In this document: one piece after another, positions 1 through 64,000 of the stretch
How the letters are laid out: each line of letters opens with the position of its first letter
How positions within the stretch are numbered: the stretch's first letter is position 1
Notes under the pieces: model-generated
The model's input: only the letters and a program-made list of their open reading frames with translations
Database searches by the model: none
Told to the model about the DNA's origin: nothing
Origin: an uncultured Anaerolineae bacterium
GTDB lineage: Bacteria > Chloroflexota > Anaerolineae > Anaerolineales > Villigracilaceae
DNA length: 64,000 nucleotides
Direction of reading: 5' to 3'
Assembly (NCBI GenBank): GCA_903822545.1
Contig: CAIJPN010000017.1
Coordinates: forward strand, 1 to 64,000
Program-made: the position numbers and the translations under genes

Positions 1-588
1 GCCGCCCTCGGGCAGGTTCACCACCGGGATGTTTTCCAGCCCGGTTTTGGCGCGATCCAGCTCCCCGGCTTCGTCGATGGCTGCCAGTTTGTAATTCCCC
101 AGGTCGGACGGGTTGGCGATAGCCACCAACGCCTTCAGGTCGCCTTTGCCCTTGAGTTTGACGGGCCGCCAGTCTGAGCTGGCCAGGTAGCGCGAGAACA
201 GGATCATCTCGTCGGTGGCAAGCGGGGCGTTGTTTTTGGGGTTGTTGAGTAGCTCCCAGCGGATGGCGTGCAGCTCGGGCGCGCTGGCGCCGATCAGCAG
301 CCGCAACCGCAGCGGGATATCCTGGCTGTGGGCGCTGGCCAGGGCCTCGGCAAAGGCCACCTGCAGTTCGGCTGGCTCAAACAGGGCTTTGGTGAGTGCA
401 ATCCCGTACTCTTTAGGCTCCAGCATCAGCTCGCGCAAAGTCTCCACATCCAGACGGACGTGGATGGGGGCACCCTGTCCCAGGCGGGTATCGGTGTCAC
501 TGCCGGGCATAATGAAACGCATCTCCACGGTGTATTGTCCGGCTTCAAAGCGATGTAGTCCAAGTTCTAAGTCGGCGTATTCCTGCAT
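1..588 (-). CDS. CHAT-domain protein, N-terminal part (runs off left edge)
   Basis: Open reading frame read on the minus strand from an ATG at 588 to base 1 without a stop, 196 codons seen. The start is preceded by GAGG five bases upstream. The visible part matches the region that leads into a CHAT (caspase-like) domain: residues about 95-150 carry the pattern LLIGASAPELHAIRWELL followed by a phrase on LATDEMILFSRYL, then KALVAIANPSDL. CHAT proteins of this type are predicted caspase-fold proteases, often fused to TPRs or NTPase modules. The catalytic His and Cys would lie to the left of the window, so activity cannot be judged. A TATAAT-like -10 lies at 637-632 on the same strand. Confidence 0.7.
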   Translation of the reverse strand, partial: MQEYADLELGLHRFEAGQYTVEMRFIMPGSDTDTRLGQGAPIHVRLDVETLRELMLEPKEYGIALTKALFEPAELQVAFAEALASAHSQDIPLRLRLLIGASAPELHAIRWELLNNPKNNAPLATDEMILFSRYLASSDWRPVKLKGKGDLKALVAIANPSDLGNYKLAAIDEAGELDRAKTGLENIPVVNLPEGG

Positions 589-848
589 GGGGCCTCGTCT
601 ATTCTGTTTTGGGTGTGTTTTTTGGGGGAAAATTATAGTGTATTATTGCACAATTGGAGCCAATTTTCAAATTGTCCAGGCCATGATTTTTTAAAAAGGT
701 AATTTATGCAGGGGTTGCGTTACACCAGAGGGGTGATACATCCTGTTGCACGAAACAAAAGCCAGCCTCGATCCGAATCGATTGAAAATGGTGCGGTGCG
801 CGGAATCCTTTGGATCAGCCGCTTTCAGCGGTCAACCCATTTCACGGG

Positions 849-854
849 TACAAT
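849..854 (+). promoter_or_regulatory. -10 element TACAAT, probable leaderless promoter
   Basis: TACAAT ends six bases before the ATG at 861, so transcription would start at or next to the start codon. No Shine-Dalgarno sequence is present between them. No clear -35 is seen. The same spacing recurs before the genes at 10826, 24203, 30602 and 63825. Confidence 0.4.
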
Positions 855-860
855 ACCAGC

Positions 861-1196
861 ATGGAAAAAAACAAACCGTTCGAACAAATTGCCGCAAAAT
901 ATCAGCTATCCAATGAAAGCGCCAAATACTTTCTTAGCCGAATTCAAAAGAGCTTCAAAAAAGAAAAGCCGCCGCAGCCCCTGATCCTTGAATTTATGAA
1001 CAGGCAGAAGTTTAAAACCCTGCCTAACCCGCACCAGGTTGCCACATTGATGTACGATGCGGGCGTTTGGGCTTATCCCATGCACGCCGCGCCTCCTGCC
1101 ATCGAAACCGAGGCTGATTTATTTGCCTTGCAGCGTTCTCCTGCCAAAACTGGCCGACCCAAGCGCCGGTCAAGTTCACCGGCAGATGCATCTTGA
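861..1196 (+). CDS. Small protein of unknown function
   Basis: A 111-residue protein starting MEKNKPFEQIAAKYQ. I do not recognise the family. The N-terminal half is charged and helical in look (QLSNESAKYFLSRIQKSFKK), the C-terminal end is basic (KTGRPKRRSSS). No signal peptide or membrane segment. ATG 861 was chosen over an upstream in-frame ATG at 810 because the -10 hexamer at 849-854 would lie inside the longer version. The stop codon is close to or overlaps the start of the transporter gene, so the two are probably co-transcribed. Confidence 0.5.
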   Translation: MEKNKPFEQIAAKYQLSNESAKYFLSRIQKSFKKEKPPQPLILEFMNRQKFKTLPNPHQVATLMYDAGVWAYPMHAAPPAIETEADLFALQRSPAKTGRPKRRSSSPADAS

Positions 1197-1239
1197 TGAT
1201 GATGGTTCTGACCGCTTTCCTTGGTTGGATTTAGCCCGC

Positions 1240-2178
1240 ATGCTGCGCCGCGTTTCGCTTGGTGTTATCGCCGCCCTGTTTTTTAGCAGCACTTTTGTAT
1301 TAAATCGCGCCATGAGCCTGGCCGGTGGACATTGGGCCTGGAGCGCCAGCCTGCGCTTTGGTTTTATGCTGGTGCTTTTGGCGCTTATCCTGCTTGCCAC
1401 CACAGGCCGAAAGTCCCTGCGGGATGTGTGGGAAGTTTTCTGGCAGTACTGGATCTTTTGGGTTGTTGCAGGCAGCCTCGGCTTCGGCGTATTCTATGCA
1501 ATGATCACTTTCAGCGCCGCATATGCCGCTGGTTGGATCGTCGCCACCACCTGGCAGATCACCATCCTGGCCACACCAATTGTGCTGGTTTTCTTTGGGC
1601 GCAAAGTGCCAGGCCGTGGCTTGCTCTTTAGCGGGTTGATTTTTATCGGCATTCTACTGGTCAATGTTGAACACGCCAGCGCCAGCAGCCTGCAAGCCAT
1701 GCTCTTCAGTGCCCTGCCGGTTTTGGTGGCGGCCTTTGCTTACCCCATTGGCAACCAACTTGTCTGGGAAGTGCGTCAGGGAGAAAATCCGCGCCTGCCG
1801 CATATCACCCATCCCGTTCTGGGAAACGGATTTGCGCGTGTCCTGCTGTTGACGCTGGGTTCCGTCCCCTTTTGGGTGGCCCTGCTCCTGCTGATGGCAC
1901 CGCCCGCGCCTTCTACCGGACAACTGATCAGTACCGCGCTGGTAGCTCTGTTCTCGGGCGTCATTGCCACCACGATCTTTCTCTATGCCCGCCACCTGTG
2001 CCAGCAGCCCTATGAAATCGCGGCTGTGGATGCGACCCAGTCTATGGAGGTGATTTTTTCACTGCTCGGCGAAATCATCTTCCTGGCCGGAGCCCTGCCT
2101 GGCCCGCCTGGGTTCATTGGCATCTCGCTGACCATCCTTGGCCTGGTGGCCTACATTGTGATGCAAAATAAGAGCTAA
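1240..2178 (+). CDS. EmrE-family multidrug efflux transporter
   Basis: About 312 residues with roughly ten hydrophobic segments, in the drug/metabolite transporter superfamily (the 'multidrug resistance efflux transporter' family, not the short four-helix SMR proteins). The start region VSLGVIAALFFSSTFVLNR followed by GGHWAWSASLRFGFM is characteristic, as is the AAYAAGWIVATTWQITILA stretch near residue 90. It should export small compounds across the inner membrane; the substrate cannot be told. ATG 1240 places the first helix at the family's usual position; an in-frame ATG at 1186 would add 18 polar residues and overlap the upstream gene by 11 bp. Neither has a convincing ribosome binding site. 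Confidence 0.75.
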   Translation: MLRRVSLGVIAALFFSSTFVLNRAMSLAGGHWAWSASLRFGFMLVLLALILLATTGRKSLRDVWEVFWQYWIFWVVAGSLGFGVFYAMITFSAAYAAGWIVATTWQITILATPIVLVFFGRKVPGRGLLFSGLIFIGILLVNVEHASASSLQAMLFSALPVLVAAFAYPIGNQLVWEVRQGENPRLPHITHPVLGNGFARVLLLTLGSVPFWVALLLLMAPPAPSTGQLISTALVALFSGVIATTIFLYARHLCQQPYEIAAVDATQSMEVIFSLLGEIIFLAGALPGPPGFIGISLTILGLVAYIVMQNKS

Positions 2179-2232
2179 TCTCTGGCGCGAATTGCGCGAA
2201 ACGCTCTTTTGATTTCTGGGAACAACCGCGGG

Positions 2233-2805
2233 TCACAGATTGGATTCTGTAAAAATACGCACATCTGGGAAATAGACGGTTGGGAATGAGAAATTAACCT
2301 GGGCAAATTTCCATACCCCGGCCTGGCATATCACTACCGCGGTGAAGCGCAGCGGCCAGATGAATTTTTCGCCGCGCCGTAACTCGTAGACCGTGTTTGT
2401 GCCGCCGCGCAGGATGTGATGCAGCTTCTGTTCAGCGCTGATGCCAGGCTTATCGATATATTCTTTAATGAAGTTCAAATACGAGGCATAATTCTCCTCC
2501 CCTATTGTTTGCGTCACGGTGGCAGTGGCGGCAACCCAGCCCACATCACCGAGATGGTGGATGGAAGCTGAATCCAAATCCAGCAGGAAATCACCCCAGC
2601 CTTCCCAATCCCCATGCACCGATGCACGGGCGGTGTCGCGGGTCATGTACCATTCATCTGTGTCGGGTTTAATGCCATTTGTGCCGATAACTTCAGCATT
2701 GGGGATGAACAAGTCCATAAAAGTATCTACTTTTGCCAGGTCGCGGTTGGTATAACCATCCTGGAAGGTTTGTAACAGTGCCCGGATTGCTTGTTGTGGG
2801 TTCAT
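2233..2805 (-). CDS. SnoaL/NTF2-like protein
   Basis: 190 residues starting MNPQQAIRALLQTFQDG. GGAG five bases before this ATG favours it over an upstream in-frame start at 2856. The pattern of an N-terminal helix (IRALLQTFQDGYTNRDLAKVD), a following FMDLFIPNAEVIG strand and a C-terminal WKFAQVNFSF strand is that of the NTF2-like cone-shaped fold. Members include polyketide cyclases, ketosteroid isomerases and many proteins without known activity, so only the fold is proposed. It stands alone between the transporter (opposite strand) and the sigma factor; the hairpin at 2863-2890 separates it from the sigma gene. Confidence 0.6.
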   Translation of the reverse strand: MNPQQAIRALLQTFQDGYTNRDLAKVDTFMDLFIPNAEVIGTNGIKPDTDEWYMTRDTARASVHGDWEGWGDFLLDLDSASIHHLGDVGWVAATATVTQTIGEENYASYLNFIKEYIDKPGISAEQKLHHILRGGTNTVYELRRGEKFIWPLRFTAVVICQAGVWKFAQVNFSFPTVYFPDVRIFTESNL

Positions 2806-2862
2806 TTCTACTCCATCGAGTACAGGTTGGGCTGAAACTTTAGTTTGTATGCACAAAGAAAC

Positions 2863-2890
2863 AACCGGGCGAGGATGAACTCGCCCGGTT
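2863..2890 (-). terminator. Rho-independent terminator of the sigma factor gene
   Basis: Arms AACCGGGCGAG (2863-2873) and CTCGCCCGGTT (2880-2890) pair perfectly around a six-base loop. Read on the minus strand the hairpin is followed by a T-rich stretch (TGTTTCTTTG). It lies just past the sigma factor stop codon. Confidence 0.75.
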
Positions 2891-2913
2891 GGGTTGTGAA
2901 AGTGTCAGCGGGG

Positions 2914-4122
2914 TTATTCGCCGAGGTAATCACGCAGTTTACGGCGAATGGATGGGTGGCGCAGGCGGCTAAGAGCCTGCGCTTCAATCTGGCGCACACG
3001 CTCGCGGGTGACGCCCATCTTGCGGCCCACTTCTTCGAGCGTGTAAGCCTGCCCATCCAGCAGGCCATAGCGCAGTTGCAAGATGCGCACTTCACGTGGT
3101 GGCAGGCTGTTGAGGACTTCGCTCAGGTGCTCGCGCAGCAGGTTGTAGGTGGCGGTGTCATCCGGTGGGGCGGCTTCATCATCTTCGATAAAATCTCCCA
3201 GCACTGAATCTTCTTCATCGTCCGTGGGTGTTTCCAGCGAGAGCGGGCGGCGCGCCACCTGGATCATGTTCTCCACCTTTTTAGGTGGCACTTCCAGGGC
3301 ATTGGCAAGTTCTTCCACCGAAGGCTCACGCCCCAGGCGCTGTGTAAGCTGGTGCTGAACGCGCAGCAGCTTGTTGATCTGGTCACCCATGTGGACGGGC
3401 ACGCGGATGGTGCGTCCCTGGTCTGCGATGGCGCGGGTAACGGCCTGGCGAATCCACCAGGTGGCATAGGTGGAGAATTTGTGTCCGCGCCGGTAGTCGA
3501 ATTTTTTGGTGGCGCGAATCAGGCCAATGTTGCCTTCCTGGATCAAATCAAGAAAGGGCACGCCGCGTCCCATATATTTTTTTGCAACAGAGATTACCAG
3601 TCGGCTGTTGGCGGTGATCAGGTGTTCGCGGGCTGCCCAGCCATCTTCAATCTGGCTGCGCAATTCAAGCCGGCGGCGATTGGTGGCGCTGCCGCGCGCC
3701 AGTTCTTCGCGGGCAATGCGCCCGTTTTCGATACGTTGGGCCAGCGAAACTTCTTCTTCTGCTGTCAGTAGTGGTACACGGCTGACTTCTTTGAGATACA
3801 GTCCAATGGTGTCGTCGGTATCAATGTTAGCGAGATAGTCATCGATGACCATCTCAGCTTCGGCTTCTACCGGGGCCTGTTCTGGCCCGGTGAGCTCATC
3901 TTCGGTCGGTTCAGTCGTAGTTGAATCTTCGATAAAGGGTACACCCGCGCTTAACAACGCAGCAAACGCTTCTTCGAGTTGCTCTACATCTTGTTCCGCT
4001 TCTGGGAAGAAATGCAAAATATCGTCTAATGTGACGTATGATTTTTGCCGGCCTAATTCGATAAGCCGCGCAATTGGGGAATACTCTTCTTCTTCCTCAA
4101 TTATCATCAAAGGTTCATCCAT
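2914..4122 (-). CDS. rpoD: Primary sigma factor (RpoD/SigA, sigma-70)
   Basis: 402 residues. Region 1.1-like acidic N-terminus (residues 1-100), region 1.2 at [17 protein letters not shown], region 2 with the -10-recognition and core-binding segments ([18 protein letters not shown] and [18 protein letters not shown]), region 3 (RTIRVPVHM) and region 4 with the helix-turn-helix [20 protein letters not shown] near the C-terminus. This is the housekeeping sigma factor that recruits RNA polymerase to TTGACA/TATAAT promoters. Its length is usual for Gram-positive-type SigA. It is monocistronic, with its own promoter (4155-4183) and terminator (2863-2890). Confidence 0.95.
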
Positions 4123-4154
4123 AAATTTTCCTTAAATAGTGGAATGTCACAAAA

Positions 4155-4183
4155 AGAATACTCTTTTTTTTGTACAAATTCAA
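4155..4183 (-). promoter_or_regulatory. Candidate sigma-70 promoter of rpoD
   Basis: On the minus strand TTGAAT (4183-4178) and TATTCT (4160-4155) are separated by exactly 17 bp. The -35 starts just past the stop codon of the upstream ABC-operon gene. Confidence 0.5.
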
Positions 4184-4187
4184 TAGG

Positions 4188-4793
4188 TTAAGGTGTCGAA
4201 GTTGGTATCATTTCCATGATTGGTTCAACTGCCGGGGCGGTGGGAGTGAGCATAATGGGTGGGGTGCTCAACATTTGGATGAGTGCATCCAACCCGTAGT
4301 TGCTGACAATCTGCACCGGGCCATTTTCAACCCTGACGTAGTATCCATCGCCAATTGCGGTGATGTCGCCGATATCAAAATTAGATTCGGCCCCACTGGC
4401 AAATTTAACCCCCAACTTATAAGCGGGTTTCTCCAGCCCGAGCGCATTTAGCGCCGGGGCAGGTTCCATTACACCGATAATGCGCAACGCTCGAACCTGT
4501 GATGCGGCGGCTTCGGCAGCGGCCTGGTCGGCGGGGGCTTCCGTTCCAGCGGTTATCATCCACCCGGCGGTGGTGCGGGTGAGTTTAACGCTTTTGCCAG
4601 CGCTGTTGCTGACACGGATTTCATTCACTTCGCCCTGTTCGTAGGCGATCAGGAACCCGGTGGGGATATTCGTGGCGGTGGCTTCGCCGGCCATGGCTTG
4701 TTGCAGCAGATTATCGGGTTGTTGGAGATAGTAGTAGAGCGCTGCTGCCAGCAGGAGCAGGACGAGCATCAGCCAGGTGGAGCGTCGGATCAT
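4188..4793 (-). CDS. DUF4340-domain membrane-anchored protein
   Basis: 201 residues starting MIRRSTWLMLVLLLLAAALYYYLQQ: one N-terminal membrane anchor followed by an extracytoplasmic domain. The patterns KSVKLTRTTAGWMITAG and ALNALGLEKPAYKLGVKF are typical of DUF4340, a beta-rich repeat found next to Gld-type ABC genes. It is the last gene of a four-gene operon and begins 2 bp after the GldG-like gene. Its function is unknown; its position suggests an accessory to the transporter complex. The start at 4793 is preferred because longer versions overlap the upstream gene and delay the membrane anchor. Confidence 0.75.
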   Translation of the reverse strand: MIRRSTWLMLVLLLLAAALYYYLQQPDNLLQQAMAGEATATNIPTGFLIAYEQGEVNEIRVSNSAGKSVKLTRTTAGWMITAGTEAPADQAAAEAAASQVRALRIIGVMEPAPALNALGLEKPAYKLGVKFASGAESNFDIGDITAIGDGYYVRVENGPVQIVSNYGLDALIQMLSTPPIMLTPTAPAVEPIMEMIPTSTP

Positions 4794-4795
4794 GT

Positions 4796-6376
4796 TTAGC
4801 CTCGTCTGCGGCGGGATGCCCAGGCCCAAACGCCGCCACCAATGACGATGAGCGGGATCAGGCACAGGGTTGAGAGAATGATTCCCACGAATTCCAGGCC
4901 AGATGGCGGGTTGTAGGTGCGTTCTACCGGTGTTTTGACCGTCAGGTTGATCAGGTTTTCCTGTTCGGCGACCCAGTCGATGGCATTGGTCAGGATATCG
5001 CCAAAGTTGCCCTGGGCGTAGAGCGTGTCTATGGCGAATTCAGAATCGCCAAACACGACCAGCCGTCCCTGGCGGGCGAAGTCTTCGGATGAAATTGCCA
5101 GGGTGACAGGGCCGGGGTTATCTGTGGCTGGGTCGAAGGATACCTGGCTGTTGTTCATGGAATCAACGTCGGTTTCGCCCCAGGCATTTGCGCCGGTGGC
5201 TACCAGCGCGGTGACGCTGTAAGGTGTGCCTTCGATCACCGTTAGCGAGCGGGTGGTGGGGAAGGTGGTCAGCACACCCCGCAGGTTGGCGGTGATGGGG
5301 TGCCTGGCATAGCTTTGGGTGTCTGCTACCGCAAACAGGGGTGAACTGGTGTTGGGGTCAACCACGATGTCATTTTTTAAGCCGACGCCCCATTTTGCCA
5401 GCAGGTCATCCAACGGATTGGCTATGTCTTTGTAATTGGTCAATAGTGGGGAGTCTTCCATCACCACCAGGCCGCCGCCTGCATCAAGGTAGTTGCTCAG
5501 GGCGGTCACTTCGGCTTCTGCCAGCGGAACGATTGGCCCGGCGATGACAACTGCTGCCGCGTCGGCAGGGACACTGCCTGTGGAGGCCAGTGAGAGGAGT
5601 TTTACAGTGTAATTTTTATCGGTCAGGGCTTTTTTGATGTAGGTGAACGATGATTCGCCCGGGTTTTCAGTGTCTTTCTCACCGTGATCTACCAGGAAGT
5701 AGATGACCTGGCTTTGTGGGTTGACGAGCTTGATCATGGCGATGGCGATTTCTTGTTCGGTGGCAAAGTTGACCGGGGATTTTTTGCCACCCATGTGCAG
5801 CATAATCGTTCCATCACGGGTGATATCATCTTCTTTGGCGGCGAGGGGCTCGAAGTTCGGGTCGATGAAGGTGTAGTCGAATTTGCCGTTGCTGTTTTCT
5901 TTTAGCTTTTGCAGCAGGTTTTTGGCATCTGTATTGGGGGTTTGGGATGTGAAGTAGGCCCTGGCTATCACCGGTTCGGGCAGTTTGCCAAACAGTGCAA
6001 TGGTTTCGGGGGCCAGGGTGTTTTGTTTGTCTTCGGTCAGATCCCAGGTTTTAGGGTTCTGGTAGGCCAGCATGTTGATGAAGAAGAGCACACCCATAAA
6101 GGCCAATAGCATGATTATGGCGTTGCTTCCATATTGGGCCTGCCGTCCGGTGAGGAATAAGCGGGTTCCTTCGGGGTCGAGCAGGGCGGTGATGGCCAGC
6201 CCGAGCAAAATTCCAGCCAGGCTGAACCAGATTCCGCGGGTGAGTATTTGCGGGTCAGGAGGTGTGTACAGCCCAATGTTGGCAATTCCGTTTACCAGCA
6301 CAAAACCGATCGTGCTGAGGATGGATAATCCGCTGAAAACCAGGCCGAGCGGGGCAAACCGGCGATAGTCTTTCAT
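4796..6376 (-). CDS. GldG-like ABC-transporter auxiliary protein
   Basis: 526 residues from ATG 6376, which has GGAGG five bases upstream; it overlaps the permease stop codon as ATGA. Membrane segments lie near residues 10-35, 45-65 and 85-105 and again at the C-terminus (FVGIILSTLCLIPLIVIGGG). Between them is a large extracytoplasmic domain of the ABC_transp_aux (GldG) family, with WDLTEDKQNTLAPETIALF, VIYFLVDHGE and a VVVMEDSPLL-like 'pseudo-active' fold related to DUF4350. In Bacteroidetes GldG is needed for gliding, but homologues are widespread in non-gliding bacteria, where the substrate is unknown. Confidence 0.8.
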   Translation of the reverse strand: MKDYRRFAPLGLVFSGLSILSTIGFVLVNGIANIGLYTPPDPQILTRGIWFSLAGILLGLAITALLDPEGTRLFLTGRQAQYGSNAIIMLLAFMGVLFFINMLAYQNPKTWDLTEDKQNTLAPETIALFGKLPEPVIARAYFTSQTPNTDAKNLLQKLKENSNGKFDYTFIDPNFEPLAAKEDDITRDGTIMLHMGGKKSPVNFATEQEIAIAMIKLVNPQSQVIYFLVDHGEKDTENPGESSFTYIKKALTDKNYTVKLLSLASTGSVPADAAAVVIAGPIVPLAEAEVTALSNYLDAGGGLVVMEDSPLLTNYKDIANPLDDLLAKWGVGLKNDIVVDPNTSSPLFAVADTQSYARHPITANLRGVLTTFPTTRSLTVIEGTPYSVTALVATGANAWGETDVDSMNNSQVSFDPATDNPGPVTLAISSEDFARQGRLVVFGDSEFAIDTLYAQGNFGDILTNAIDWVAEQENLINLTVKTPVERTYNPPSGLEFVGIILSTLCLIPLIVIGGGVWAWASRRRRG

Positions 6377-7116
6377 TTCCACCTCCGCATTTCAACAGCC
6401 GTGGTGCCGATTATTAACCCGGCCAGTGTCAGGCTAAGATAGTAGACCAGGCCACCAAGGGAGATTATCCCGTTGGCAAATTCGTTGTAGAAATGGCTGT
6501 TCAAGTCGATATAACTGAAGATTTCTCCGCCACTTGGCAGGATGTTGGCGGGCGCGCCTACCAACCACCACATAATGATCAAGAAGACGAGTGTGCCAAA
6601 AAAGGCCACGATTTGATTGCCAAATATGGCTGAAAAGCTCACGCCGATGGACAGGAAAACCGCTGCCAGCAGGATGACACCCAGGTAACCGGATAACATC
6701 AGCATCTGGTCAATGCCCGGGGTTATGAGTTGGTTCAGCATAAACGGGTAAACCAAAGTCACAGCGACCAGGGCCAGTATGAATAGGAACGCGCCCAGCC
6801 ATTTGCCGATGATGAATTCATGGTCACGTACTGGGGCAGTCATCATCAATTCCATGGTGCCCATGCGCACTTCTTCGGCTACCAGGCGCATCGTCAGGGC
6901 GGGGGTGGCGAGCAGGAACAGGAAGGCCAGCGGACTGATTACCATGCGGACATCAGGGGCAGATTGGTATCCGAAGGGTGAACTGTTTAATGCGGTCATG
7001 TTCAAGACGAAGATTATCCCCAGGATCAACAAAATCAGGAAGGCCACGATATATGCGACCGGGCTGGTGAAATATTGTTTGAGTTCGCGTTTGGCGATTG
7101 TCCAAATGTTGCGCAT
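6373..7116 (-). CDS. ABC-2 type permease (GldF-like)
   Basis: 247 residues starting MRNIWTIAKRELKQYFTSP, with GGAG seven bases before the ATG. Six hydrophobic segments follow the amphipathic N-terminal helix. The motif RLVAEEVRMGTMELMMTAPV near residue 85 is the hallmark of ABC-2 permeases of the GldF/NosY group. It forms the membrane channel for the ATPase encoded just upstream and overlaps the GldG-like gene downstream by 4 bp. Confidence 0.85.
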   Translation of the reverse strand: MRNIWTIAKRELKQYFTSPVAYIVAFLILLILGIIFVLNMTALNSSPFGYQSAPDVRMVISPLAFLFLLATPALTMRLVAEEVRMGTMELMMTAPVRDHEFIIGKWLGAFLFILALVAVTLVYPFMLNQLITPGIDQMLMLSGYLGVILLAAVFLSIGVSFSAIFGNQIVAFFGTLVFLIIMWWLVGAPANILPSGGEIFSYIDLNSHFYNEFANGIISLGGLVYYLSLTLAGLIIGTTAVEMRRWK

Positions 7117-7120
7117 GTTG

Positions 7121-8059
7121 TTACTCCACTTTCTTCGCAGCGCCAGATTCTTCACGGGTCAGTTGCAGGAAGATTTCTTCTAGGCTCAGGTTGATGGCGC
7201 GCAATTCCAGCAAATCAAGGTTCGACTGGATGACCAGGCGGGCAACTTCGGGACGAACATCCTGGCCTGGTTCGTAATCAAATTCCAGTGAATCGGCTTC
7301 TACCTGGTTGACCGCTTTTACGCCTTTGATTTTGGCGATCTTTTCGGCCAGCCCTGTTGCACCGCTGCCCACTTTCAAGTGAGCATGTTCTGCGCCAGAA
7401 AGCCGGGCTTGCAGGTTATCGGGGGTATCTTCAACTACAATTTTGCCTTTGTTAATGATGAGAATACGGTCACAAAGTTGCTGGGCTTCAGGCAGGATGT
7501 GGGTGGAAAGCAGCACTGTGCGCTCGCGGCCTACTTCACGAATAACATTGCGAACTTCAATGATCTGCGCCGGGTCGAGGCCGATGGTGGGTTCATCCAG
7601 GATCAACACTTCGGGGCGATGGAGCAGTGCCTGGGCCAGCCCAACCCGTTGCCGCATCCCTTTGGAAAGATTGCCGATGAACCCGTCAGCGCGATCCAGC
7701 AGGCCGACCATTTCCAGGGTTTCGTTCACAGTGCTGCTGGCCTGGGGCAGGTGCCGCAGGTCAGCCATAAATTTCAAGTAATCGAAAACCGTCATATCAG
7801 TATACAGTGGAACGGTTTCAGGCAGGTATCCCACTCGTTTGCGGACTTCGATTGAGTCGTTGACTACATCGAACCCGGCAATTGTGGCTGCCCCGCTCGA
7901 TGGTGGCATGTAACCGGTTAAGATTCGCATGGTGGTGGTTTTTCCGGCGCCATTGGGGCCCAGGAACCCCAAAATTTCCCCCTGGCGGGCTTCAAAATTC
8001 AACCCGTCGATGGCTTTGCGCAGCCCATATGTTTTTGTTAGATCGGAAACTTGTATCAT
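7121..8059 (-). CDS. ABC transporter ATP-binding protein (GldA-like)
   Basis: 312 residues from ATG 8059, with GGGAG five bases upstream. Walker A GPNGAGKTT near residue 38, Q-loop in GYLPE, signature LSKGMRQRVGLAQAL and Walker B VLILDEPTIGLDP are all intact, followed by STHIL. The C-terminal 90 residues form the extra domain seen in ABC-2 exporters. It is the first gene of a compact operon with the permease, the GldG-like protein and the DUF4340 protein, so it should power export or membrane remodelling by that complex. Confidence 0.9.
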   Translation of the reverse strand: MIQVSDLTKTYGLRKAIDGLNFEARQGEILGFLGPNGAGKTTTMRILTGYMPPSSGAATIAGFDVVNDSIEVRKRVGYLPETVPLYTDMTVFDYLKFMADLRHLPQASSTVNETLEMVGLLDRADGFIGNLSKGMRQRVGLAQALLHRPEVLILDEPTIGLDPAQIIEVRNVIREVGRERTVLLSTHILPEAQQLCDRILIINKGKIVVEDTPDNLQARLSGAEHAHLKVGSGATGLAEKIAKIKGVKAVNQVEADSLEFDYEPGQDVRPEVARLVIQSNLDLLELRAINLSLEEIFLQLTREESGAAKKVE

Positions 8060-8146
8060 TCCGTCTCCCTTGTTGTGAAATTGGCGAAACAAAAGGCACA
8101 GCAGCCATAGGCAGCGGTGCCAATTGGGTTAAATCTTACCGTGTAT

Positions 8147-8175
8147 CACTATACAAAGTTTAATGAACGGAGTCA
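8147..8175 (-). promoter_or_regulatory. Promoter of the GldA-F-G-like operon
   Basis: On the minus strand TTGACT (8175-8170) and TATAGT (8152-8147) are separated by 17 bp. The predicted start of transcription lies about 80 bases before the ATPase gene. Confidence 0.65.
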
Positions 8176-8258
8176 AGTAGTTTTTAATAGTCTAATCAAA
8201 CCCTAATCTTCTTCACGAACATTTTAGCGAGCAATTTTTTGCAATTTGTTTGTTATGC

Positions 8259-8288
8259 TTGACACAATTCTCCTGTCCATTGTACAAT
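8259..8288 (+). promoter_or_regulatory. Near-consensus promoter of the pyrophosphatase gene
   Basis: TTGACA (8259-8264) and TACAAT (8283-8288) are separated by 18 bp. This is the strongest sigma-70 promoter seen in the window. It gives a 5' leader of about 75 bases and excludes the upstream in-frame ATG at 8246 as the true start. Confidence 0.75.
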
Positions 8289-8304
8289 TTTTCTCTCTAC
8301 TCAA

Positions 8305-8337
8305 GGCGCTTCTCCTCATTTATCAGCGAAAAGCGCC
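8305..8337 (+). other. Stem-loop in the 5' leader of hppA
   Basis: GGCGCTT (8305-8311) pairs with AAGCGCC (8331-8337) across a 19-base loop inside the transcribed leader, 18 bases before the GGGAGGAG ribosome binding site. It could protect the 5' end or modulate translation. I do not recognise a riboswitch class. Confidence 0.35.
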
Positions 8338-8371
8338 TAAATTATTTTCCCCCCGGGAGGAGACGGTTACT

Positions 8372-10681
8372 ATGGAAGGTCTTAACTCGTTCGAACAGGT
8401 GGCGATCTGGAGTGTACTTGGCGTCGCTATCCTGGGTTTGGCCTATGCCTGGTTCCTGCGCACGCAAATTATGCGCGAGGATATGGGCACCGCGAAGATG
8501 CAGGAAGTGTGGGGGTGGATCCGCGATGGGGCGGATGCTTACCTGGGGCAGCAGCTGAAGTCTATTGTGCCCTTTATTGCAGTCCTGACCGTTCTTTTGT
8601 TCCTGTCCGTTTACATTGTTCCGCCTTCACCAGAAGCGAAAATGCGCTTCCCCACCCTGACCGATGACCAGCTCAAGCTCTATATCGGCATCGCCCGCGC
8701 GATTGCCTTCATCATGGGCTCCGGCTTCTCGCTAACGGTGGGACAGATTGGTATGCGTATGGCTGTAGCGGCGAATGTTCGCGTTGCGGCAGCTTCCCGC
8801 AAATCATTCGGTGAAGCCCTGCGCGTTGCCTATCGCGCCGGAACCATCACCGGTATGCTGACTGACGGCCTGGGCTTGTTCGGCGGCACCATCATCTTCA
8901 TCATCCTCGGTGTGGCTGCGCCCGATGCGCTGCTGGGCTTCGGCTTTGGCGGCACACTCCTGGCGTTGTTCATGCGCGTGGGTGGCGGTATCTTCACCAA
9001 AGCTGCGGATGTTGGCGCTGACCTGGTCGGTAAAGTTGAAGCCGGTATCCCCGAAGACGATCCCCGCAACCCGGCGGTCATCGCCGATCTGGTGGGAGAC
9101 AACGTCGGTGACTGCGCTGGTATGGCCGCAGATATCTTCGAAAGCTACGAAGTGACCATCGTCTCTGGTTTGATCCTGGGACTGGCGCTGTATCACTCTA
9201 CCGGGCAAATCGCCTGGATCATCTACCCGCTGATCGTGCGCGGTATTGGTGTGCTTTCCTCCATCCTGGGTACTTATGTGGTCAAGGGCGGCACCACCGG
9301 TAAAGCCAGCGATGCCATGGGCGCAATTTTCCAGGGCTTCCTGACTTCGGCTGGCATTTCTGCCGCACTGTTTTTCATCGCTGGCTATTTCTACCTTGGC
9401 AGCAACCCCGCCTTTGAAGAATTTGGCGGCTGGTGGCGCACCCCCCTGGCAGTAGCTGTGGGTGTTTTGCTTGCCATCCTGATCGATCGCCTGACTGAAT
9501 ACTTCACCGGCACACATCATGGTGGCCCGGTGGATGAAATCCGCAAGGCGGCCAACACCGGCCCGGCCACCCTGGTCTTGCAGGGTATCTCGGTTGGTTT
9601 CGAGTCATCCGTTTGGTCGGTGGTTGTCATTGCGGCTACCATCTTCGCCTCGGTCTTTATTTTCGGCACCATCCCGGGCATCGAAGGCGTTGAGCGTGTC
9701 AACTTCATCCTGTACGGCGTCGCCATGACCGGTATCGGCATGCTGACCCTGACCGGCAACAACGTCGCTATGGACTCCTTCGGCCCGATTGCTGACAACG
9801 CCAACGGCATTGGCGAAATGTCCTGGTCTGGCATGGAAGACAAAGAAACCAAAGCCGCCCAGCAGATTATGTCTGACCTGGATGCGGTCGGTAACACCAC
9901 CAAAGCCATTACCAAAGGTGTGGCGATTGGTTCCGCCGTGATTGCGGCAGTCTCCCTGTTCGGCTCATTTATTGTGGATGTCAGCCGCGTCGACTCTACT
10001 GCCCTCGCAAACGGCATCCGTGTCAACATCCCCGAAGTGTTCGTGGGGATGCTCATTGGTGGCGCGCTGCCCTGGCTGTTCTCCTCGTTTGCGGTGCAGG
10101 CTGTCAGCCGCGCCGCTGGCCTGATCGTCGAAGAAGCCCGCCGCCAGTTCCGCCTGGGTGTCCTCGAAGGCAAAGTCAAAGCCGACTATCGGCAAGCTGT
10201 CGCCATCTCCACCACCGCCGCACAGAAAGAACTCGTCGGCCTGGCGCTACTTGGCGTTGTCACCCCGATCGTCGTTGGCCTGATGTTCCAGGTGGAAGCC
10301 CTGGGCGGTTTCCTGGCTGGTATCATTGTTTCCGGCCAGCTCCTGGCAGTCTTCCTGAATAACGCCGGTGGCGCCTGGGACAACGCCAAGAAGATGATCG
10401 AAGACGAACCGCGCAGCAAAGAAAAGAACTCTGGCAAGGGTTCCGAACGTCACAAAGCGGCTGTCGTTGGCGACACCATCGGCGATCCCTTCAAAGATAC
10501 CGCTGGCCCGGCGCTCAACCCGATGATCAAAGTCGTCAACCTCGTTGCGCTCATTATCGCCCCCATCGTAGTGACTTATAAAGAACTTGGCGTCGGCGGT
10601 TGGGCAGTCGTCATTGTATTGTTGGGCGTGCTTGCCTGGGCAGTCATGCGCTCCAAGGCTCCTGCTGAAGGGCTGAAGTAA
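8372..10681 (+). CDS. hppA: Membrane-bound ion-pumping pyrophosphatase, K+-independent type
   Basis: 769 residues from ATG 8372, which is preceded by GGGAGGAG. About 15-16 membrane helices. The cytoplasmic pyrophosphate site is intact (GADLVGKVEAGIPEDDPRNP and GDNVGDCAGMAADIFES). The motif GNTTKAITKG carries Lys and Thr at the two positions that distinguish K+-independent from K+-dependent enzymes (Ala and Gly there); known K+-independent members are H+ pumps. It hydrolyses pyrophosphate and exports protons, saving energy from biosynthesis and acyl-CoA formation (for example by the AMP-forming acetyl-CoA synthetase encoded at 45283-47235). Monocistronic, with a strong promoter and a strong terminator. 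Confidence 0.95.
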   Translation: MEGLNSFEQVAIWSVLGVAILGLAYAWFLRTQIMREDMGTAKMQEVWGWIRDGADAYLGQQLKSIVPFIAVLTVLLFLSVYIVPPSPEAKMRFPTLTDDQLKLYIGIARAIAFIMGSGFSLTVGQIGMRMAVAANVRVAAASRKSFGEALRVAYRAGTITGMLTDGLGLFGGTIIFIILGVAAPDALLGFGFGGTLLALFMRVGGGIFTKAADVGADLVGKVEAGIPEDDPRNPAVIADLVGDNVGDCAGMAADIFESYEVTIVSGLILGLALYHSTGQIAWIIYPLIVRGIGVLSSILGTYVVKGGTTGKASDAMGAIFQGFLTSAGISAALFFIAGYFYLGSNPAFEEFGGWWRTPLAVAVGVLLAILIDRLTEYFTGTHHGGPVDEIRKAANTGPATLVLQGISVGFESSVWSVVVIAATIFASVFIFGTIPGIEGVERVNFILYGVAMTGIGMLTLTGNNVAMDSFGPIADNANGIGEMSWSGMEDKETKAAQQIMSDLDAVGNTTKAITKGVAIGSAVIAAVSLFGSFIVDVSRVDSTALANGIRVNIPEVFVGMLIGGALPWLFSSFAVQAVSRAAGLIVEEARRQFRLGVLEGKVKADYRQAVAISTTAAQKELVGLALLGVVTPIVVGLMFQVEALGGFLAGIIVSGQLLAVFLNNAGGAWDNAKKMIEDEPRSKEKNSGKGSERHKAAVVGDTIGDPFKDTAGPALNPMIKVVNLVALIIAPIVVTYKELGVGGWAVVIVLLGVLAWAVMRSKAPAEGLK

Positions 10682-10710
10682 GTTAAAAAAACTCATGTTT
10701 GTTGTTATGG

Positions 10711-10747
10711 AAAGGGGAGGGCGTTATTTACGCCCTCCCCTTTTTTT
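10711..10747 (+). terminator. Rho-independent terminator of hppA
   Basis: AAAGGGGAGGGCG (10711-10723) pairs with CGCCCTCCCCTTT (10731-10743) around a seven-base loop and runs into a T tract. It is a strong intrinsic terminator directly behind the pyrophosphatase gene. Confidence 0.9.
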
Positions 10748-10813
10748 GTCCCTGCCTACATCAAAACCTATCAGGTTGTATTTTTCATCGCAGCCTGTGG
10801 CTCATCCAGGTGA

Positions 10814-10819
10814 TAGAAT
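10814..10819 (+). promoter_or_regulatory. -10 element TAGAAT, probable leaderless promoter
   Basis: TAGAAT ends six bases before ATG 10826, with no ribosome binding site between. No good -35 is visible. Confidence 0.4.
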
Positions 10820-10825
10820 TCAGTT

Positions 10826-11428
10826 ATGACACCACAAGCTCACCTGAAATTCAATGATTTTGCGCCTGATGTTGAACTGCTTGGCGTGGATGGGCAGCCC
10901 GTGAGGCTTTCTACCCTGTGGAAGCAGAATGTGCTGATCCTGGCTTTTACGCGCCACTTTGGCTGCCCGCAATGCAAAGAGATGATCGAGCAACTCATCC
11001 ATTACAGGCCAGAGATGTCCACACGCGGCATTGGCTTGGCGATTGTTACCCATGCCACGCCCCAAGCTGCCAAAGCCTTCTGTGACGAGCGCGCGCCCAG
11101 TGTCCGCTGCCTGGCTGACCCGGATCGGGCAGCTTATCGCGCCTATGGCCTGGGTCGCGCCTCCCTATGGCAGACTTTCTTCTCTCTCAATGTTTGGCGC
11201 TCAAACAACCGCTTGAAACGTGCCAAAGGCTGGAACACCGACCTGCCGCCCGCTGGTCAAGATGCTATGCAGCTCGGTGGCACCTTCATCATTGGCACGG
11301 ATGGGCGCATCCGCCTGCCGTATTACTACCAGGATATTGCCGACCACCCGCCCGTGGAACTTTTACTTGGCGGTGTGATGGGCATGGACTGGGGCAAGCC
11401 GCTCGAAGGGCCAATTGTGCATGAATAA
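10826..11428 (+). CDS. Peroxiredoxin-like (AhpC/TSA_2 family) protein
   Basis: 200 residues with a thioredoxin fold: the strand VLILAFTRHFGCPQCKEMIE contains a CxxC pair (CPQC) where peroxiredoxin-like 2 proteins have their redox cysteines, followed by a conserved TFIIGTDGRIRLPYYYQD strand near residue 150. No signal peptide, so cytoplasmic. Probably a thiol peroxidase or disulfide reductase, but the substrate is unknown for this subfamily. It precedes the exporter genes on the same strand with a 68-bp gap and may share their transcript. Confidence 0.7.
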   Translation: MTPQAHLKFNDFAPDVELLGVDGQPVRLSTLWKQNVLILAFTRHFGCPQCKEMIEQLIHYRPEMSTRGIGLAIVTHATPQAAKAFCDERAPSVRCLADPDRAAYRAYGLGRASLWQTFFSLNVWRSNNRLKRAKGWNTDLPPAGQDAMQLGGTFIIGTDGRIRLPYYYQDIADHPPVELLLGGVMGMDWGKPLEGPIVHE

Positions 11429-11496
11429 ACAGGAAGCAAATAAGTAGACAAGGAGTGATCGGGGAACCGGGTAACTGGAACCCCGAAAAACGCGTA

Positions 11497-12663
11497 ATGA
11501 ATACATTTTTTCTGGCAGCATACTTAGCTTTCAAAGAAACCTGGCGTAACCGCGGACGATTTCTGCTGGTTTCCATGGTGATTGCGCTCATTGCCCTACT
11601 GGTACTGTTTATTGCAGCGCTTGGTGAAGGGCTGGGCAATGGCAACCGTGAATATATTTCCCGGTTGGATGCTCAGTTGATCGTTTTTCTCGATAAATCG
11701 GATTACATCATCAGCGCCAGCCGCCTGGATCAAAACTCCCTGAGGGAAATTCGTCGTCTGGATGGTGTCGAATCCGCCGGGCCGATCTCGGCCTCCAATA
11801 CCGCCATCCTGCTGCTGCCCAGCACCAAAGTCCAGAAAGTTTCGTTGGTAGGTGTGGACCCAAACCAGCCGGGCTGCCCGCCGGTTTTGGAAGGCCGTGT
11901 CTTTCGCAGTGGTAATGCCCGCGAAACCGTCATCGACCGTAATGTGGCATTACGCACGGGCATCAAAGTCGGTGACATCATCACCATCCGTTCGGCACAG
12001 GGCACCAAAGATAAGTTTTATAGCCTGAAAGTGGTTGGCTTGGCTGCCGGTCAATCGTTCTTCTTCCAGCCATCGATTTTTGTTTCGCCCAACACCTGGG
12101 AACAGGTACGCCCTAAAGGCGAAGCGGAGCTGAACAACACCGTCGCCGCGATTAATGTCATCGCAGTCAAGATGCAAAACCCGGCCCAGCTGGAAGCGAT
12201 GAAGCAGCTGCTGACCAGCCAGGTGACCAACATCCAGGTGGCCGATATCCCCACAACGATTAACAATGTCCCAGGCTATTCCGCCCAACAGGGAACGGTA
12301 CAAACTCAGGCTGTCTTCACCCTGTTGATCGGTGTGTTGGTGATCGGCGGATTCTTCCAGATACAGATTTTGCAGAAAGTGCCACAAATTGGTGTCATGA
12401 AGGCCATTGGCTCGACCAATGCCATGGTTGGGCTGGCTTCGGTATTGCAAATCATCTTGGTGACGGTGATTGGTGTTGCCATTGGGGGCGGCCTGACTTA
12501 TGTTTTCTCGTTGTTCTTCCCGCCGACCATCCCGCTGGTCTTCAACGGGCAGGCTTCGGCCTTCGCCGTGCTCGTTCTGCTGGCCATTGGGCCGCTCGGA
12601 GGCTTGGTCTCAGTATTTTACGCGGTAGGTATTGAACCGCTGAAAGCGTTGAAGTTATCATGA
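11497..12663 (+). CDS. FtsX-like ABC permease (HrtB/MacB-like)
   Basis: 388 residues starting MNTFFLAAYLAFKETWRN. One N-terminal transmembrane helix (residues 18-42), a periplasmic-type domain of about 210 residues, then three C-terminal helices from VFTLLIGVLVIGGFFQI onward: the four-helix type VII ABC topology. The N-terminal RFLLVSMVIALIALLVLFI with the GEGLGNG turn resembles HrtB-like haem/toxicant exporters of Gram-positive bacteria, but this is a resemblance, not an assignment. The ATPase gene overlaps its stop by 4 bp. ATG 11497 was chosen because it puts the helix at the usual distance; an in-frame start at 11455 adds 14 polar residues. Confidence 0.8.
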   Translation: MNTFFLAAYLAFKETWRNRGRFLLVSMVIALIALLVLFIAALGEGLGNGNREYISRLDAQLIVFLDKSDYIISASRLDQNSLREIRRLDGVESAGPISASNTAILLLPSTKVQKVSLVGVDPNQPGCPPVLEGRVFRSGNARETVIDRNVALRTGIKVGDIITIRSAQGTKDKFYSLKVVGLAAGQSFFFQPSIFVSPNTWEQVRPKGEAELNNTVAAINVIAVKMQNPAQLEAMKQLLTSQVTNIQVADIPTTINNVPGYSAQQGTVQTQAVFTLLIGVLVIGGFFQIQILQKVPQIGVMKAIGSTNAMVGLASVLQIILVTVIGVAIGGGLTYVFSLFFPPTIPLVFNGQASAFAVLVLLAIGPLGGLVSVFYAVGIEPLKALKLS

Positions 12664-13382
12664 GCAACGTAGCCCTCGAAGTTCGCGATGTCGTGAAATC
12701 ATTCCAAACCGATACCGGCATCATCAACGCCGTGGATAATGTTTCATTCCAGGTGCATTCGGGTGAGTTCGTGGCGCTGGTGGGCCCGAGCGGTTCTGGC
12801 AAAACCACCATGCTTTCCATGCTGGCGGCCTTGCTCACCCCCTCCAGCGGACAAATTATTATTGATGGTGTTGACCTGGCGCGCATGAGTGAAAAACAGC
12901 GTGTGGCGCTGCGCCGCGAGAAGATTGGATTTACATTCCAGTCGAACAACCTGATCCCGTTTTTAACCGCTCTCGAGAACGTGGAATTGATGCTGCGCCT
13001 GAACAATCGCTATAATCGGGCTGGAGCCGTCCGCTCTGCGGAACTGCTCTCGCGCCTGGGGCTTGGAGAGCGGCTGGCAAATTTACCGGGTCAAATGTCT
13101 GGTGGGCAGCAGCAGCGTGTGGCCATTGCCCGGGCGCTGATTCACAGCCCCACGCTTGTCCTGGCTGATGAGCCAACCGCCAGCCTAGACACGGAGCGTG
13201 CCTTCCAGGTGGTGCAAACCTTCGCGGGACTCATCCATGAGAACCAGCGCGCAGGCATAATGGTCACACATGATTTGCGCATGTGCAAATATGTTGACCG
13301 TGTGCTGCAAATGCGCGATGGCAAACTGGTGAAAATCTATGAAGATCGTAAGGAGATTGACGCCCTGGGGCACGGGGAATAG
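12660..13382 (+). CDS. ABC transporter ATPase (HrtA/LolD/MacB-like)
   Basis: 240 residues. Walker A GPSGSGKTT, Q-loop FQSNNLIPFL, signature MSGGQQQRVAIARAL, Walker B LVLADEPTASLD and the H-loop VTHDLR are complete. It starts inside the permease stop codon (ATGA), so the two form a translationally coupled exporter of the MacB/LolD superfamily. It ends just before a terminator. Confidence 0.9.
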   Translation: MSNVALEVRDVVKSFQTDTGIINAVDNVSFQVHSGEFVALVGPSGSGKTTMLSMLAALLTPSSGQIIIDGVDLARMSEKQRVALRREKIGFTFQSNNLIPFLTALENVELMLRLNNRYNRAGAVRSAELLSRLGLGERLANLPGQMSGGQQQRVAIARALIHSPTLVLADEPTASLDTERAFQVVQTFAGLIHENQRAGIMVTHDLRMCKYVDRVLQMRDGKLVKIYEDRKEIDALGHGE

Positions 13383-13406
13383 GGCAGCGATCACGAAACA
13401 GTTATA

Positions 13407-13445
13407 ACTCCAAAACGCCAGGGGAAAATCCTGGCGTTTTGGAGT
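13407..13445 (+). terminator. Terminator after the exporter operon
   Basis: ACTCCAAAACGCCAGG (13407-13422) pairs with its complement at 13430-13445 around a seven-base loop, giving a 16-bp perfect stem. The T tract after it is weak, but the arm itself contains TTTT. Confidence 0.75.
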
Positions 13446-13490
13446 CTATTTGTAAATACCAAGTTCATCTTTTCGTTGGAGAGAAGCAAA

Positions 13491-14309
13491 ATGATTCGAT
13501 TAATCGCCATCGACCTGGATGGCACGCTTTATAACTCACAACATCATGTATCACCTGCCGGGAAGCGTGCCGTGCACGCGGCCCAGGCCGCCGGGATGCA
13601 GCCAGTGATCGTCACCGGGCGCGGGCGGCGCGGGGCTGAAGCGGCGCTGCATGAGTTGGAAATTGACCTGCCGTACATTTGCTCGGCAGGCGCGTTGGTT
13701 TGCGCAGGCCTGGCGCGCGAGGATGTGCGCATCATTTCGGCGCGAACCTTCCAAATGCCAGATGAGTTGGCTCACATCATCACCTTTGCGCGTGAAACCG
13801 GCACCGGCCTGATCGCCGATGGGGTGCATGGTAATTTGTGGTTTGGGGATGATTCGCTGGGGGAAAGTCTTGACCCGCTGACCAAGGTCTACGCCTACGA
13901 AAGCCGCCGGTCACTACTGCCGGAGCGCGACTTTGACAGCCCCTTACTCAAGGTGACGCTGGTGGCTGAATGCGAAATCCTGGCCCAGGCTGAAGGGTTG
14001 ATGGATGCGCACTGCCCATCTTTGCATTACACCTTTGCGGGCAATAAATATATGGATGTGACCGCCAAAAATGTCAACAAATGCTCGGCGCTGGAGATTT
14101 TGGCGCACAATTTTGGTCTTTCTGCCTCTCAGGTAGCGGCCATTGGCGACCAGCCTATTGATATGCCCATGCTGGAGTGCGCGGGTGTTTCAGCGGCAAT
14201 GGGCAATTCTGTTGAGATGGTGAAAAAGTCGGCCAAAATGGTTGCCCCATCCAATGATGATGATGGGGTGGCGTGGTTTGTGGATTTTTTGATGAAAAGC
14301 CAGGGCTAG
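13491..14309 (+). CDS. HAD-superfamily Cof-type phosphatase
   Basis: 272 residues from ATG 13491 (GGAGAGAAG upstream). HAD motif I is IAIDLDGTLYNS, motif II VIVTGRG, motif III a Lys near KVTLVAE/KNVNKCSALE, motif IV AIGDQPIDMPML, with a C2B cap between them as in the Cof/YidA group. Such enzymes dephosphorylate sugar phosphates or small phosphorylated cofactors in the cytoplasm; specificity cannot be read from sequence. A conservative feature is that motif IV has GDQPIDM where GDxxND(I/M) is usual, so Asn is replaced by Ile or shifted; the two acidic residues remain. Confidence 0.85.
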   Translation: MIRLIAIDLDGTLYNSQHHVSPAGKRAVHAAQAAGMQPVIVTGRGRRGAEAALHELEIDLPYICSAGALVCAGLAREDVRIISARTFQMPDELAHIITFARETGTGLIADGVHGNLWFGDDSLGESLDPLTKVYAYESRRSLLPERDFDSPLLKVTLVAECEILAQAEGLMDAHCPSLHYTFAGNKYMDVTAKNVNKCSALEILAHNFGLSASQVAAIGDQPIDMPMLECAGVSAAMGNSVEMVKKSAKMVAPSNDDDGVAWFVDFLMKSQG

Positions 14310-14324
14310 TGGGCAAGTTTTGCG

Positions 14325-15359
14325 CTACCCCAGCGCTTTGGCTGCTGCCGCTGCTCGTGTGTGCACATCCAGCTTTTCGAATATGGCTTTGAGATGGCGT
14401 TTGACGGTATTGGATGTGATGAACAGTTTTTCGGCGATCTCTTTGTTGGTCAGGCCCTGGGCCAGCAGGTCGAGGACTTCGCGCTCCCGTTCGGTCAGCG
14501 ATTCTAGATTGCTGGCGGGCTGGCGGGCAGTTTGGACGGCGCGCAGGAAGGCGGCGCGGTCGAAGGTCTGTTTTTCGAGGAAGGCCACGATGCCGGTCTG
14601 GTCGTAGGCACGCTGGATATCGTCAACCGATGCCACGCCGCTGACGACGATGGTGGGCAGGGTAAGGCTGCGGGTGGCGTTGAGCAGCTCGTAGCCTTCC
14701 AAATCATCAGATGCGGGAGCAACCCACAGCGGTGAACCAGTCAGGGATAAATCGATCACGGCCAGGGTGAATTTTTCACGGCGCAGGCAGCCCAGGGCTT
14801 CGCCGAGGCTGTTGCAGACGCGCGGATTGTACCCGGCGTCTGTTAGAAGTTCGGCCAGGATGCTGCGCCAGCCGGCATCGTCATCGACCAGGATGGCGCG
14901 CGCTGAGGGAGCGGGGGGAACTGTCGAAACGGAGGCAGGCGCGGCCAGCGAAGCGGATCCGCTGGAACCGGGCTGGGGCGTGGATAAAATCCGGTTGACC
15001 AGGTCCTTGAATTGGGCACGCTGGAAACTTTCTTTTCTCAAGAAGGTGAAGACGCCATATCCCGTGATGGCGCTGACGGCCAGTTCGACGGTGGCGTAGC
15101 CGGTGAGCAGCACCGACTGGCAGGCGGGGTCGTGCAGGCGCAGGGCTTCGAGTGTGCGCAGGCCATCTTCGTTGCTGTGGTCGGCGGGGTGGAGCGAGAG
15201 ATCGACGATGGCGAGGCGGTGCGGTGTTTCTTTGATGCGCTGGATGGCCTCGGTCAGGTTGCTGGCGAGGTCAACTTGCAGGCCGCAATCGCCCAGCAGT
15301 TCGCCCAGGATAGCCTGCCAGGATGGGTCGTCGTCGATGACGATGGCGCGGAGGATCAA
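14325..15359 (-). CDS. Double-receiver response regulator with LuxR-type output
   Basis: 344 residues. First receiver domain at residues 2-125 (VIDDDPSW acidic pair, phosphoacceptor Asp in AIVDLSLHP, K in FLRKESF), second at 155-275 (LVDDDAGW, LAVIDLSLTG, FLEKQTF), then a LuxR/NarL helix-turn-helix (SLTEREREVLDLLAQGLTNK, FITSNTVKRHLKAI). The start is taken as TTG 15359 because GGAGGGG lies four bases upstream and the first receiver strand then begins at residue 2; the ORF continues upstream without a good ATG. It lies downstream of the GAF histidine kinase on the same strand and is its likely partner. Two phosphoacceptors on one regulator could integrate two inputs. Confidence 0.8.
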   Translation of the reverse strand: MILRAIVIDDDPSWQAILGELLGDCGLQVDLASNLTEAIQRIKETPHRLAIVDLSLHPADHSNEDGLRTLEALRLHDPACQSVLLTGYATVELAVSAITGYGVFTFLRKESFQRAQFKDLVNRILSTPQPGSSGSASLAAPASVSTVPPAPSARAILVDDDAGWRSILAELLTDAGYNPRVCNSLGEALGCLRREKFTLAVIDLSLTGSPLWVAPASDDLEGYELLNATRSLTLPTIVVSGVASVDDIQRAYDQTGIVAFLEKQTFDRAAFLRAVQTARQPASNLESLTEREREVLDLLAQGLTNKEIAEKLFITSNTVKRHLKAIFEKLDVHTRAAAAAKALG

Positions 15360-15426
15360 AGCCCCTCCAAATTCCCCGCTGTGCGGTGATGAAAAAGCCT
15401 GTTTTGTGCGTTTGTACGAAAACCAG

Positions 15427-15571
15427 CCACGAATGGGCCACGAATGCTTGCATTGAAGCCTTTCCATTCGTTTATTTGTGAAAATTTGTGGATGGCTTGG
15501 GGGAAAATCATGTCAACCACAGGGACAGGGAGTTTTTTATTGTTTTTCTCCGTGTTTTCTGTGTCTCTGGG
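15427..15571. repeat. Two degenerate palindromic repeats in the kinase-regulator gap
   Basis: The first (15427-15481) has CACGAATG direct copies on the left and CATTCGTTTATTTGTG on the right. The second (15517-15571) has CCACAGGGACAGGGAG opposite CTCCGTGTTTTCTGTGTC, a decayed member of the CACGGAG family also seen at 34190, 36062 and 63680. The rest of the 268-bp gap shows no gene. Confidence 0.5.
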
Positions 15572-15627
15572 GTTTTTATCAAAAAACCTTAATGCTTTTG
15601 GCGCTTTGACAAAAAAAGGCATTTCTA

Positions 15628-17871
15628 TCATCTCTGGTTGGTCATCGGCAGGCGCAGGCGGAAGGTGGTGCCGTGCTGGCCGTCGCTTTCAACGCTGACC
15701 GAGCCGTTCAGGCGTTTTACCAGGGTTTTGACCCACCACAGGCCAAATCCCAGCTTGCCGGGGCGTGTGACGCGCCGCCCGGAGTAGTTCAGTTCGAAGA
15801 TGTGATCGTGCAACTCGGGTGGGATGCCCGGGCCGTTGTCGCTGATGGCGATTTCGACCCAGCTGGGGCCGGTGGCGCCGCTGATGGTGATGATGCCGCG
15901 CCCATCCATTGCGTCGGATGCATTTTCGAGGATGTTGGCGAAGACCAGTTCAAGCGTGCTGCCGCCCGCTATGACCACTGGCAGGCTTTCCAGGGTTTCG
16001 GTGCGCACCAGCACAGAATCGGGCAGTTGGGCCGATTTGACGGCCTCTGCCACGCGCGCGGCCACATTCACCGGTTCCACGCGGATGGGGCGCAGGTGCG
16101 AAAGGCTGTCGCGGACGCTTTGCATGGCATCGGCGGCGCAGCGCTCGATCTCTTTCAGGTTGTGGGCCAGGTAATAGTTGCTCTGGAGCACATCGGCGCA
16201 CTTGTCTTCGATGCCCTGGATGCGCACCGGGATGGTGCCAATCTTGTTGTTCAGGCGATGCAGCAGGTTGGAGGTGATGTCGCCCACTGCCGCAAAAGTT
16301 TCGGCCACCGAGCGCTGCTCCTGGGCCGAACGCAGGTCATCCTGCCGGGCCGTGTTCTGGAAAGCCAGCACGGCAAAATCGGCCAGGAAAACCAGCACCT
16401 TTTTGTCCCACTCCGATTCGATGAATTGCCCGGATGAAGCAGTGGAACTGTAGACGCTGAACGCGCCCAGCGGTTCGCGCCCCTCGCCCACCAGCAGCGG
16501 CACACTCAGGGCGCGCTTCCAGTCCTGGGTTTGGGCCAGGTCGGGGCGATGGAAGCGCGCATCGGCGCGCAGATCGTGCGCCACCACCGCTTCGCGGCCC
16601 AAAACAGCCTGCCCGGCCAGGCTGTCCACCACCGGGATGCGCTCCCCGTGCCGGTAACCGCCGCTGGAGGCCGCATACACCAGATCTGAGCCTTCCACAC
16701 GCCAGATGGCGCTGGCAGAAGCATCCAGCAATTCACAGGCCAGGTCCGAAAGGCGTTGCAGCAGCGCCGGAAGCGGTTGGTTGAGCAGCAGGCGTGTCAC
16801 TTCTTGCAGCGCATCCAGCAGGCGCACTTCCTGGATGGCCACCACCGCCTGGGTTGCCAGCGCTTGCAACAGGTGACTGTCATCTTCACTGAACGCGCCC
16901 ACTGCCGGGCTTTCCAGGTTCAGCACGCCTTCCAGCCGCCCGTTGGAGCCAATCAGCGGCGCGGCCAGCTCCGAACGCATCTCCATCTGCGCATCCAGCG
17001 GGTAATAAATCTGCGACCAGGGCGCGGCTTTTAAATCTTCAATGCGGATGGCCTGGCGATTGCGGGCCACCCACGACATGACACTATCGGACTCGACCGG
17101 CAGCGCCTCCACCAGCGGGTGCGACATTTCCGCCCCGGCCACTGCTCCCGTTACCAGGCTTTTCCCGCCCCGATCCAGCAACCGGAAGATGCCAAACTGC
17201 GCGCCAGTCACATCCAGCGCCATCTCGAGGATGGATTTGAGCGTATCTTCGAGCCGCGAGCGTGATGAAATCAACAGCCCGGCGCGGCGCAGGCGCACCA
17301 ACTCATCCTGTTTACGATCCAGTTCGCGTTTAATGCGCGCCAGGTTCTGGGCGTGGTACATCGCCATCGCCGCCAGGTTGACAAAGTTATCCAGCATTAG
17401 CAGTTCGAGCTGCGAAAACGGGCGCGCTTCGAGCAGGTAGACATACAACGCCCCCACAGGCTTTTCCGCCACGATCAGCGGGAAACAGCCCATGGTGCGC
17501 GCCCCGGCTGCGGCGCGCACCGGGTGGATTTGCAGGTTGGCCTGCTCGTAAGAAAGCATGCGCTTGCGCTGGAGCAGGGCGCGGTGCCCCAGCCCATCGG
17601 CGCGGGGGGCATCTCCGGGGGCGGCATTGTCCCACTTCCCGGCAGAAACGCGCGAGGCGGCGTCGAACTCGCCCCGGGCCGGGTCAAAGCTATAAATAAC
17701 GGCAGACGCATCCGGGACGAGGCGCGAAGCGCTTTCCACGATCAGCGCGAGAGTCGATTCCACGCTGACGGTTTCATCGGAACCAAGCTGGTTCATTGCC
17801 GCGCCAATCTGGTTCAGGCTGGCGAGGGCTTCAAGTAGACGGGGGTCGGTATCAGGCATGAGAGAGTCCAT
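15628..17871 (-). CDS. Triple-GAF sensor histidine kinase
   Basis: 747 residues without membrane segments, so a cytoplasmic sensor. Three GAF domains at about residues 30-185, 205-355 and 365-510. The kinase core follows: dimerisation region with LLHRLNNKIG (candidate phospho-His), N box ELVFANILENASDAM, G1 box DNGPGIP and G2 box KLGFGLWW. An alternative start at 17859 (MPDTDPRLL) is possible; neither has a clear ribosome binding site. The LysE gene ends 7 bp upstream and the double-receiver regulator lies downstream, which makes a likely two-component system. The ligand of the GAF domains is unknown. Confidence 0.85.
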   Translation of the reverse strand: MDSLMPDTDPRLLEALASLNQIGAAMNQLGSDETVSVESTLALIVESASRLVPDASAVIYSFDPARGEFDAASRVSAGKWDNAAPGDAPRADGLGHRALLQRKRMLSYEQANLQIHPVRAAAGARTMGCFPLIVAEKPVGALYVYLLEARPFSQLELLMLDNFVNLAAMAMYHAQNLARIKRELDRKQDELVRLRRAGLLISSRSRLEDTLKSILEMALDVTGAQFGIFRLLDRGGKSLVTGAVAGAEMSHPLVEALPVESDSVMSWVARNRQAIRIEDLKAAPWSQIYYPLDAQMEMRSELAAPLIGSNGRLEGVLNLESPAVGAFSEDDSHLLQALATQAVVAIQEVRLLDALQEVTRLLLNQPLPALLQRLSDLACELLDASASAIWRVEGSDLVYAASSGGYRHGERIPVVDSLAGQAVLGREAVVAHDLRADARFHRPDLAQTQDWKRALSVPLLVGEGREPLGAFSVYSSTASSGQFIESEWDKKVLVFLADFAVLAFQNTARQDDLRSAQEQRSVAETFAAVGDITSNLLHRLNNKIGTIPVRIQGIEDKCADVLQSNYYLAHNLKEIERCAADAMQSVRDSLSHLRPIRVEPVNVAARVAEAVKSAQLPDSVLVRTETLESLPVVIAGGSTLELVFANILENASDAMDGRGIITISGATGPSWVEIAISDNGPGIPPELHDHIFELNYSGRRVTRPGKLGFGLWWVKTLVKRLNGSVSVESDGQHGTTFRLRLPMTNQR

Positions 17872-17878
17872 GTAAGAA

Positions 17879-18505
17879 TTATATAACCAAACTCTGAATC
17901 ATCTGCCAGCCAAGCTGGATGGCAAACCAGCCCAGGAAAAGCCCGCACAGCAGGTTGACCCAGCGGAAAAAGGCCGGGGTGACGAATCGCCGTCCCCAGG
18001 CCACCAGCCCGGCCAGGAAAAAACACCAGACGAAGGCCCCGCCCAGGAAGGACAGGTAAAAGATCACAAAATGAGACATCTGCGGCCCGCCGGGAATGCC
18101 CGCGAAGATGCCTGTGCCAACGCTTGACCAAAAAACAATGTTGAAGGGGTTGCTGAGAGAGAGCACTGCCCCTGTGGCAAAATCGCCGCGCCCAGAGATG
18201 GGTGTGGTGGAAAATTCTTGCTCCTGGCGCGATTCTTTGAGCGCATCGAAGGCCAGTTTTAGCAGCAGGATCATGCCAAGCACGCTCAAAATAATCCGCG
18301 CGGCTGTGTTCTGGATGAGAAATGCCAGCCCGGTCAACGCCACCAGCGCCCAGGTGCTATCTCCCACCAGCGAGCCGAATTGCACGAACAGCGCCGGGCG
18401 GAATCCACGCGCCAGCCCGCGCCGGATGGTTTCAGCGGTGATGACACCAGGGGGCGCGCAGAAGGCGATGCCGAGGATGAAGGATGAGACGATGAGGGAG
18501 GTCAT
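17879..18505 (-). CDS. LysE-family translocator
   Basis: 208 residues from ATG 18505, with about six hydrophobic helices. The opening SLIVSSFILGIAFCAPPGVITAETIRRGLARGF is the classic LysE/RhtB start, with the conserved G-x-PG-P-like motif (APPGV), and SLSNPFNIVFW is the second family motif. It should export an amino acid or derivative. A longer in-frame version from 18583 reads into the repeat at 18541-18565 and is rejected. No Shine-Dalgarno is present. Confidence 0.8.
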   Translation of the reverse strand: MTSLIVSSFILGIAFCAPPGVITAETIRRGLARGFRPALFVQFGSLVGDSTWALVALTGLAFLIQNTAARIILSVLGMILLLKLAFDALKESRQEQEFSTTPISGRGDFATGAVLSLSNPFNIVFWSSVGTGIFAGIPGGPQMSHFVIFYLSFLGGAFVWCFFLAGLVAWGRRFVTPAFFRWVNLLCGLFLGWFAIQLGWQMIQSLVI

Positions 18506-18540
18506 AAGTTGATAAAACCTAACCCTCGCCGCAGGCGGCT

Positions 18541-18565
18541 CCCCCTTCCCTAACAGGGAAGGGGG
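18541..18565. repeat. C/G-rich palindrome (CCCTCTCCC-like family)
   Basis: CCCCCTTCCC (18541-18550) faces GGGAAGGGGG (18556-18565) across five bases. It resembles the inner hairpins of the composite repeat at 22036, 37943, 38402 and 39006. Confidence 0.55.
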
Positions 18566-18587
18566 CCGGGGGGATAGGTGCAAAATT

Positions 18588-18658
18588 GCCGCCGACCCGC
18601 TGACAGCGGTCAGTGGTCGGCGGCGGGAATAAGGGATAACGCGATTTGTTAAATCGCG
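18588..18658 (-). terminator. Hairpins behind glutamine synthetase 1
   Basis: Two stem-loops lie just past the stop codon. CGCGATTT (18640-18647) pairs with AAATCGCG (18651-18658), a short relative of the GTAGCGCGAGATT palindrome. GCCGCCGACC (18588-18597) pairs with GGTCGGCGGC (18615-18624). They lack a long T tract, so termination is only probable. Confidence 0.4.
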
Positions 18659-18666
18659 CCACGGGA

Positions 18667-20079
18667 TTAGCAGTCAAAATACAGCGTGAATTCGTACGGC
18701 GTTGGGCGCATCCGCACCGGGTCGAGTTCAACCTGGCGCTTGTAGTCGATGTAGGCTTCGAGCAGGTCGGTGGTAAAGACATCACCTTTGAGCAGAAATT
18801 CGTGGTCGGCTTCGAGCGCGTGGAGCACGTCGGCCAGCGAGCCGGGCACCTGCTTGATGAGCTTGGCTTCTTCGGCGGGCAGTTCGTACAGGTCTTTGTC
18901 CTGCGGGTCGCCGGGGTCGATGCGGTTTTGGATACCATCCAGGCCAGCCATCAGGATTGCGGCGAAGCACAGGTAGGGGTTGCTGGAAGCGTCGGGCGCG
19001 CGGAATTCGACGCGCTTGGCTTTGGTGCTTTTCGTCACCGGGATGCGGCAGATGGCCGAGCGGTTGCGCTGGGAGTAGGCCAGGTTGACGGGTGCTTCGT
19101 AGCCCGGAACCAGCCGTCGGTAGGAATTGGTGGTCGGGGAGGTCAGCGCCAGCAGGGCGGGAGCGTGTTTCAGCAGGCCGCCGATGTAATATTTGGCGGT
19201 ATCGGAAAGGGCGGCGTATCCACCCGCATCGTAGAAAACGTTCGTGCCGTTCTTCCACAGCGACGAGTGGACGTGCATCCCCGAGCCATTATCACCAAAC
19301 AGCGGTTTGGGCATGAAGGTGACGGTTTTGCCGTTCTTGCGGGCCACGTTTTTGGCGATGTATTTGTAGAGCAGCAGGTTGTCGGCCATGCGGGTGAGCG
19401 TGTCGAAACGCATCCCCAGCTCGGTCTGCCCGGCGGTGGCGACTTCGTGGTGGTGGATTTCCATCGGCACGCCGACCTGTTCCAGCGTCAGCATGATCTG
19501 GCTGCGGACAAGCTGGAGGGTGTCGGTGGGCGGCACGGGGAAGTAGCCGCGTTTGGGCGAAATCTGCCCGCCCAGGTTCTGGCGGTCGGCGCGGCCACTA
19601 TTCCACCAGCCTTCATCGCTGTCGATGTGGTAGTAGGCTTCGTTGGTGTTGGATGAGTAGCGGACGTTGTCGAAAATGAAAAATTCGGCTTCGGGGCCCA
19701 TGAAGACCGTATCGGCGATGCCGGTCTGCTTGAGATAGGCTTCGGCTTTGCGGGCCACATAGCGCGGGTCGCGGCTGTAGGCCTGGAGCGTGATGGGGTC
19801 GTGAACATCGCAGGTGACAACCAGCGTGGGGATGTCGGCCATCGGGTCGATGAAGGCGGTATCGGGGTCGGGGATCAGCAGCATGTCGGATTCGTGGATT
19901 TCCTGGAAGCCGCGAATCGATGAGCCATCGAAGGGGATGCCTTCGCTGAAAAACTCATCGTCCATGCGGCGCACCGGGATCGTGAAATGCTGCCACTGCC
20001 CCGGCAGGTCGGTGAAGCGAATATCTACCATTTTGACGTTTTTGCCCATTTCCAGGACTTCTGCTACTGTTTTTGCCAT
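18667..20079 (-). CDS. glnA: Glutamine synthetase type I, adenylylatable form
   Basis: 470 residues from ATG 20079, with AGGAG seven bases upstream. Catalytic motifs are complete: beta-grasp [27 protein letters not shown], the ATP region [30 protein letters not shown] and VEFRAPDAS. The segment [10 protein letters not shown] contains the tyrosine that is adenylylated in GSI-beta enzymes, and the enzyme has their length and insertion pattern. It makes glutamine from glutamate, ammonia and ATP. The divergently oriented neighbour is the adenylyltransferase GlnE, which fits direct covalent control of this enzyme. Confidence 0.95.
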
Positions 20080-20101
20080 TCTTTTCTCCTTTTTGCGGAC
20101 A

Positions 20102-20121
20102 CGAAAATCTCCAGATTTTCG
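20102..20121. promoter_or_regulatory. 20-bp palindrome upstream of glnA
   Basis: CGAAAATCTCCAGATTTTCG is a perfect 9+2+9 palindrome, 11 bases outside the ribosome binding site of glnA. A sister, CCAAAATCGGGAGATTTTGG, lies at 20294-20313 on the glnE side. The pair could be operator sites for a nitrogen regulator or simply another repeat family; the sequence alone does not decide. Confidence 0.4.
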
Positions 20122-20155
20122 ACCTGTTGGCCCTGCCGTTCCTGGTGGTGAATTT

Positions 20156-20248
20156 GTAGGGCGACCCGCCCGGCGCAAAAAACCGTAGTTTTATGCCGGG
20201 TTTCCCTGCAAAATTGCACCAATTTATGCCATGAAGGGTCGCCCTTAC
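20156..20248. repeat. GTAGGGGCGACCC-type inverted repeat
   Basis: Left arm GTAGGGCGACCCGCC and right arm GGGTCGCCCTTAC enclose a core with a GGCATAAA-like segment. The same arrangement occurs at 24939-25032, and a short perfect version at 32089-32117. Together with the palindromes at 20102 and 20294 it fills most of the 392-bp glnA-glnE gap. A TATAAT at 20420-20425 may serve glnE. Confidence 0.6.
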
Positions 20249-20293
20249 CCCATCAACACATCAAAAATGGGAGAGCCTTATTTTATTGTTATT

Positions 20294-20313
20294 CCAAAAT
20301 CGGGAGATTTTGG
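20294..20313. promoter_or_regulatory. 20-bp palindrome upstream of glnE
   Basis: CCAAAATC, a GGGA spacer and GATTTTGG form a perfect palindrome related to the one at 20102-20121. It lies about 110 bp upstream of the likely -10 of glnE. Confidence 0.35.
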
Positions 20314-20471
20314 AGTCCAAAACTGGAACTTCGCGAAGTATAGGGTTGGGCAGGGTGAAAGTCTATTCCCCAAATGGGTACTATTTGGCCTGCATCCCAA
20401 AAGCGCTTCACCTCAAGTGTATAATCCCTCTCACCACCTCCACTCAAAAAACCGGACAACCGCCAACCCTT

Positions 20472-23400
20472 ATGAACCACATCTTCCAGCGTCTCTCCAC
20501 CCGCTTTGGCACACCTTTTGAAGAAATCCGCCCCGTTTTAGAGTCCGCCCTCGCATCCGCCGCCGACCCGCAGCGTTCACTGGTCAACTTTGAGCGTTTT
20601 GCCGAAAACTATAATGACCCCGTGAACTTGCGGGGCGGGCCGGGACTGTTCGAGCAGCTTGCCCAGAACCCGCGCGTCATCGAAATCCTGCTGACGCTGT
20701 TCTCTGCCAGCCAGTTCCTGACCGAAATCCTGCTACGAAACCCGCAGGTGCTCACCCTGCTGCGCCAGCGCGAAATCCTGACGCGCCACAAGACCATCGA
20801 ACAATTCCAGGCGGAGGCCGAAGCCGCCATGCACGAAACACCCACAGAAGCGGAAAAACTCAACCGGCTGCGGCGCTACCAGCACGGCGAACTGCTGCGC
20901 ATCGGCGCGTGTGACTTCCTGGGCCTGTATGACCTTTCGGCGGTGGTTTCGCAGCTTTCGCGCATGGCGATTGGCCTCGTTCGCGCCAGCCTGAACCTGG
21001 CCTCGCGCCAGACCGGCATCAGCGCAGATGGTTTTAGCGTGCTGGCGATGGGCAAACTGGGCGGACGCGAACTCAACTACAGCTCCGATATCGACCTGCT
21101 CTTTATCATCCGCGATGACAGCCGCAACTACCTGCCGCTGGCCCAAAAACTGATCCACATCCTGACCACCTCCACGCCCGAGGGCTTTCTCTATCGCGTC
21201 GATATGCGCCTGCGCCCCTGGGGCAACGACGGCCCGCTACTGGCAACCTTCGACGGCTACCTGAAATACCTCGAAAAATCCGCCCGGCTGTGGGAAAAAC
21301 AAGCCCTGCTCAAAATCCGCCCGATTGCGGGCGACCTGGCGCTTGGCGAAGCCCTGCGCGAGAAAATCCGCCCGCACATCAGCCACATCCCCGCCGGGGA
21401 AATCCGGGCCGGAATCCACGCCATGAAACAGCGCACCGAGCAATTCCTGCGCGAAAAAGGCCGGGGCTGGGGCGAAGTCAAACTGGGCGAAGGCTCCATC
21501 CGCGACGTGGAGTTTGTGCTGCAAAGCCTGCAACTCATCCACGAGCGCAATTACCCGCAAATCCGCACCCGCGCCACGCTCAAGGGCCTCAACCGCCTGC
21601 GCGAAGCGCGCCTGCTGACCCCCACCGAAGCCCACACGCTCATCGACGGCTACATCTTCCTGCGCACGGTGGAACACTACCTGCAAATGATGGACTACCG
21701 CCAGACCTACACCCTGCCCTCCGACCCGGCAGCCATCACCTTGCTGGCGCGGCGGCTCGGTTTCGCGGCCAGCGAGTCGTTTTTAGAGCGCTACCAGCAG
21801 CACTGCACCGCCATCCGCGCCATCTACTCAAAATACATTGGGGGGATGGAAGCCCAGACGCCCGAACCGGAACTCCCCGCCGCAGACCCTGATTCCATCC
21901 GGCAGCACATCGCCCGCATGGACAAATCCTACGCCGCAGCCTTTTCCGCCGTTGAAATTGGCCGCCACACCGCCCTGGCTGGTCAACTCAACGAGGAGCT
22001 TTTGGTGCGCGTGGAGGCCGCTCCCTCACCCCCCGCCCTCACCCCCAGCCCCTCTCCCGATGGGAGAGGGGGGCATATAAGCCCCTCCCCCCTCGGGGGA
22101 GGGGTTGGGGTGAGGGCCAATCTCTGGAAAGTCACCGTGGTGGCGTATGACTACCTCGGCGAGCTTTCGCTCATCTGCGGGCTGATGTTCGTCCACGGGC
22201 TGGATATCCGCGAGGGGCAGATATTTACCTATGAAACGGAACAAGAGCCACAGGGCGGCGAAAATCCGGTTGGATTCACTCCCAGACGCCGCGCCAGACC
22301 GGGGCGGTTGACCAGACTCTCAGCCTCCGATCCATCCCCCTTAACCAACCGCCGCAAAATCGTGGATGTCTTCACGGTGGAGGCGCTCGGGCAAAATCCG
22401 CCCGATTGGGAGGCCTACGCGAGCGAACTGCACGCGCTGCTGAGAATGATGCACGCCGGGCAGCGGCGCGAGGCGCGTAGTGAGTTGGCCAAGCGTGTCG
22501 GCGCAGTGTTTGCGGGGATTGAGCAGGCCGAAAGGCCGCTGTACCCGATTGAGATCACGACCGACAACGAGATTTCGGGGCGTTACACGGCGCTGCGCCT
22601 GCAAACCGCCGATACGGTGGGGTTTTTGTATGAGTTTACCAATGCGCTCTCGCTGACGCACACCTATATTGCCCGGATGGTGGTGCAAACCAGCGGGCGG
22701 CAGGTGGATGACCTGCTGTACGTGACTGACGAGGCGGGGAAGAAGATTTTGGACGCCGAAAAGCTGCGCGAACTGCGCACGGCGGCGGTTTTGATCAAGC
22801 ATTTTACGCACCTGCTGCCGCGCTCACCCAACCCGGCTTCGGCGCTGCTGCATTTCCGCGAGTTCCTGGCGCAGTTGTTTGCGCGCCCCGGCTGGCCGGA
22901 CGAGCTGGCTTCGCTGGAGCACCCCGAGGTGCTGGGCAACCTGGCGCGGCTGCTGGGGGTGAGCGACTTTTTGTGGGACGATTTTATGCGGATGCAGTAC
23001 GCCAACCTGTTCCCGGTGGTCAGCGACCGCAGCGCCATCGAGAGTGCGCGCAGCCGGGCGCAGCTGGAGCAGGATTTGGCGGCGGCGCTGGCGGTGGGCG
23101 GCGATTGGGCCATCGCGCTGAATGAATTCAAAGACCGTGAGATGTTCCGCATCGATATGCGCCATATTTTGGGGCTGACCGCCGAATTTGGCGACTTTTC
23201 GGGCGAGCTGACCGACCTGGCGGAGGTGGTGGTCAATACCGCCTATCACCTGACCGCCGAGGGACTGCGCCAAATCCACGGCACGCCGCGCCGGGTGGAT
23301 GGGAGCATCTCGCAGATGACGGTGCTGGGGCTGGGCAAGTGCGGCGGGCGCGAGTTGGGCTTCGCTTCGGACATCGAGCTGATGTTCGTTTACTACGGCG

Positions 23401-24158
23401 AGGGCCAGACCGACGGTGCGCAGCCGGTTTCCGGCCCGGTTTTTTACGAGAAGGTGGTGCAGCACTTCCAGGAGGCCATCCGGGCGCGGCAGGAGGGCAT
23501 TTTCCACATCGATTTGCAGCTGCGGCCTTACGGCAAGGCTGGCAACCTGGCCGTTTCGCTGGATTCGTTCAAGCGATATTATGCTCCCGGCGGCCCGGCC
23601 TGGGCCTATGAACGACAGGCATTGGTCAAGCTGAGGCCGATTGCCGGTAACCCGGCGCTGGGCGCGGCGCTCGAAGCCTTGCGGGATGAGTTCGTCTATA
23701 ACGGCGCGCCCTTCGATGTGACGGCCATGCGCGCCATGCGCGAGCGGCAGGTGAGGCACCTGGTCAGCGCCGGGAAGTTCAACGCCAAATACAGCCCCGG
23801 CGGGCTGGTGGATATTGAGTATCTCATCCAGGGGCTGCAAATCACGCACGGAGTGGAAAACCCATCCCTGCGGTGGACGAATATCCGCGAGGCCATGTCC
23901 GCGCTGAATGCGGCGGGGATTCTCAGCGACGAGGATTACACCAAGCTGCACAAAGCTCACACCTTCCTGCGCTGGCTGATTGATTCCATGCGCATGGTGC
24001 GCGGGAATGCCAAAGACATCACCGTCCCGGCTTATGGGACGGAGGAGTTTGCGTATTTAGCGCGGCGACTCAGGTATGGGAATGATGTCGAGCGGCTGCG
24101 GGATGATTTGGCGCAGTATCAGGCCGAGGTGCGGGAGATTAATGGGAGGCTTTTGTAG
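20472..24158 (+). CDS. glnE: Glutamine synthetase adenylyltransferase with internal ACT domains
   Basis: 1228 residues from ATG 20472, against about 950 for typical GlnE. N-terminal nucleotidyltransferase at about residues 190-280 (GKLGGRELNYSSDIDLLF, YRVDMRLRPWG) with its helical domain to about 460. C-terminal nucleotidyltransferase from about 945 (GKCGGRELGFASDIELMF, HIDLQLRPYG), where the second metal-binding Asp of the usual SDxD is Glu. Between them two segments look like GlnD-type ACT domains: about 550-680 (KVTVVAYDYLGELSLICGL ... KIVDVFTVEAL) and 704-780 (YTALRLQTADTVGFLYEFTN ... VDDLLYVTDEAGKKI). An 81-bp palindromic repeat is inserted in frame just before the first. GlnE adds or removes AMP on glutamine synthetase; the ACT domains could sense glutamine directly. 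The stop codon lies inside a 34-bp palindrome. Confidence 0.9.
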   Translation: MNHIFQRLSTRFGTPFEEIRPVLESALASAADPQRSLVNFERFAENYNDPVNLRGGPGLFEQLAQNPRVIEILLTLFSASQFLTEILLRNPQVLTLLRQREILTRHKTIEQFQAEAEAAMHETPTEAEKLNRLRRYQHGELLRIGACDFLGLYDLSAVVSQLSRMAIGLVRASLNLASRQTGISADGFSVLAMGKLGGRELNYSSDIDLLFIIRDDSRNYLPLAQKLIHILTTSTPEGFLYRVDMRLRPWGNDGPLLATFDGYLKYLEKSARLWEKQALLKIRPIAGDLALGEALREKIRPHISHIPAGEIRAGIHAMKQRTEQFLREKGRGWGEVKLGEGSIRDVEFVLQSLQLIHERNYPQIRTRATLKGLNRLREARLLTPTEAHTLIDGYIFLRTVEHYLQMMDYRQTYTLPSDPAAITLLARRLGFAASESFLERYQQHCTAIRAIYSKYIGGMEAQTPEPELPAADPDSIRQHIARMDKSYAAAFSAVEIGRHTALAGQLNEELLVRVEAAPSPPALTPSPSPDGRGGHISPSPLGGGVGVRANLWKVTVVAYDYLGELSLICGLMFVHGLDIREGQIFTYETEQEPQGGENPVGFTPRRRARPGRLTRLSASDPSPLTNRRKIVDVFTVEALGQNPPDWEAYASELHALLRMMHAGQRREARSELAKRVGAVFAGIEQAERPLYPIEITTDNEISGRYTALRLQTADTVGFLYEFTNALSLTHTYIARMVVQTSGRQVDDLLYVTDEAGKKILDAEKLRELRTAAVLIKHFTHLLPRSPNPASALLHFREFLAQLFARPGWPDELASLEHPEVLGNLARLLGVSDFLWDDFMRMQYANLFPVVSDRSAIESARSRAQLEQDLAAALAVGGDWAIALNEFKDREMFRIDMRHILGLTAEFGDFSGELTDLAEVVVNTAYHLTAEGLRQIHGTPRRVDGSISQMTVLGLGKCGGRELGFASDIELMFVYYGEGQTDGAQPVSGPVFYEKVVQHFQEAIRARQEGIFHIDLQLRPYGKAGNLAVSLDSFKRYYAPGGPAWAYERQALVKLRPIAGNPALGAALEALRDEFVYNGAPFDVTAMRAMRERQVRHLVSAGKFNAKYSPGGLVDIEYLIQGLQITHGVENPSLRWTNIREAMSALNAAGILSDEDYTKLHKAHTFLRWLIDSMRMVRGNAKDITVPAYGTEEFAYLARRLRYGNDVERLRDDLAQYQAEVREINGRLL
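22036..22116. repeat. 81-bp composite palindromic repeat inside glnE
   Basis: Outer arms CCCTCACCCCCAGCCCC and TTGGGGTGAGGG enclose two hairpins, CCCTCTCCC/GGGAGAGGG (22050-22070) and CCCCTCCCCC/GGGGGAGGGG (22082-22104). The same layout occurs at 37943-38015 between two hydrogenase genes. The element is exactly 27 codons and adds a low-complexity Pro/Ser/Gly stretch to GlnE without breaking the frame. Confidence 0.75.
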
Positions 24159-24184
24159 CGCGAGATTAATCTCGCGCTACAAAA
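24151..24184. repeat. 34-bp perfect palindrome, copy 1
   Basis: The half-site TTTTGTAGCGCGAGATT is followed directly by its exact complement. An identical copy lies at 26831-26864. It contains the glnE stop codon and ends six bases before the -10 of hicA, so it can also act as a bidirectional terminator-like hairpin. Confidence 0.8.
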
Positions 24185-24202
24185 TATGCTAAAATTTAAT
24201 CT

Positions 24203-24412
24203 ATGAAAGTTCGGGATGTCATAAAACTCATTGAAGCCGATGGCTGGTATTTGGTGACGACAAAAGGTAGTCACAGGCAATACAAACATGCCAGCAAACC
24301 TGGCCGAGTGACCATTGCAGGTCACCCGGGTGATGATATGGCTCCCGGAACGTTGAACAGTGTTTTGAAACAGGCGCAAATCAAGTCATCGAGCAAAAGC
24401 GAAAGGCAGTAA
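24203..24412 (+). CDS. hicA: HicA-family toxin (mRNA interferase)
   Basis: 69 residues: MKVRDVIKLIEADGWYLVTT, then KGSHRQYKH with the catalytic histidine in the usual GSH motif, then VTIAGHPGDDMAPGTLNSVLKQA. This is a full-length HicA with the double-stranded-RNA-binding-like fold that cleaves mRNA. A TAAAAT hexamer at 24190-24195 ends seven bases before the ATG, again a leaderless arrangement. hicB follows 3 bp later. Confidence 0.9.
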   Translation: MKVRDVIKLIEADGWYLVTTKGSHRQYKHASKPGRVTIAGHPGDDMAPGTLNSVLKQAQIKSSSKSERQ

Positions 24413-24415
24413 ACC

Positions 24416-24631
24416 ATGTACCGTTTTCTTATTGTTATCGAAAAAGCTGGCAAAAACTACTCGGCCTATTGCCCTGACCTGCCAGGTTGCGTGGCAACCG
24501 GGAAAACCCGCGAAGAAACAGAGCGCAATATGCACAAGGCGGTTGAAATGCACATCCAGGGCATGCTGGAAGATAATCTACCCATCCCCGTAAATGTGGC
24601 GACCGCAGAATATATTGCTGTTGCTGCGTAA
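24416..24631 (+). CDS. hicB: HicB-family antitoxin
   Basis: 71 residues with the HicB partial RNase H fold: YRFLIVIEKAGKNYSAYCPD, LPGCVATGKTREETERNM and AVEMHIQGMLEDNLPIP. It neutralises HicA by binding it. The C-terminal DNA-binding domain seen in longer HicB proteins is missing, so autoregulation by HicB itself is doubtful. The pair is followed by its own terminator and lies between two identical palindromes with two AT-richer genes. Confidence 0.9.
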   Translation: MYRFLIVIEKAGKNYSAYCPDLPGCVATGKTREETERNMHKAVEMHIQGMLEDNLPIPVNVATAEYIAVAA

Positions 24632-24648
24632 AAATTCCCGTATTTGTT

Positions 24649-24695
24649 AAAAAGTACATCCCCGGCGCAAGAAAGGGCTGGGGATGTACTTTTTT
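24649..24695 (+). terminator. Terminator of hicAB
   Basis: AAAAAGTACATCCCC (24649-24663) pairs with GGGGATGTACTTTTT (24680-24694), and the T tract is contained in the right arm. It lies 17 bases behind hicB. Confidence 0.85.
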
Positions 24696-24796
24696 ATACA
24701 TGGTGTGCAATAATCCCAACTTGCTGGCGTGGATGCTGTAACATCTGGAGTATATGCAATTTCGTTTTTTTAGACTCGCTACGGCCCCCTTCCCGG

Positions 24797-24842
24797 CCTT
24801 CCCCCAAATACGGGCTGGGGAACGTCCGTATTTGGGGGAAGG
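24797..24842. repeat. Inverted repeat with 17-bp arms
   Basis: CCTTCCCCCAAATACGG (24797-24813) and its exact complement (24826-24842), with further C/G-rich arms outside (CCGGCCTTCCCC / GGGGAAGGCGGGG). It belongs with the C/G-rich composite repeats. The 407-bp stretch between hicB and the next gene holds the hicAB terminator, this repeat and the one at 24939; no further gene was seen. Confidence 0.6.
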
Positions 24843-24938
24843 GGCAAACTCTGCCGGGGAAGGCGGGGGATGGGGGCTTTGGGCCAACCAAAATACGGGT
24901 TTATCTTTTAGGCTCTCCCGATTTTAACGGGATGTACG

Positions 24939-25032
24939 GTAGGGGCGACCCGCCAGGGCGTAAATGAGCGTCTTTTTGCAAGAAATCCCGGCATAAATGG
25001 GTGATTTCTCACGCTTGACGGGTCGCCCTTAC
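24939..25032. repeat. GTAGGGGCGACCC-type inverted repeat, second copy
   Basis: Left arm GTAGGGGCGACCCGCC and right arm GGGTCGCCCTTAC match the ends of the element at 20156-20248, and both cores contain GGCATAAA or a close variant. It abuts the 3' end of the Cys-rich protein gene. Confidence 0.6.
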
Positions 25033-25038
25033 GGTTTT

Positions 25039-25677
25039 TCACACCAGAAACGATTGCAAATCAATTTCTTCACCAAGAGCATAAGAGTGCAAATCGGCTG
25101 GAGCAATTAATGTTGGAGGCTTGGGATCGCCAGTCCTACAACATGCCCAACAGCTTTGATCAGAACCTTCACAGTCTAATCCTCCACCCGGACAGTTCCA
25201 CCCGCCCCCGCTCCCACTTCGACATTCGTATATAGTTCCCCCCGGACAACCACCCCCACCCGATTTACAAACACAGGTGTTAGGGTCACTGGCCATTGCT
25301 CTACACATCATCCCCCCACCACAGTCACCCCCACAGGCTGGGGTACTATCCGCACAACTTTGAGTAGTCGGATTCAACACCCCCACACACGGCTCCGTAC
25401 AGGTGTAGGTATGAAAAATACACCCATATATCTTGGCCGTATACTCATCATCATCATGATCCCACAAACCCCAAGGTTGATCCAAAGCTCTACCGTGAGC
25501 GTCATTATTAGCATCATTCCAACAGGTCGAAACTGCCGCTTCGCAAAAAGACTGGACTGTAGAAAATTGCTCAGGATCAGCTTCACAAGTCGAGATGGCA
25601 TCAATTCTCAAAGTTCCCATTCCCACCAACATCCAAAAGCCCACTATCAAATTCACTAATTTTGCCAACTTCTTCAT
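25039..25677 (-). CDS. Secreted cysteine-rich protein, unknown function
   Basis: 212 residues. MKKLAKLVNLIVGFWMLVGMGTLRIDA is a signal peptide or N-terminal anchor. The mature part has about 20 cysteines, many in short motifs (YGCIFHTYTCTEPC, CGGDCGGGMMC, NTCVC, SCWACC) between Gly-rich stretches, which suggests a disulfide-rich or metal-binding extracellular domain. The last 30 residues (PPTLIAPADLHSYALGEEID) look like the start of a beta-domain that then ends. I do not recognise the family. By eye the gene is AT-richer than its neighbours. It follows a lipoprotein gene on the same strand, 32 bp apart. Confidence 0.55.
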   Translation of the reverse strand: MKKLAKLVNLIVGFWMLVGMGTLRIDAISTCEADPEQFSTVQSFCEAAVSTCWNDANNDAHGRALDQPWGLWDHDDDEYTAKIYGCIFHTYTCTEPCVGVLNPTTQSCADSTPACGGDCGGGMMCRAMASDPNTCVCKSGGGGCPGGTIYECRSGSGGGWNCPGGGLDCEGSDQSCWACCRTGDPKPPTLIAPADLHSYALGEEIDLQSFLV

Positions 25678-25709
25678 TTATCCATTATAGGCACTCTTCG
25701 CCCATCACT

Positions 25710-26717
25710 TCAATCCTCAACCCACACTACCTCATTCAATTTTTGCATTTGTTTATGGAATTTACCAGGATCGTAATCAACCAATAATATCTGCGCTGTC
25801 GATTTTTCTGTTTGCCTAACCTGTAATTCTAAAACTACTCTGCCATCATCCAACATAAACATCCTATATGATGCTTTTATTCTATTCTCCTTATCCTCAT
25901 ATTCACTGCATCCTAATTTATTTTTACAAAAATTAAACTTCCCAAATATTTCAGTATTTATCATGTCATCATAATAATTCGCGGTTTTAAAATCACTTGC
26001 CAATTTATCACCTTCATCAGTTCCTGTCGAATGCTCTGTTTTCCCCCATTCAGGTTTAATTTCAGTAAAAATATAATCATATGCCGCTTCTAAATTAGCA
26101 AAAAACGGAAACGTGTAATCGGTACCATTCCAATGGTAAGTGTACCCCTCTGGTGGCAACACATACAACTTCTCATCCCCACCCACATAAGCTACCACCT
26201 TACCCGATTCAGTTTCATAAATCACTTGCTCAAAAACTTCCTTTCCACCCACTTTCTCCACCTTTTGCGAATACTCCTTATCTTCACCAGTCACTTTGGC
26301 TCTAATTTCGTCCAACTTTTCACTTTGGCTTTCATCTGCCAACGGAACACTCAACATCTCATCCAACGCCTTATCAGCCGGGCTCATCGCCTCCACCCAG
26401 GCGCCGTTTTCAAAGCGGGCCAGTTCTGCGCCGCTGGCGTCCAGCGCAAGGACGGTGTTTTCCTGCAAAGACAGGCGGGCAATCGCATCTTTAGCGGGAA
26501 CCTGCTGTTCGGTCAGGGTGCCGTCATCGGCGGCGGCATACACCTTGCCATCCACGAGCAGGAATCCGCCCACGCGCAGGTCGGGGGTTGCGGTTGGGGC
26601 GAGGGTCGCGGTCGGTTTGGGGGTGACGGTCGGCGCGAGCGTAGCAGTCGCGGGAATGGGGGCGGGAGCGCAGGCGGCGAGGATGATGAGCAGAAGCAGG
26701 GCAATGGTGCGGGTCAT
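25710..26717 (-). CDS. Lipoprotein with Pro/Thr-rich linker, unknown function
   Basis: 335 residues from ATG 26717 (GGAG seven bases upstream). MTRTIALLLLIILAACAP is a lipoprotein signal with lipobox LAAC, so Cys17 should carry lipid. A linker of repeated PTATLAPT-type units follows, then about 270 residues of soluble domain with VGGFLLVDGKVYAAADDGTL and a C-terminal RMFMLDDGRVVLELQVRQ. No family recognised. The 3' half is visibly AT-richer than the 5' half, which has the usual high-GC codon choice; this may mark a junction between native and acquired sequence. Confidence 0.6.
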   Translation of the reverse strand: MTRTIALLLLIILAACAPAPIPATATLAPTVTPKPTATLAPTATPDLRVGGFLLVDGKVYAAADDGTLTEQQVPAKDAIARLSLQENTVLALDASGAELARFENGAWVEAMSPADKALDEMLSVPLADESQSEKLDEIRAKVTGEDKEYSQKVEKVGGKEVFEQVIYETESGKVVAYVGGDEKLYVLPPEGYTYHWNGTDYTFPFFANLEAAYDYIFTEIKPEWGKTEHSTGTDEGDKLASDFKTANYYDDMINTEIFGKFNFCKNKLGCSEYEDKENRIKASYRMFMLDDGRVVLELQVRQTEKSTAQILLVDYDPGKFHKQMQKLNEVVWVED

Positions 26718-26830
26718 GGGGAGTCTCCGAAATTTGATAGTTGATTTTAGCACGAAGGCTTGAAAATCTTGCTGCCCGGCTTTTGCGTCACTCCAATTTG
26801 AACGTGGCGCGACACGCTTTTAGGCGGTGT

Positions 26831-26864
26831 TTTTGTAGCGCGAGATTAATCTCGCGCTACAAAA
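26831..26864. repeat. 34-bp perfect palindrome, copy 2
   Basis: Identical to 24151-24184 over all 34 bases. The two copies enclose hicAB and the two exported proteins. Degenerate relatives are at 18640-18658 and 60224-60241. Confidence 0.8.
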
Positions 26865-26942
26865 GCCGGAATACCGCTAAATTTGTGATTAATTTCACTT
26901 ACATCTTTCATCCCGGCGTGCTATCGTAGAGCGGTGAGAAGA

Positions 26943-27029
26943 GTGCGTCGCACCCGATTGTGGAGCGAAATCCGTTAAGTGGGTGTTGTCCTCACGAGAA
27001 AAAATCCCGTTTGGGGAGGTGCGACGCAC
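26943..27029. repeat. GTGCGTCGCACC inverted pair upstream of glnA2
   Basis: GTGCGTCGCACC (26943-26954) and GGTGCGACGCAC (27018-27029) are complementary, and each is itself nearly palindromic. The sequence CGATTGTGG follows the left copy and CACAATC the right. It lies directly before the ribosome binding site of the second glutamine synthetase and could form a large leader hairpin. Nothing else was seen in the 339-bp gap except the palindrome at 26831. Confidence 0.5.
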
Positions 27030-27056
27030 CACAATCCCATTGTTTAAGGAGAATCC

Positions 27057-28478
27057 ATGTTCAAAAACTTCGATGAAGCACGCCAGTTCGTTGAACGCGA
27101 GCAAATCCAGATGGTGGATATCAAATTCTGCGACCTGTGGGGGCGCTGGCACCATCTCACCATCCCCGCCAGCCAGTTCACACCCGATTTGATGGAAAAA
27201 GGCATCGGGTTCGATGGGTCATCCGTCGGGTTGAAATCGGTCAAATCGGGGGATATGGTTCTCGTCCCCGACCTTTCCACCGGATTCATCGACCCGTTTT
27301 GGGAAGTCGCCACCCTGAGCTTTATCTCCGCCACCCGCGAGGCTGACACCCACGCCATTTTCGCCAACGACCCGCGCAACATCGCCCTGCGCGCCGAGGA
27401 ATACATGCTCCAGACCGGCATCGCCGACCGCAGCATGTGGGGGCCGGAGTTCGAGTTCTACATTTTCGACAGTGTCAGCTACGAATATGGAATCAACCGC
27501 GCCAGCTACGTGCTCGAAAGCGCCGAAGCCGACTGGAACAGCGCGAAGGGCGGTCACGGGCACTACATCCCGCTGCATGGAGGCTATCACGCCATCCCGC
27601 CCAAAGACCAGCTTTTCAACCTGCGCGCCGATATGTCCATCAAGCTGGAGAAGATGGGCGTGCCGGTCAAGTATCACCATCACGAGGTCGGCGGGCCGGG
27701 GCAGCTCGAAATCGAAACGCCGATGATGGGCCTGATGCAGGCGGGCGATGCGACCATGAAAATCAAATACGTCACCAAAATGACCGCCCACCAGCGCGGG
27801 CAGACCGCCACCTTCATGCCCAAACCGCTCTACGGCGAGGCGGGCAGCGGGATGCACTTCCACCAGCACCTGTTCAAGGGCGATGTGAATGTGTTCTACG
27901 ACCCCGCCGGCTACGGCACGCTCAGCCAGACCGCGCTTTTCTACATCGGGGGATTGCTGACGCACGGCCCGGCGCTGCTGGGCTTTACAAACCCATCCAC
28001 CAACTCCTACCGGCGGCTGGTTCCCGGTTACGAAGCCCCCGTCAACGCCTTTTTCTCGCTTGGCAATCGCTCCGCCGCCATCCGCATCCCGAAATACGCC
28101 AACCAGCCGGATACTGCCCGCTTCGAGTTCCGCCCGCCCGATGCCGCCGGGAACGTCTACCTGATGCTGGCCGCCCAACTGATGGCCGGTCTGGATGGCA
28201 TCCGCCGCAAAATCGACCCAACCGCCGCCGGTTTTGGGCCTTTCGACAAGAACATCTTCGCCATGACCGACGAGGAACGCGCCCAGATCAAGGGCCTGCC
28301 CACCTCGCTCGATGAAGCGCTCGACGCCCTCGAAGCCGACCACGCCTTCCTGACCGAGGGCGAGGTCTTCGCCGGGGAAATGATCCAGCAGTGGATTGAT
28401 TACAAGCGCAAGCACGAAGCCATGGAAATCCGCAATCGCCCGCATCCGTATGAGATGAGCCTGTATTTTGACGTTTAA
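27057..28478 (+). CDS. glnA: Glutamine synthetase type I, second copy lacking the adenylylation tyrosine
   Basis: 473 residues from ATG 27057 (AAGGAG upstream). All catalytic motifs are present: [57 protein letters not shown] and FEFRPPDA. The loop that carries the modified tyrosine in GSI-beta reads KNIFAMTDEER, with Phe in place of Tyr, so GlnE should not be able to modify it. The two synthetases of this window are clearly divergent and not recent duplicates. This copy might provide glutamine when the other is switched off, or be controlled by feedback or a protein partner. Confidence 0.93.
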   Translation: MFKNFDEARQFVEREQIQMVDIKFCDLWGRWHHLTIPASQFTPDLMEKGIGFDGSSVGLKSVKSGDMVLVPDLSTGFIDPFWEVATLSFISATREADTHAIFANDPRNIALRAEEYMLQTGIADRSMWGPEFEFYIFDSVSYEYGINRASYVLESAEADWNSAKGGHGHYIPLHGGYHAIPPKDQLFNLRADMSIKLEKMGVPVKYHHHEVGGPGQLEIETPMMGLMQAGDATMKIKYVTKMTAHQRGQTATFMPKPLYGEAGSGMHFHQHLFKGDVNVFYDPAGYGTLSQTALFYIGGLLTHGPALLGFTNPSTNSYRRLVPGYEAPVNAFFSLGNRSAAIRIPKYANQPDTARFEFRPPDAAGNVYLMLAAQLMAGLDGIRRKIDPTAAGFGPFDKNIFAMTDEERAQIKGLPTSLDEALDALEADHAFLTEGEVFAGEMIQQWIDYKRKHEAMEIRNRPHPYEMSLYFDV

Positions 28479-28538
28479 CTTTTGACATGGGCGCTTCGTG
28501 CCCCAACTGGTAGCAGAACAAACCAGCAGGACAAAGGA

Positions 28539-28567
28539 AAAACCCCGTTCGTCAAGAACGGGGTTTT
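28539..28567. terminator. Bidirectional terminator between glnA2 and the roadblock gene
   Basis: AAAACCCCGTTC (28539-28550), loop GTCAA, GAACGGGGTTTT (28556-28567). T tracts occur in both directions, so it can end transcripts of both convergent genes. Confidence 0.9.
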
Positions 28568-28587
28568 ATCGCATTTGTATGCCTGTT

Positions 28588-28962
28588 TTACCCGACCAGT
28601 TTGACCAGGTCTTCGGCAGCGCGCCGCATTTCCAGGAACACCAGGCCCAATTTACCTTCCTGGCGAGCCAGGGCGGTTAATACGGCTTCATCGCCGACAG
28701 CGATCAGGACAATAAAGCCCTTGCTGCCTTTGATGTAGACCTGTTCCAGTACGCCTCGACCTAACTCGGCAGAAATGCGTTCGCCAAGCGATAACATGGC
28801 CGCAGACATGGCTGAAACACGATCTTCTTCTGCGCCTTGTTGCAACGCAGATGCCATAATCAGACCGTCGACGGAAACAACGGCGGAAGCTTCGATATCT
28901 GAGGCAGAGGCTTGCATGTTGCGCAGGCGTTCCACCATGAGTTGACTGCGGTTTTTGCTCAT
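28588..28962 (-). CDS. Roadblock/LC7-domain protein
   Basis: 124 residues. SASDIEASAVVSVDGLIMASAL, then a helix with EEDRVSAMSAAMLSLGERISAEL and the strands QVYIKGSKGFIVLIAVGDEAVLTAL form the complete roadblock/LC7 fold. In bacteria such proteins (for example MglB) regulate small Ras-like GTPases in polarity or motility; no GTPase gene is nearby. It has its own promoter at 29012-29040 and a shared terminator. Confidence 0.9.
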   Translation of the reverse strand: MSKNRSQLMVERLRNMQASASDIEASAVVSVDGLIMASALQQGAEEDRVSAMSAAMLSLGERISAELGRGVLEQVYIKGSKGFIVLIAVGDEAVLTALARQEGKLGLVFLEMRRAAEDLVKLVG

Positions 28963-29011
28963 CCCTCATTCTCCATGAGAAAGTTTAAAGTCGGTGTGAG
29001 TTTACCATAAA

Positions 29012-29040
29012 ATTATAAGAGCGCAGGCAGAAAATCGCAA
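29012..29040 (-). promoter_or_regulatory. Promoter of the roadblock gene
   Basis: On the minus strand TTGCGA (29040-29035) and TATAAT (29017-29012) are separated by 17 bp, about 45 bases before the start codon. Confidence 0.65.
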
Positions 29041-29102
29041 GAAAATACTACTAGATTTCCCTACCCGCACCACATCTTTCAGCCGTAGCTGATAGTGGTT
29101 TC

Positions 29103-30431
29103 TCAGGCTTTGAGTATTTTGAATTGTGGCAGGTGAGGCTGGTTTTGGGCAAACATCTCATCCACCATCTGACGGGTTTCTTTGAGCGAGAGCACTGCTG
29201 CGGTTAACGGGTCATGGCAAATGGCGCGGTACACCATGGTCGGGTCGCCGAACTGACTGGCGGTAATCGCCATCTCTTCAATTTGCGAGCTGACCCCGGT
29301 CAGGATGGCGCACTCAGGCGGCAGTGCGCCAACATGGATGGGGTGGAATCCGGCCTTATCAACCAGCACGGGCACTTCCACGCACGCGCCCTGTGGCAGG
29401 TTGGTGATGAGTTGAGTGTTCGGTACATTGCCGTTGAATGTGAACGAATCGCCTCCCCGCAGCGCATTGATGATATAGGCCGCATATTCGCTCCCGCGCT
29501 GGATGTTGATCGGCGTTTCGGTGGCGAACCATTTTTTGGCCTTGTCCTTCCAGGTGGCTTCGCTGCGTTGATATTCTTTCAGGATGTAAGCATATTCGCC
29601 GGGATTCCAGCCGGTGCCGTGGGTGCAGTACTTTTCGATCAGGTCGGGGCGTTTGCGGAACCACCAGTTGTATTCTGAGTTGTGCCCGCTGGATTCAGTG
29701 ACATATTTGCCAATCGCCAGGAACATCTCGTTGCGTACCGGTTCGATGTTGTAGATTTCATCGTTTTCAGTGATGGCCCGGTAAATCTGCGGGTAGGCAT
29801 CGGCCCCGTTGACTTTGAAATCGAGATACCAGGCCTGGTGATTGATGCCTGCGCAGGTGTAAGTGATTTCATCCACGCCCGCGCCAATCCACTCGCCGAG
29901 CATGTGCGCGGTACCCTGCACTGAGTGGCACAGCCCGGTGGTGGCAATGAAGCTCTCGCGCTGGATTGCGCCGCACAACATGGCCATGGGGTTGGTGTAG
30001 TTGAGCAGGACAGCTTTGGGACAGTAGCGTTCCATATCGCGGACGATTTCCATCATCGGGTTGATGGTGCGCAGGAAACGGAAAATACCCGAAGGGCCGC
30101 GTGTATCACCCACATTCGTATCTACTCCATATTTTTTGGGGATTTCGATGTCGTGCCGCCACACGTCGGTGTCTCCCGCTAAAATGGTTGTCAGCACCAC
30201 ATCGGCATTGCGCAGCGCTTCCACCCGGTTGAGGGTCGCTGTTACAGTAGCAGGATACTGCCCCAGGGCGATGATTTTCTCCACTGATCGACGGGAAAAA
30301 TCCAGTCGTTCCGGGTCAATATCCATCAGCGCCAGTTCAGCATTTTCCAGCAGCGGGAATGTCAGGATGTCGCGGACGAGTTCGCGTGTGAAGCCCAGGC
30401 TGCCGGCTCCAATGAATGTGATTTTGGTCAT
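29103..30431 (-). CDS. GH4 glycosidase, alpha-galactosidase (MelA) type
   Basis: 442 residues from ATG 30431, with GGAGG four bases upstream. The N-terminus [20 protein letters not shown] is the NAD+-binding Rossmann start of family GH4; [17 protein letters not shown] (the Cys-His pair that binds the divalent metal) and [13 protein letters not shown] follow. The stretch [20 protein letters not shown] is typical of the alpha-galactosidase branch. GH4 enzymes hydrolyse by an NAD+-dependent oxidation-elimination mechanism, in the cytoplasm. No sugar transporter or regulator lies next to it, so the natural substrate remains open. Confidence 0.85.
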
Positions 30432-30590
30432 TTGGCCTCCGAATGAGAAGATCCTATATGGTTGCATCTCTGAAAACGCCCGGGTGAGCGCGTTGCACTC
30501 CCAGCGAGATGTATGTTTTGGGGATGCGCCTGCTTGCTATTTTACCTGTCCTTTCCTCCTGATGCTCAATGATATGGCCTGATGAGTGGT

Positions 30591-30596
30591 AAACTC
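30591..30596 (+). promoter_or_regulatory. -10 element TAAACT, probable leaderless promoter
   Basis: TAAACT ends five bases before ATG 30602 and no ribosome binding site is present. No clear -35 was found. Confidence 0.35.
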
Positions 30597-30601
30597 GGCG
30601 C

Positions 30602-31600
30602 ATGTCGATGAATATTCAGTTAAAACGCTGGATCCTGCGCAGCCTGGTGGGGTTTGTGCTGGTGGGATTGCTTTATTGGGCCTTGCGCAATGCCCCGCTG
30701 CTCGAGATTTTGGCTGCCGTGCGCCAGTTGCGGCCCTGGCAGGGGGCGGTCATTCTGGGGTTGAGTATTTTCTTCTTTGGCGTTTCCACGCTGCGTTGGT
30801 GGGTTATCGTTTCTGCCGAAAACCGTCATGTAACTTTTTGGCCGCTTCTGCGTGTCCGGTTTGCGGTGTTTGGCGTCAGTTACTTCACTCTTGGCCCGCA
30901 AGTTGGCGGGGAGGCGCTGCAAGTGCTGGTGCTGCGCCGCAAGTATGGATTGAGTTTTACACGCGCCACGGCCAGTGTTTTGCTGGATAAACTGCTCGAA
31001 TTCCTGATGGATTTTTTGCTGCTGGCTTTTGGGTTGGCATCGGTGCTACAGGGTGGGGTATTGATCGAAAACGGGATGCAACTGGCGGGGAGTCTGCTTT
31101 TGCTGGTATTTCTCATCGCCTGGCCGCCCTTCCATTTGTTGTTGCTTTTTAACCGCCGCTATCCGCTGACAGCTATCCTGCGCATGATCCCGTTTTTGCC
31201 CAAAAACGCCAAACTGGTGCGTTTTGTGCGCGCTGCCGAGCATCTTTCTGGCTTGTTTTGCCAGCGCTACCCCCGCCGCTTGCTGGTGGCGATATTTTGC
31301 TCGGTGCTGGCCGGGGCTGGGATGCTGCTGGATTATGCCCTGGTCACATCTTTCCTGCATATCCCGCTGCCTTTTTGGAAGGTTGTAGCAGGTTGGTGGA
31401 TGGGTTGGGTGGCACTGCTGATGCCGCTGCCCGGTGGTTTGGGCGCCATGGAGGCCAGCCAGGTTTTTGCGCTTGGACAGTTTGGGTTCAGCCCGGCGGC
31501 TGCGCTGAGTGTGGCGCTGGTGTTGCGTGGGCGCGATATGTTGTTGGGCGGGCTGGGCCTGTTGCTGACCGGGCTTGAATCTACCGGCGCTGCGAAATAG
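30602..31600 (+). CDS. LPG-synthase-TM/UPF0104 family membrane protein
   Basis: 332 residues with about eight hydrophobic helices. The motif SYFTLGPQVGGEALQVLVLRR near residue 97 and VALLMPLPGGLGAMEAS near 272 are the two conserved loops of the lysylphosphatidylglycerol-synthetase transmembrane family. The soluble aminoacyltransferase domain of MprF is absent, so a flippase-like or lipid-handling role is more likely than lipid synthesis. The gene ends tail to tail with the hydrogenase protease gene, overlapping it by 20 bp. Confidence 0.8.
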   Translation: MSMNIQLKRWILRSLVGFVLVGLLYWALRNAPLLEILAAVRQLRPWQGAVILGLSIFFFGVSTLRWWVIVSAENRHVTFWPLLRVRFAVFGVSYFTLGPQVGGEALQVLVLRRKYGLSFTRATASVLLDKLLEFLMDFLLLAFGLASVLQGGVLIENGMQLAGSLLLLVFLIAWPPFHLLLLFNRRYPLTAILRMIPFLPKNAKLVRFVRAAEHLSGLFCQRYPRRLLVAIFCSVLAGAGMLLDYALVTSFLHIPLPFWKVVAGWWMGWVALLMPLPGGLGAMEASQVFALGQFGFSPAAALSVALVLRGRDMLLGGLGLLLTGLESTGAAK

Positions 31601-32081
31601 GATCTTGTTTCCCGGCCCATCCGTTTGCCCGTTTAATTGCTTCGGGCAAAAGCCTGGCGGTTTGTTCCGATAATGTGGTCTCGAACCCGAAGTGGTATCC
31701 CCTGATGGACAGCAAAACCCCCTCGGGGGCTGCCCCGTAGAGCGACTGGCACATATTCAGCAGCATTTCGGGCGTCAGGTGATGGGTAAAGGGCGAGGTC
31801 TGGAATCCCGGTTCGAGCGGCGTGAACTGCACCTCGGCAGGAATCCGCCCGGTGTGCGCATCCACAAAACAGACGCGCTCAAACGCCCGGATGTCCTCCG
31901 CCATTTCGGGGGTGAGCTGCAACTCGAAACGGAACGCCAGCCCCGGCGCGGAGGGGAATTCGTCCTCCCACGTTTCGGGCGGAGTCAATCCCAATTCCAG
32001 CGTAAGGCCCCGCAGCACATGCCAGGCCACGCCATCATCCTGCCGGTCGGGGTTGCCGTATCCAAGAAAGAGTGTGTTCAT
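31581..32081 (-). CDS. hoxW: Hydrogenase maturation protease
   Basis: 166 residues from ATG 32081. The N-terminus MNTLFLGYGNPDRQDDGVAW has the GxGNxxxxDDG signature of the HyaD/HoxW peptidases, whose acidic residue probes nickel in the large subunit before cutting its C-terminal tail. CFVDAHTG and the HLTPEMLLNM histidine segment follow as in the family. It is the last gene of the hydrogenase operon, 40 bp behind the large subunit gene, whose product still carries a 25-residue tail beyond the last ligand. A longer in-frame start reads through a palindrome and is rejected. Confidence 0.85.
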   Translation of the reverse strand: MNTLFLGYGNPDRQDDGVAWHVLRGLTLELGLTPPETWEDEFPSAPGLAFRFELQLTPEMAEDIRAFERVCFVDAHTGRIPAEVQFTPLEPGFQTSPFTHHLTPEMLLNMCQSLYGAAPEGVLLSIRGYHFGFETTLSEQTARLLPEAIKRANGWAGKQDPISQRR

Positions 32082-32088
32082 AATATTT

Positions 32089-32117
32089 GTAGGGGCGAAC
32101 CGCCGGTTCGCCCCTAC
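32089..32117. repeat. 29-bp palindrome between hoxH and hoxW
   Basis: GTAGGGGCGAACCG, one central C, and the exact complement. It is the short, perfect form of the elements at 20156 and 24939. Confidence 0.75.
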
Positions 32118-32121
32118 CCTG

Positions 32122-33546
32122 TTAATCGCGGGTGATGGTTTGGATGATTTCGCCGCCCGGCGCAACCATCTCAATCTGGATGGGCATCTGGCCGATGGCG
32201 TGGGTGGAGCACGACAGGCACGGGTCGTGGGCGCGGACGGCGGCCTCGACGCGGTTGAGCATGCCTTCTTTCACTTCGCCGCCGGTGATGTAGGTTTTGG
32301 CGACGCTATCCACGGCCTTGCTCATGGCCCAGTTGTTGTGCCCGGTGGCGACGATAAGATTGACGCTGGTCAATTTGCCGGTTTCATCGGCCTTATAGTG
32401 ATGAATCAGCGTGCCGCGCGGCGCTTCGAGCACACCCACGCCCTCGCCCCGGTAATCGCGGCGGGTGTTCAGGATGTCGGTGCTCAGGATGTCGGGATCG
32501 GCACACAGTTCGCGCACGCGTTCGATGGCGAACAGGGTCTCGATCAGGCGGGCATAGTGGAAGTAGAGCGTGTTCTCAACCGGCGCGCCATTGTTGATGG
32601 CGCGATAGGTCTTGAACTCTTCCTGTGCCAGCGGGGTGGGGATGTGACTGACCGCATTGAGCCGCCCGAGCGGGCCGACACGGTACACGCCCTCGGGGAA
32701 GCTCATTTTCTTGTAATAGGGGAATTTCAGGTATGACCACGGCTCAACATGCTCGGCGATGATGTCGAGATAGCTGCCGCCGGGGAATTTCTCCAGCTGG
32801 GAGCCGGTTCTATCTACCAGGCGGATGTCGCCATCGTAGAGTTCCAGCCCATCTTCGGGCGTGACCATGCTCATGTAGCCGCTGGGGAACACGGCAAATT
32901 TGCGAATGTCCTCGGCGTTGCGTTCGGCCCAATCGCGCATGATGCCCAGGCCGATGCGCACCGCTTCGATGGCTTCGTCCACGCCCGCCAGGATGGTATC
33001 GCGTTCGACGGGTTGCAGGGCCTTGTTCACCCCGCCCGGCACGGCGAACACCGGATGCAGGCGTCTCCCGCCCAGGATGCGGATGATTTCCTGCCCAAAT
33101 TTGCGCAGCCGCACGGCCTTGAGCGTGATTTCTGGCGCGGCGCCCACCAGACCGACCACGTTGCGGGTGGCGGGGTCGGCGTCAAAACCGAGCAGCAGGT
33201 CGGGGCCGGAGAGTTCAAAAAAGTGCATCCCGTGGCTCTGGATAATCTGCCCCATGTGCATCAGGTCGCGCAGCAGGTGCGCCGGGCGCGGGGCGGGCGA
33301 GCCTTGCAGGTCATCGGCGGCTTTGGCGGCGGCCAGGTGATGGCTGACGGGACAAATCCCACAAATGCGCGGGGTGATGGATGGCATTTCAAAATATGGG
33401 CGGCCTTCGCAAAACTTCTCAAATCCGCGAAATTCGTTGATGTGTAAATATGCGCGCTCGACCGAGCCATCATCCTTCATGCGGATGGTGACTTTGGCGT
33501 GCCCTTCGATACGGGTAACGGGTTCGATGGTAATTTTTTGGGACAT
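32122..33546 (-). CDS. hoxH: [NiFe] hydrogenase large subunit, group 3-like
   Basis: 474 residues, GGAG five bases before the ATG. The four nickel-ligand cysteines are present: [11 protein letters not shown] (Cys62, Cys65) and DPCLSCSTH (Cys443, Cys446). The 25 residues after His449 are the tail expected to be removed by the maturation protease. The N-terminal [17 protein letters not shown] is also typical. It forms the H2-activating site together with the small subunit encoded next to it, and in this operon it should exchange electrons with NAD(P)(H) and possibly ferredoxin. Confidence 0.95.
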
Positions 33547-33554
33547 AACAACTC

Positions 33555-33628
33555 CAGTGGCAAGTGGTAAGTGGTAAGTGATAAGTTTCGGGGGGCTTAC
33601 CCCTTGTCACTTACCACTTATCACTGAC
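33555..33628. repeat. AAGTGGTAAGTG-type palindromic repeat between hoxY and hoxH
   Basis: Tandem AAGTGGTAAGTGGTAAGTG units on the left face CACTTACCACTTATCACTG on the right across a GGGGGCTTACCCC core. This is a different repeat family from the others in the operon. Confidence 0.65.
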
Positions 33629-34171
33629 TTAATGCCAGTGCAACTTCTCGTTTTTGATTTCCGGCATGCGCCCCTGGGCGAGTTCTTTCAGGGCGTAGTA
33701 GATGACATCCGCATCGGGCGGGCAGCCGGGGATAAATACATCCACGTCCACCACTTCGTGCAGGGCGCGGACGTTGCTCATGGTGGCCAGTTCGGGGTCA
33801 TCGGGGATTTTTCCGCTCTCGTCATTGCTTTCAGCCTCGATGTAGGCGCGGCGCAGGGCTTCTTGCGTGCCGCACATGTTGCGCAGGGCCGGCACGCCGC
33901 CAAAAACGGCGCAATCGCCGAGCGCCACCAGGATTTTGCTGCGGGCGCGCATACGGTGGGCCACTTCTTCATTGGACGAGTTGTTGATGCCGCCTTCGAG
34001 AATGCCGACATCCACGCCGCTTTCATCGGGTTCTTTCAGGTCGGTGATGGGGGTGGCGCGCAGATCAGCCAGTTCGATGATCTCAAGGATGCGCTCATCC
34101 ATATCGAGCAGGGACATGTGACAGCCGGAGCAGCCAGCCATCCAGTCGGAGGAAATTTTGGGTTTGGGCAT
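33629..34171 (-). CDS. hoxY: [NiFe] hydrogenase small subunit
   Basis: 180 residues, AGGAG six bases before the ATG. WMAGCSGCHMSLLD (Cys14, Cys17), ALGDCAVFGG and FIPGCPPDADVI supply the four cysteines of the proximal [4Fe-4S] cluster. It is the short NuoB-related type found in soluble group 3 enzymes, without signal peptide or the distal clusters of membrane-bound hydrogenases. It links the Ni-Fe site in the large subunit to the iron-sulfur chain of the NuoG-like subunit encoded upstream. Confidence 0.93.
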   Translation of the reverse strand: MPKPKISSDWMAGCSGCHMSLLDMDERILEIIELADLRATPITDLKEPDESGVDVGILEGGINNSSNEEVAHRMRARSKILVALGDCAVFGGVPALRNMCGTQEALRRAYIEAESNDESGKIPDDPELATMSNVRALHEVVDVDVFIPGCPPDADVIYYALKELAQGRMPEIKNEKLHWH

Positions 34172-34189
34172 ACGAATCTCCTGCGGTTT

Positions 34190-34260
34190 TCACCACGGAG
34201 ACACCGAGAACACGGAGAAAAACATTAAAAAATCTCCGTGAACTCCGTGACTCCGTGGTT
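34190..34260. repeat. CACGGAG-type palindromic repeat between hoxU and hoxY
   Basis: CACCACGGAGACACCGAG on the left faces CTCCGTGACTCCGTGGTT on the right, with inner ACGGAGA/TCTCCGT arms. The element reaches the hoxU stop codon. Relatives lie at 15517, 36062 and 63680. Confidence 0.7.
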
Positions 34261-36049
34261 AATTGGTAATTCCTGCGGTTTTGGCGAGGATTTCCAGAAT
34301 TGATGTGTTATCACGCACACCGGCGGGGGCGGTCAGGGAGGGGGTGGCGGTTTGCGCGCGGCCATCCAGGTTGAGGTACGTTCCGGGCTGTTCGGCCCAG
34401 GTCATGGCCGGCAGGACGACATCGGCGCGGTCGGTCAGCGCATTTTCGTAGGCAGATTGCACCACCAGGAACGGGATATTTTCCAGCGCGGCCAGCAGTT
34501 CAGGGCTGGGGATGTCGTCGCCGAGGGCGATGTAGGCGGTGGCGTTTTCCGGCCAAAGGGCTTTGTCCACGCCCAACTGAATCGCCCCGGCGCTGTTTGC
34601 CGCTCCCTTGACCGGGATCAACCCGGAGCGTTCGGAGTCAACCACGCCAGTGAGTTTGGCGAGGTCGAGCAGGGCTTGGCCCGGATCGCCTGCGTAGACG
34701 ATCGCCGGGGCAACAGCGCGGGCGAACATCTCAGCGGCAGCGGTGATGGTTTCATCTGCCGAAACGGACGCACCCGGCCAGGTGGGGATGCGCGCCAGGC
34801 CATTCTGACGGATGACGGCGGCCATTTCGGCGGGTACATCCTGTTCAGCAACGGGTTTGATGGCGATGTGGGCCAGCTCATCCCAACTGTTGGGGGCGGG
34901 GTCGATGACGATCAACTTCGTGCCTTTGGGAAGGTTGCGCTTGACCATAAAGCCGAGGACTTCGTGTGTTTTGGCCAAATCCACGCCGAGGATGAGGACA
35001 CAATCGGCGTTGCGCAGGGCATCCAGTTTGCCATCCACGCTTTCGGCGGCGGGCGCGGCCTGGGGGGCGAAAATCTGCTGGAAGGCGCGCAGCGACTCGA
35101 GGGGCAGGCGGGGAGATGCATAGGCGGCGGTCTGGCCCGGTTTGACGGCTTCGGCTGCGGCGGCGAGGGCTTCTTCCCAGCTGGTAGGAGTCAGTTTACC
35201 GGCGACACGGATGAGGGGCGATTGAATCCGCGCGGGAGCAGGTTCGAGCGGGGTGAATCTCCCGGTTTTGCAGATGGTCCCAGCGTTGAAGGCGTCCCAA
35301 TCCCCATGAATTTTGACAATGCGGTTGTCGCGGGTGTAGACGGTGATGCCGCACCCGACCGAGCAGCCCGCACAGACGGTTTTGGTGGTGGTCAGGTGGG
35401 TGTTTTGGCCGAGGTAGGCGCTCTGGCGGTCGATGAGCGCGCCGGTGGGGCAGACCTGCACGCAGGAGCCGCACGAGACGCAGGTGCTTTCGCCAAACGG
35501 CACGCCGTTGTCGGCGATGATCAGGGTGGCCGCGCCGCGTTCTTCGACGCTGATGGTGAAGTTGCCGGACATTTCGGCGCAGGCGCGCAGGCAGCGGCGG
35601 CACAGGATGCAGCGGTTGTTGTCGAGGATGAAGTGGGGATGCGAGGTGTCTACGGGGAAGTTTTTCCACTGCGGCTGGATGTCCCAGTGGGTTATATCCT
35701 GCCCGTAGGCGGCCTGCTGGAGCTGGCAGTCGTTGCCGCTGACCTGGCAGAAGGGGCAGAAGTGGTTGCGCTCGCTGAACAGCAGGTTCAGGATGGTGGC
35801 GCGCGATTCGCGCAGGGCGGGCGTGTCGGTTTCGACGCTCATGCCATCGGCGGCGGGCAGGGTGCAGGCCGCGATGGGCACGCGCATCCCTTTGACTTCG
35901 ACCACGCACAGGCGGCATCCGCCGTAGGGCGTCAGGTGCGGATGGTCGCACAGGGTCGGGATGTGGATGCCGTTCTGGCGGGCGGCGGATAACACTGTTG
36001 TGTCTGGTTCTACCGTGATTGGTTTTCCGTTAATAGTCAGGTTAATCAT
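34259..36049 (-). CDS. hoxU: NuoG/HoxU-like iron-sulfur subunit of the hydrogenase
   Basis: 596 residues, about 350 longer than cyanobacterial HoxU. N-terminal [2Fe-2S] domain (CDHPHLTPYGGCRLC and a later AAC), His-Cys cluster NHFCPFCQVSGNDC with the HoxU-type spacing, two [4Fe-4S] ferredoxin clusters (CILCRRCLRAC, CVSCGSCVQVC), then from residue about 225 a further [4Fe-4S] (CAGCSVGCG ... ICKTGRF) leading into a molybdopterin-oxidoreductase-like domain. The latter is shorter than in formate dehydrogenases, and no active-site cofactor ligand is evident, so it is probably structural as in NuoG. It carries electrons between the flavin subunit and the hydrogenase dimer. Confidence 0.88.
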   Translation of the reverse strand: MINLTINGKPITVEPDTTVLSAARQNGIHIPTLCDHPHLTPYGGCRLCVVEVKGMRVPIAACTLPAADGMSVETDTPALRESRATILNLLFSERNHFCPFCQVSGNDCQLQQAAYGQDITHWDIQPQWKNFPVDTSHPHFILDNNRCILCRRCLRACAEMSGNFTISVEERGAATLIIADNGVPFGESTCVSCGSCVQVCPTGALIDRQSAYLGQNTHLTTTKTVCAGCSVGCGITVYTRDNRIVKIHGDWDAFNAGTICKTGRFTPLEPAPARIQSPLIRVAGKLTPTSWEEALAAAAEAVKPGQTAAYASPRLPLESLRAFQQIFAPQAAPAAESVDGKLDALRNADCVLILGVDLAKTHEVLGFMVKRNLPKGTKLIVIDPAPNSWDELAHIAIKPVAEQDVPAEMAAVIRQNGLARIPTWPGASVSADETITAAAEMFARAVAPAIVYAGDPGQALLDLAKLTGVVDSERSGLIPVKGAANSAGAIQLGVDKALWPENATAYIALGDDIPSPELLAALENIPFLVVQSAYENALTDRADVVLPAMTWAEQPGTYLNLDGRAQTATPSLTAPAGVRDNTSILEILAKTAGITN

Positions 36050-36061
36050 AAAGCCTCAAGA

Positions 36062-36134
36062 TTTCACCGCGGAGCACGCGGAGTTCGCTGAGATTTTTTA
36101 TTGCTCTGCGTTCTCAGCGGTCTCTGCGGTGAAT
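36062..36134. repeat. CGCGGAG-type palindromic repeat between hoxF and hoxU
   Basis: TTTCACCGCGGAGCACGCGG on the left faces CTCTGCGGTGAA on the right, with TCTGCGTTCTCAGCGG inside. It is a G/C-richer variant of the CACGGAG family. Confidence 0.65.
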
Positions 36135-36141
36135 TGCTTTT

Positions 36142-37929
36142 CTAAGACAAAACCGCAATCGCGTTGAAATTACACACCTGCGCACAGATGCCGCAGCGGA
36201 TGCAGGTGCTGATGTCGATGGTGTGTGCCTGGCGGCGTTCGCCGCTGATGGCTTCGACCGGGCAGTTGCGGGCGCAGACGGTGCAGCCGGTGCAGGCCGG
36301 GGCCTGGATTTCGAAGCGGATGAGCGCCTTGCAGACCCGCGCCGGGCAGCGTTTTTCGACCACATGGGCGATGTATTCGTCGCGGAAGTGCTTGAGCGTG
36401 CTGACCACCGGGTTGGGTGCGCCCTGGCCGAGGCCGCAGAGCGAGTTTTTCATCACCTGGTCGCACAGTTTTTCGAGGCGGTCAATATCGGCCAGGGTGC
36501 CCTTGCCCGCGCAGATTTTTTCGAGGATGTCGAGGATGCGGCGCGTGCCAACGCGGCAGGGCGTGCATTTACCGCACGATTCTTCCTGGGTGAATTCCAT
36601 AAAGAAGCGGGCGATATCCACCATGCAGGTTTCGTCGTCCATGATGATCATGCCGCCCGAGCCCATCATCGAGCCGGCAGCGGTCAGGGCTTCGTAATCC
36701 ACGGGCAGGTCGAGGTGCTCTTCGATCAGACAGCCGCCCATCGGGCCGCCGGTCTGGATGGCCTTGAACTGCTTGCCATCCTTAATGCCGCCGCCGACTT
36801 CGTAAACCACTTCGCGCAGTGTGATTCCGAAGGGGACTTCGATCAGCCCGGTGTGGAGCACATCCCCGGCGATGGCGAAGGTTTTGGTGCCCTTCGATTT
36901 TTCGGTGCCCATGCTGGCGTACCAGTCCGCGCCTTTGAGCAAGATTTGCGGCACGACGGCGTAGGTTTCAACGTTGTTATTGTTGGTCGGTTTGCCCCAC
37001 ACGCCTTGTACGGCGGGGAAGGGTGGGCGCGGACGGGGTTCGCCGCGTTTGCCTTCGATGGAGGCGATCAGGGCGGTTTCTTCGCCGCAGACGAAAGCCC
37101 CCGCGCCCATGCGAACTTCCAAATCGAAAGAGAAATCCGTCCCGAAGATGTTTTCGCCCAAAAAGCCGAATTCGCGCGCCTGGGCAATGGCGATGTTGAG
37201 ATTTTGCACCGCGATGGGGTATTCCGCGCGGCAGTAGATGTATCCCATGCTCGCGCCGATGGCGTAGGCGGCGATAATCATGCCTTCCAGGACAGAGTGA
37301 GGGTCGCTTTCCAGCACGCGGCGGTTCATGAACGCGCCGGGGTCGCCTTCGTCGGCGTTACAGGTCAGGTATTTGGGGTGGTCGGGCACGTTCCGGCACA
37401 ACTGCCACTTGCGCGCCGCCGGGAAACCCGCTCCGCCGCGCCCGCGCAGGCCCGATTTGGCGACGGTGTCGATCACCTGCTCGGGGGTCATGCCCGAAAG
37501 CACGCTGGCGAGCGCCTGGTAGCCATCTTCGGCGATGTAATCTTCGATGTTGTGCGGGTCGATTTTGCCGCAGTTGCGCAGGACGATGCGCACTTCCTTG
37601 GGTTTGGGCGCGCCCAACTCTTCGTCGCTGATCACCTGCTCCTGGGCGCGGAACTTCTCAACCACACGCCCCTTCAGGAAATGCTCCTCGACGAGATAGG
37701 GAATATCATCCACGCCCAGGTTGGCGTAGTGGACGTTTTCGGGGTAGACGATCATATCCGGGCCAAAACGGGCCGGGTCGCCGATGCGGGAAGTCTCCAG
37801 CACCTGGATTTCGTCAATCAGGCCCTGGGCCACCAGTTCGTCGTTGAGCGCGTCAATCACATCATGCGCGCCCGCCGCGATGCAGGCCGGGTCTACTGAG
37901 ACAAGAACATGGGAACGAAAAAATGGCAT
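36142..37929 (-). CDS. hoxF: NuoF/HoxF-like flavin subunit with C-terminal ferredoxin domain
   Basis: 595 residues. Residues 1-100 are a thioredoxin-like domain whose cluster cysteines are missing: only one Cys remains in DPACIAAGAHDV, and TSRIGDPARFGP stands where a TGCxGxCxxGP motif is expected. The FMN/NADH-binding core follows (GLRGRGGAGFPAARKW, NADEGDPGAF, GAGAFVCGEETALIASIEG), then the [4Fe-4S] motif ESCGKCTPCRVGT, then two C-terminal [4Fe-4S] clusters (CTGCTVCARNC, CIRCGICAQVC). The C-terminal ferredoxin domain is absent from cyanobacterial HoxF but present in electron-bifurcating HydB subunits. It oxidises or reduces NAD(P)(H). Confidence 0.93.
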   Translation of the reverse strand: MPFFRSHVLVSVDPACIAAGAHDVIDALNDELVAQGLIDEIQVLETSRIGDPARFGPDMIVYPENVHYANLGVDDIPYLVEEHFLKGRVVEKFRAQEQVISDEELGAPKPKEVRIVLRNCGKIDPHNIEDYIAEDGYQALASVLSGMTPEQVIDTVAKSGLRGRGGAGFPAARKWQLCRNVPDHPKYLTCNADEGDPGAFMNRRVLESDPHSVLEGMIIAAYAIGASMGYIYCRAEYPIAVQNLNIAIAQAREFGFLGENIFGTDFSFDLEVRMGAGAFVCGEETALIASIEGKRGEPRPRPPFPAVQGVWGKPTNNNNVETYAVVPQILLKGADWYASMGTEKSKGTKTFAIAGDVLHTGLIEVPFGITLREVVYEVGGGIKDGKQFKAIQTGGPMGGCLIEEHLDLPVDYEALTAAGSMMGSGGMIIMDDETCMVDIARFFMEFTQEESCGKCTPCRVGTRRILDILEKICAGKGTLADIDRLEKLCDQVMKNSLCGLGQGAPNPVVSTLKHFRDEYIAHVVEKRCPARVCKALIRFEIQAPACTGCTVCARNCPVEAISGERRQAHTIDISTCIRCGICAQVCNFNAIAVLS

Positions 37930-37942
37930 AAGAAAATCCTTT

Positions 37943-38015
37943 CCCTCACCCTGACCCTCTCCCGAAGGGAGAGGGGACTCCCTTCCCCCCGTGGGGGAAG
38001 GGCTGGGGATGAGGG
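37943..38015. repeat. Composite CCCTCTCCC palindromic repeat between hndB-like and hoxF genes
   Basis: Outer CCCTCACCC and GGGGATGAGGG arms enclose CCCTCTCCC/GGGAGAGGG (37955-37975) and CCCTTCCCCC/GGGGGAAGGG. It is the closest relative of the element inside glnE. Its outer purine-rich arm (minus strand) lies directly before the AAGGA ribosome binding site of hoxF. Confidence 0.75.
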
Positions 38016-38022
38016 CCTGTAT

Positions 38023-38388
38023 TTACGCAGGAATTACATATTCCGTCACCACCGCGCCGCCAAGGATGTGCTTTTCCATGATCTGGCGGGCGGCGAAGGG
38101 AGTCACACGGCCATAGGTGGTGGTCACACCGTCGAGGATGACCTGCACCACCGGCTCCAACGAGTCCAGGCCCATGTTGCCGGTCTGGCGCACCAGGATA
38201 TCCGTCAGGTTGCGCTCCTCGATGATGGTCAGGAACTCCTTGAGCGTGTCACGCGCCCCGGCGGCGATGCCGGGCGTGCCCATCGCCACCACAATCTGTG
38301 CGCGCGCTTCGGCAGTTTTGATATCGCGCTTTTGCAAGGCTTCCTCGCGGATGCGTTTCAGGTCTTCCAGGCTTTTGATGGTTGGCAT
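38023..38388 (-). CDS. HndB-like thioredoxin-fold protein without cysteines
   Basis: 121 residues from ATG 38388, six bases after AAGGA; an ATG two codons earlier sits too close to it. The pattern VAMGTPGIAAGARDTLKEFL ... RQTGNMGLDSLEPVVQV aligns with the [2Fe-2S] thioredoxin-like HndB subunit of NADP-reducing hydrogenases, where the motif would be GTCGIAAGA and TGCxGLCxxEP. Every ligand cysteine is replaced (Pro, Asn, Asp), and the whole protein has no Cys. It therefore cannot bind the cluster and may serve as a structural or assembly subunit. Neighbours are the HATPase and NuoF genes. Confidence 0.8.
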   Translation of the reverse strand: MPTIKSLEDLKRIREEALQKRDIKTAEARAQIVVAMGTPGIAAGARDTLKEFLTIIEERNLTDILVRQTGNMGLDSLEPVVQVILDGVTTTYGRVTPFAARQIMEKHILGGAVVTEYVIPA

Positions 38389-38401
38389 ATTCATTCCTTC
38401 C

Positions 38402-38433
38402 CCCTCTCCCAGTGGGAGAGGGCCGGGTGAGGG
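38402..38433. repeat. CCCTCTCCC palindrome between HATPase and hndB-like genes
   Basis: CCCTCTCCC (38402-38410), AGT loop, GGGAGAGGG (38414-38422), then GGGTGAGGG. A reduced form of the composite element. Confidence 0.75.
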
Positions 38434-38994
38434 TTATTTTCTCGCTTCCGCAATCCCCTCTTCCAGCGTGGTGCGCACATACGCAATCACGCCGGGATGG
38501 GTCAGCGGGAAGCCGTCCAGGGTGTCTTTGATCGGTTGGTCGTCAAACTCAAAGACTCGCGGCGAGCCTTTAAAGGGTGGGTTGTATCTGTATGTGAAAA
38601 TCCAGTGGATTTCAGGATGGCCGATGGTCAGCGTTAAAAAGGTGGATGCGATATCCCCGAGCGGCATCCGGTCGATATGCGAGTGCTTGAACAATGCTTC
38701 GACCCGTGTGCCTGTCCCCGGTTTCGAGATGATTTCCAGCCCCCCGTTGCAGGCTTCCGCGCTCGATTTGAGCAGCGGAATCCCCAGCCCGACCTTGCGG
38801 GTGGTGCGGCTGGTATAAAACGGATCGACCACCTGTTTCACCATCTCATCATCCATCCCAACCCCGTCATCCGCAACGCTGACGGTCAGGCGATCGCCGC
38901 GAAAGTCCTCGTTCACATCAATGCGCACAGCTTTGGCATGTGCGCTGACGCTGTTTTCGGCCAAATCGAGCAAGTGCAGGGAAATTTCTTTCAT
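38434..38994 (-). CDS. Hydrogenase-operon HATPase protein
   Basis: 186 residues, GGAGG seven bases before the ATG. A GHKL ATPase core fills the first 110 residues: N box LHLLDLAENSVSA, G1 VADDGVGMDDEM, a DPFYTSRTTRKVGLGIPLL F/G2 stretch and GTGTRVEALF. There is no histidine phosphotransfer domain; the C-terminal 75 residues (TIGHPEIHWIFTYRY) are not recognised. Similar stand-alone ATPases are found in NuoE-NuoF operons of clostridial hydrogenases. Their role is unknown; anti-sigma-like kinase activity or an assembly function is possible. Confidence 0.85.
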   Translation of the reverse strand: MKEISLHLLDLAENSVSAHAKAVRIDVNEDFRGDRLTVSVADDGVGMDDEMVKQVVDPFYTSRTTRKVGLGIPLLKSSAEACNGGLEIISKPGTGTRVEALFKHSHIDRMPLGDIASTFLTLTIGHPEIHWIFTYRYNPPFKGSPRVFEFDDQPIKDTLDGFPLTHPGVIAYVRTTLEEGIAEARK

Positions 38995-39005
38995 CGTAAT
39001 TCCTC

Positions 39006-39038
39006 CCCTCTCCCTTTGGGAGAGGGCCAGGGTGAGGG
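39006..39038. repeat. CCCTCTCCC palindrome between hoxE and HATPase genes
   Basis: CCCTCTCCC (39006-39014), TTT loop, GGGAGAGGG (39018-39026), then GGTGAGGG. On the minus strand the purine arm merges into the GGGGAGGA ribosome binding site of the HATPase gene. Confidence 0.75.
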
Positions 39039-39040
39039 TT

Positions 39041-39565
39041 TTACCCTTCCAGTAGTTTCTTAATCAACTGCGGAAACTTGTTCGGCTTGACCTTTCCGAC
39101 CACTTCATCATCCACCGTCACCACCGGGGCCTGCGAGCACGCCCCAACACAGCGGCAGACTTCCATCGTCAACTGACCATCGGGCGTGGTCTTGCCGATT
39201 TCAGAACCGGTTAGCGCCTTGGCCTTTTCCATCAACTGTGGCACGCCGCCCACATAACAAGCCGTGCCCATGCAAAACTTGACGGTATGCTTACCGCGCG
39301 GCTGGGTGGTGAAAAACGAGTAAAACGTCACCACGCCATGCACCGCGCCGACCGGCACACGCAGTTTTTGGGCCACGTAGCGCTCCATATCGGGCGAAAC
39401 ATAGCCGATTGTGTTTTGGATGGTGTTCAAGATAACCATCATCGCGCCGCTGCGGTGGATATTGGCGTTAATGATCTCATCCAGCGCCGCGCGTTTGTTG
39501 TCGCACAGCCCATCCGGGCCATGCTGGACTTCTGCAGGAGAGGGCATTGTTGTCATATCGGTCAT
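39041..39565 (-). CDS. hoxE: NuoE/HoxE-like [2Fe-2S] subunit
   Basis: 174 residues from ATG 39565, with GGAG seven bases upstream. NuoE fold: helical N-terminal part with NTIQNTIGYVSPDMERYVAQ and VPVGAVHGVVTFYSFF, then a thioredoxin-like domain with all four ligands, CMGTAC and CRCVGAC. It is the first gene of the operon and pairs with the NuoF-like flavin subunit, where NuoE-type clusters take part in NADH oxidation and, in bifurcating enzymes, in the branching of electrons. The start excludes the Rex-type operator and the promoter. Confidence 0.92.
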   Translation of the reverse strand: MTDMTTMPSPAEVQHGPDGLCDNKRAALDEIINANIHRSGAMMVILNTIQNTIGYVSPDMERYVAQKLRVPVGAVHGVVTFYSFFTTQPRGKHTVKFCMGTACYVGGVPQLMEKAKALTGSEIGKTTPDGQLTMEVCRCVGACSQAPVVTVDDEVVGKVKPNKFPQLIKKLLEG

Positions 39566-39597
39566 TGTGCTGCTCCGTTTCGTGCTTTTATTCACAA

Positions 39598-39619
39598 TAT
39601 TGTGATGTATTTCACAATA
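39598..39619. promoter_or_regulatory. Rex-type operator (TTGTGA-N6-TCACAA)
   Basis: TATTGTGA, TGTATT, TCACAATA form a perfect 8+6+8 inverted repeat that fits the consensus of the redox repressor Rex. A further TTCACAA overlaps it at 39591-39597 and gives a second, back-to-back palindrome. It lies 8 bp past the -10 element, over the expected transcription start, so a bound repressor would block the hydrogenase promoter until NADH rises. Confidence 0.75.
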
Positions 39620-39626
39620 CGGAGCA

Positions 39627-39655
39627 AGTTTACTCCCCGTTGCGAGATTCGTCAA
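39627..39655 (-). promoter_or_regulatory. Promoter of the hydrogenase operon
   Basis: On the minus strand TTGACG (39655-39650) and TAAACT (39632-39627) are separated by 17 bp. The predicted start of transcription falls in the Rex-type site. Confidence 0.7.
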
Positions 39656-39678
39656 TGGTTTTGCCGCTTAAAATAAAA

Positions 39679-39707
39679 GCTGCAAGCGGGTCAAACCTGC
39701 TTGCAGC
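39679..39707 (-). terminator. Terminator of the GH31 gene
   Basis: GCTGCAAGCGGG (39679-39690) pairs with CCTGCTTGCAGC (39696-39707) with one mismatch. On the minus strand it is followed by CTTTTATTTTA, a good T tract. It separates the glycosidase from the hydrogenase promoter. Confidence 0.8.
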
Positions 39708-39742
39708 CCTTCAGCTTTATGGCCGTACCAAAATGTGCTGGT

Positions 39743-42004
39743 TCATGGCATCAACCCTTGCGCTTCCAATTCTTGGATAAGCTCTTCACCCCATTTCGAG
39801 CCTTTTTTGTAGAAAACTCCCGGCTGGCGGATGGGTGCGGCGACTGTGACAGATTGCCCGCCCGTGTAGCTTTTCCCGCTCCACAGGTGAACCCACTCGC
39901 CCTGGGGCAGGTACGCCGTTACCGAGGCAGCCCCCTCATCTGTGACAGGCGCAACCAGGAAATCCGCGCCGAGCATAAACTCCTGATAGGTGATTTTCCA
40001 CGTTTCGGGATCATCGGGGTAGTGGATAAACGGGTGGCGCACCACCGGCAGCCCGGTTTGGGCGGCCTCCGCCACCAGGGTTTTGCGGTACTCAAACAGC
40101 GCCGCGTAGACTTTGGCCCAGTAGGCGAATGTATCCAGCGTCTCGTCATCCGTATAAAACTGGATGTTTTGCTCCGGCTGGTTGCCCTCGTGCGTGCGGA
40201 AGATGAGCGTGAAGGCGTTCATCTCCATCCAGCGGTAGAGCAGTTCGCGCGAGCGGTGCTTGTTCAGCAGCGGGTTGGTGATGGTGGTGTACCCGCCAAT
40301 GTCGCTGTGATTGTAAGCCATGCCAGAAAGCCCGCCCGTGTTCAGCCCGGTAACGGCGCTTTTGATGCCGTCTTCGGCAGACCAATCCACGAGCTGATCG
40401 CCTTCCCAGAACAGGGTAGCATATCCGGGGCTGGTAATATAGGCGGCCCGGTTGAAGAATACCAAATCATCGTTCGCTTCCGCGACCACATCCCGGTTGA
40501 GGATGGACCACAGCACCGGGTAAATATTGTGCAGGTCTTTGCCGGTTCCCTGTTGCAAGACGGCATCATAAGGCAGGCTTTCGCCGAAGTCAGCCATCCA
40601 GCCTTTGGCTCCGGAAGCTACCACCTGTTCCTCGAGCACTTTTTTGTACCAGTCGCGCGCTTCAGGATTCGTCAAATCAATCATTCCAAAGTAAAAATCG
40701 GTGTTAAGTACCAGGTAAGGCTCCCCAGCATCGTTTTTGACGAGATAGCCCTTTTCTTTGGCTTCCTGGAACAGGTTGCGGCGCATATTGGGCTTCAAAT
40801 CGCCAATATCGGCCAGGTAAGGGCTGGCGTAAACCATGACTTCAACGCCATCTTTGTTCAAATCGCTGACCAGTTGATCCCAGCCGGGGTAGCGGTCATA
40901 ATCCACTTCCCAATTCCACCACAGCTGTTTGCCAAAAGATGTTTTGCGTTGCCCCACCCAATCTTGCAGCCAGAAGGCTGTCATTGGCATATTGCGCTGC
41001 TGGAGTTTGTCATAAACCTCGCGCACTTTGTCTGTCCCGCCCTGCATCCCGATGATGGCGGAAGCATAGACCCATTCTGGTAGGGGCTGCATGCGTTTGT
41101 CAGCAGTGAATATTGATAATGCTTCTGCCGGCGTTGCCCCGTTGAAGAAGGAAATGTTCATGTACCCGGCGTAATTCAGGATTTGCACCTGCCTGGGGCG
41201 GGTGAAGTCGAACTGGCTGTAATTCCTGGATGAGACAAAAATACCCTGCGATTGGTTGGTAATGTAAAAGGGCATGGGCGCATACGATGTCAGAGCATTT
41301 CCGCCTGCGCCGCCGTTGGTCAGGTCTGCCAGGAAGGTCAGCGGCTGTTCGCCGCGGCCTACGCCTTGTTCGCTGACCCAAATGGGGACTTTTTTGCCTT
41401 TCATATCAAAATAGGTGAATTGTTCGCCAAAACCGAAGAAATGCTCATCTGGGCTGGAAGCGTAGGTGAGAAAAATGCGGTCGAATTGATTGCTTTGCTG
41501 GAAAGTCTCAGGATTTTGCAGCCAGATGCTCATACTCAAAAATGGGTAATTGTTACTTTCTTCAAAATCAATATTGTACAAAACTGATGAATTGTCGTTG
41601 CAATATACATGCCCGCTCAACGTCATCGTACCCGGCTTATTTTGCAGGATTAAATCCACCGTCTGGTCGGTGCAAACCACCTGCCAGTTATCGCGGAATT
41701 TGAACATTCCCCGGCTTTCGGTCACATGCTCGTTTCCCTGGGCTGCCATCACAAACGGCTCCCCGGCGAGGGTTTGCCACAGGATTTTGCCCTGTGTGTT
41801 TCGGACGGTGAGCTGCCCGCCGTTGGCGTTGTTCCACTCGACGGCATAATCACCAATCTGGGAGGTTCCAGTCGGCGCACTGCTTTCGAGTACGCTTAAA
41901 GTCCCGGTGAGTTGGGAATTTTCGGGGCTCAGCAGGCTGCCGAACCACAGTCCAAGCATCAGGGCGGATAGGAAAAGGATGAAGATGGGGAGTTTTTGTC
42001 GCAT
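39743..42004 (-). CDS. GH31 glycosidase related to sulfoquinovosidase, membrane-anchored or secreted
   Basis: 753 residues, GGAG four bases before the ATG. An N-terminal hydrophobic anchor (IFILFLSALMLGLWFGSLL) indicates an extracytoplasmic enzyme. The catalytic barrel has the nucleophile in GWMADFGESLPYD and the acid/base in FWEGDQLVDW; QDWVGQRKTSFGKQLWWNW and HSDIGGYTT resemble E. coli YihQ closely. In the sulfoquinovose-binding set recalled for YihQ (Gln, Gln, Arg, Trp, Tyr) this protein has Gln, Gln, Gln, Trp, Tyr: the Arg before LWW is Gln. The substrate may therefore be another alpha-glycoside. It stands alone with its own terminator; no sulfoglycolysis genes are nearby. Confidence 0.85.
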   Translation of the reverse strand: MRQKLPIFILFLSALMLGLWFGSLLSPENSQLTGTLSVLESSAPTGTSQIGDYAVEWNNANGGQLTVRNTQGKILWQTLAGEPFVMAAQGNEHVTESRGMFKFRDNWQVVCTDQTVDLILQNKPGTMTLSGHVYCNDNSSVLYNIDFEESNNYPFLSMSIWLQNPETFQQSNQFDRIFLTYASSPDEHFFGFGEQFTYFDMKGKKVPIWVSEQGVGRGEQPLTFLADLTNGGAGGNALTSYAPMPFYITNQSQGIFVSSRNYSQFDFTRPRQVQILNYAGYMNISFFNGATPAEALSIFTADKRMQPLPEWVYASAIIGMQGGTDKVREVYDKLQQRNMPMTAFWLQDWVGQRKTSFGKQLWWNWEVDYDRYPGWDQLVSDLNKDGVEVMVYASPYLADIGDLKPNMRRNLFQEAKEKGYLVKNDAGEPYLVLNTDFYFGMIDLTNPEARDWYKKVLEEQVVASGAKGWMADFGESLPYDAVLQQGTGKDLHNIYPVLWSILNRDVVAEANDDLVFFNRAAYITSPGYATLFWEGDQLVDWSAEDGIKSAVTGLNTGGLSGMAYNHSDIGGYTTITNPLLNKHRSRELLYRWMEMNAFTLIFRTHEGNQPEQNIQFYTDDETLDTFAYWAKVYAALFEYRKTLVAEAAQTGLPVVRHPFIHYPDDPETWKITYQEFMLGADFLVAPVTDEGAASVTAYLPQGEWVHLWSGKSYTGGQSVTVAAPIRQPGVFYKKGSKWGEELIQELEAQGLMP

Positions 42005-42021
42005 AGGGCTCCAAAATTGAA

Positions 42022-42051
42022 AGACGCGGATACTATATTGTATCCGCGTCT
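42022..42051 (-). terminator. Terminator of the anchored protein gene
   Basis: AGACGCGGATAC (42022-42033), loop TATATT, GTATCCGCGTCT (42040-42051); on the minus strand TTTCAATTTT follows. Confidence 0.8.
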
Positions 42052-42068
42052 GTAGTTTTCGCGCCGTC

Positions 42069-42851
42069 CTACTTGAAATTCAGCGTCTTGATACTGTTTT
42101 TAACCATTTGTGTCATTTCGACAATCTCAGCGGGTTGGTAATCGTAGTCGATCACCCAAAAATCTGCGCCGTTTTTGATGTAGATGAATGTGGCGTTGAT
42201 GGTGCTGCCCTCGATGCGCTGTTCGATCTCGATTTTTTGGGCTTCGCGCCCCAGCACGGTGATTTTGTGTGTGCCAAAAATACTCACCGCGCCAGGGAGC
42301 TTGTTCATCATTTCATCCACAAAGGCTTGCAGTTCGGTTTCGGGGGTGCGGGTGAATTTGGTAACATATACTGCGGTCAGCAGGCCAGGGGTGAGGGGCT
42401 TGTGGTAGATGAGCATGATCACTTCGGGGGGGGCTTTTTTCAGCGAGGTGATATTCAGTTTGACGGTTTTGGTTTGCAGGGCGGAGATTTGTTTGATGGT
42501 GGCATCGCGGTTATCAAGCATATCGCCGCCGATGTATTCGGGCGGCAGCCACAATTCCACCTGGGCGCTCTCAAACTTGACCCAGCCATCCGGCGCGGGA
42601 TCGGGCACTGCTGGTGTGGGCGTGGCTGTGGCTGTAGGCGGGAGGGGCGTGTTGGTGGGGGGGAGGGGCGTCTCGGTGGCAGGTGGCAGTGGTGTCAGGC
42701 TGGGAAGTGCCGTGGGGATAGACACTTGCGAGGCCGAATACACCATCCAAAACATCCCGCCGATGGAGAGCATTGCCAGCAACGCTAACCCGCCCAGGAT
42801 GCCAAGTTGGGTGATGGTTAATCCCAAGAAAATGCGTGGTCTTCTAATCAT
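42069..42851 (-). CDS. Membrane-anchored protein with Pro/Thr linker, unknown function
   Basis: 260 residues. One transmembrane helix at residues 13-40 (TQLGILGGLALLAMLSIGGMF), then a linker of TETPLPPTNTPLPPTATATP type, then an extracytoplasmic domain of about 170 residues starting at DGWVKFESAQVELWLPPEY. The domain reads as mixed alpha/beta and ends YIKNGADFWVIDYDYQPAEI. This resembles small PsbP/Mog1-like lipoprotein domains in outline, but I cannot assign it. AAGGA lies eight bases before the ATG. Monocistronic. Confidence 0.6.
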   Translation of the reverse strand: MIRRPRIFLGLTITQLGILGGLALLAMLSIGGMFWMVYSASQVSIPTALPSLTPLPPATETPLPPTNTPLPPTATATPTPAVPDPAPDGWVKFESAQVELWLPPEYIGGDMLDNRDATIKQISALQTKTVKLNITSLKKAPPEVIMLIYHKPLTPGLLTAVYVTKFTRTPETELQAFVDEMMNKLPGAVSIFGTHKITVLGREAQKIEIEQRIEGSTINATFIYIKNGADFWVIDYDYQPAEIVEMTQMVKNSIKTLNFK

Positions 42852-42950
42852 AATCAGTCCTTGCGTGTATAAACATATTGCTCGATGAATTAATTAAAAT
42901 TTACCATGAAAATTTTTAATTGTGATGGAAAAAACATAACAGAATTAAAT

Positions 42951-43007
42951 AAAAACACGGAACTCGCCGGGATGATTTTGAGAAATCTCTGCGCGCTCCG
43001 TGTTTTT
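42951..43007 (-). terminator. Hairpin behind the aldo/keto reductase gene
   Basis: AAAAACACGGA (42951-42961) faces TCCGTGTTTTT (42997-43007) across a 35-base loop. It may be a decayed CACGGAG-family repeat that now works as a terminator; on the minus strand TTTTTATTTAA follows. Confidence 0.55.
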
Positions 43008-43026
43008 GTGAAGAAAGGCTGTTTTA

Positions 43027-43959
43027 CTACTTGCTAAAGCTGTCGCTGGCCGTGTCCAGGGCTTTGACCTGTTCGGGGGTCAGCCGCCAGCCAATTGCTC
43101 CGGCATTCATCTCAGCCTGGCGGGCGTTTTTTGCCCCTGGGATGGGCAGCGTTCCTTTGCAAATGCACCAGTTTAGCGCGATCTGCGCCGGGGTTTTTCC
43201 GCCCCAATCCTGGCCGATTTCTACCATTAGCTTGAGCAGCGGCTGGATGTTCTTGAGTGACGTTGCATACTTGCCACCGCGCACACCGGGAGGGGGTGTT
43301 TCGGGGGTGTATTTGCCGGTCAGCAGGCCCATTGCCAGGGGCGAATATGCGATCAGGCGAATATTTAATTCCTGGCAGCGCGCCAGCAGCCCGTTTTTCT
43401 CGATTTTCCGGTTCAGCAGGTGATATTCCACCTGGTTGGATGCCAGCGGGATATCATATTTTGCCAGCACCGTATAAGCGCGCTGCATCTGGATCTGGTC
43501 ATAGTTCGAGACGCCCACGGCGCGCGTTAGGCCGGCTTTTTGCAGCAATGCCAGTCCCTCCGCATAGGTTTCAATGGGTACCAGTGGGCTGGGCCAGTGA
43601 ATCTGGTACAGGTCAACCGCTTTCAGTTCCAGCCGTTCCAGGCTGGCCTTGAGGGCGTTTACCACCGTGTTTTTTGTCCAACGCCAGGGCATCGGGAAAA
43701 ATTTTGTTGCCGTCAAAATCGGCTTTTCGCTTTTTTTGATAAATTGCCCCAACAATCGCTCAGAGCGTCCATTTCCATATACCTCGGCACTGTCCATAAA
43801 TGTGATGCCACCCTCTACACTGACACGAAAAGCTTCATCAATGTCAGCATCCGAGTAGCCTTTTCCGTAATTCCACACCATCCGGTCACCCCAGGCCCAG
43901 GTGCCCAGACCCATTTCTGTTTCGTGCAAGAAGCGTATAGCTTCAGGAAGCTCATCCAT
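43027..43959 (-). CDS. Aldo/keto reductase
   Basis: 310 residues, GGAGG four bases before the ATG. The catalytic tetrad is visible: Asp and Tyr in FMDSAEVYGNGRSE, Lys in TATKFF and His in YQIHWP. VGVSNYDQIQM, SNQVEYHLLNR and IPGAKNARQAEMNAGAI (NADPH 2'-phosphate region) complete the family pattern. It reduces aldehydes or ketones with NADPH in the cytoplasm; the substrate is unknown. The length is normal, and the gene stands alone. Confidence 0.9.
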   Translation of the reverse strand: MDELPEAIRFLHETEMGLGTWAWGDRMVWNYGKGYSDADIDEAFRVSVEGGITFMDSAEVYGNGRSERLLGQFIKKSEKPILTATKFFPMPWRWTKNTVVNALKASLERLELKAVDLYQIHWPSPLVPIETYAEGLALLQKAGLTRAVGVSNYDQIQMQRAYTVLAKYDIPLASNQVEYHLLNRKIEKNGLLARCQELNIRLIAYSPLAMGLLTGKYTPETPPPGVRGGKYATSLKNIQPLLKLMVEIGQDWGGKTPAQIALNWCICKGTLPIPGAKNARQAEMNAGAIGWRLTPEQVKALDTASDSFSK

Positions 43960-44114
43960 TGGTCCTCCAATTTGAACGGCGAGATTCTATCACAGCACCT
44001 GTCAAATGATGCCCCGCACCGTGACAACAATTACTACCTGGCACCACTGGATGTTCTGGTTTCGTCTTCTCCTCGTACTTTTTTGTACCCTACCAGTTTC
44101 GGCGGACTAATTCG

Positions 44115-44168
44115 GCTGGAATCAAAAAAACTTGCGGGGACTCTTCCGCAAGTTTTTTGATTCCAGCC
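44115..44168 (-). terminator. Long-stem terminator of the DHH phosphoesterase gene
   Basis: GGCTGGAATC, an A tract and CTTGCGG face CCGCAAG, a T tract and GATTCCAGCC. The stem is about 22 bp with T residues inside the right arm. It may stop transcription in both directions. Confidence 0.8.
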
Positions 44169-44178
44169 AGGGGCAGTT

Positions 44179-45117
44179 TTAAGCGCCTGCCATCAGCTTC
44201 TGGGTTAATTCTTTCTTGGTGGCTTCGGCCTGGGCGTTTTCAGATTGGCAGGTGCCTGCCGCTGCGTGCCCGCCGCCGCCATATTGCAGCATCAACTCGC
44301 CTACGTTGAGTGGCGCGCTGCGGTCGAAGATGGATTTGCCAACCGCAAAAACGGTGTTTTGCTTTTGCACACCCCACATGATGTGCATAGAGATGGTGCA
44401 TTCAGGATTCAGGGCGTAGATCATGAAGCGGTTGCCTGGGAAAATGGTATCTTCGTAGCGCAAATCGAGCACCACTACTTTGCCGTGGACTTCGCCGCAG
44501 CGTTTGAGTTGTTCTTTGAATTTTTCTTCCAGCTCAAAATACAGCTCGGTGCGTTCTTTGACATCTGGCAGTTCCAAAATCTGTTCGATCGGGTGGTCGC
44601 GGCAGTAGTCGATCAGCGCCATCATCAGATCGTAGTTGGAGATGCTAAAGTTGCGGAAGCGTCCCAGCCCGGTGCGAGGATCCATTACAAAGTTGAGCAG
44701 GCTCCAATTGGTGGGGTGCAACACTTCTTCCATGTTAAATTGGGCCGAATCCGCCTTGTCGACAGCTTCCATCATCTCATCTGTGATTTTGGGGAAAGCC
44801 TGTTTGCCGCCAAAGTGGTTGTAAACTACCCGGGCTGCCGAGGGCGCGTTCGGGTCGATCACGTAGTTGGCGTGCTGCCCTTTGACGCGGATGGTTTCGC
44901 TCAGGTGGTGGTCAAATGCCAGGTAGACTTTCTCAGAGTAAGGCAGGTTGGTGGTGATGTCACCAGGCCCCAGTTCCACTTTGCCATCCTGGACATCTTT
45001 CGGGTGGACAAATTTGATCCCATCAAGCATGCCTTGCTCTTTGAGCAGGACGGCACAGACCAGGCCATCCATGTCACTGCGGGTAACCAGACGATAGAGT
45101 TTTTTCTCGTCGGACAT
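44179..45117 (-). CDS. DHH-family phosphoesterase, exopolyphosphatase-like
   Basis: 312 residues from ATG 45117 (AGGAG five bases upstream). DHH-type motifs: TRSDMDGLVCAVLL (motif I), LAFDHHLSE (motif III) and YGGGGHAAAGTC at the DHHA1 end. Family members hydrolyse phosphodiesters or polyphosphate (exopolyphosphatase, nanoRNase, c-di-AMP hydrolase). The intact GGGGH loop and two-domain layout suggest a soluble hydrolase; the exact substrate is open. The usual motif I has DxD; here DMD is present. Confidence 0.8.
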   Translation of the reverse strand: MSDEKKLYRLVTRSDMDGLVCAVLLKEQGMLDGIKFVHPKDVQDGKVELGPGDITTNLPYSEKVYLAFDHHLSETIRVKGQHANYVIDPNAPSAARVVYNHFGGKQAFPKITDEMMEAVDKADSAQFNMEEVLHPTNWSLLNFVMDPRTGLGRFRNFSISNYDLMMALIDYCRDHPIEQILELPDVKERTELYFELEEKFKEQLKRCGEVHGKVVVLDLRYEDTIFPGNRFMIYALNPECTISMHIMWGVQKQNTVFAVGKSIFDRSAPLNVGELMLQYGGGGHAAAGTCQSENAQAEATKKELTQKLMAGA

Positions 45118-45240
45118 ATACACTCCTTCTTGTCGAATGAAAGTTTGATGCCAAAGGTGCTGAATTTATTCTATAACAAATTGGGATGTGAAGCAAACGA
45201 GAATGTAAAAATGATAAGGTATTATTTTTATGGACAAATT

Positions 45241-45267
45241 CGGGCCACCCCATATTGGGATGGCCCG
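45241..45267 (-). terminator. Candidate terminator of acs
   Basis: CGGGCCA (45241-45247) and CCCCAT face ATTGGGATGGCCCG. A stem of about 12 bp lies 15 bases past the acs stop codon, but the T tract is poor. Confidence 0.5.
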
Positions 45268-45282
45268 GGAAATTACCGGCGA

Positions 45283-47235
<1,953 letters not shown>

Positions 47236-47451
47236 ATGGTGTCTCCTCCTTGGGTAGAAATTGAGATATCGGCGAAATTTAAAAATACCGGGGGATTGGT
47301 AACCCGGTATTTTTAAATTGTTAACACTGTACAATAAAAGCAGGCTGTGTGCAATACTGAATTTTAAGAAAAGAGCTGTCCCATCTGGCTCAAACTCATG
47401 TAAAATCAGCCCCACTTATCTTACTTTTATTAGGAACTGAGTGGCCGCGAG

Positions 47452-47532
47452 CCCCATCCCAGCCCTTCGGATACCCATCCCAAAAAAAATCGACGAAGTT
47501 CAGTTGGATTTGGGGGATGGGCCGGGGGTGGG
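47452..47532. repeat. C/G-rich inverted repeat in the acs-rnc gap
   Basis: CCCATCCCAGCCC on the left faces GGGCCGGGGGTGGG on the right, and an inner ACCCATCCCAAA faces TTTGGGGGATGGG. It is a further member of the C/G-rich composite repeats. In the rest of the 329-bp gap a TAAAAT (47401-47406) may be the -10 of rnc; no gene was seen. Confidence 0.5.
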
Positions 47533-47564
47533 TCTGGCGCTCTCTGAGTTCCGCGGAGAAACCA

Positions 47565-48302
47565 ATGTTTCAAGAACCGCTGACTGAACGCAGTAGCCAG
47601 GAATTACCCGTGCAACTTGCCAGGCGCCTGGGCCTGCCTTTTGAAGATGACCTGCGCCTGCTGACCCGCGCATTGACCCACCGCTCTTACGTTAACGAGC
47701 ACCCCAACATTATTGAAGACAACGAACGCCTGGAATTCCTCGGCGATGCCGTGCTGGATTTTATCGTCGGCGCCTGGGTGTATAAGAATTACCCCGAAAT
47801 GCGCGAAGGCGATATGACCCGCATGCGCTCGGCGCTTGTTCGCACTGAGTCACTGGCCGAGTTTTCGCGCCAACTCAACCTGGGTCCGGCCATGCGCCTG
47901 GGACGCGGTGAACTGCACGGCGGAGGCCGTGACCGGGATGCGCTATTGTGCGCCACTTTCGAAGCAGTTATTGGGGCGTTATATTCACATAAAGGGTTAG
48001 ATGCGGTTCGAGAGTTCGTCCTGCCCATCCTTGAACCTGCTGCCGAGCGGATGCTGGCCCAGATGCACACCCTTGACCCCAAATCAACTTTGCAAGAATG
48101 GTCGCAGTCCCATGGAAAGGGGATTCCCCTGTATCATACCGCCACCGCCGAGGGGCCAGATCACGCCAAAATGTTCCAGGTGGAAGTCCATTTAATGGGG
48201 AAATGCCTGGGAGTTGGCACCGGCCCATCCAAACACATTGCCCAGCAGTTCGCTGCCCAGGCAGCACTGGAAGCGATTGCCAATTTGGGGGATGAAGAAT
48301 AG
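47565..48302 (+). CDS. rnc: Ribonuclease III
   Basis: 245 residues from ATG 47565 with GGAG six bases upstream. The signature NERLEFLGDAVLDFIV contains the catalytic acidic residues, a second acidic site lies in CATFEAVIGALY, and the double-stranded RNA-binding domain fills the C-terminal 75 residues (DPKSTLQEWSQSHGKGIP ... GPSKHIAQQFAAQAAL). It processes rRNA precursors and double-stranded RNA. The order rnc-smc is widely conserved and seen here, with 86 bp between them. Confidence 0.95.
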   Translation: MFQEPLTERSSQELPVQLARRLGLPFEDDLRLLTRALTHRSYVNEHPNIIEDNERLEFLGDAVLDFIVGAWVYKNYPEMREGDMTRMRSALVRTESLAEFSRQLNLGPAMRLGRGELHGGGRDRDALLCATFEAVIGALYSHKGLDAVREFVLPILEPAAERMLAQMHTLDPKSTLQEWSQSHGKGIPLYHTATAEGPDHAKMFQVEVHLMGKCLGVGTGPSKHIAQQFAAQAALEAIANLGDEE

Positions 48303-48388
48303 AAAAGTCATCAGTGATCAGTAAACAAGCAGACACGTAGCCTTTCGTCAGTTTTTTCTCTTTTATCTTTCATCTTTTCTCTTTCACC

Positions 48389-51300
48389 ATGCCTCTTCGC
48401 CTAAAATCCCTCGAACTTCACGGTTATAAAACCTTCGCATCTAAAACGCTGTTTGAATTTGCCGATGGCATCACTGCCATTGTCGGGCCGAACGGCTCGG
48501 GCAAGTCGAATATTGCCGATTCGCTGCGCTGGGTGTTGGGAGAACAATCCCACAACCTGCTGCGCGCCAAGAAAACGGAGGATATGATTTTCTCCGGCTC
48601 CGAGCAGCGCCCGCGCTCGGGCATGGCCTCCGTTACCATCACTTTTGACAATACTTCAAGCTGGCTGCCGGTCGATTTCAGCGAAGTGGCCGTCACCCGC
48701 CGGGCCTACCGCGACGGGCACAACGAATACCTGCTCAACGGGCAGTCTGTCCGCTTGAAGGACATCAACGAACTTCTGGCGCAATCCGGCCTGTCGGAGC
48801 GCACCTACACCATCCTCGGCCAGGGCATGGTGGATGCCTCGCTGGCGCTCAAAGCCGACGAGCGCCGCCGCCTGTTCGAGGAAGCCGCTGGCATCGGCCT
48901 GTACCGCACCCGCCGCGAGGAGGCCCTGCGCCGCCTGGAAAATACCAAACACAACCTGGAGCGTGTGCTCGACATTCTGGCCGAACTGGAGCCGCGCCTG
49001 CGCAGCCTGGAGCGCCAGGCCAAACGCGCCCAGGAGTTTTCACAGGTGCAATCGGACTTGAAGCTGGTGCTGCGCGAATGGTATGGTTACCACTGGCACC
49101 GCTCGCAGAAGGAACTGGCCGAAGTCCACGAGATTGCCCGCCAGCAGGAGAAAAAGCTGGCCGAATCGCGCCAAAATTACGCCGCGCTGACCCAGGGATT
49201 TTCGGCCACGCGCACCAAGCTGGTGGATTTGCGCAACCGGCTGAACGAGTGGCGCCGCCAGGCTGCCGCGCTGAATAACCAGCGCGAGACCATCATCCGT
49301 GAGCTGGCTGTGCTTGAAGAGCGCCGCCGCGCCCTGACCGACAGCCGCCAGAACGCCATCGCTGACCGCGAACGGCTGGCCGATGAGGAAAAAGCCGCCC
49401 GCGAGCGCCTGGAAGAAGCCCGCGCCGAGTTCGAGCGCACCCAGGCCGAAGCCGCCGATGCCAAAAGACAGGAATCCAGCGCGAAAACGGCGCTGACGGC
49501 CCGCCAGTTGGAGCGCGCCAGGGTCGAGCAGAAGCTCAACAACGCCCGCCAGAATCTCAACAATCTCAATTCGCGGCGCGCCAATTTGCAGGCGCACCTG
49601 AACGAACTCAAAACCCGCAGCGATTCGCAGCGCGACAAGCTCAAGGCCATCGATGTGGTCATTGCCACCGCCGAGGAAACCTTCCGGGCGGCGGAGAAAA
49701 AGCGCATCGCGGCGCAAAAAGCCCGGGCCGAGGCCGAATCCGCTTTCCACCAGGCCGAGGCCGATTTAACGGCCATCCGCCAAAGATTGGGCGAACTCGA
49801 ACAGGCGCGCCGCGCCCGTCAGGATGAGCGCAACGCCAAAGCCGGGGAGCAGACCAAGCTCCAGGCACAGTTGGATGTGCTCGAACAGGCCGAAAAATCG
49901 CTCAGCGGCTATGCCGATGGGGCGCGCTTCCTGCTGGATGCCGCCAAAAATGCCAGACTGGGCGGCGCGAAGGGCGTTCTTTCGGCGGCGCTGGATGTCC
50001 CGGCGGCTTACGAGACCGCCATCGCGGCTGCGCTCGGTGATGCCTTCGATGTGGTGGTGGTCGAATCCGCTGCCAGCGTGGAGCAGGCCTTGGGGTTGCT
50101 GGAGCAGGCGACAGGGCGGGCGGCCATCCTTCCGATAACGGGAGATTTGGCGGGTGCGAAAAAGAAAGATGAAAGAGAAAAGATTCGGGTGGACATTTCC
50201 CAGGATATTTTGGGATTTGCATCCGATTTGGTCAAGTTTAAGGATGAACTGGCCCCGGCGGTGGATGCGCTGCTGGGGAGTGTGGTCGTGGTCGACGGGC
50301 GTGATGCCGCCCTGCGGCTGCGGAAAGAACACCCGGATTTGCGCTTTGTGACCGTTAAAGGAGAAGTTTTCCGGCCTGATGGGGTCATCGCCGCCGGGCG
50401 CGAGGCGCGGGCTGCTGCTCTCAGCCGACCCCGGCAGAAGCGCGAACTGAGTGAGCGGCTGGAAACGGTCGTGGCGGCCTACAACAGCCTGAACGAGACG
50501 GTGGCGGCGCTGAACGCTGAGATTGCGGCGACCCAAAAAGAGATTACTGCCCGCGAAGAACATCTGCGCGAGGCGCGCAAACGCTTCAACGAGGCCACCA
50601 GCGCCGACCAGCAATCCACGCTGGCGGCGGAATCGGCCAAACGGCAGTGGGATTTCCAGTCCGGGCAGAAGGAGACGCTGGCGAAGGAGTTGGCAGCCTC
50701 CGAGCGCGACCGCACCGAAACCACGCTCTCGCTCGAGGACGTGGAAGAGCGCCTGAGCGAGGCGCACGAAGCCATGCGCAAGCTGAACGGCGAGATGGCC
50801 GGGCTGGCGCTGGACGAGTTGCAGGCCCAGGTGACGTACTGGGGCGCGCGTGTCTCGGTCTCGGAACGGACGGTGAACGATGCCCGGGCGCGCCAGAACG
50901 AGCGCGGCCAGGCGCTCGAGCGCGTTTTGCGCCAGCAGGAAGGCCTGGCGCGGCGCGAATCCGAGGTCGAGGGGCAGTTTGGGCTGTTGGAGAGTCAGAA
51001 AAAGGAGTTAGGAGAGAAGGAGAAGCGAGTAGACGAGGAGTTGGGCGCGGTGCGGTTTTACATCGAACCGGCGGAGGCCGAGTTGAACGAGGCCGAAGCA
51101 CACGAGGCCAGCTTGCAGGAGCAGGAAACCGAGGCCCAGCGCGCGCTGGCGATGGTCGAGCGCTACAACTCACAGGCGCAAATTGACCTGAACCGCAAGC
51201 AGGAAGCGCTCGAAACGCTCAAACGGCGCATCGAGGAAGATTTTGGGCTGGTGCAGTTCCAGTACGAAGGCACAACCAGCGGCGCGGTACCGCTCCCGCT

Positions 51301-52021
51301 GGGGGATATGGTCGAGACCCTGCCGCTGGTGACGACGCTTGCTCCCGAACTGGAAGAAAGCTTGAGCCAGAAACGCGCCCAACTGCGGCGCATGGGCGCG
51401 GTCAACATGGAAGCTCAGCAGGAGTTCGAGTCGGTGCAGGAGCGCTACCAGTTTATGACCACCCAGGTCGCGGATTTGCGCCAGGCCGAATCAGACCTGC
51501 GCGAGGTGATTGCCGAACTGGACGAAGTCACCAAGCTGGAATTCACCAAAACCTTCAAGGCGGTGGATGCCGAATTCCGACTGATTTTCACCCGTCTGTT
51601 TGGCGGTGGCTCGGCGCGCCTGACCCTGACCGACCCCGACAACCTGACCGAAACCGGCATCGACATCGAAGCCCGCCTGCCGGGCCGCCGCGAACAGGGC
51701 CTTTCCCTGCTTTCGGGTGGCGAACGCTCGCTGACGGCCATTTCACTGGTCTTTGCGCTGCTCAAAGTCTCCCCGACGCCGCTGTGCGTGATGGATGAAG
51801 TCGATGCGATGCTCGACGAAGCCAACGTGGGCCGTTTCCGCGACCTGCTGGATGACCTGAGCAAACACACCCAGTTCATCGTCGTGACGCATAACCGCAA
51901 CACCGTCCAGGTGGCGGATGTGATTTACGGCATCACGATGGGTCGCGATTCGGCCAGCCAGCAGATTTCGCTGCGGCTGGATGAAATCAGCGATGAGATG
52001 TTGGGGGGAATGAAGGGGTAG
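48389..52021 (+). CDS. smc: Chromosome segregation protein SMC
   Basis: 1210 residues, usual length. Walker A in IVGPNGSGKSNIADSLRWVL (residue 32 on), two long coiled coils at about 170-500 and 690-1030, the hinge between them (AALDVPAAYETAIAAALGDA ... VTVKGEVFRPDGVIAAGR), then the signature LSGGERSLTAISLVFALL and Walker B CVMDEVDAMLDEANV near the C-terminus. It forms the ring that compacts and separates the chromosome, with ScpA and ScpB not in this window. The C-terminal residues QISLRLDEISDEM are duplicated beyond the next gene (see 53835). No Shine-Dalgarno is present before the ATG. Confidence 0.97.
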   Translation: MPLRLKSLELHGYKTFASKTLFEFADGITAIVGPNGSGKSNIADSLRWVLGEQSHNLLRAKKTEDMIFSGSEQRPRSGMASVTITFDNTSSWLPVDFSEVAVTRRAYRDGHNEYLLNGQSVRLKDINELLAQSGLSERTYTILGQGMVDASLALKADERRRLFEEAAGIGLYRTRREEALRRLENTKHNLERVLDILAELEPRLRSLERQAKRAQEFSQVQSDLKLVLREWYGYHWHRSQKELAEVHEIARQQEKKLAESRQNYAALTQGFSATRTKLVDLRNRLNEWRRQAAALNNQRETIIRELAVLEERRRALTDSRQNAIADRERLADEEKAARERLEEARAEFERTQAEAADAKRQESSAKTALTARQLERARVEQKLNNARQNLNNLNSRRANLQAHLNELKTRSDSQRDKLKAIDVVIATAEETFRAAEKKRIAAQKARAEAESAFHQAEADLTAIRQRLGELEQARRARQDERNAKAGEQTKLQAQLDVLEQAEKSLSGYADGARFLLDAAKNARLGGAKGVLSAALDVPAAYETAIAAALGDAFDVVVVESAASVEQALGLLEQATGRAAILPITGDLAGAKKKDEREKIRVDISQDILGFASDLVKFKDELAPAVDALLGSVVVVDGRDAALRLRKEHPDLRFVTVKGEVFRPDGVIAAGREARAAALSRPRQKRELSERLETVVAAYNSLNETVAALNAEIAATQKEITAREEHLREARKRFNEATSADQQSTLAAESAKRQWDFQSGQKETLAKELAASERDRTETTLSLEDVEERLSEAHEAMRKLNGEMAGLALDELQAQVTYWGARVSVSERTVNDARARQNERGQALERVLRQQEGLARRESEVEGQFGLLESQKKELGEKEKRVDEELGAVRFYIEPAEAELNEAEAHEASLQEQETEAQRALAMVERYNSQAQIDLNRKQEALETLKRRIEEDFGLVQFQYEGTTSGAVPLPLGDMVETLPLVTTLAPELEESLSQKRAQLRRMGAVNMEAQQEFESVQERYQFMTTQVADLRQAESDLREVIAELDEVTKLEFTKTFKAVDAEFRLIFTRLFGGGSARLTLTDPDNLTETGIDIEARLPGRREQGLSLLSGGERSLTAISLVFALLKVSPTPLCVMDEVDAMLDEANVGRFRDLLDDLSKHTQFIVVTHNRNTVQVADVIYGITMGRDSASQQISLRLDEISDEMLGGMKG

Positions 52022-52042
52022 CAGAAAAAAGGATGGTAGACA

Positions 52043-53782
52043 ATGAACTTTACATTTGGCACTAGTCTGTTTGCAACTCTGTTGGGCTACATCGTGCTCG
52101 CATTTTCTTATCTGGGGCTGGGATGGGCTGGAACCAGGTTTTTAAAGATGCGTTTTTCCGGGCCAGAAAAATGGTTCAATTTCATCTGGCTTGGTTGGGC
52201 TTTTTCTTTGGTGCTGTTGCAAATCGTTCAACTATTTATTCCCATTACATGGCTGGTCAGTCTACCGGTTCTGCTGGTTGGGAGCGTTTTGGGGGTTATG
52301 TGTGTAAAAGCGGAATTCCAGAAAATTGATGGAATTCTTGCTTGGTTAGTTTTTGTCTTGTTTCTAGGTATAAGTGCTATATGGTTAGCCGGACGTTCAA
52401 TGTTTCAACCAGCTCATTATGACAGCGGCCTTTACCACTTTAACTCAATTCGCTGGCTGAATGAATATCCGGTGGTGTTGGGATTGGGAAATTTTCATGG
52501 CCGCTTAGCTTTTAACCAATCGTTTTTTGTTTATGTTGCTTACCTGAACTTTTACCCTCTGTTTAATCATGGCTACAATCTGGCAAACAGTTTTTTGATT
52601 TTAATTGCGTTCAGCGAGAGTTTGTTTTCGATTTTCAAATATATCAAAAGAGGAAGCAGTTCGAATTTTCTGTCAGGATCTGGAGTATTAATCTGGTTTG
52701 TTCCCTGGATGGTGTACTTAAGCGTATTCAGTCCCATATCTTCCCCTTCACCAGATTACGCATCATCGATTTTACAATTACTCCTGTTTACTCATTTTGC
52801 CAGGTTTATTGCTGATGCGGAAATTTCCCCCCGGGCTGACAATTCACAATTGTTGTTTATTTTTATCATCGCAGCCACAACGATCACAATCAAGTTGAGC
52901 AATGTATTTTTTGTTCTTACCATTTGTTTAATTATTTGGTTGATTCAACTAAAACCCTGGAAAATCCCAGCCAAACAGACAATTCTGGCAACTGCTGGGC
53001 TTCTCGTGGTGCCGGCCTTAATCATCACAACCTGGAGTTTTCGGGGAATTCTGGCAAGTGGCTGCCCGGCTTATCCCTCGACTATTGGTTGCATTAATGT
53101 GAAATGGTCTGTTCCACTCGAAAAGGTTAAAAGGGATGCCGATCTGGTATACAGTTGGGCTCGCCAGCCTAAGCAGCCACCCGAAAAAGTTTTGGGTTCA
53201 TGGGATTGGGTAAAGCCATGGATGGACAGGCAATTATCAAATAAGATAGCGGTTATCTATCCCGTTGCCATTACGATTATAAATTTGACCATCTGCTTGC
53301 TCCTGTACATCTTCTTATTCGAATCGAGGGGTATTGATAAAAAAAATTTCCTTATCCCCTTGCCAGCTTTTGTTGGGCTGATTGCGTGGTTTTTTACGGC
53401 CCCCGATGTGCGTTTTTCTCACGCAATCTTTTGGATCTTGCCCGTTTCAACGCTTTTTGTTCTGCTTAAGATGGCTGCTGGAAAACGAACAATTCCCCTG
53501 GCGATAGTGTTGATACTGTTTTTTATCGTCAATGCGAATACCCTGCAACCCCTTATAAATCATGGAAAAGAATTTTTGAAAATCAACCGGGCGGGCTATC
53601 AGGTTATTACTACATCTGACCTTAAACGCAAAGAAACTCTTTCTGGCCTTCAAGTTTGGACTCCGGTAAAAGGGGATCAGTGCTGGGATTCTCCGCTTCC
53701 TTGCACCCCATACTTTAATCCTGGGCTGACTTTCCAGGACAGGCGTTTATTCCCTGAGTTTCGAATTGATACCAGTAAATGA
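52043..53782 (+). CDS. LIC_10190-type polytopic membrane protein
   Basis: 579 residues with about 12 hydrophobic helices. The loop HYDSGLYHFNSIRWLNEYP and the following HGRLAFNQSFF near residue 135 are the hallmark of the LIC_10190 family, which resembles glycosyltransferase-C type membrane enzymes in layout; an activity is not known. AAAAGGATGG precedes the ATG. By eye its base composition is much AT-richer than that of smc upstream or ppiC downstream, and it is followed by a second copy of the smc 3' end, so it was probably acquired by insertion here. Confidence 0.75.
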   Translation: MNFTFGTSLFATLLGYIVLAFSYLGLGWAGTRFLKMRFSGPEKWFNFIWLGWAFSLVLLQIVQLFIPITWLVSLPVLLVGSVLGVMCVKAEFQKIDGILAWLVFVLFLGISAIWLAGRSMFQPAHYDSGLYHFNSIRWLNEYPVVLGLGNFHGRLAFNQSFFVYVAYLNFYPLFNHGYNLANSFLILIAFSESLFSIFKYIKRGSSSNFLSGSGVLIWFVPWMVYLSVFSPISSPSPDYASSILQLLLFTHFARFIADAEISPRADNSQLLFIFIIAATTITIKLSNVFFVLTICLIIWLIQLKPWKIPAKQTILATAGLLVVPALIITTWSFRGILASGCPAYPSTIGCINVKWSVPLEKVKRDADLVYSWARQPKQPPEKVLGSWDWVKPWMDRQLSNKIAVIYPVAITIINLTICLLLYIFLFESRGIDKKNFLIPLPAFVGLIAWFFTAPDVRFSHAIFWILPVSTLFVLLKMAAGKRTIPLAIVLILFFIVNANTLQPLINHGKEFLKINRAGYQVITTSDLKRKETLSGLQVWTPVKGDQCWDSPLPCTPYFNPGLTFQDRRLFPEFRIDTSK

Positions 53783-53834
53783 TGTGGACCACTTTCCGCT
53801 CCTTTGATTTTAATTTTGGGGTATTTTGCCTTGG

Positions 53835-53918
53835 TCAAATCAGATTTCGCTCCGTCTGGATGAAATCAGTGATGAGATGTCGGGGGCTGAATGGATAGGC
53901 GTAACCGGTCGTCAGTAA
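53835..53918 (+). pseudogene. Remnant of a second smc 3' end
   Basis: In frame it reads SNQISLRLDEISDEM, then SGAEWIGVTGRQ and a stop codon. Over the 13 codons from Gln (53841) to Met (53879) it matches the true smc end at 51962-52000 with three differences, all at third codon positions (CTG/CTC, CGG/CGT, AGC/AGT). The upstream part of the gene is missing. It must come from a functional, slightly diverged smc and shows that the segment 52001-53840 was inserted at the smc 3' end. Confidence 0.8.
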
Positions 53919-53927
53919 AGGCAAATG

Positions 53928-53956
53928 AAAACGCCCCCCGTCTCGGGAGGGCGTTT
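53928..53956 (-). terminator. Terminator of the PpiC-like gene
   Basis: AAACGCCCCCCG and CGGGAGGGCGTTT face each other across a short TCT loop, with one bulge. On the minus strand it is followed by TTCATTTG. Confidence 0.7.
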
Positions 53957-53981
53957 CAAATTACCATTTACTACTTGCTGT

Positions 53982-55283
53982 TTACTGCCCCGTTGGCAGC
54001 GCCGGTTCAGTCGGTACGATGGTTTTCCAGAAATCGTCGTAGGTTACGATGGTGGCATTTTCGCGAATGGTGGTGAGCCAGTTCGTAAAGAAAGTCTGTT
54101 TATATTGTTCGAAATCCGAGGCACCGAGCGGGCGCTCTTCGTGCGCGATCACTCGGATGATGTGCCAACCAAAGTCGGTTTGCACGGGCTGGCTGGTTTC
54201 CCCAACTTTCAGGGCAAAAGCCGCTTCTTCGAATGGCTTGACCATCTTGCCACGGCCAAACCAACTCAGGTCGCCGCCTTTGCTGGCATTGCTGGTGTCC
54301 ATAGAAACTTCGGCTGCAAGTTTGTTCCAGTCTTCACCCTTACCCAGGCGTTCGAGCACTAGCTTGGCGGCAGCTTCATCGGCAACCAGGATGTGTTGTG
54401 CCCAAACCTGTTCTTCAAAAGGTTTGACATCTTTGGTAATCTCGGCCACCATTTTCTGGCGGAGCAGGATGGTTTGGTAGAACTTGCGGTAATCGGCTTC
54501 ATTGAATCCCATATTGTCAGCGGCTTGTTTCAGGGAATCTTTGTAGTTCTGATCGTACAAAGCCTGGGTGTAAGGCGTGGCAGTGGGTTCTGCGGTGGGG
54601 TTGCTGACTTCAGTCGCGGTGGGGAGTGCGGTGGCGGTAGCTGTCGGCACGCTGGTGGGGGTTGCGCTTGGATCAGGTGTGTTGGTTGGAACGGTGGTGG
54701 GTGTCGGCGGCAGGAAGGCCAGTTGGGTGGCGTCGGCAGTGGGGATGACCGGTTCGGTAGGGGTGATCGTGGCGGTGGGTTCTCCATCGGGGAAGTAGCC
54801 GAACGATTCGCGGATCGATTTGTCCACTTCTTCCTGGCTGACGATGATACCCAGTTTTGCAGCTTCCTGTCGAACGATGGCATCGTCGATCAGCAAATCG
54901 AGGGTTTGTTGACCCATCAAATCTGTTGAAGACAGGTTGCCGACAATTTGCTGGAGCGCCTGACCAAAGTTGGGATCATTGATCGGGTCTTCAATGCCGA
55001 ACATCTGCGCAAACTGGATATTTTGAACGTACTGGTTGATCAATTGCGAGCGCTGTAACTTGACGCGACGCTGGAACTCACCCGCATTAATCGTTTCGCC
55101 GTTTACGGTTGCTACCGCGCGGTAGGATTGGAATACATTCTCATACAGGTACCCAAATATGATCAAGCCGACAACAATTACGGCAATTGCAATGGTTGTA
55201 TAGAGAATAGCCTTTTCCTGGCGGCGCACCGTTTCAAGGTGGGCGACATGTTTCTTGTTCGAGTAGGATTGTTTGGGAGACAT
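53982..55283 (-). CDS. Membrane-anchored parvulin-type peptidyl-prolyl isomerase
   Basis: 433 residues. A single transmembrane helix at residues 25-48, then a SurA-N-like chaperone part (VNGETINAGEFQRRVKLQ ... LDLLIDDAIVRQEAAKLGI), a Pro/Thr-rich insertion at about 170-235 and a complete parvulin domain (WAQHILVADEAAAKLVLERL, GGDLSWFGRGKMVKPFEEAAF, TDFGWHIIRV). It should help secreted proteins fold outside the membrane, like PrsA, here anchored by a helix rather than by lipid. The repeat-rich linker splits the chaperone part, which is unusual for PrsA. Gene order with rpsR-ssb-rpsF upstream. Confidence 0.85.
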   Translation of the reverse strand: MSPKQSYSNKKHVAHLETVRRQEKAILYTTIAIAVIVVGLIIFGYLYENVFQSYRAVATVNGETINAGEFQRRVKLQRSQLINQYVQNIQFAQMFGIEDPINDPNFGQALQQIVGNLSSTDLMGQQTLDLLIDDAIVRQEAAKLGIIVSQEEVDKSIRESFGYFPDGEPTATITPTEPVIPTADATQLAFLPPTPTTVPTNTPDPSATPTSVPTATATALPTATEVSNPTAEPTATPYTQALYDQNYKDSLKQAADNMGFNEADYRKFYQTILLRQKMVAEITKDVKPFEEQVWAQHILVADEAAAKLVLERLGKGEDWNKLAAEVSMDTSNASKGGDLSWFGRGKMVKPFEEAAFALKVGETSQPVQTDFGWHIIRVIAHEERPLGASDFEQYKQTFFTNWLTTIRENATIVTYDDFWKTIVPTEPALPTGQ

Positions 55284-55350
55284 AGGTTCTCTTGCAAAAA
55301 ATCAGGGCATGGGGTGGTTCCCCATGCCCCAGATGGCACTTACGGAGGGG

Positions 55351-55629
55351 TTATCCGTCCAAACCTTCGTGGACGTAGGGCAGGAGCGCAATGTGACGTG
55401 CGCGCTTGATGGCTCCGGCCAGTTCACGCTGGTGACGGGCACAGGTGCCGGTCTGACGTCGCGGGCGGATTTTTCCGTCTTCGGTAACGAAGCGGCGTAA
55501 CATGTCGGTGTGTTTGTAGTCGATGTTCAGGTTTTTGTCTGCGCAGAATTGGCAGATCTTGGGCCGGGCAAAATAGCGGCGATCGCCGCCTTGCCCGCCC
55601 TCACGGTCTCTTTCACGGTTGTCATCCAT
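55351..55629 (-). CDS. rpsR: 30S ribosomal protein S18
   Basis: 92 residues, GGAG nine bases before the [32 protein letters not shown] and [22 protein letters not shown] are the S18 core; the CxxC and a later CxRH form a probable zinc site, as in other C+ S18 proteins. It binds S6 in the platform of the small subunit. The acidic, Gly/Arg-rich N-terminal tail is slightly longer than usual. Last gene of rpsF-ssb-rpsR. Confidence 0.95.
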
Positions 55630-55648
55630 GGAATATTACTCCAGAGTT

Positions 55649-56062
55649 TTAGAAGGGGAATTCGTCTTCGTCGGTTGAGGCAGGTTCGGATTCGGCAGAG
55701 TCCGGCTGGTGATGATTGCTCCCGTCGCGGCGCTCACCCAGCATCATCATCTCTGAAGCTACGATTTCGACGCTGCTGTGTTTATTGCCTTCTTTGTCTT
55801 CCCATTTACGGGTTTGCAAGCGACCTTCAATGTAAACTTGTTGGCCTTTGGTGAGATATTGTTTGCAAATCTCAGCCAGGTTGCCCCAGGCGACTACATT
55901 GAACCATTCGGTTTCCTGGTGACGTTCACCATCCATTGAACTCCACGAACGGCTGGTTGCTACCGCAAAGGTCGTCACAGGGCGCCCCGATGGGGTGTAA
56001 CGCATTTCCGGGTCGCGGCCAAGGTGGCCAATAATCATGACTTTGTTTAAGCCCCGGCTCAT
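55649..56062 (-). CDS. ssb: Single-stranded DNA-binding protein
   Basis: 137 residues from ATG 56062 (AAGGAG upstream). OB fold with NKVMIIGHLGRDPEMRYTPSG, TEWFNVVAWGNLAEIC and YIEGRLQTRKWEDKEGNKHSS, an acidic disordered tail and the C-terminal tip DEDEFPF that recruits replication and repair proteins. It lies between the two ribosomal genes, as in most bacteria. Confidence 0.96.
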   Translation of the reverse strand: MSRGLNKVMIIGHLGRDPEMRYTPSGRPVTTFAVATSRSWSSMDGERHQETEWFNVVAWGNLAEICKQYLTKGQQVYIEGRLQTRKWEDKEGNKHSSVEIVASEMMMLGERRDGSNHHQPDSAESEPASTDEDEFPF

Positions 56063-56104
56063 AATCTTCTCCTTACTCTTAACCGACAAAATCACTAATA
56101 CAAA

Positions 56105-56389
56105 TTATTCAACGACGGTAATCATTGAGCGCAGAACGCTCTCCTGGAAGCGCAGATTGCGTTCCAGGGTGATGGTGGCAGGCGCGGGCAGGGTGGCGTT
56201 GAGCAAAACATACTGGCCTTCACGCAGTTTGCGGATCTGGTAGGCCATACGACGGCGGCCCCAAATATCCACTTTGTCAACCGTGCCGCCTGCTTCTGTG
56301 ATCCAGCCATTCACCTTCTCGATAACGCTCTTGAAAGCATTTTCATCCAGGTCAGGATGCACGATACAGACGATTTCATATTTACGCAT
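56105..56389 (-). CDS. rpsF: 30S ribosomal protein S6
   Basis: 94 residues, AGGAGG nine bases before the ATG. RKYEIVCIVHPDLDENAFKS, VDIWGRRRMAYQIRK and the final RNLRFQESVLRSMI are typical. It binds S18 and 16S rRNA. First gene of the rpsF-ssb-rpsR operon. Confidence 0.96.
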   Translation of the reverse strand: MRKYEIVCIVHPDLDENAFKSVIEKVNGWITEAGGTVDKVDIWGRRRMAYQIRKLREGQYVLLNATLPAPATITLERNLRFQESVLRSMITVVE

Positions 56390-56419
56390 AGGGAAAAACC
56401 TCCTTTCCTCGGGATTGCC

Positions 56420-56448
56420 CCTGGTCAGGCGCCGTAGGCGCAGCCAGG
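56420..56448 (-). other. Stem-loop in the leader of rpsF
   Basis: CCTGG/CCAGG outer arms and GCGCC/GGCGC inner arms with a small internal bulge, 31 bases before the start codon. Leaders of rpsF operons often carry an S6:S18-binding stem for autoregulation. The bulge here does not obviously show the expected ACCG box, so this is only a candidate. Confidence 0.3.
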
Positions 56449-56537
56449 AGCGGAAGGCGTCGCGCGTGACACGCGGCGTTTAAAAAGCGGTTTGTATTTT
56501 AGTCGGAAACAGGGGATTCGGGAAGATGCAATTTTTA

Positions 56538-57599
56538 TCAGCGCACGTAAATGGGGTTGCTGAATATCCAGCCGCGATGCAGGCCCAGGTAGCGTTTGTA
56601 AGCTTCCACCCGGTAAACGCCCGGTTCGGATGTGATGTGGGTGATGATGTCACGGTCGTTCCACTGTTTGATCACGTTCCCATTTTTCAGCAGGCGGCAT
56701 TCGGCGCGCTGCGGCAGCCGGATCTGGAAGGTGACCCCGTTTTCGGCGCTGATCTCCTCCCCAAGGGTGGCGTTTTTGTCTTTGCCCTGGGCGCTGAAGC
56801 GGAAGCCGTGTGTATCCCCGGCCAGGTCCAGCCCCACGAAACAGCGACCCGCAGCCAGGGCGGAGTAGACCAGTTCCCGGTCAGAGTCCAGGTTTCCAGT
56901 CAGCGGCGCAGGGGTGAGAATGTGTGTGTTGATTGTCCGAAAATGGAAGGCATAAGGGAAAACTGTTCGGCGCAGCGGTCCGGCCGATACTTTTAATGCA
57001 TGTGCGTCTGACCCGCCAATTGCCACCACTTTGCGGCCAGACGATAGCAATTCATCCCATTTTTTGATGGTTTCGGGGATGGGGCGGATGTTTACGAATT
57101 CGGGGAAGAAAACGTAGAAGATGGCGTGCAGGTAGCTTTTGATGTCTACTTTGATTTCGCTCAAGCCATTCCACAATTCGAGGCCGGTATAGCCTTGCGT
57201 ATCCCAGGCTTCCCAGGAGATGTCATCTTCTTTGATGGGTTTGCACACCGGGTCTTTGGGGTGGGCGATGAAGCAGATGCCACCCGATTTGCGCACATTG
57301 TCGATCAGGTTTTGGGGGTTGGGGGCGAAGCTGGCCAGTTCGCGCCGGGCGTTGAAAACCAGCAGGTGGTTTTTTTGTGGGTCGCGGGCCTGGTCGTGGA
57401 TTTCTTCGCCGACCAGCAGTAGCAGGCGTTTTTTGCCATCTTTGTAGATTTTTTCGGGGCCATCCACCAGCACGTTGTGGTCGGTGACGATGACCACGTC
57501 CACCCCGGCTTGTAAGGCTGCGGCGGCGATATCGGCATGGGTGCCGGTACCATCAGAATAGCGGGTGTGCATGTGCAGGTTGACAACGCTCTCGTGCAT
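56538..57599 (-). CDS. PHP-domain metallohydrolase (CehA/McbA-like)
   Basis: 353 residues, GAGG five bases before the ATG. PHP metal motifs: NLHMHTRYSDGT at the N-terminus, VIVTDHNV, LVGEEI, ICFIAHPKDP and IGGSDAHAL. The C-terminal 80 residues form a beta-sandwich-like extra domain (GVTFQIRLPQRAECRLLKNG), as in CehA/McbA-type enzymes. PHP enzymes hydrolyse phosphoesters with two or three metal ions. No signal peptide. The specific substrate cannot be told. Confidence 0.85.
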   Translation of the reverse strand: MHESVVNLHMHTRYSDGTGTHADIAAAALQAGVDVVIVTDHNVLVDGPEKIYKDGKKRLLLLVGEEIHDQARDPQKNHLLVFNARRELASFAPNPQNLIDNVRKSGGICFIAHPKDPVCKPIKEDDISWEAWDTQGYTGLELWNGLSEIKVDIKSYLHAIFYVFFPEFVNIRPIPETIKKWDELLSSGRKVVAIGGSDAHALKVSAGPLRRTVFPYAFHFRTINTHILTPAPLTGNLDSDRELVYSALAAGRCFVGLDLAGDTHGFRFSAQGKDKNATLGEEISAENGVTFQIRLPQRAECRLLKNGNVIKQWNDRDIITHITSEPGVYRVEAYKRYLGLHRGWIFSNPIYVR

Positions 57600-57679
57600 G
57601 TTGGCCTCATTTGGGCAGGGGATGGCTCGATTTTACCCGCGATTCTGGTTTTTTCGCTCACGCATTTTCCAAAAGCGGG

Positions 57680-57685
57680 TATAAT
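57680..57685 (+). promoter_or_regulatory. -10 element TATAAT of secG
   Basis: A perfect TATAAT 35 bases before the secG start. The -35 region is weak. In the other direction, the PHP gene starts at 57599. Confidence 0.5.
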
Positions 57686-57719
57686 TCCCGCGTTAAATTT
57701 GCTGGAGGCATATAAACGA

Positions 57720-57944
57720 ATGAAAACTTATTTCGAAATTGGTTTGGTGCTCACTTCGATTGCCCTGATTGTGAGCGTGATTTTGCAGAGCAAAGGCGCT
57801 GGTCTGGGCAGTGGTTTGACCGGTGTTGATTCTGGCAGTGTGTTCACTGCCCGGCGCGGGATCGAAAAGACCCTCTTCAATACCACTATTGGTTTGAGTG
57901 TGCTTTTCTTTATCCTCGCCATTGCGATGTTGTTTGTCGGTTAG
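57720..57944 (+). CDS. secG: Preprotein translocase subunit SecG
   Basis: 74 residues from ATG 57720 with GGAGG upstream. Two transmembrane helices (FEIGLVLTSIALIVSVILQS and TIGLSVLFFILAIAMLFVG) joined by the typical loop KGAGLGSGLTGVDSGSVFTARRG. SecG assists SecYE in protein export. Followed by its own terminator. Confidence 0.93.
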   Translation: MKTYFEIGLVLTSIALIVSVILQSKGAGLGSGLTGVDSGSVFTARRGIEKTLFNTTIGLSVLFFILAIAMLFVG

Positions 57945-57963
57945 TATCTCCTGCTCTTTCACT

Positions 57964-58023
57964 GGAAGGCCGCTCCCTGGCCCGGGCCGAGTTGTCCTGT
58001 CTGGGGAAGGGCCTTCCTTTTTT
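57964..58023 (+). terminator. Terminator of secG
   Basis: GGAAGGCC (57964-57971) pairs with GGCCTTCC (58010-58017), with a further GGCCCGGGCC inside, and is followed by a run of six T. Confidence 0.8.
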
Positions 58024-58037
58024 GTCCTGACAATCCT

Positions 58038-59723
58038 ATGAAAAAACTGCGCTGGCAAATCCTGATCGTCCTCATCACCCTGGGGGTGGTGGGCGTTCTT
58101 CTGGTGACCCAGGAGCCTGGCACGACGCAGGTTTTCGCGCCGCAACCCGCCGAAGGAGGTATTTACTCTGAGGCGTTGGTCGGCGCGATTAGTCGTTTAA
58201 ACCCGCTGCTTGACCTGAATAATGCTGCTGACCGCGATATTGACCGGCTGGTTTTTAGCAGCCTGATTAAGTTTGATGCGCGTGGGGTGCCTGTGCCCGA
58301 CCTGGCCCAATCATGGGGGGTTACACAGGATGGAACGATTTACAACATTTCCATCCGCAACAATGCTTACTGGCATGATGGACAACCTGTCACCAGCGAT
58401 GATGTGCTTTTCACCATTGATTACATCAAAAGTGATGCTTCGCTCGTTCCGGTTTCGGTGCGAGAGATGTGGAAACAGATTACCATCAACCGCTTGAGCG
58501 ACAAAATGATTCAGTTCAAGCTGCCTGAACCGTTTGCTCCTTTCCTTGATTACCTGACTTTTGGCGTGCTGCCCCGCCACATCCTTGAAGGAACGCCTGC
58601 CGATAAGCTGGCTGAGGCGCCTTTCAATCTTGCCCCGGTTGGCAGCGGCCCGTATCGTTTTGAACGCCTGATCGTGGAAAATGGACAGGTGGTGGGCGTT
58701 GAGCTGCGTGCTTTTGATCAGTACTACATCAAAAAGCCCTTCATCGACCAGTTGATTTTTCGATATTATCCGACTTCGCAGGCGGCGATGGATGCCTATC
58801 GCCAGGGCGACGTGATTGCTGTCAGCCAGTTAACCCAGGATGTGCTGCAACAGGCGCTGGCTGTGCCCGCATTTTCGGTATACTCCGGGCGGCTGCCTGA
58901 GATGAGCATGATCCTTTTCAACCTGAAAAGCTCCACGGCACCCTTCCTGGCCGATGAAAACTTGCGCCGGGCATTGCTTATGGCGCTTAACCGTCAGCGC
59001 ATGGTGGATCGTTTGCTCGGCGGGCAGGCAGTGGTGGCCGATGGCCCGATTTTCCCGCAAACGTGGGCATATTATGATGGCATTGAACACGTCAACTATG
59101 ACCCGGAAGGGGCCCTGGCGTTACTCAAGGCCAAATCGTACATGATTCCGGCCAGCGGTGGCAGTGTGCGTGCCAACAAAGATGGCAAACTGCTCGAATT
59201 TTCACTGATCTATCCTGATAATCCCATCCACAGCGCACTGGCGCTGATCGTGCAGGAAAACTGGGCCATGGTGGGAGTCAAAGTTAACCTGGAGCCGCTG
59301 CCTTATGATCAGTTGGTAAACGACCGCCTGGCCAATCGCACTTACCAGGCCGCCCTGGTAGATATCACCCTGGCGCGCACCCCCGATCCTGATCCGTACC
59401 CGTTCTGGCACCAGTCTGAAGCTACCGGCGGGCAGAACTACACTCAGTGGGATAACCGCACGGCCAGTGAATTTATCGAACAGGCTCGCATCAATACTGA
59501 TCTCAACATCCGCGCACGGTTGTATCGCAACTTCCAGGTGGTTTTTGCCAAAGAATTGCCCGCCTTGCCGTTGTATTACCCGATCTATTCTTACGGTGTT
59601 GATCGTAAGGTGTTGGGTGTGCAGGTTCCGCCGCTGTTTGATGTGTCTGACCGCTTTTTGACGGTGACGGACTGGTACCTGGTCACCCGGCGCAGTGTGG
59701 AAAACCCAACGGCTGTGCCATAG
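58038..59723 (+). CDS. Peptide/nickel-type ABC solute-binding protein (family 5)
   Basis: 561 residues. An N-terminal hydrophobic segment (ILIVLITLGVVGVLLVT) without a lipobox cysteine acts as signal or anchor. SBP_bac_5 patterns: GAISRLNPLLDLNNAADRD, LVFSSLIKFDARGVPVPDLA, NAYWHDGQPVTSDDVLFTI, GSGPYRFERL and ALNRQRMVDRLLGG. It binds oligopeptides or similar ligands outside the cell. The permease and ATPase genes normally found beside it are absent, so it may use a transporter encoded elsewhere or act as a receptor. The next gene starts 2 bp later. Confidence 0.85.
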   Translation: MKKLRWQILIVLITLGVVGVLLVTQEPGTTQVFAPQPAEGGIYSEALVGAISRLNPLLDLNNAADRDIDRLVFSSLIKFDARGVPVPDLAQSWGVTQDGTIYNISIRNNAYWHDGQPVTSDDVLFTIDYIKSDASLVPVSVREMWKQITINRLSDKMIQFKLPEPFAPFLDYLTFGVLPRHILEGTPADKLAEAPFNLAPVGSGPYRFERLIVENGQVVGVELRAFDQYYIKKPFIDQLIFRYYPTSQAAMDAYRQGDVIAVSQLTQDVLQQALAVPAFSVYSGRLPEMSMILFNLKSSTAPFLADENLRRALLMALNRQRMVDRLLGGQAVVADGPIFPQTWAYYDGIEHVNYDPEGALALLKAKSYMIPASGGSVRANKDGKLLEFSLIYPDNPIHSALALIVQENWAMVGVKVNLEPLPYDQLVNDRLANRTYQAALVDITLARTPDPDPYPFWHQSEATGGQNYTQWDNRTASEFIEQARINTDLNIRARLYRNFQVVFAKELPALPLYYPIYSYGVDRKVLGVQVPPLFDVSDRFLTVTDWYLVTRRSVENPTAVP

Positions 59724-59725
59724 CG

Positions 59726-60223
59726 ATGAATTCAGACCTGGAATTTTTGACCGAAGCCCTGCCGCAGATGCAGGATTACCTGCTCTCGCCTGAGCTTTTC
59801 TGGCCCCTGAAACCTTCCCTGCCGAGACTGACGCTGGGTTCCGTTTTGTTGGCGCTCTCGCGGCTGGATGTGGTGGACAGCTTCAGGGCGCAGCAGCTGC
59901 GCGAGGATGTGGAACGCGTTAGAGCCCAGCGGCGCAGCGCCTGGGACAAGAAAATTGTCCGCGAAACGGAAAACCGGCTGAGGCTTTGGTGGCAGTTCCT
60001 TGAAGAGCAGGAAAATGCCGGGGCGGCGAGTCGCGCTGAGTATGCCGCCGCGGTTCGGAATCGCGTCATCCTGCAATTGATTGTGGCCGATTTTTTGCCC
60101 CAGTTGGCCACCCTGGATGAGCTTTTGCGCCGGAAATTTATCCCCGGTGCGTTTGTGTGGGATGAAATTTACCGCCCGGCCTTTGCCCCGGCGGATTTTT
60201 GGTTTTTATACGGCTTTATGTAA
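59726..60223 (+). CDS. Conserved-looking protein of unknown function
   Basis: 165 residues, soluble, mostly helical by composition (DVVDSFRAQQLREDVERVRAQ, ETENRLRLWWQFLEEQ). No motif recognised. It begins 2 bp behind the solute-binding protein gene, so it is probably co-transcribed and translationally coupled with it. Its stop codon directly abuts the palindrome at 60224-60241. Confidence 0.6.
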   Translation: MNSDLEFLTEALPQMQDYLLSPELFWPLKPSLPRLTLGSVLLALSRLDVVDSFRAQQLREDVERVRAQRRSAWDKKIVRETENRLRLWWQFLEEQENAGAASRAEYAAAVRNRVILQLIVADFLPQLATLDELLRRKFIPGAFVWDEIYRPAFAPADFWFLYGFM

Positions 60224-60241
60224 CGCAAGATTTATCTTGCG
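60224..60241. repeat. CGCAAGAT palindrome, relative of the 34-bp element
   Basis: CGCAAGAT, TT, ATCTTGCG, flanked by TGTAA and CCACAAA as in the 34-bp palindromes at 24151 and 26831. It lies between a stop codon and the ribosome binding site of the next gene. Confidence 0.65.
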
Positions 60242-60258
60242 CCACAAAGGAGATTTGC

Positions 60259-61626
60259 ATGACCAATCATCGTGACGCGGCGCTGGAGTATGCCCGCCAG
60301 CATAAAACTGAATTTTTGGATAGCTTGAAGGAGTTTGTTGCCATCCCGTCGATTTCGACTGACCCGGATGCGAAAAATGAGATGATTCGCGCCGCTGATT
60401 GGGTGGCAGCGCGCTTGAAGGCGTTAGGTGTTGAAAAGGTGGTAGTGATGCCTACAGATGGGCATCCGGTGGTATATGGCGATTGGCCCTGCGCGCCTGG
60501 GCGCCCGACCATGCTGGTTTACGGACACTATGATGTCCAGCCAGTTGACCCGATTGAGCTGTGGCAGAGCGGCCCCTTTGCGCCGGAAGTGCGCGGTGAA
60601 AACCTGTATGCGCGCGGCACTTCGGATATGAAGGGCCAGGTGATGGCGACGCTGGATGCCATTGAAGCCGTGGTGAAGACCGGGAATCTGCCGATTAATC
60701 TCAAGTTTATGATCGAAGGCGAGGAGGAGATTGGTTCACCCTCGCTGGCGAAGTGGATCGAACAAAATAAAAGCCTGCTGGCGGCTGATTTTTGCCTGAA
60801 CCCCGATTCGGGCATGATGGGCAAGGAGTATCCGACCATCACTTATGGCTTGCGCGGGCTTTCGACGTTTGAGCTGCGGGTTTCTGGCCCATCGGGTGAT
60901 CTGCACTCGGGTATTTATGGCGGCGTGGTGCATAACCCGGCAGTAGCGCTGGCGGAACTTATCGCTGGGATGCACGATGCTGATGGGCATGTGACCATCC
61001 CCGGATTTTATGATGATGTGCCAGGTTTGACCGAAGCCGAGCATGTTGATTTTGCGAGGCTGCCTACGGATGAGCAGTATTATCTCGAAAAGACGGGTGT
61101 TCCGGCGCTGTGGGGTGAGAGTCTCTACCTGCCCGATGAGCGCGTTGGGGCGCGTCCGACACTGGAAGTGAACGGGATGATTTCTGGGTTTACCGGGACA
61201 GGTTTTAAAACGGTGCTTCCGGCTAAGGCGATGGCGAAAATTTCCTGCCGCCTGGTTCCGCACCAGGACCCGAAGAAAATTTCGGCTGGTTTTAAGCAGT
61301 ACCTTGAAGAAAATGCGCCCAAAACCATCCGCTGGGAGTTGATCGACATGAAGGGTGCGCCCGCGTCGATTTCAGATGTCAACCAGCCGGGGGTGAAGGC
61401 GCTTGAAAAGGCGCTGGAAGCTGTTTGGGGTACGCGCCCGCTCTTTAAACGGGAGGGTGGCTCGGTTCCGGTGGTTGGGCAGTTGCAATCGTTGATGGGA
61501 ATGGAGTCGGTGCTGACGGGTTTTGGTTTGCCGGATGATAATCTCCACGCGCCGAATGAAAAACTGCACCTGCCGACGTGGTATAAGGGTATCGAGGCGT
61601 TGGTGCATTTGGTGTTTAACTTATAG
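60259..61626 (+). CDS. M20-family dipeptidase
   Basis: 455 residues from ATG 60259 (AAGGAG upstream). M20 motifs: YGHYDVQPVDP (metal-binding His and Asp), ARGTSDMKGQV (bridging Asp), EGEEEIGSP (catalytic Glu and ligand), NPDSGMMG (second-metal Asp) and a C-terminal NLHAPNEKL (last His). The dimerisation domain is inserted at about 200-330 as usual. A CNDP/Dug1-type cytoplasmic di- or tripeptidase with two zinc or manganese ions. With the peptide-binding protein upstream it may belong to peptide use. Confidence 0.9.
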   Translation: MTNHRDAALEYARQHKTEFLDSLKEFVAIPSISTDPDAKNEMIRAADWVAARLKALGVEKVVVMPTDGHPVVYGDWPCAPGRPTMLVYGHYDVQPVDPIELWQSGPFAPEVRGENLYARGTSDMKGQVMATLDAIEAVVKTGNLPINLKFMIEGEEEIGSPSLAKWIEQNKSLLAADFCLNPDSGMMGKEYPTITYGLRGLSTFELRVSGPSGDLHSGIYGGVVHNPAVALAELIAGMHDADGHVTIPGFYDDVPGLTEAEHVDFARLPTDEQYYLEKTGVPALWGESLYLPDERVGARPTLEVNGMISGFTGTGFKTVLPAKAMAKISCRLVPHQDPKKISAGFKQYLEENAPKTIRWELIDMKGAPASISDVNQPGVKALEKALEAVWGTRPLFKREGGSVPVVGQLQSLMGMESVLTGFGLPDDNLHAPNEKLHLPTWYKGIEALVHLVFNL

Positions 61627-61682
61627 GTAGGGCGTAGAACAAGTCTGTAGCTTTGTTCTGGCTAGATAGAGAGGATGTTTTT

Positions 61683-62606
61683 ATGGAAGATCGGATTATC
61701 ACTTATGGTGGGCAGGCTGTGATCGAAGGTGTTTTGATGCGCGGCCAGAAGGCGCTGGCGATTGCCATGCGCGCACCGGATGGGCATATTGAAGTCCATA
61801 CTGAGAAATTATCGGGGATTTACCAATCGGGGCTTGCCAAAATCCCGTTTTTGCGCGGCGTGATCTTGTTGTGGGATGCGCTCGGGCTGGGGATGGGCGC
61901 GCTAACACGCTCGGCTAACCTGCAAACTGGCGAGGATGAAAAACTCGAAGGCCCGGCATTGTACCTGACCATCGGTTTTTCACTGGTGTTTGGGATTGGG
62001 CTGTTTTTCCTGGCTCCGTATGGCGCGGCGAAGCTGATTCAGTGGCTGGCCGGGTCTATGCCTGTGATTGGTGCTGCCGGAGCGATGGAATCTGCCCAGC
62101 CTGTGATAAATGTCTGGGTGGCAGCGGCAATTGAAGGTGTGGTGCGGCTTATGCTGATTATTGGTTACATGTGGGCAATTGGGAAAATGCCCGAGATTGC
62201 GCGCGTATTCCAATATCACGGCGCGGAGCACAAGACGATCAATGCCTTTGAAGCCGGGGCCGAGTTAACGCCCGAAAACGTGAAGAAATTCCCGCTGGAG
62301 CATCCCCGCTGTGGCACTTCTTTCCTGCTGACGCTGGTCATCCTGTCGATTTTGGCATTCAGCCTGCTGCATCCGCTGGCCTGGTTCTGGCAGGTGTTGG
62401 GGCGCATCCTGCTGATCCCCGTCCTGGCCGGGATCGCGGTGGAATACATTCGCTGGACGGCCAATCATCTCAACTCGCCGTTTGTGCGCGCGATTGTGCG
62501 TCCCAACCTGGCGCTGCAAGGGTTGACCACCCGCGAACCGGATCTGCAAATCCTGGAAGTGGCGATCCGCTCGTTTAATGAGATGCGTAAAGCAGAAGAG
62601 CAGTAA
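61683..62606 (+). CDS. DUF1385 membrane protein
   Basis: 307 residues from ATG 61683 with GAGG upstream. The start YGGQAVIEGVLMRGQ, the motif YHGAEHKTINAFEAG in the middle and HPRCGTSFLL are the DUF1385 signature. Four or so membrane helices between residues 95 and 265. Its function is not established; it often lies near prfA or rpmE, which is not the case here. A terminator follows. Confidence 0.9.
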   Translation: MEDRIITYGGQAVIEGVLMRGQKALAIAMRAPDGHIEVHTEKLSGIYQSGLAKIPFLRGVILLWDALGLGMGALTRSANLQTGEDEKLEGPALYLTIGFSLVFGIGLFFLAPYGAAKLIQWLAGSMPVIGAAGAMESAQPVINVWVAAAIEGVVRLMLIIGYMWAIGKMPEIARVFQYHGAEHKTINAFEAGAELTPENVKKFPLEHPRCGTSFLLTLVILSILAFSLLHPLAWFWQVLGRILLIPVLAGIAVEYIRWTANHLNSPFVRAIVRPNLALQGLTTREPDLQILEVAIRSFNEMRKAEEQ

Positions 62607-62621
62607 TTGGTCAATGCGGAA

Positions 62622-62658
62622 AAAAAGACCGCAGGGTATCACACCCTGTGGTCTTTTT
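62622..62658. terminator. Bidirectional terminator behind DUF1385
   Basis: AAAAAGACC and CAGGGT face ACCCTG and GGTCTTTTT with one bulged position. T tracts in both directions suit the convergent DUF1385 and Rieske genes. Confidence 0.85.
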
Positions 62659-62659
62659 G

Positions 62660-63634
62660 TTATTGCATCAAAGCCTGGCGCCGTTTGCGGTACAGGATGA
62701 TGGGCAGGTCGCCGGGAACGAGGATTTCATCCATTTTCAAGTCAGAGCGGATGGGGCGCTGGGTGATGACAACATCTTTATCCTGCCGCAAAATGATGAA
62801 GGTGCTGAACAGTGAGAACAGATCGGCGACCTGGCGCAGGCCGGGGATGGTGAAGCTGTGGTACTGGCGGGCGTAAACGAGCGTGTTGGCATCGTCGACC
62901 GGCGCGAAGGCCACAAAAACGCGCACATCATCGCCCAGCCAGAGCTGCCAAACATTGGGGTAGTGGAACTGGATTAGCGGCCGGCCGGTGGGTGCGGGCA
63001 TTTCGGAGGGCTTGCGCGCAACCTGGCCATGATCAAGCTCATTGTCGAGCCAGGCTTCGAGCAGCCAGCTGCCGGGGGCAAGTTCGCGCTCGCAGACAAC
63101 GGGGCCATGGACAACCGTCTGCCCGCCCGCGCCGATGGTGTTATGGTGCACGAAGGGCAGGTGCAGCACATCCAGCTGGTTTTCGATGGCGCGGCTGTAA
63201 TGCACCGGCCACGGGTCGCGGAAGGTTACGTAAGCCAGCCGGTCGGGCAGGTTATCGAAAAACGGCAGCGGCGGGTAGCTGGCGCGCGGTTCGCCCCACC
63301 AGATGTAAACCAGTCCGTGCGCCTCGCGCGTCTCGTAAGCCTGGGCGCGCATGGCCTTCGGCGGCGTAGCGGCGCGCCCGTTGGCCGGGATGAGCGTGCA
63401 GGCGCCGCGCGGGTCGAACTCGAAGCCGTGGAAGGGACATTGCACACATTCCCCGGTCAGTTTCCCGGCGCTGAAGGCCGCGCCGCGATGCGGGCAGCGA
63501 TCGCCCATGATGTGGGCTGTTCCGGCTCCGTCGCGCCAGGCCACCAGTTTTTCGCCCATGCGCGTCACGCCGGTCAGCCTGCCGCGCCGGATTTGGTCAG
63601 ATTCAAGGATGGCGTACCATTGGTTGGGGATCAT
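62660..63634 (-). CDS. Rieske-type aromatic-ring oxygenase alpha subunit
   Basis: 324 residues from ATG 63634 (AGGAG six bases upstream). The Rieske [2Fe-2S] site is CPHRGAAFSAGKL plus CVQCPFHGFEF. The mononuclear iron site is suggested by ENQLDVLHLPFVHHNT, with two histidines at the usual spacing, and a later acidic residue. Members include pheophorbide a oxygenase-like and other cytoplasmic or membrane-linked oxygenases. The presence of an oxygenase in a fermenter is unusual but not rare in facultative lineages. It ends in the bidirectional terminator. Confidence 0.85.
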   Translation of the reverse strand: MIPNQWYAILESDQIRRGRLTGVTRMGEKLVAWRDGAGTAHIMGDRCPHRGAAFSAGKLTGECVQCPFHGFEFDPRGACTLIPANGRAATPPKAMRAQAYETREAHGLVYIWWGEPRASYPPLPFFDNLPDRLAYVTFRDPWPVHYSRAIENQLDVLHLPFVHHNTIGAGGQTVVHGPVVCERELAPGSWLLEAWLDNELDHGQVARKPSEMPAPTGRPLIQFHYPNVWQLWLGDDVRVFVAFAPVDDANTLVYARQYHSFTIPGLRQVADLFSLFSTFIILRQDKDVVITQRPIRSDLKMDEILVPGDLPIILYRKRRQALMQ

Positions 63635-63679
63635 TGTTGGCTCCTGTGGGCGGTGCGTAGCAGCCTGGCCGATGGAATT

Positions 63680-63750
63680 TTCACCACGGAGACACAGAGA
63701 CACGGAGATTTTTAAAAGTTTTTCTCAGTGCCTCGGTGTCTCCGTGGTTT
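63680..63750. repeat. CACGGAG-type palindromic repeat
   Basis: TTCACCACGGAGACACAGAG faces CTCGGTGTCTCCGTGG, with CACGGAGATTTTTAAAAG in the core. It is the best-preserved member of the family in the window and sits between the Rieske gene and the gene at the right edge. Confidence 0.7.
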
Positions 63751-63812
63751 TTTCGGTTTCTGCATATAGTTACGATACTTTTTCTCACTAATTATAGGTC
63801 GTTTCACGGGTG

Positions 63813-63818
63813 TAGAAT
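63813..63818 (+). promoter_or_regulatory. -10 element TAGAAT, probable leaderless promoter
   Basis: TAGAAT ends six bases before ATG 63825, with no ribosome binding site, as for the gene at 10826. Confidence 0.4.
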
Positions 63819-63824
63819 GGGAAC

Positions 63825-64000
63825 ATGAAAAAAATCATTTTGTGGATGTCTTTACTGGGGATTTTGGCCGCCGCAGCGGCAGTTTTCTACCTTTGGGGTC
63901 GTCCCGCGCCGGTGGAGATGCGCGAAGAGCCTTACCCGTGTGTGGTCTACTACCGAAAGGTGCGCACATCGCCCCGCATCATGATCGCGCACATCGTCAC
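63825..64000 (+). CDS. Probable phosphodiester glycosidase, N-terminal part (runs off right edge)
   Basis: 58 codons seen. MKKIILWMSLLGILAAAAVFY is a signal peptide or anchor. The following EEPYPCVVYYRKVRTSPRIM and IAHIVT resemble the start of the NAGPA/DUF2233 phosphodiester glycosidase domain, where a 'PGV.Y.R...P RP..IHVV' pattern opens the domain. The catalytic part lies outside the window, so the assignment rests on little sequence. Confidence 0.5.
   Translation, partial: MKKIILWMSLLGILAAAAAVFYLWGRPAPVEMREEPYPCVVYYRKVRTSPRIMIAHIV

Follow-up and report, generated by a model that had tools for sequence, protein, structure and literature searches.

A glutamine synthetase adenylyltransferase with a GlnD-type ACT pair between its catalytic halves: a likely self-sensing GlnE in Anaerolineae

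We analysed a 64,000-nucleotide stretch (the window) from the genome of an uncultured Anaerolineae bacterium, and our results support a model in which its glutamine synthetase (GS) adenylyltransferase, GlnE, carries a GlnD sensor module as its central regulatory region. From the sequence and the predicted structure, we consider it likely that adenylylation of the GS encoded by the neighbouring glnA1, and its removal, are set by glutamine through this region, without PII or GlnD. The protein is best read as a PII-independent, self-sensing GS adenylyltransferase/removase that is conserved in Anaerolineae, and it probably does the job of three proteins in E. coli.

The gene (Table 1) starts with ATG and encodes 1228 residues; a TTG at 20286, 186 nt upstream, is a possible alternative start. 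Pfam finds two GlnE domains (PF03710) and two GlnD_UR_UTase domains (PF08335) in the protein, each PF03710 followed by a PF08335, and the score against the NCBIfam GlnE equivalog PRK11072 (542.9 bits) passes the cut-off of 487. The N-terminal half retains both the GKLGGRELNYSSDIDL and the YRVDMRLRPWG motifs, and the C-terminal half carries GKCGGRELGFASDIEL, which contains DxE, and IDLQLRPYG. Catalytic acidic residues are present in both halves of all relatives, as SSDIDL in the adenylyl-removing (AR) half and ASDIEL in the adenylylating (AT) half, together with a distal Asp in each. Every family member has DxE (ASDIEL) in place of DxD in the adenylylating half; Dx[DE] is an accepted catalytic motif in the nucleotidyltransferase superfamily. 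In a phylogenetic tree, all of the C-terminal halves group together (100/100) next to the AT halves of proteobacteria, and the N-terminal halves, including that of the window protein, fall on the side of AR halves. This placement supports the assignment of the removase function to the N-terminal half and the transferase function to the C-terminal half.

Table 1. Positions in the window of glnE, its domains and the two glutamine synthetase genes.
Feature	Coordinates	Strand	Basis or remark
glnA1, GSI with adenylylation motif DLYELPAEE, presumed target	18667..20079	-	divergent neighbour of glnE
glnE, ACT-containing bifunctional GS adenylyltransferase/adenylyl-removase	20472..24158	+	ATG start, 1228 aa
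N-terminal nucleotidyltransferase half, adenylyl-removing type	20688..21353	+	PF03710, residues 73-294; motif conservation
PF08335 helical domain, removase half	21405..21833	+	Pfam
GlnD-like linker helices (RQHIARMDKSYAAAFSAVEIGRHTALAGQL), N-terminal to ACT1	21888..21986	+	GlnD profile match in relatives begins here; alignment with GlnDs; helices in model
ACT1	22113..22463	+	AlphaFold, GlnD profile, alignment with GlnDs; beta1 551-559, alpha1 564-574, beta2 577-586, variable loop, beta3 629-638, alpha2 646-661
ACT2 (DTVGFLYEFTNAL...VDDLLYVTDEAGKKI)	22545..22823	+	residues 692-784; Pfam, GlnD profiles, AlphaFold, alignment
C-terminal nucleotidyltransferase half, adenylylating type	22935..23675	+	GlnE domain search, motif conservation, tree
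PF08335 helical domain, transferase half	23727..24152	+	Pfam
glnA2, GS paralogue with Phe at the adenylylation site (NIFAMTDEE), presumed non-target	27057..28478	+	

The catalytic motifs of the two halves are separated by 705-761 aa in the family compared with 506-528 aa in the E. coli and Tsukamurella GlnEs, a spacing that is longer by about 200 aa. A prior sequence-only reading had placed two GlnD-like ACT domains in this region, at approximately residues 550-680 and 704-780. Profile searches and predicted folds both bear this out, and the proposed limits are about right. When isolated, the middle of the window protein (residues 458-835) matches [protein-PII] uridylyltransferase models at E 1.5e-14, and GlnD models hit the middle region in each of the 15 family members (best E 7.5e-27). 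The NCBIfam GlnD models reach E 4e-25 against the whole window protein, with the main stretch at residues 629-771, and the Pfam model ACT_ACR9_3rd matches residues 695-769 (E 4e-5) at 24 bits, below its cut-off of 27 bits. The best score against a full-length GlnD equivalog is 87.7 bits, far under the cut-off of 959, and a Pfam scan of the protein finds no HD domain. In relatives, the match runs unbroken across positions ~616-845 of the 850 in the GlnD profile, which comprise the post-HD linker, ACT1 and ACT2. Direct alignment with four GlnDs identifies positions common to both groups, namely D..G.L in the beta1-alpha1 loop and the FT strand end of ACT1, and the pattern N...T and D..G...D...D..G in ACT2. 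Residues invariant in the family include D..G of the beta1-alpha1 loop in both ACT domains (D560/G563 and D714/G717 in the window protein), among relatives at 51-71% identity in this region. An hhalign comparison of the family with just E. coli GlnD gave a weak match (16% probability, confined to ACT2), probably because both sides were shallow, and the family profiles settled the question. A PDB sequence search with the family profile returned nothing meaningful (E 0.16). The module occurs once in the window genome, with no second copy found there.

Canonical GlnEs give a different picture. For the control proteins of E. coli, Tsukamurella and Legionella, the match to GlnD models is confined to the nucleotidyltransferase part (profile positions 11-265) and never includes the ACT part. 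Likewise, the ACT region used as a query against plasmids finds GlnD and not GlnE, with no match in the plasmid-borne GlnEs of Pseudomonadota and Actinomycetota. We also considered an R-region motif (R..LD.L.P) as a marker for loss of the PII-binding region, but dropped it, as other canonical GlnEs are also without it.

AlphaFold models of the middle region of 15 sequences (the window protein and 14 relatives) show the beta-alpha-beta-beta-alpha topology of an ACT domain twice. Mean pLDDT is 75.6, with the cores mostly at 83-98 and the variable loops low. A near-full-length run recovers the same two ACT elements, although at a pTM of 0.41 the domain arrangement is not fixed and no coupling path is visible. 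The structural neighbours of the middle region are mainly tandem ACT regulatory domains, including those of aspartate kinase (Z 11.2 and rmsd 4.7 over 167 residues) and threonine dehydratase (Z 8.2-8.8), along with part of the large 180-kDa glutamate dehydrogenase (Z 8.4 across 131 residues); such matches report the fold only and say nothing of the ligand. The loop that precedes ACT1 in the window protein contains a GC-rich in-frame insertion (ALTPSPSPDGRGGHISPSPLGGGVGVRA) at 22020..22112 on the + strand, which was found in none of the relatives. It belongs to a partly palindromic segment (CCCTCACCCCCAGCCCCTCTCCC...GGGGAGGGGTTGGGGTGAGGG) at 22020-22127. A stretch resembling its translation also occurs at G000:C133:1106-1216 in the same genome, and the insertion resembles a dispersed repeat that has inserted itself into the gene.

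The GS that the sequence-only reading took as the target is the product of glnA1, the divergent neighbour of glnE. Its DLYELPAEE is the counterpart of the E. coli GS adenylylation motif NLYDLPPEE. All 13 of the carriers examined have a GS with DLYxL, compared with 4 of 22 non-carriers (Fisher p 1.6e-6, uncorrected for kinship); one of these four has a shortened motif, and the remaining non-carriers have other GS types only. Counting against the model, the DLYELP motif is intact in three relatives that have no GlnE. In most loci with enough flanking sequence, glnA is adjacent to or near glnE and usually divergent from it. An amtB-like gene lies between the two in loci L055, L058, L059 and L063, and the Amt positions were confirmed for the genomes of L058 and L063. 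Paralogues like the glnA2 product occur in genomes G224, G397, G072 and G297.

The ACT-containing architecture is conserved in Anaerolineae, where 17 loci in named genomes encode proteins with 54-67% identity. The carriers include two cultured strains, Anaerolinea thermolimosa IMO-1 and Leptolinea tardivitalis YMTK-2, so the proposal is directly testable. A GlnE domain search of 400 Chloroflexota genomes gave 13 matches, of which 11 are genuine GlnEs, and all 11 have the ACT pair. The count leaves out a 75-codon fragment in G318 and a 30-bit Pfam match in G042, which we rejected since it looks like a desaturase-like ORF. Three of the 11 (G013, G137 and G153; loci L013, L012 and L011) come from Chloroflexota outside the class and have the order ACT-ACT-AT. 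They lack the removase half, and the search of their genomes found no second GlnE domain; G137 is 88% complete, and its gene stops at a contig end. Decayed copies were seen as the G318 fragment (L137/L038), in a genome where the corresponding GS reads DLFELHGEE and the tyrosine is gone, and as a fragment with an internal stop in G064 (L126).

The window protein is a GlnE by its catalytic make-up, but it is not part of a PII-controlled cascade. The PII-GlnD-GlnE bicyclic cascade requires both PII and GlnD in the genome, and the sequence-only reading had seen neither gene in the window. This now extends to the whole genome, which is 100% complete: no PF00543 match for PII was found at E 0.001, GlnD was not detected, and the only PF08335 matches are the two inside GlnE. 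A search for an ammonium transporter (PF00909) also found none in this genome, whereas 14 of 14 control genomes match. Among the 400 Chloroflexota genomes, PII of canonical strength (E below 1e-16) is present in ~115, as counted from the results table, and in none of the 11 carriers of ACT-containing GlnE (0/11 versus 115/389 of the others; Fisher p 0.04, uncorrected for kinship). This co-absence is confounded by kinship, because PII is commonly absent from these families with or without GlnE. Most GlnE-less relatives in the family are also without PII, and thus PII seems to have been lost widely in the lineage. Among the 400 genomes GlnD was found once, in G081, a genome that encodes PII but gave no match in the GlnE domain search. 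A GlnE-less member of the same family shows an alternative wiring, in which amtB, a canonical PII gene and a glnA of the DLYELP type follow one another (G332:C32:48148-51314, L139).

In the mechanism we propose, free glutamine would bind the embedded ACT pair. In the glutamine-bound state, the C-terminal half would adenylylate the Tyr in DLYELPAEE of the glnA1 GS and lower its activity, and when the pair is empty the N-terminal half would remove AMP from GS. A PII/GlnD uridylylation cascade would then be unnecessary, in a genome in which neither component was detected. The earlier proposal that the sensor is fused into the effector, allowing direct glutamine control without PII uridylylation, is supported as far as sequence allows: neither of the outcomes named as refuting it, a middle region with no ACT fold or a complete GlnD-PII system in the genome, was seen. 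We infer glutamine as the ligand, as well as the sign of its effect (a shift of the enzyme from removal to transfer) and the lack of need for another partner. GlnD is a glutamine sensor, very likely via its own ACT pair (PMC3173338 and references therein). More broadly, we lean towards a picture in which, across this PII- and GlnD-less lineage, one protein senses glutamine and both writes and erases GS adenylylation, with the ACT-ACT-AT proteins as a further version that would be one-way or reversed by another enzyme.

Other readings of the ACT pair deserve consideration. The pair could sense a different effector, such as another amino acid or metabolite, in which case GlnE would still regulate on its own, without PII. 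Many amino acids are ligands of ACT domains, and the family loops, DYPGEL and DTVGFL, differ from DRPGLL, a common form in GlnD, which could mean a different specificity; the top structural neighbours are the tandem ACTs of aspartate kinase and threonine dehydratase, a likeness of fold only. However, it is specifically the GlnD ACT pair and linker to which the sequence is related, and the target enzyme makes glutamine; on balance we regard a different effector as rather unlikely. It is less probable still that the pair is a structural or oligomerisation module and that GlnE is controlled through its catalytic halves, as the glutamine effect on the E. coli adenylyltransferase (ATase) might be, or by an unrelated partner. 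Although ACT domains often mediate dimerisation, and adenylylation by the E. coli ATase depends on glutamine even though that enzyme has no ACT domains (PMC6316151), the invariant residues in both beta1-alpha1 loops suggest a putative binding site, and the pair is kept even in proteins without the removase half.

Finally, it is very improbable that the window GlnE remains under the control of a divergent PII-like protein that PF00543 failed to detect. Some carriers do have weak PII-superfamily matches (22-40 bits), but those inspected are PstA-like or other, including tandem, PII-like proteins without the YRG T-loop, the loop for uridylylation. Moreover, the window genome has no match at all at the threshold used, and no GlnD was detected to modify such proteins.

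The bicyclic cascade of PII, GlnD and GlnE is a textbook example of multi-protein nitrogen signalling. If a self-sensing GlnE does replace it in Anaerolineae, this single-chain version would be both a natural experiment on the contribution of the PII layer (sensing of 2-oxoglutarate and energy) and a minimal reversible feedback switch to study. ACT-containing GlnE would also be a convenient system for studying how ACT domains of the GlnD type recognise glutamine. Because NCBI models classify such proteins as GlnE and nothing more, the module can readily escape notice. We found no description of ACT domains in GlnE in the part of the open-access literature that was covered, which is a weak sign of novelty. 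In E. coli, PII stimulates adenylylation in its unmodified form and removal in its uridylylated form, PII-UMP (PMC6316151, PMC12409994). Direct glutamine control of an adenylyltransferase is not new in itself, and going from three proteins to one is less of a step than it appears, because the E. coli ATase is itself glutamine-responsive (PMC6316151). What is new is a GlnD-type sensor inside GlnE, in genomes that lack PII and GlnD.

In comparison with known systems, the window protein shares with enterobacterial and actinobacterial GlnE (PRK11072, PRK14109) the two nucleotidyltransferase plus PF08335 halves in the order AR then AT, the catalytic motifs, and a GS with an adenylylatable Tyr. It differs from them in its central GlnD-type ACT pair, in the DxE rather than DxD of its AT site, and in belonging to a genome without detected PII or GlnD. 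With GlnD it has in common the linker helices and both ACT domains, which are collinear with positions 616-845 of the GlnD profile, but it has no HD domain, its module is internal rather than C-terminal, its two catalytic halves are of the GlnE type, and the PII substrate of GlnD was not found in the window genome. The tandem-ACT feedback enzymes, aspartate kinase and threonine dehydratase, similarly join an ACT pair to an enzyme of amino-acid metabolism, which allows direct feedback control. These are biosynthetic enzymes, however, whereas the enzyme joined to the ACT pair in the window GlnE modifies a protein.
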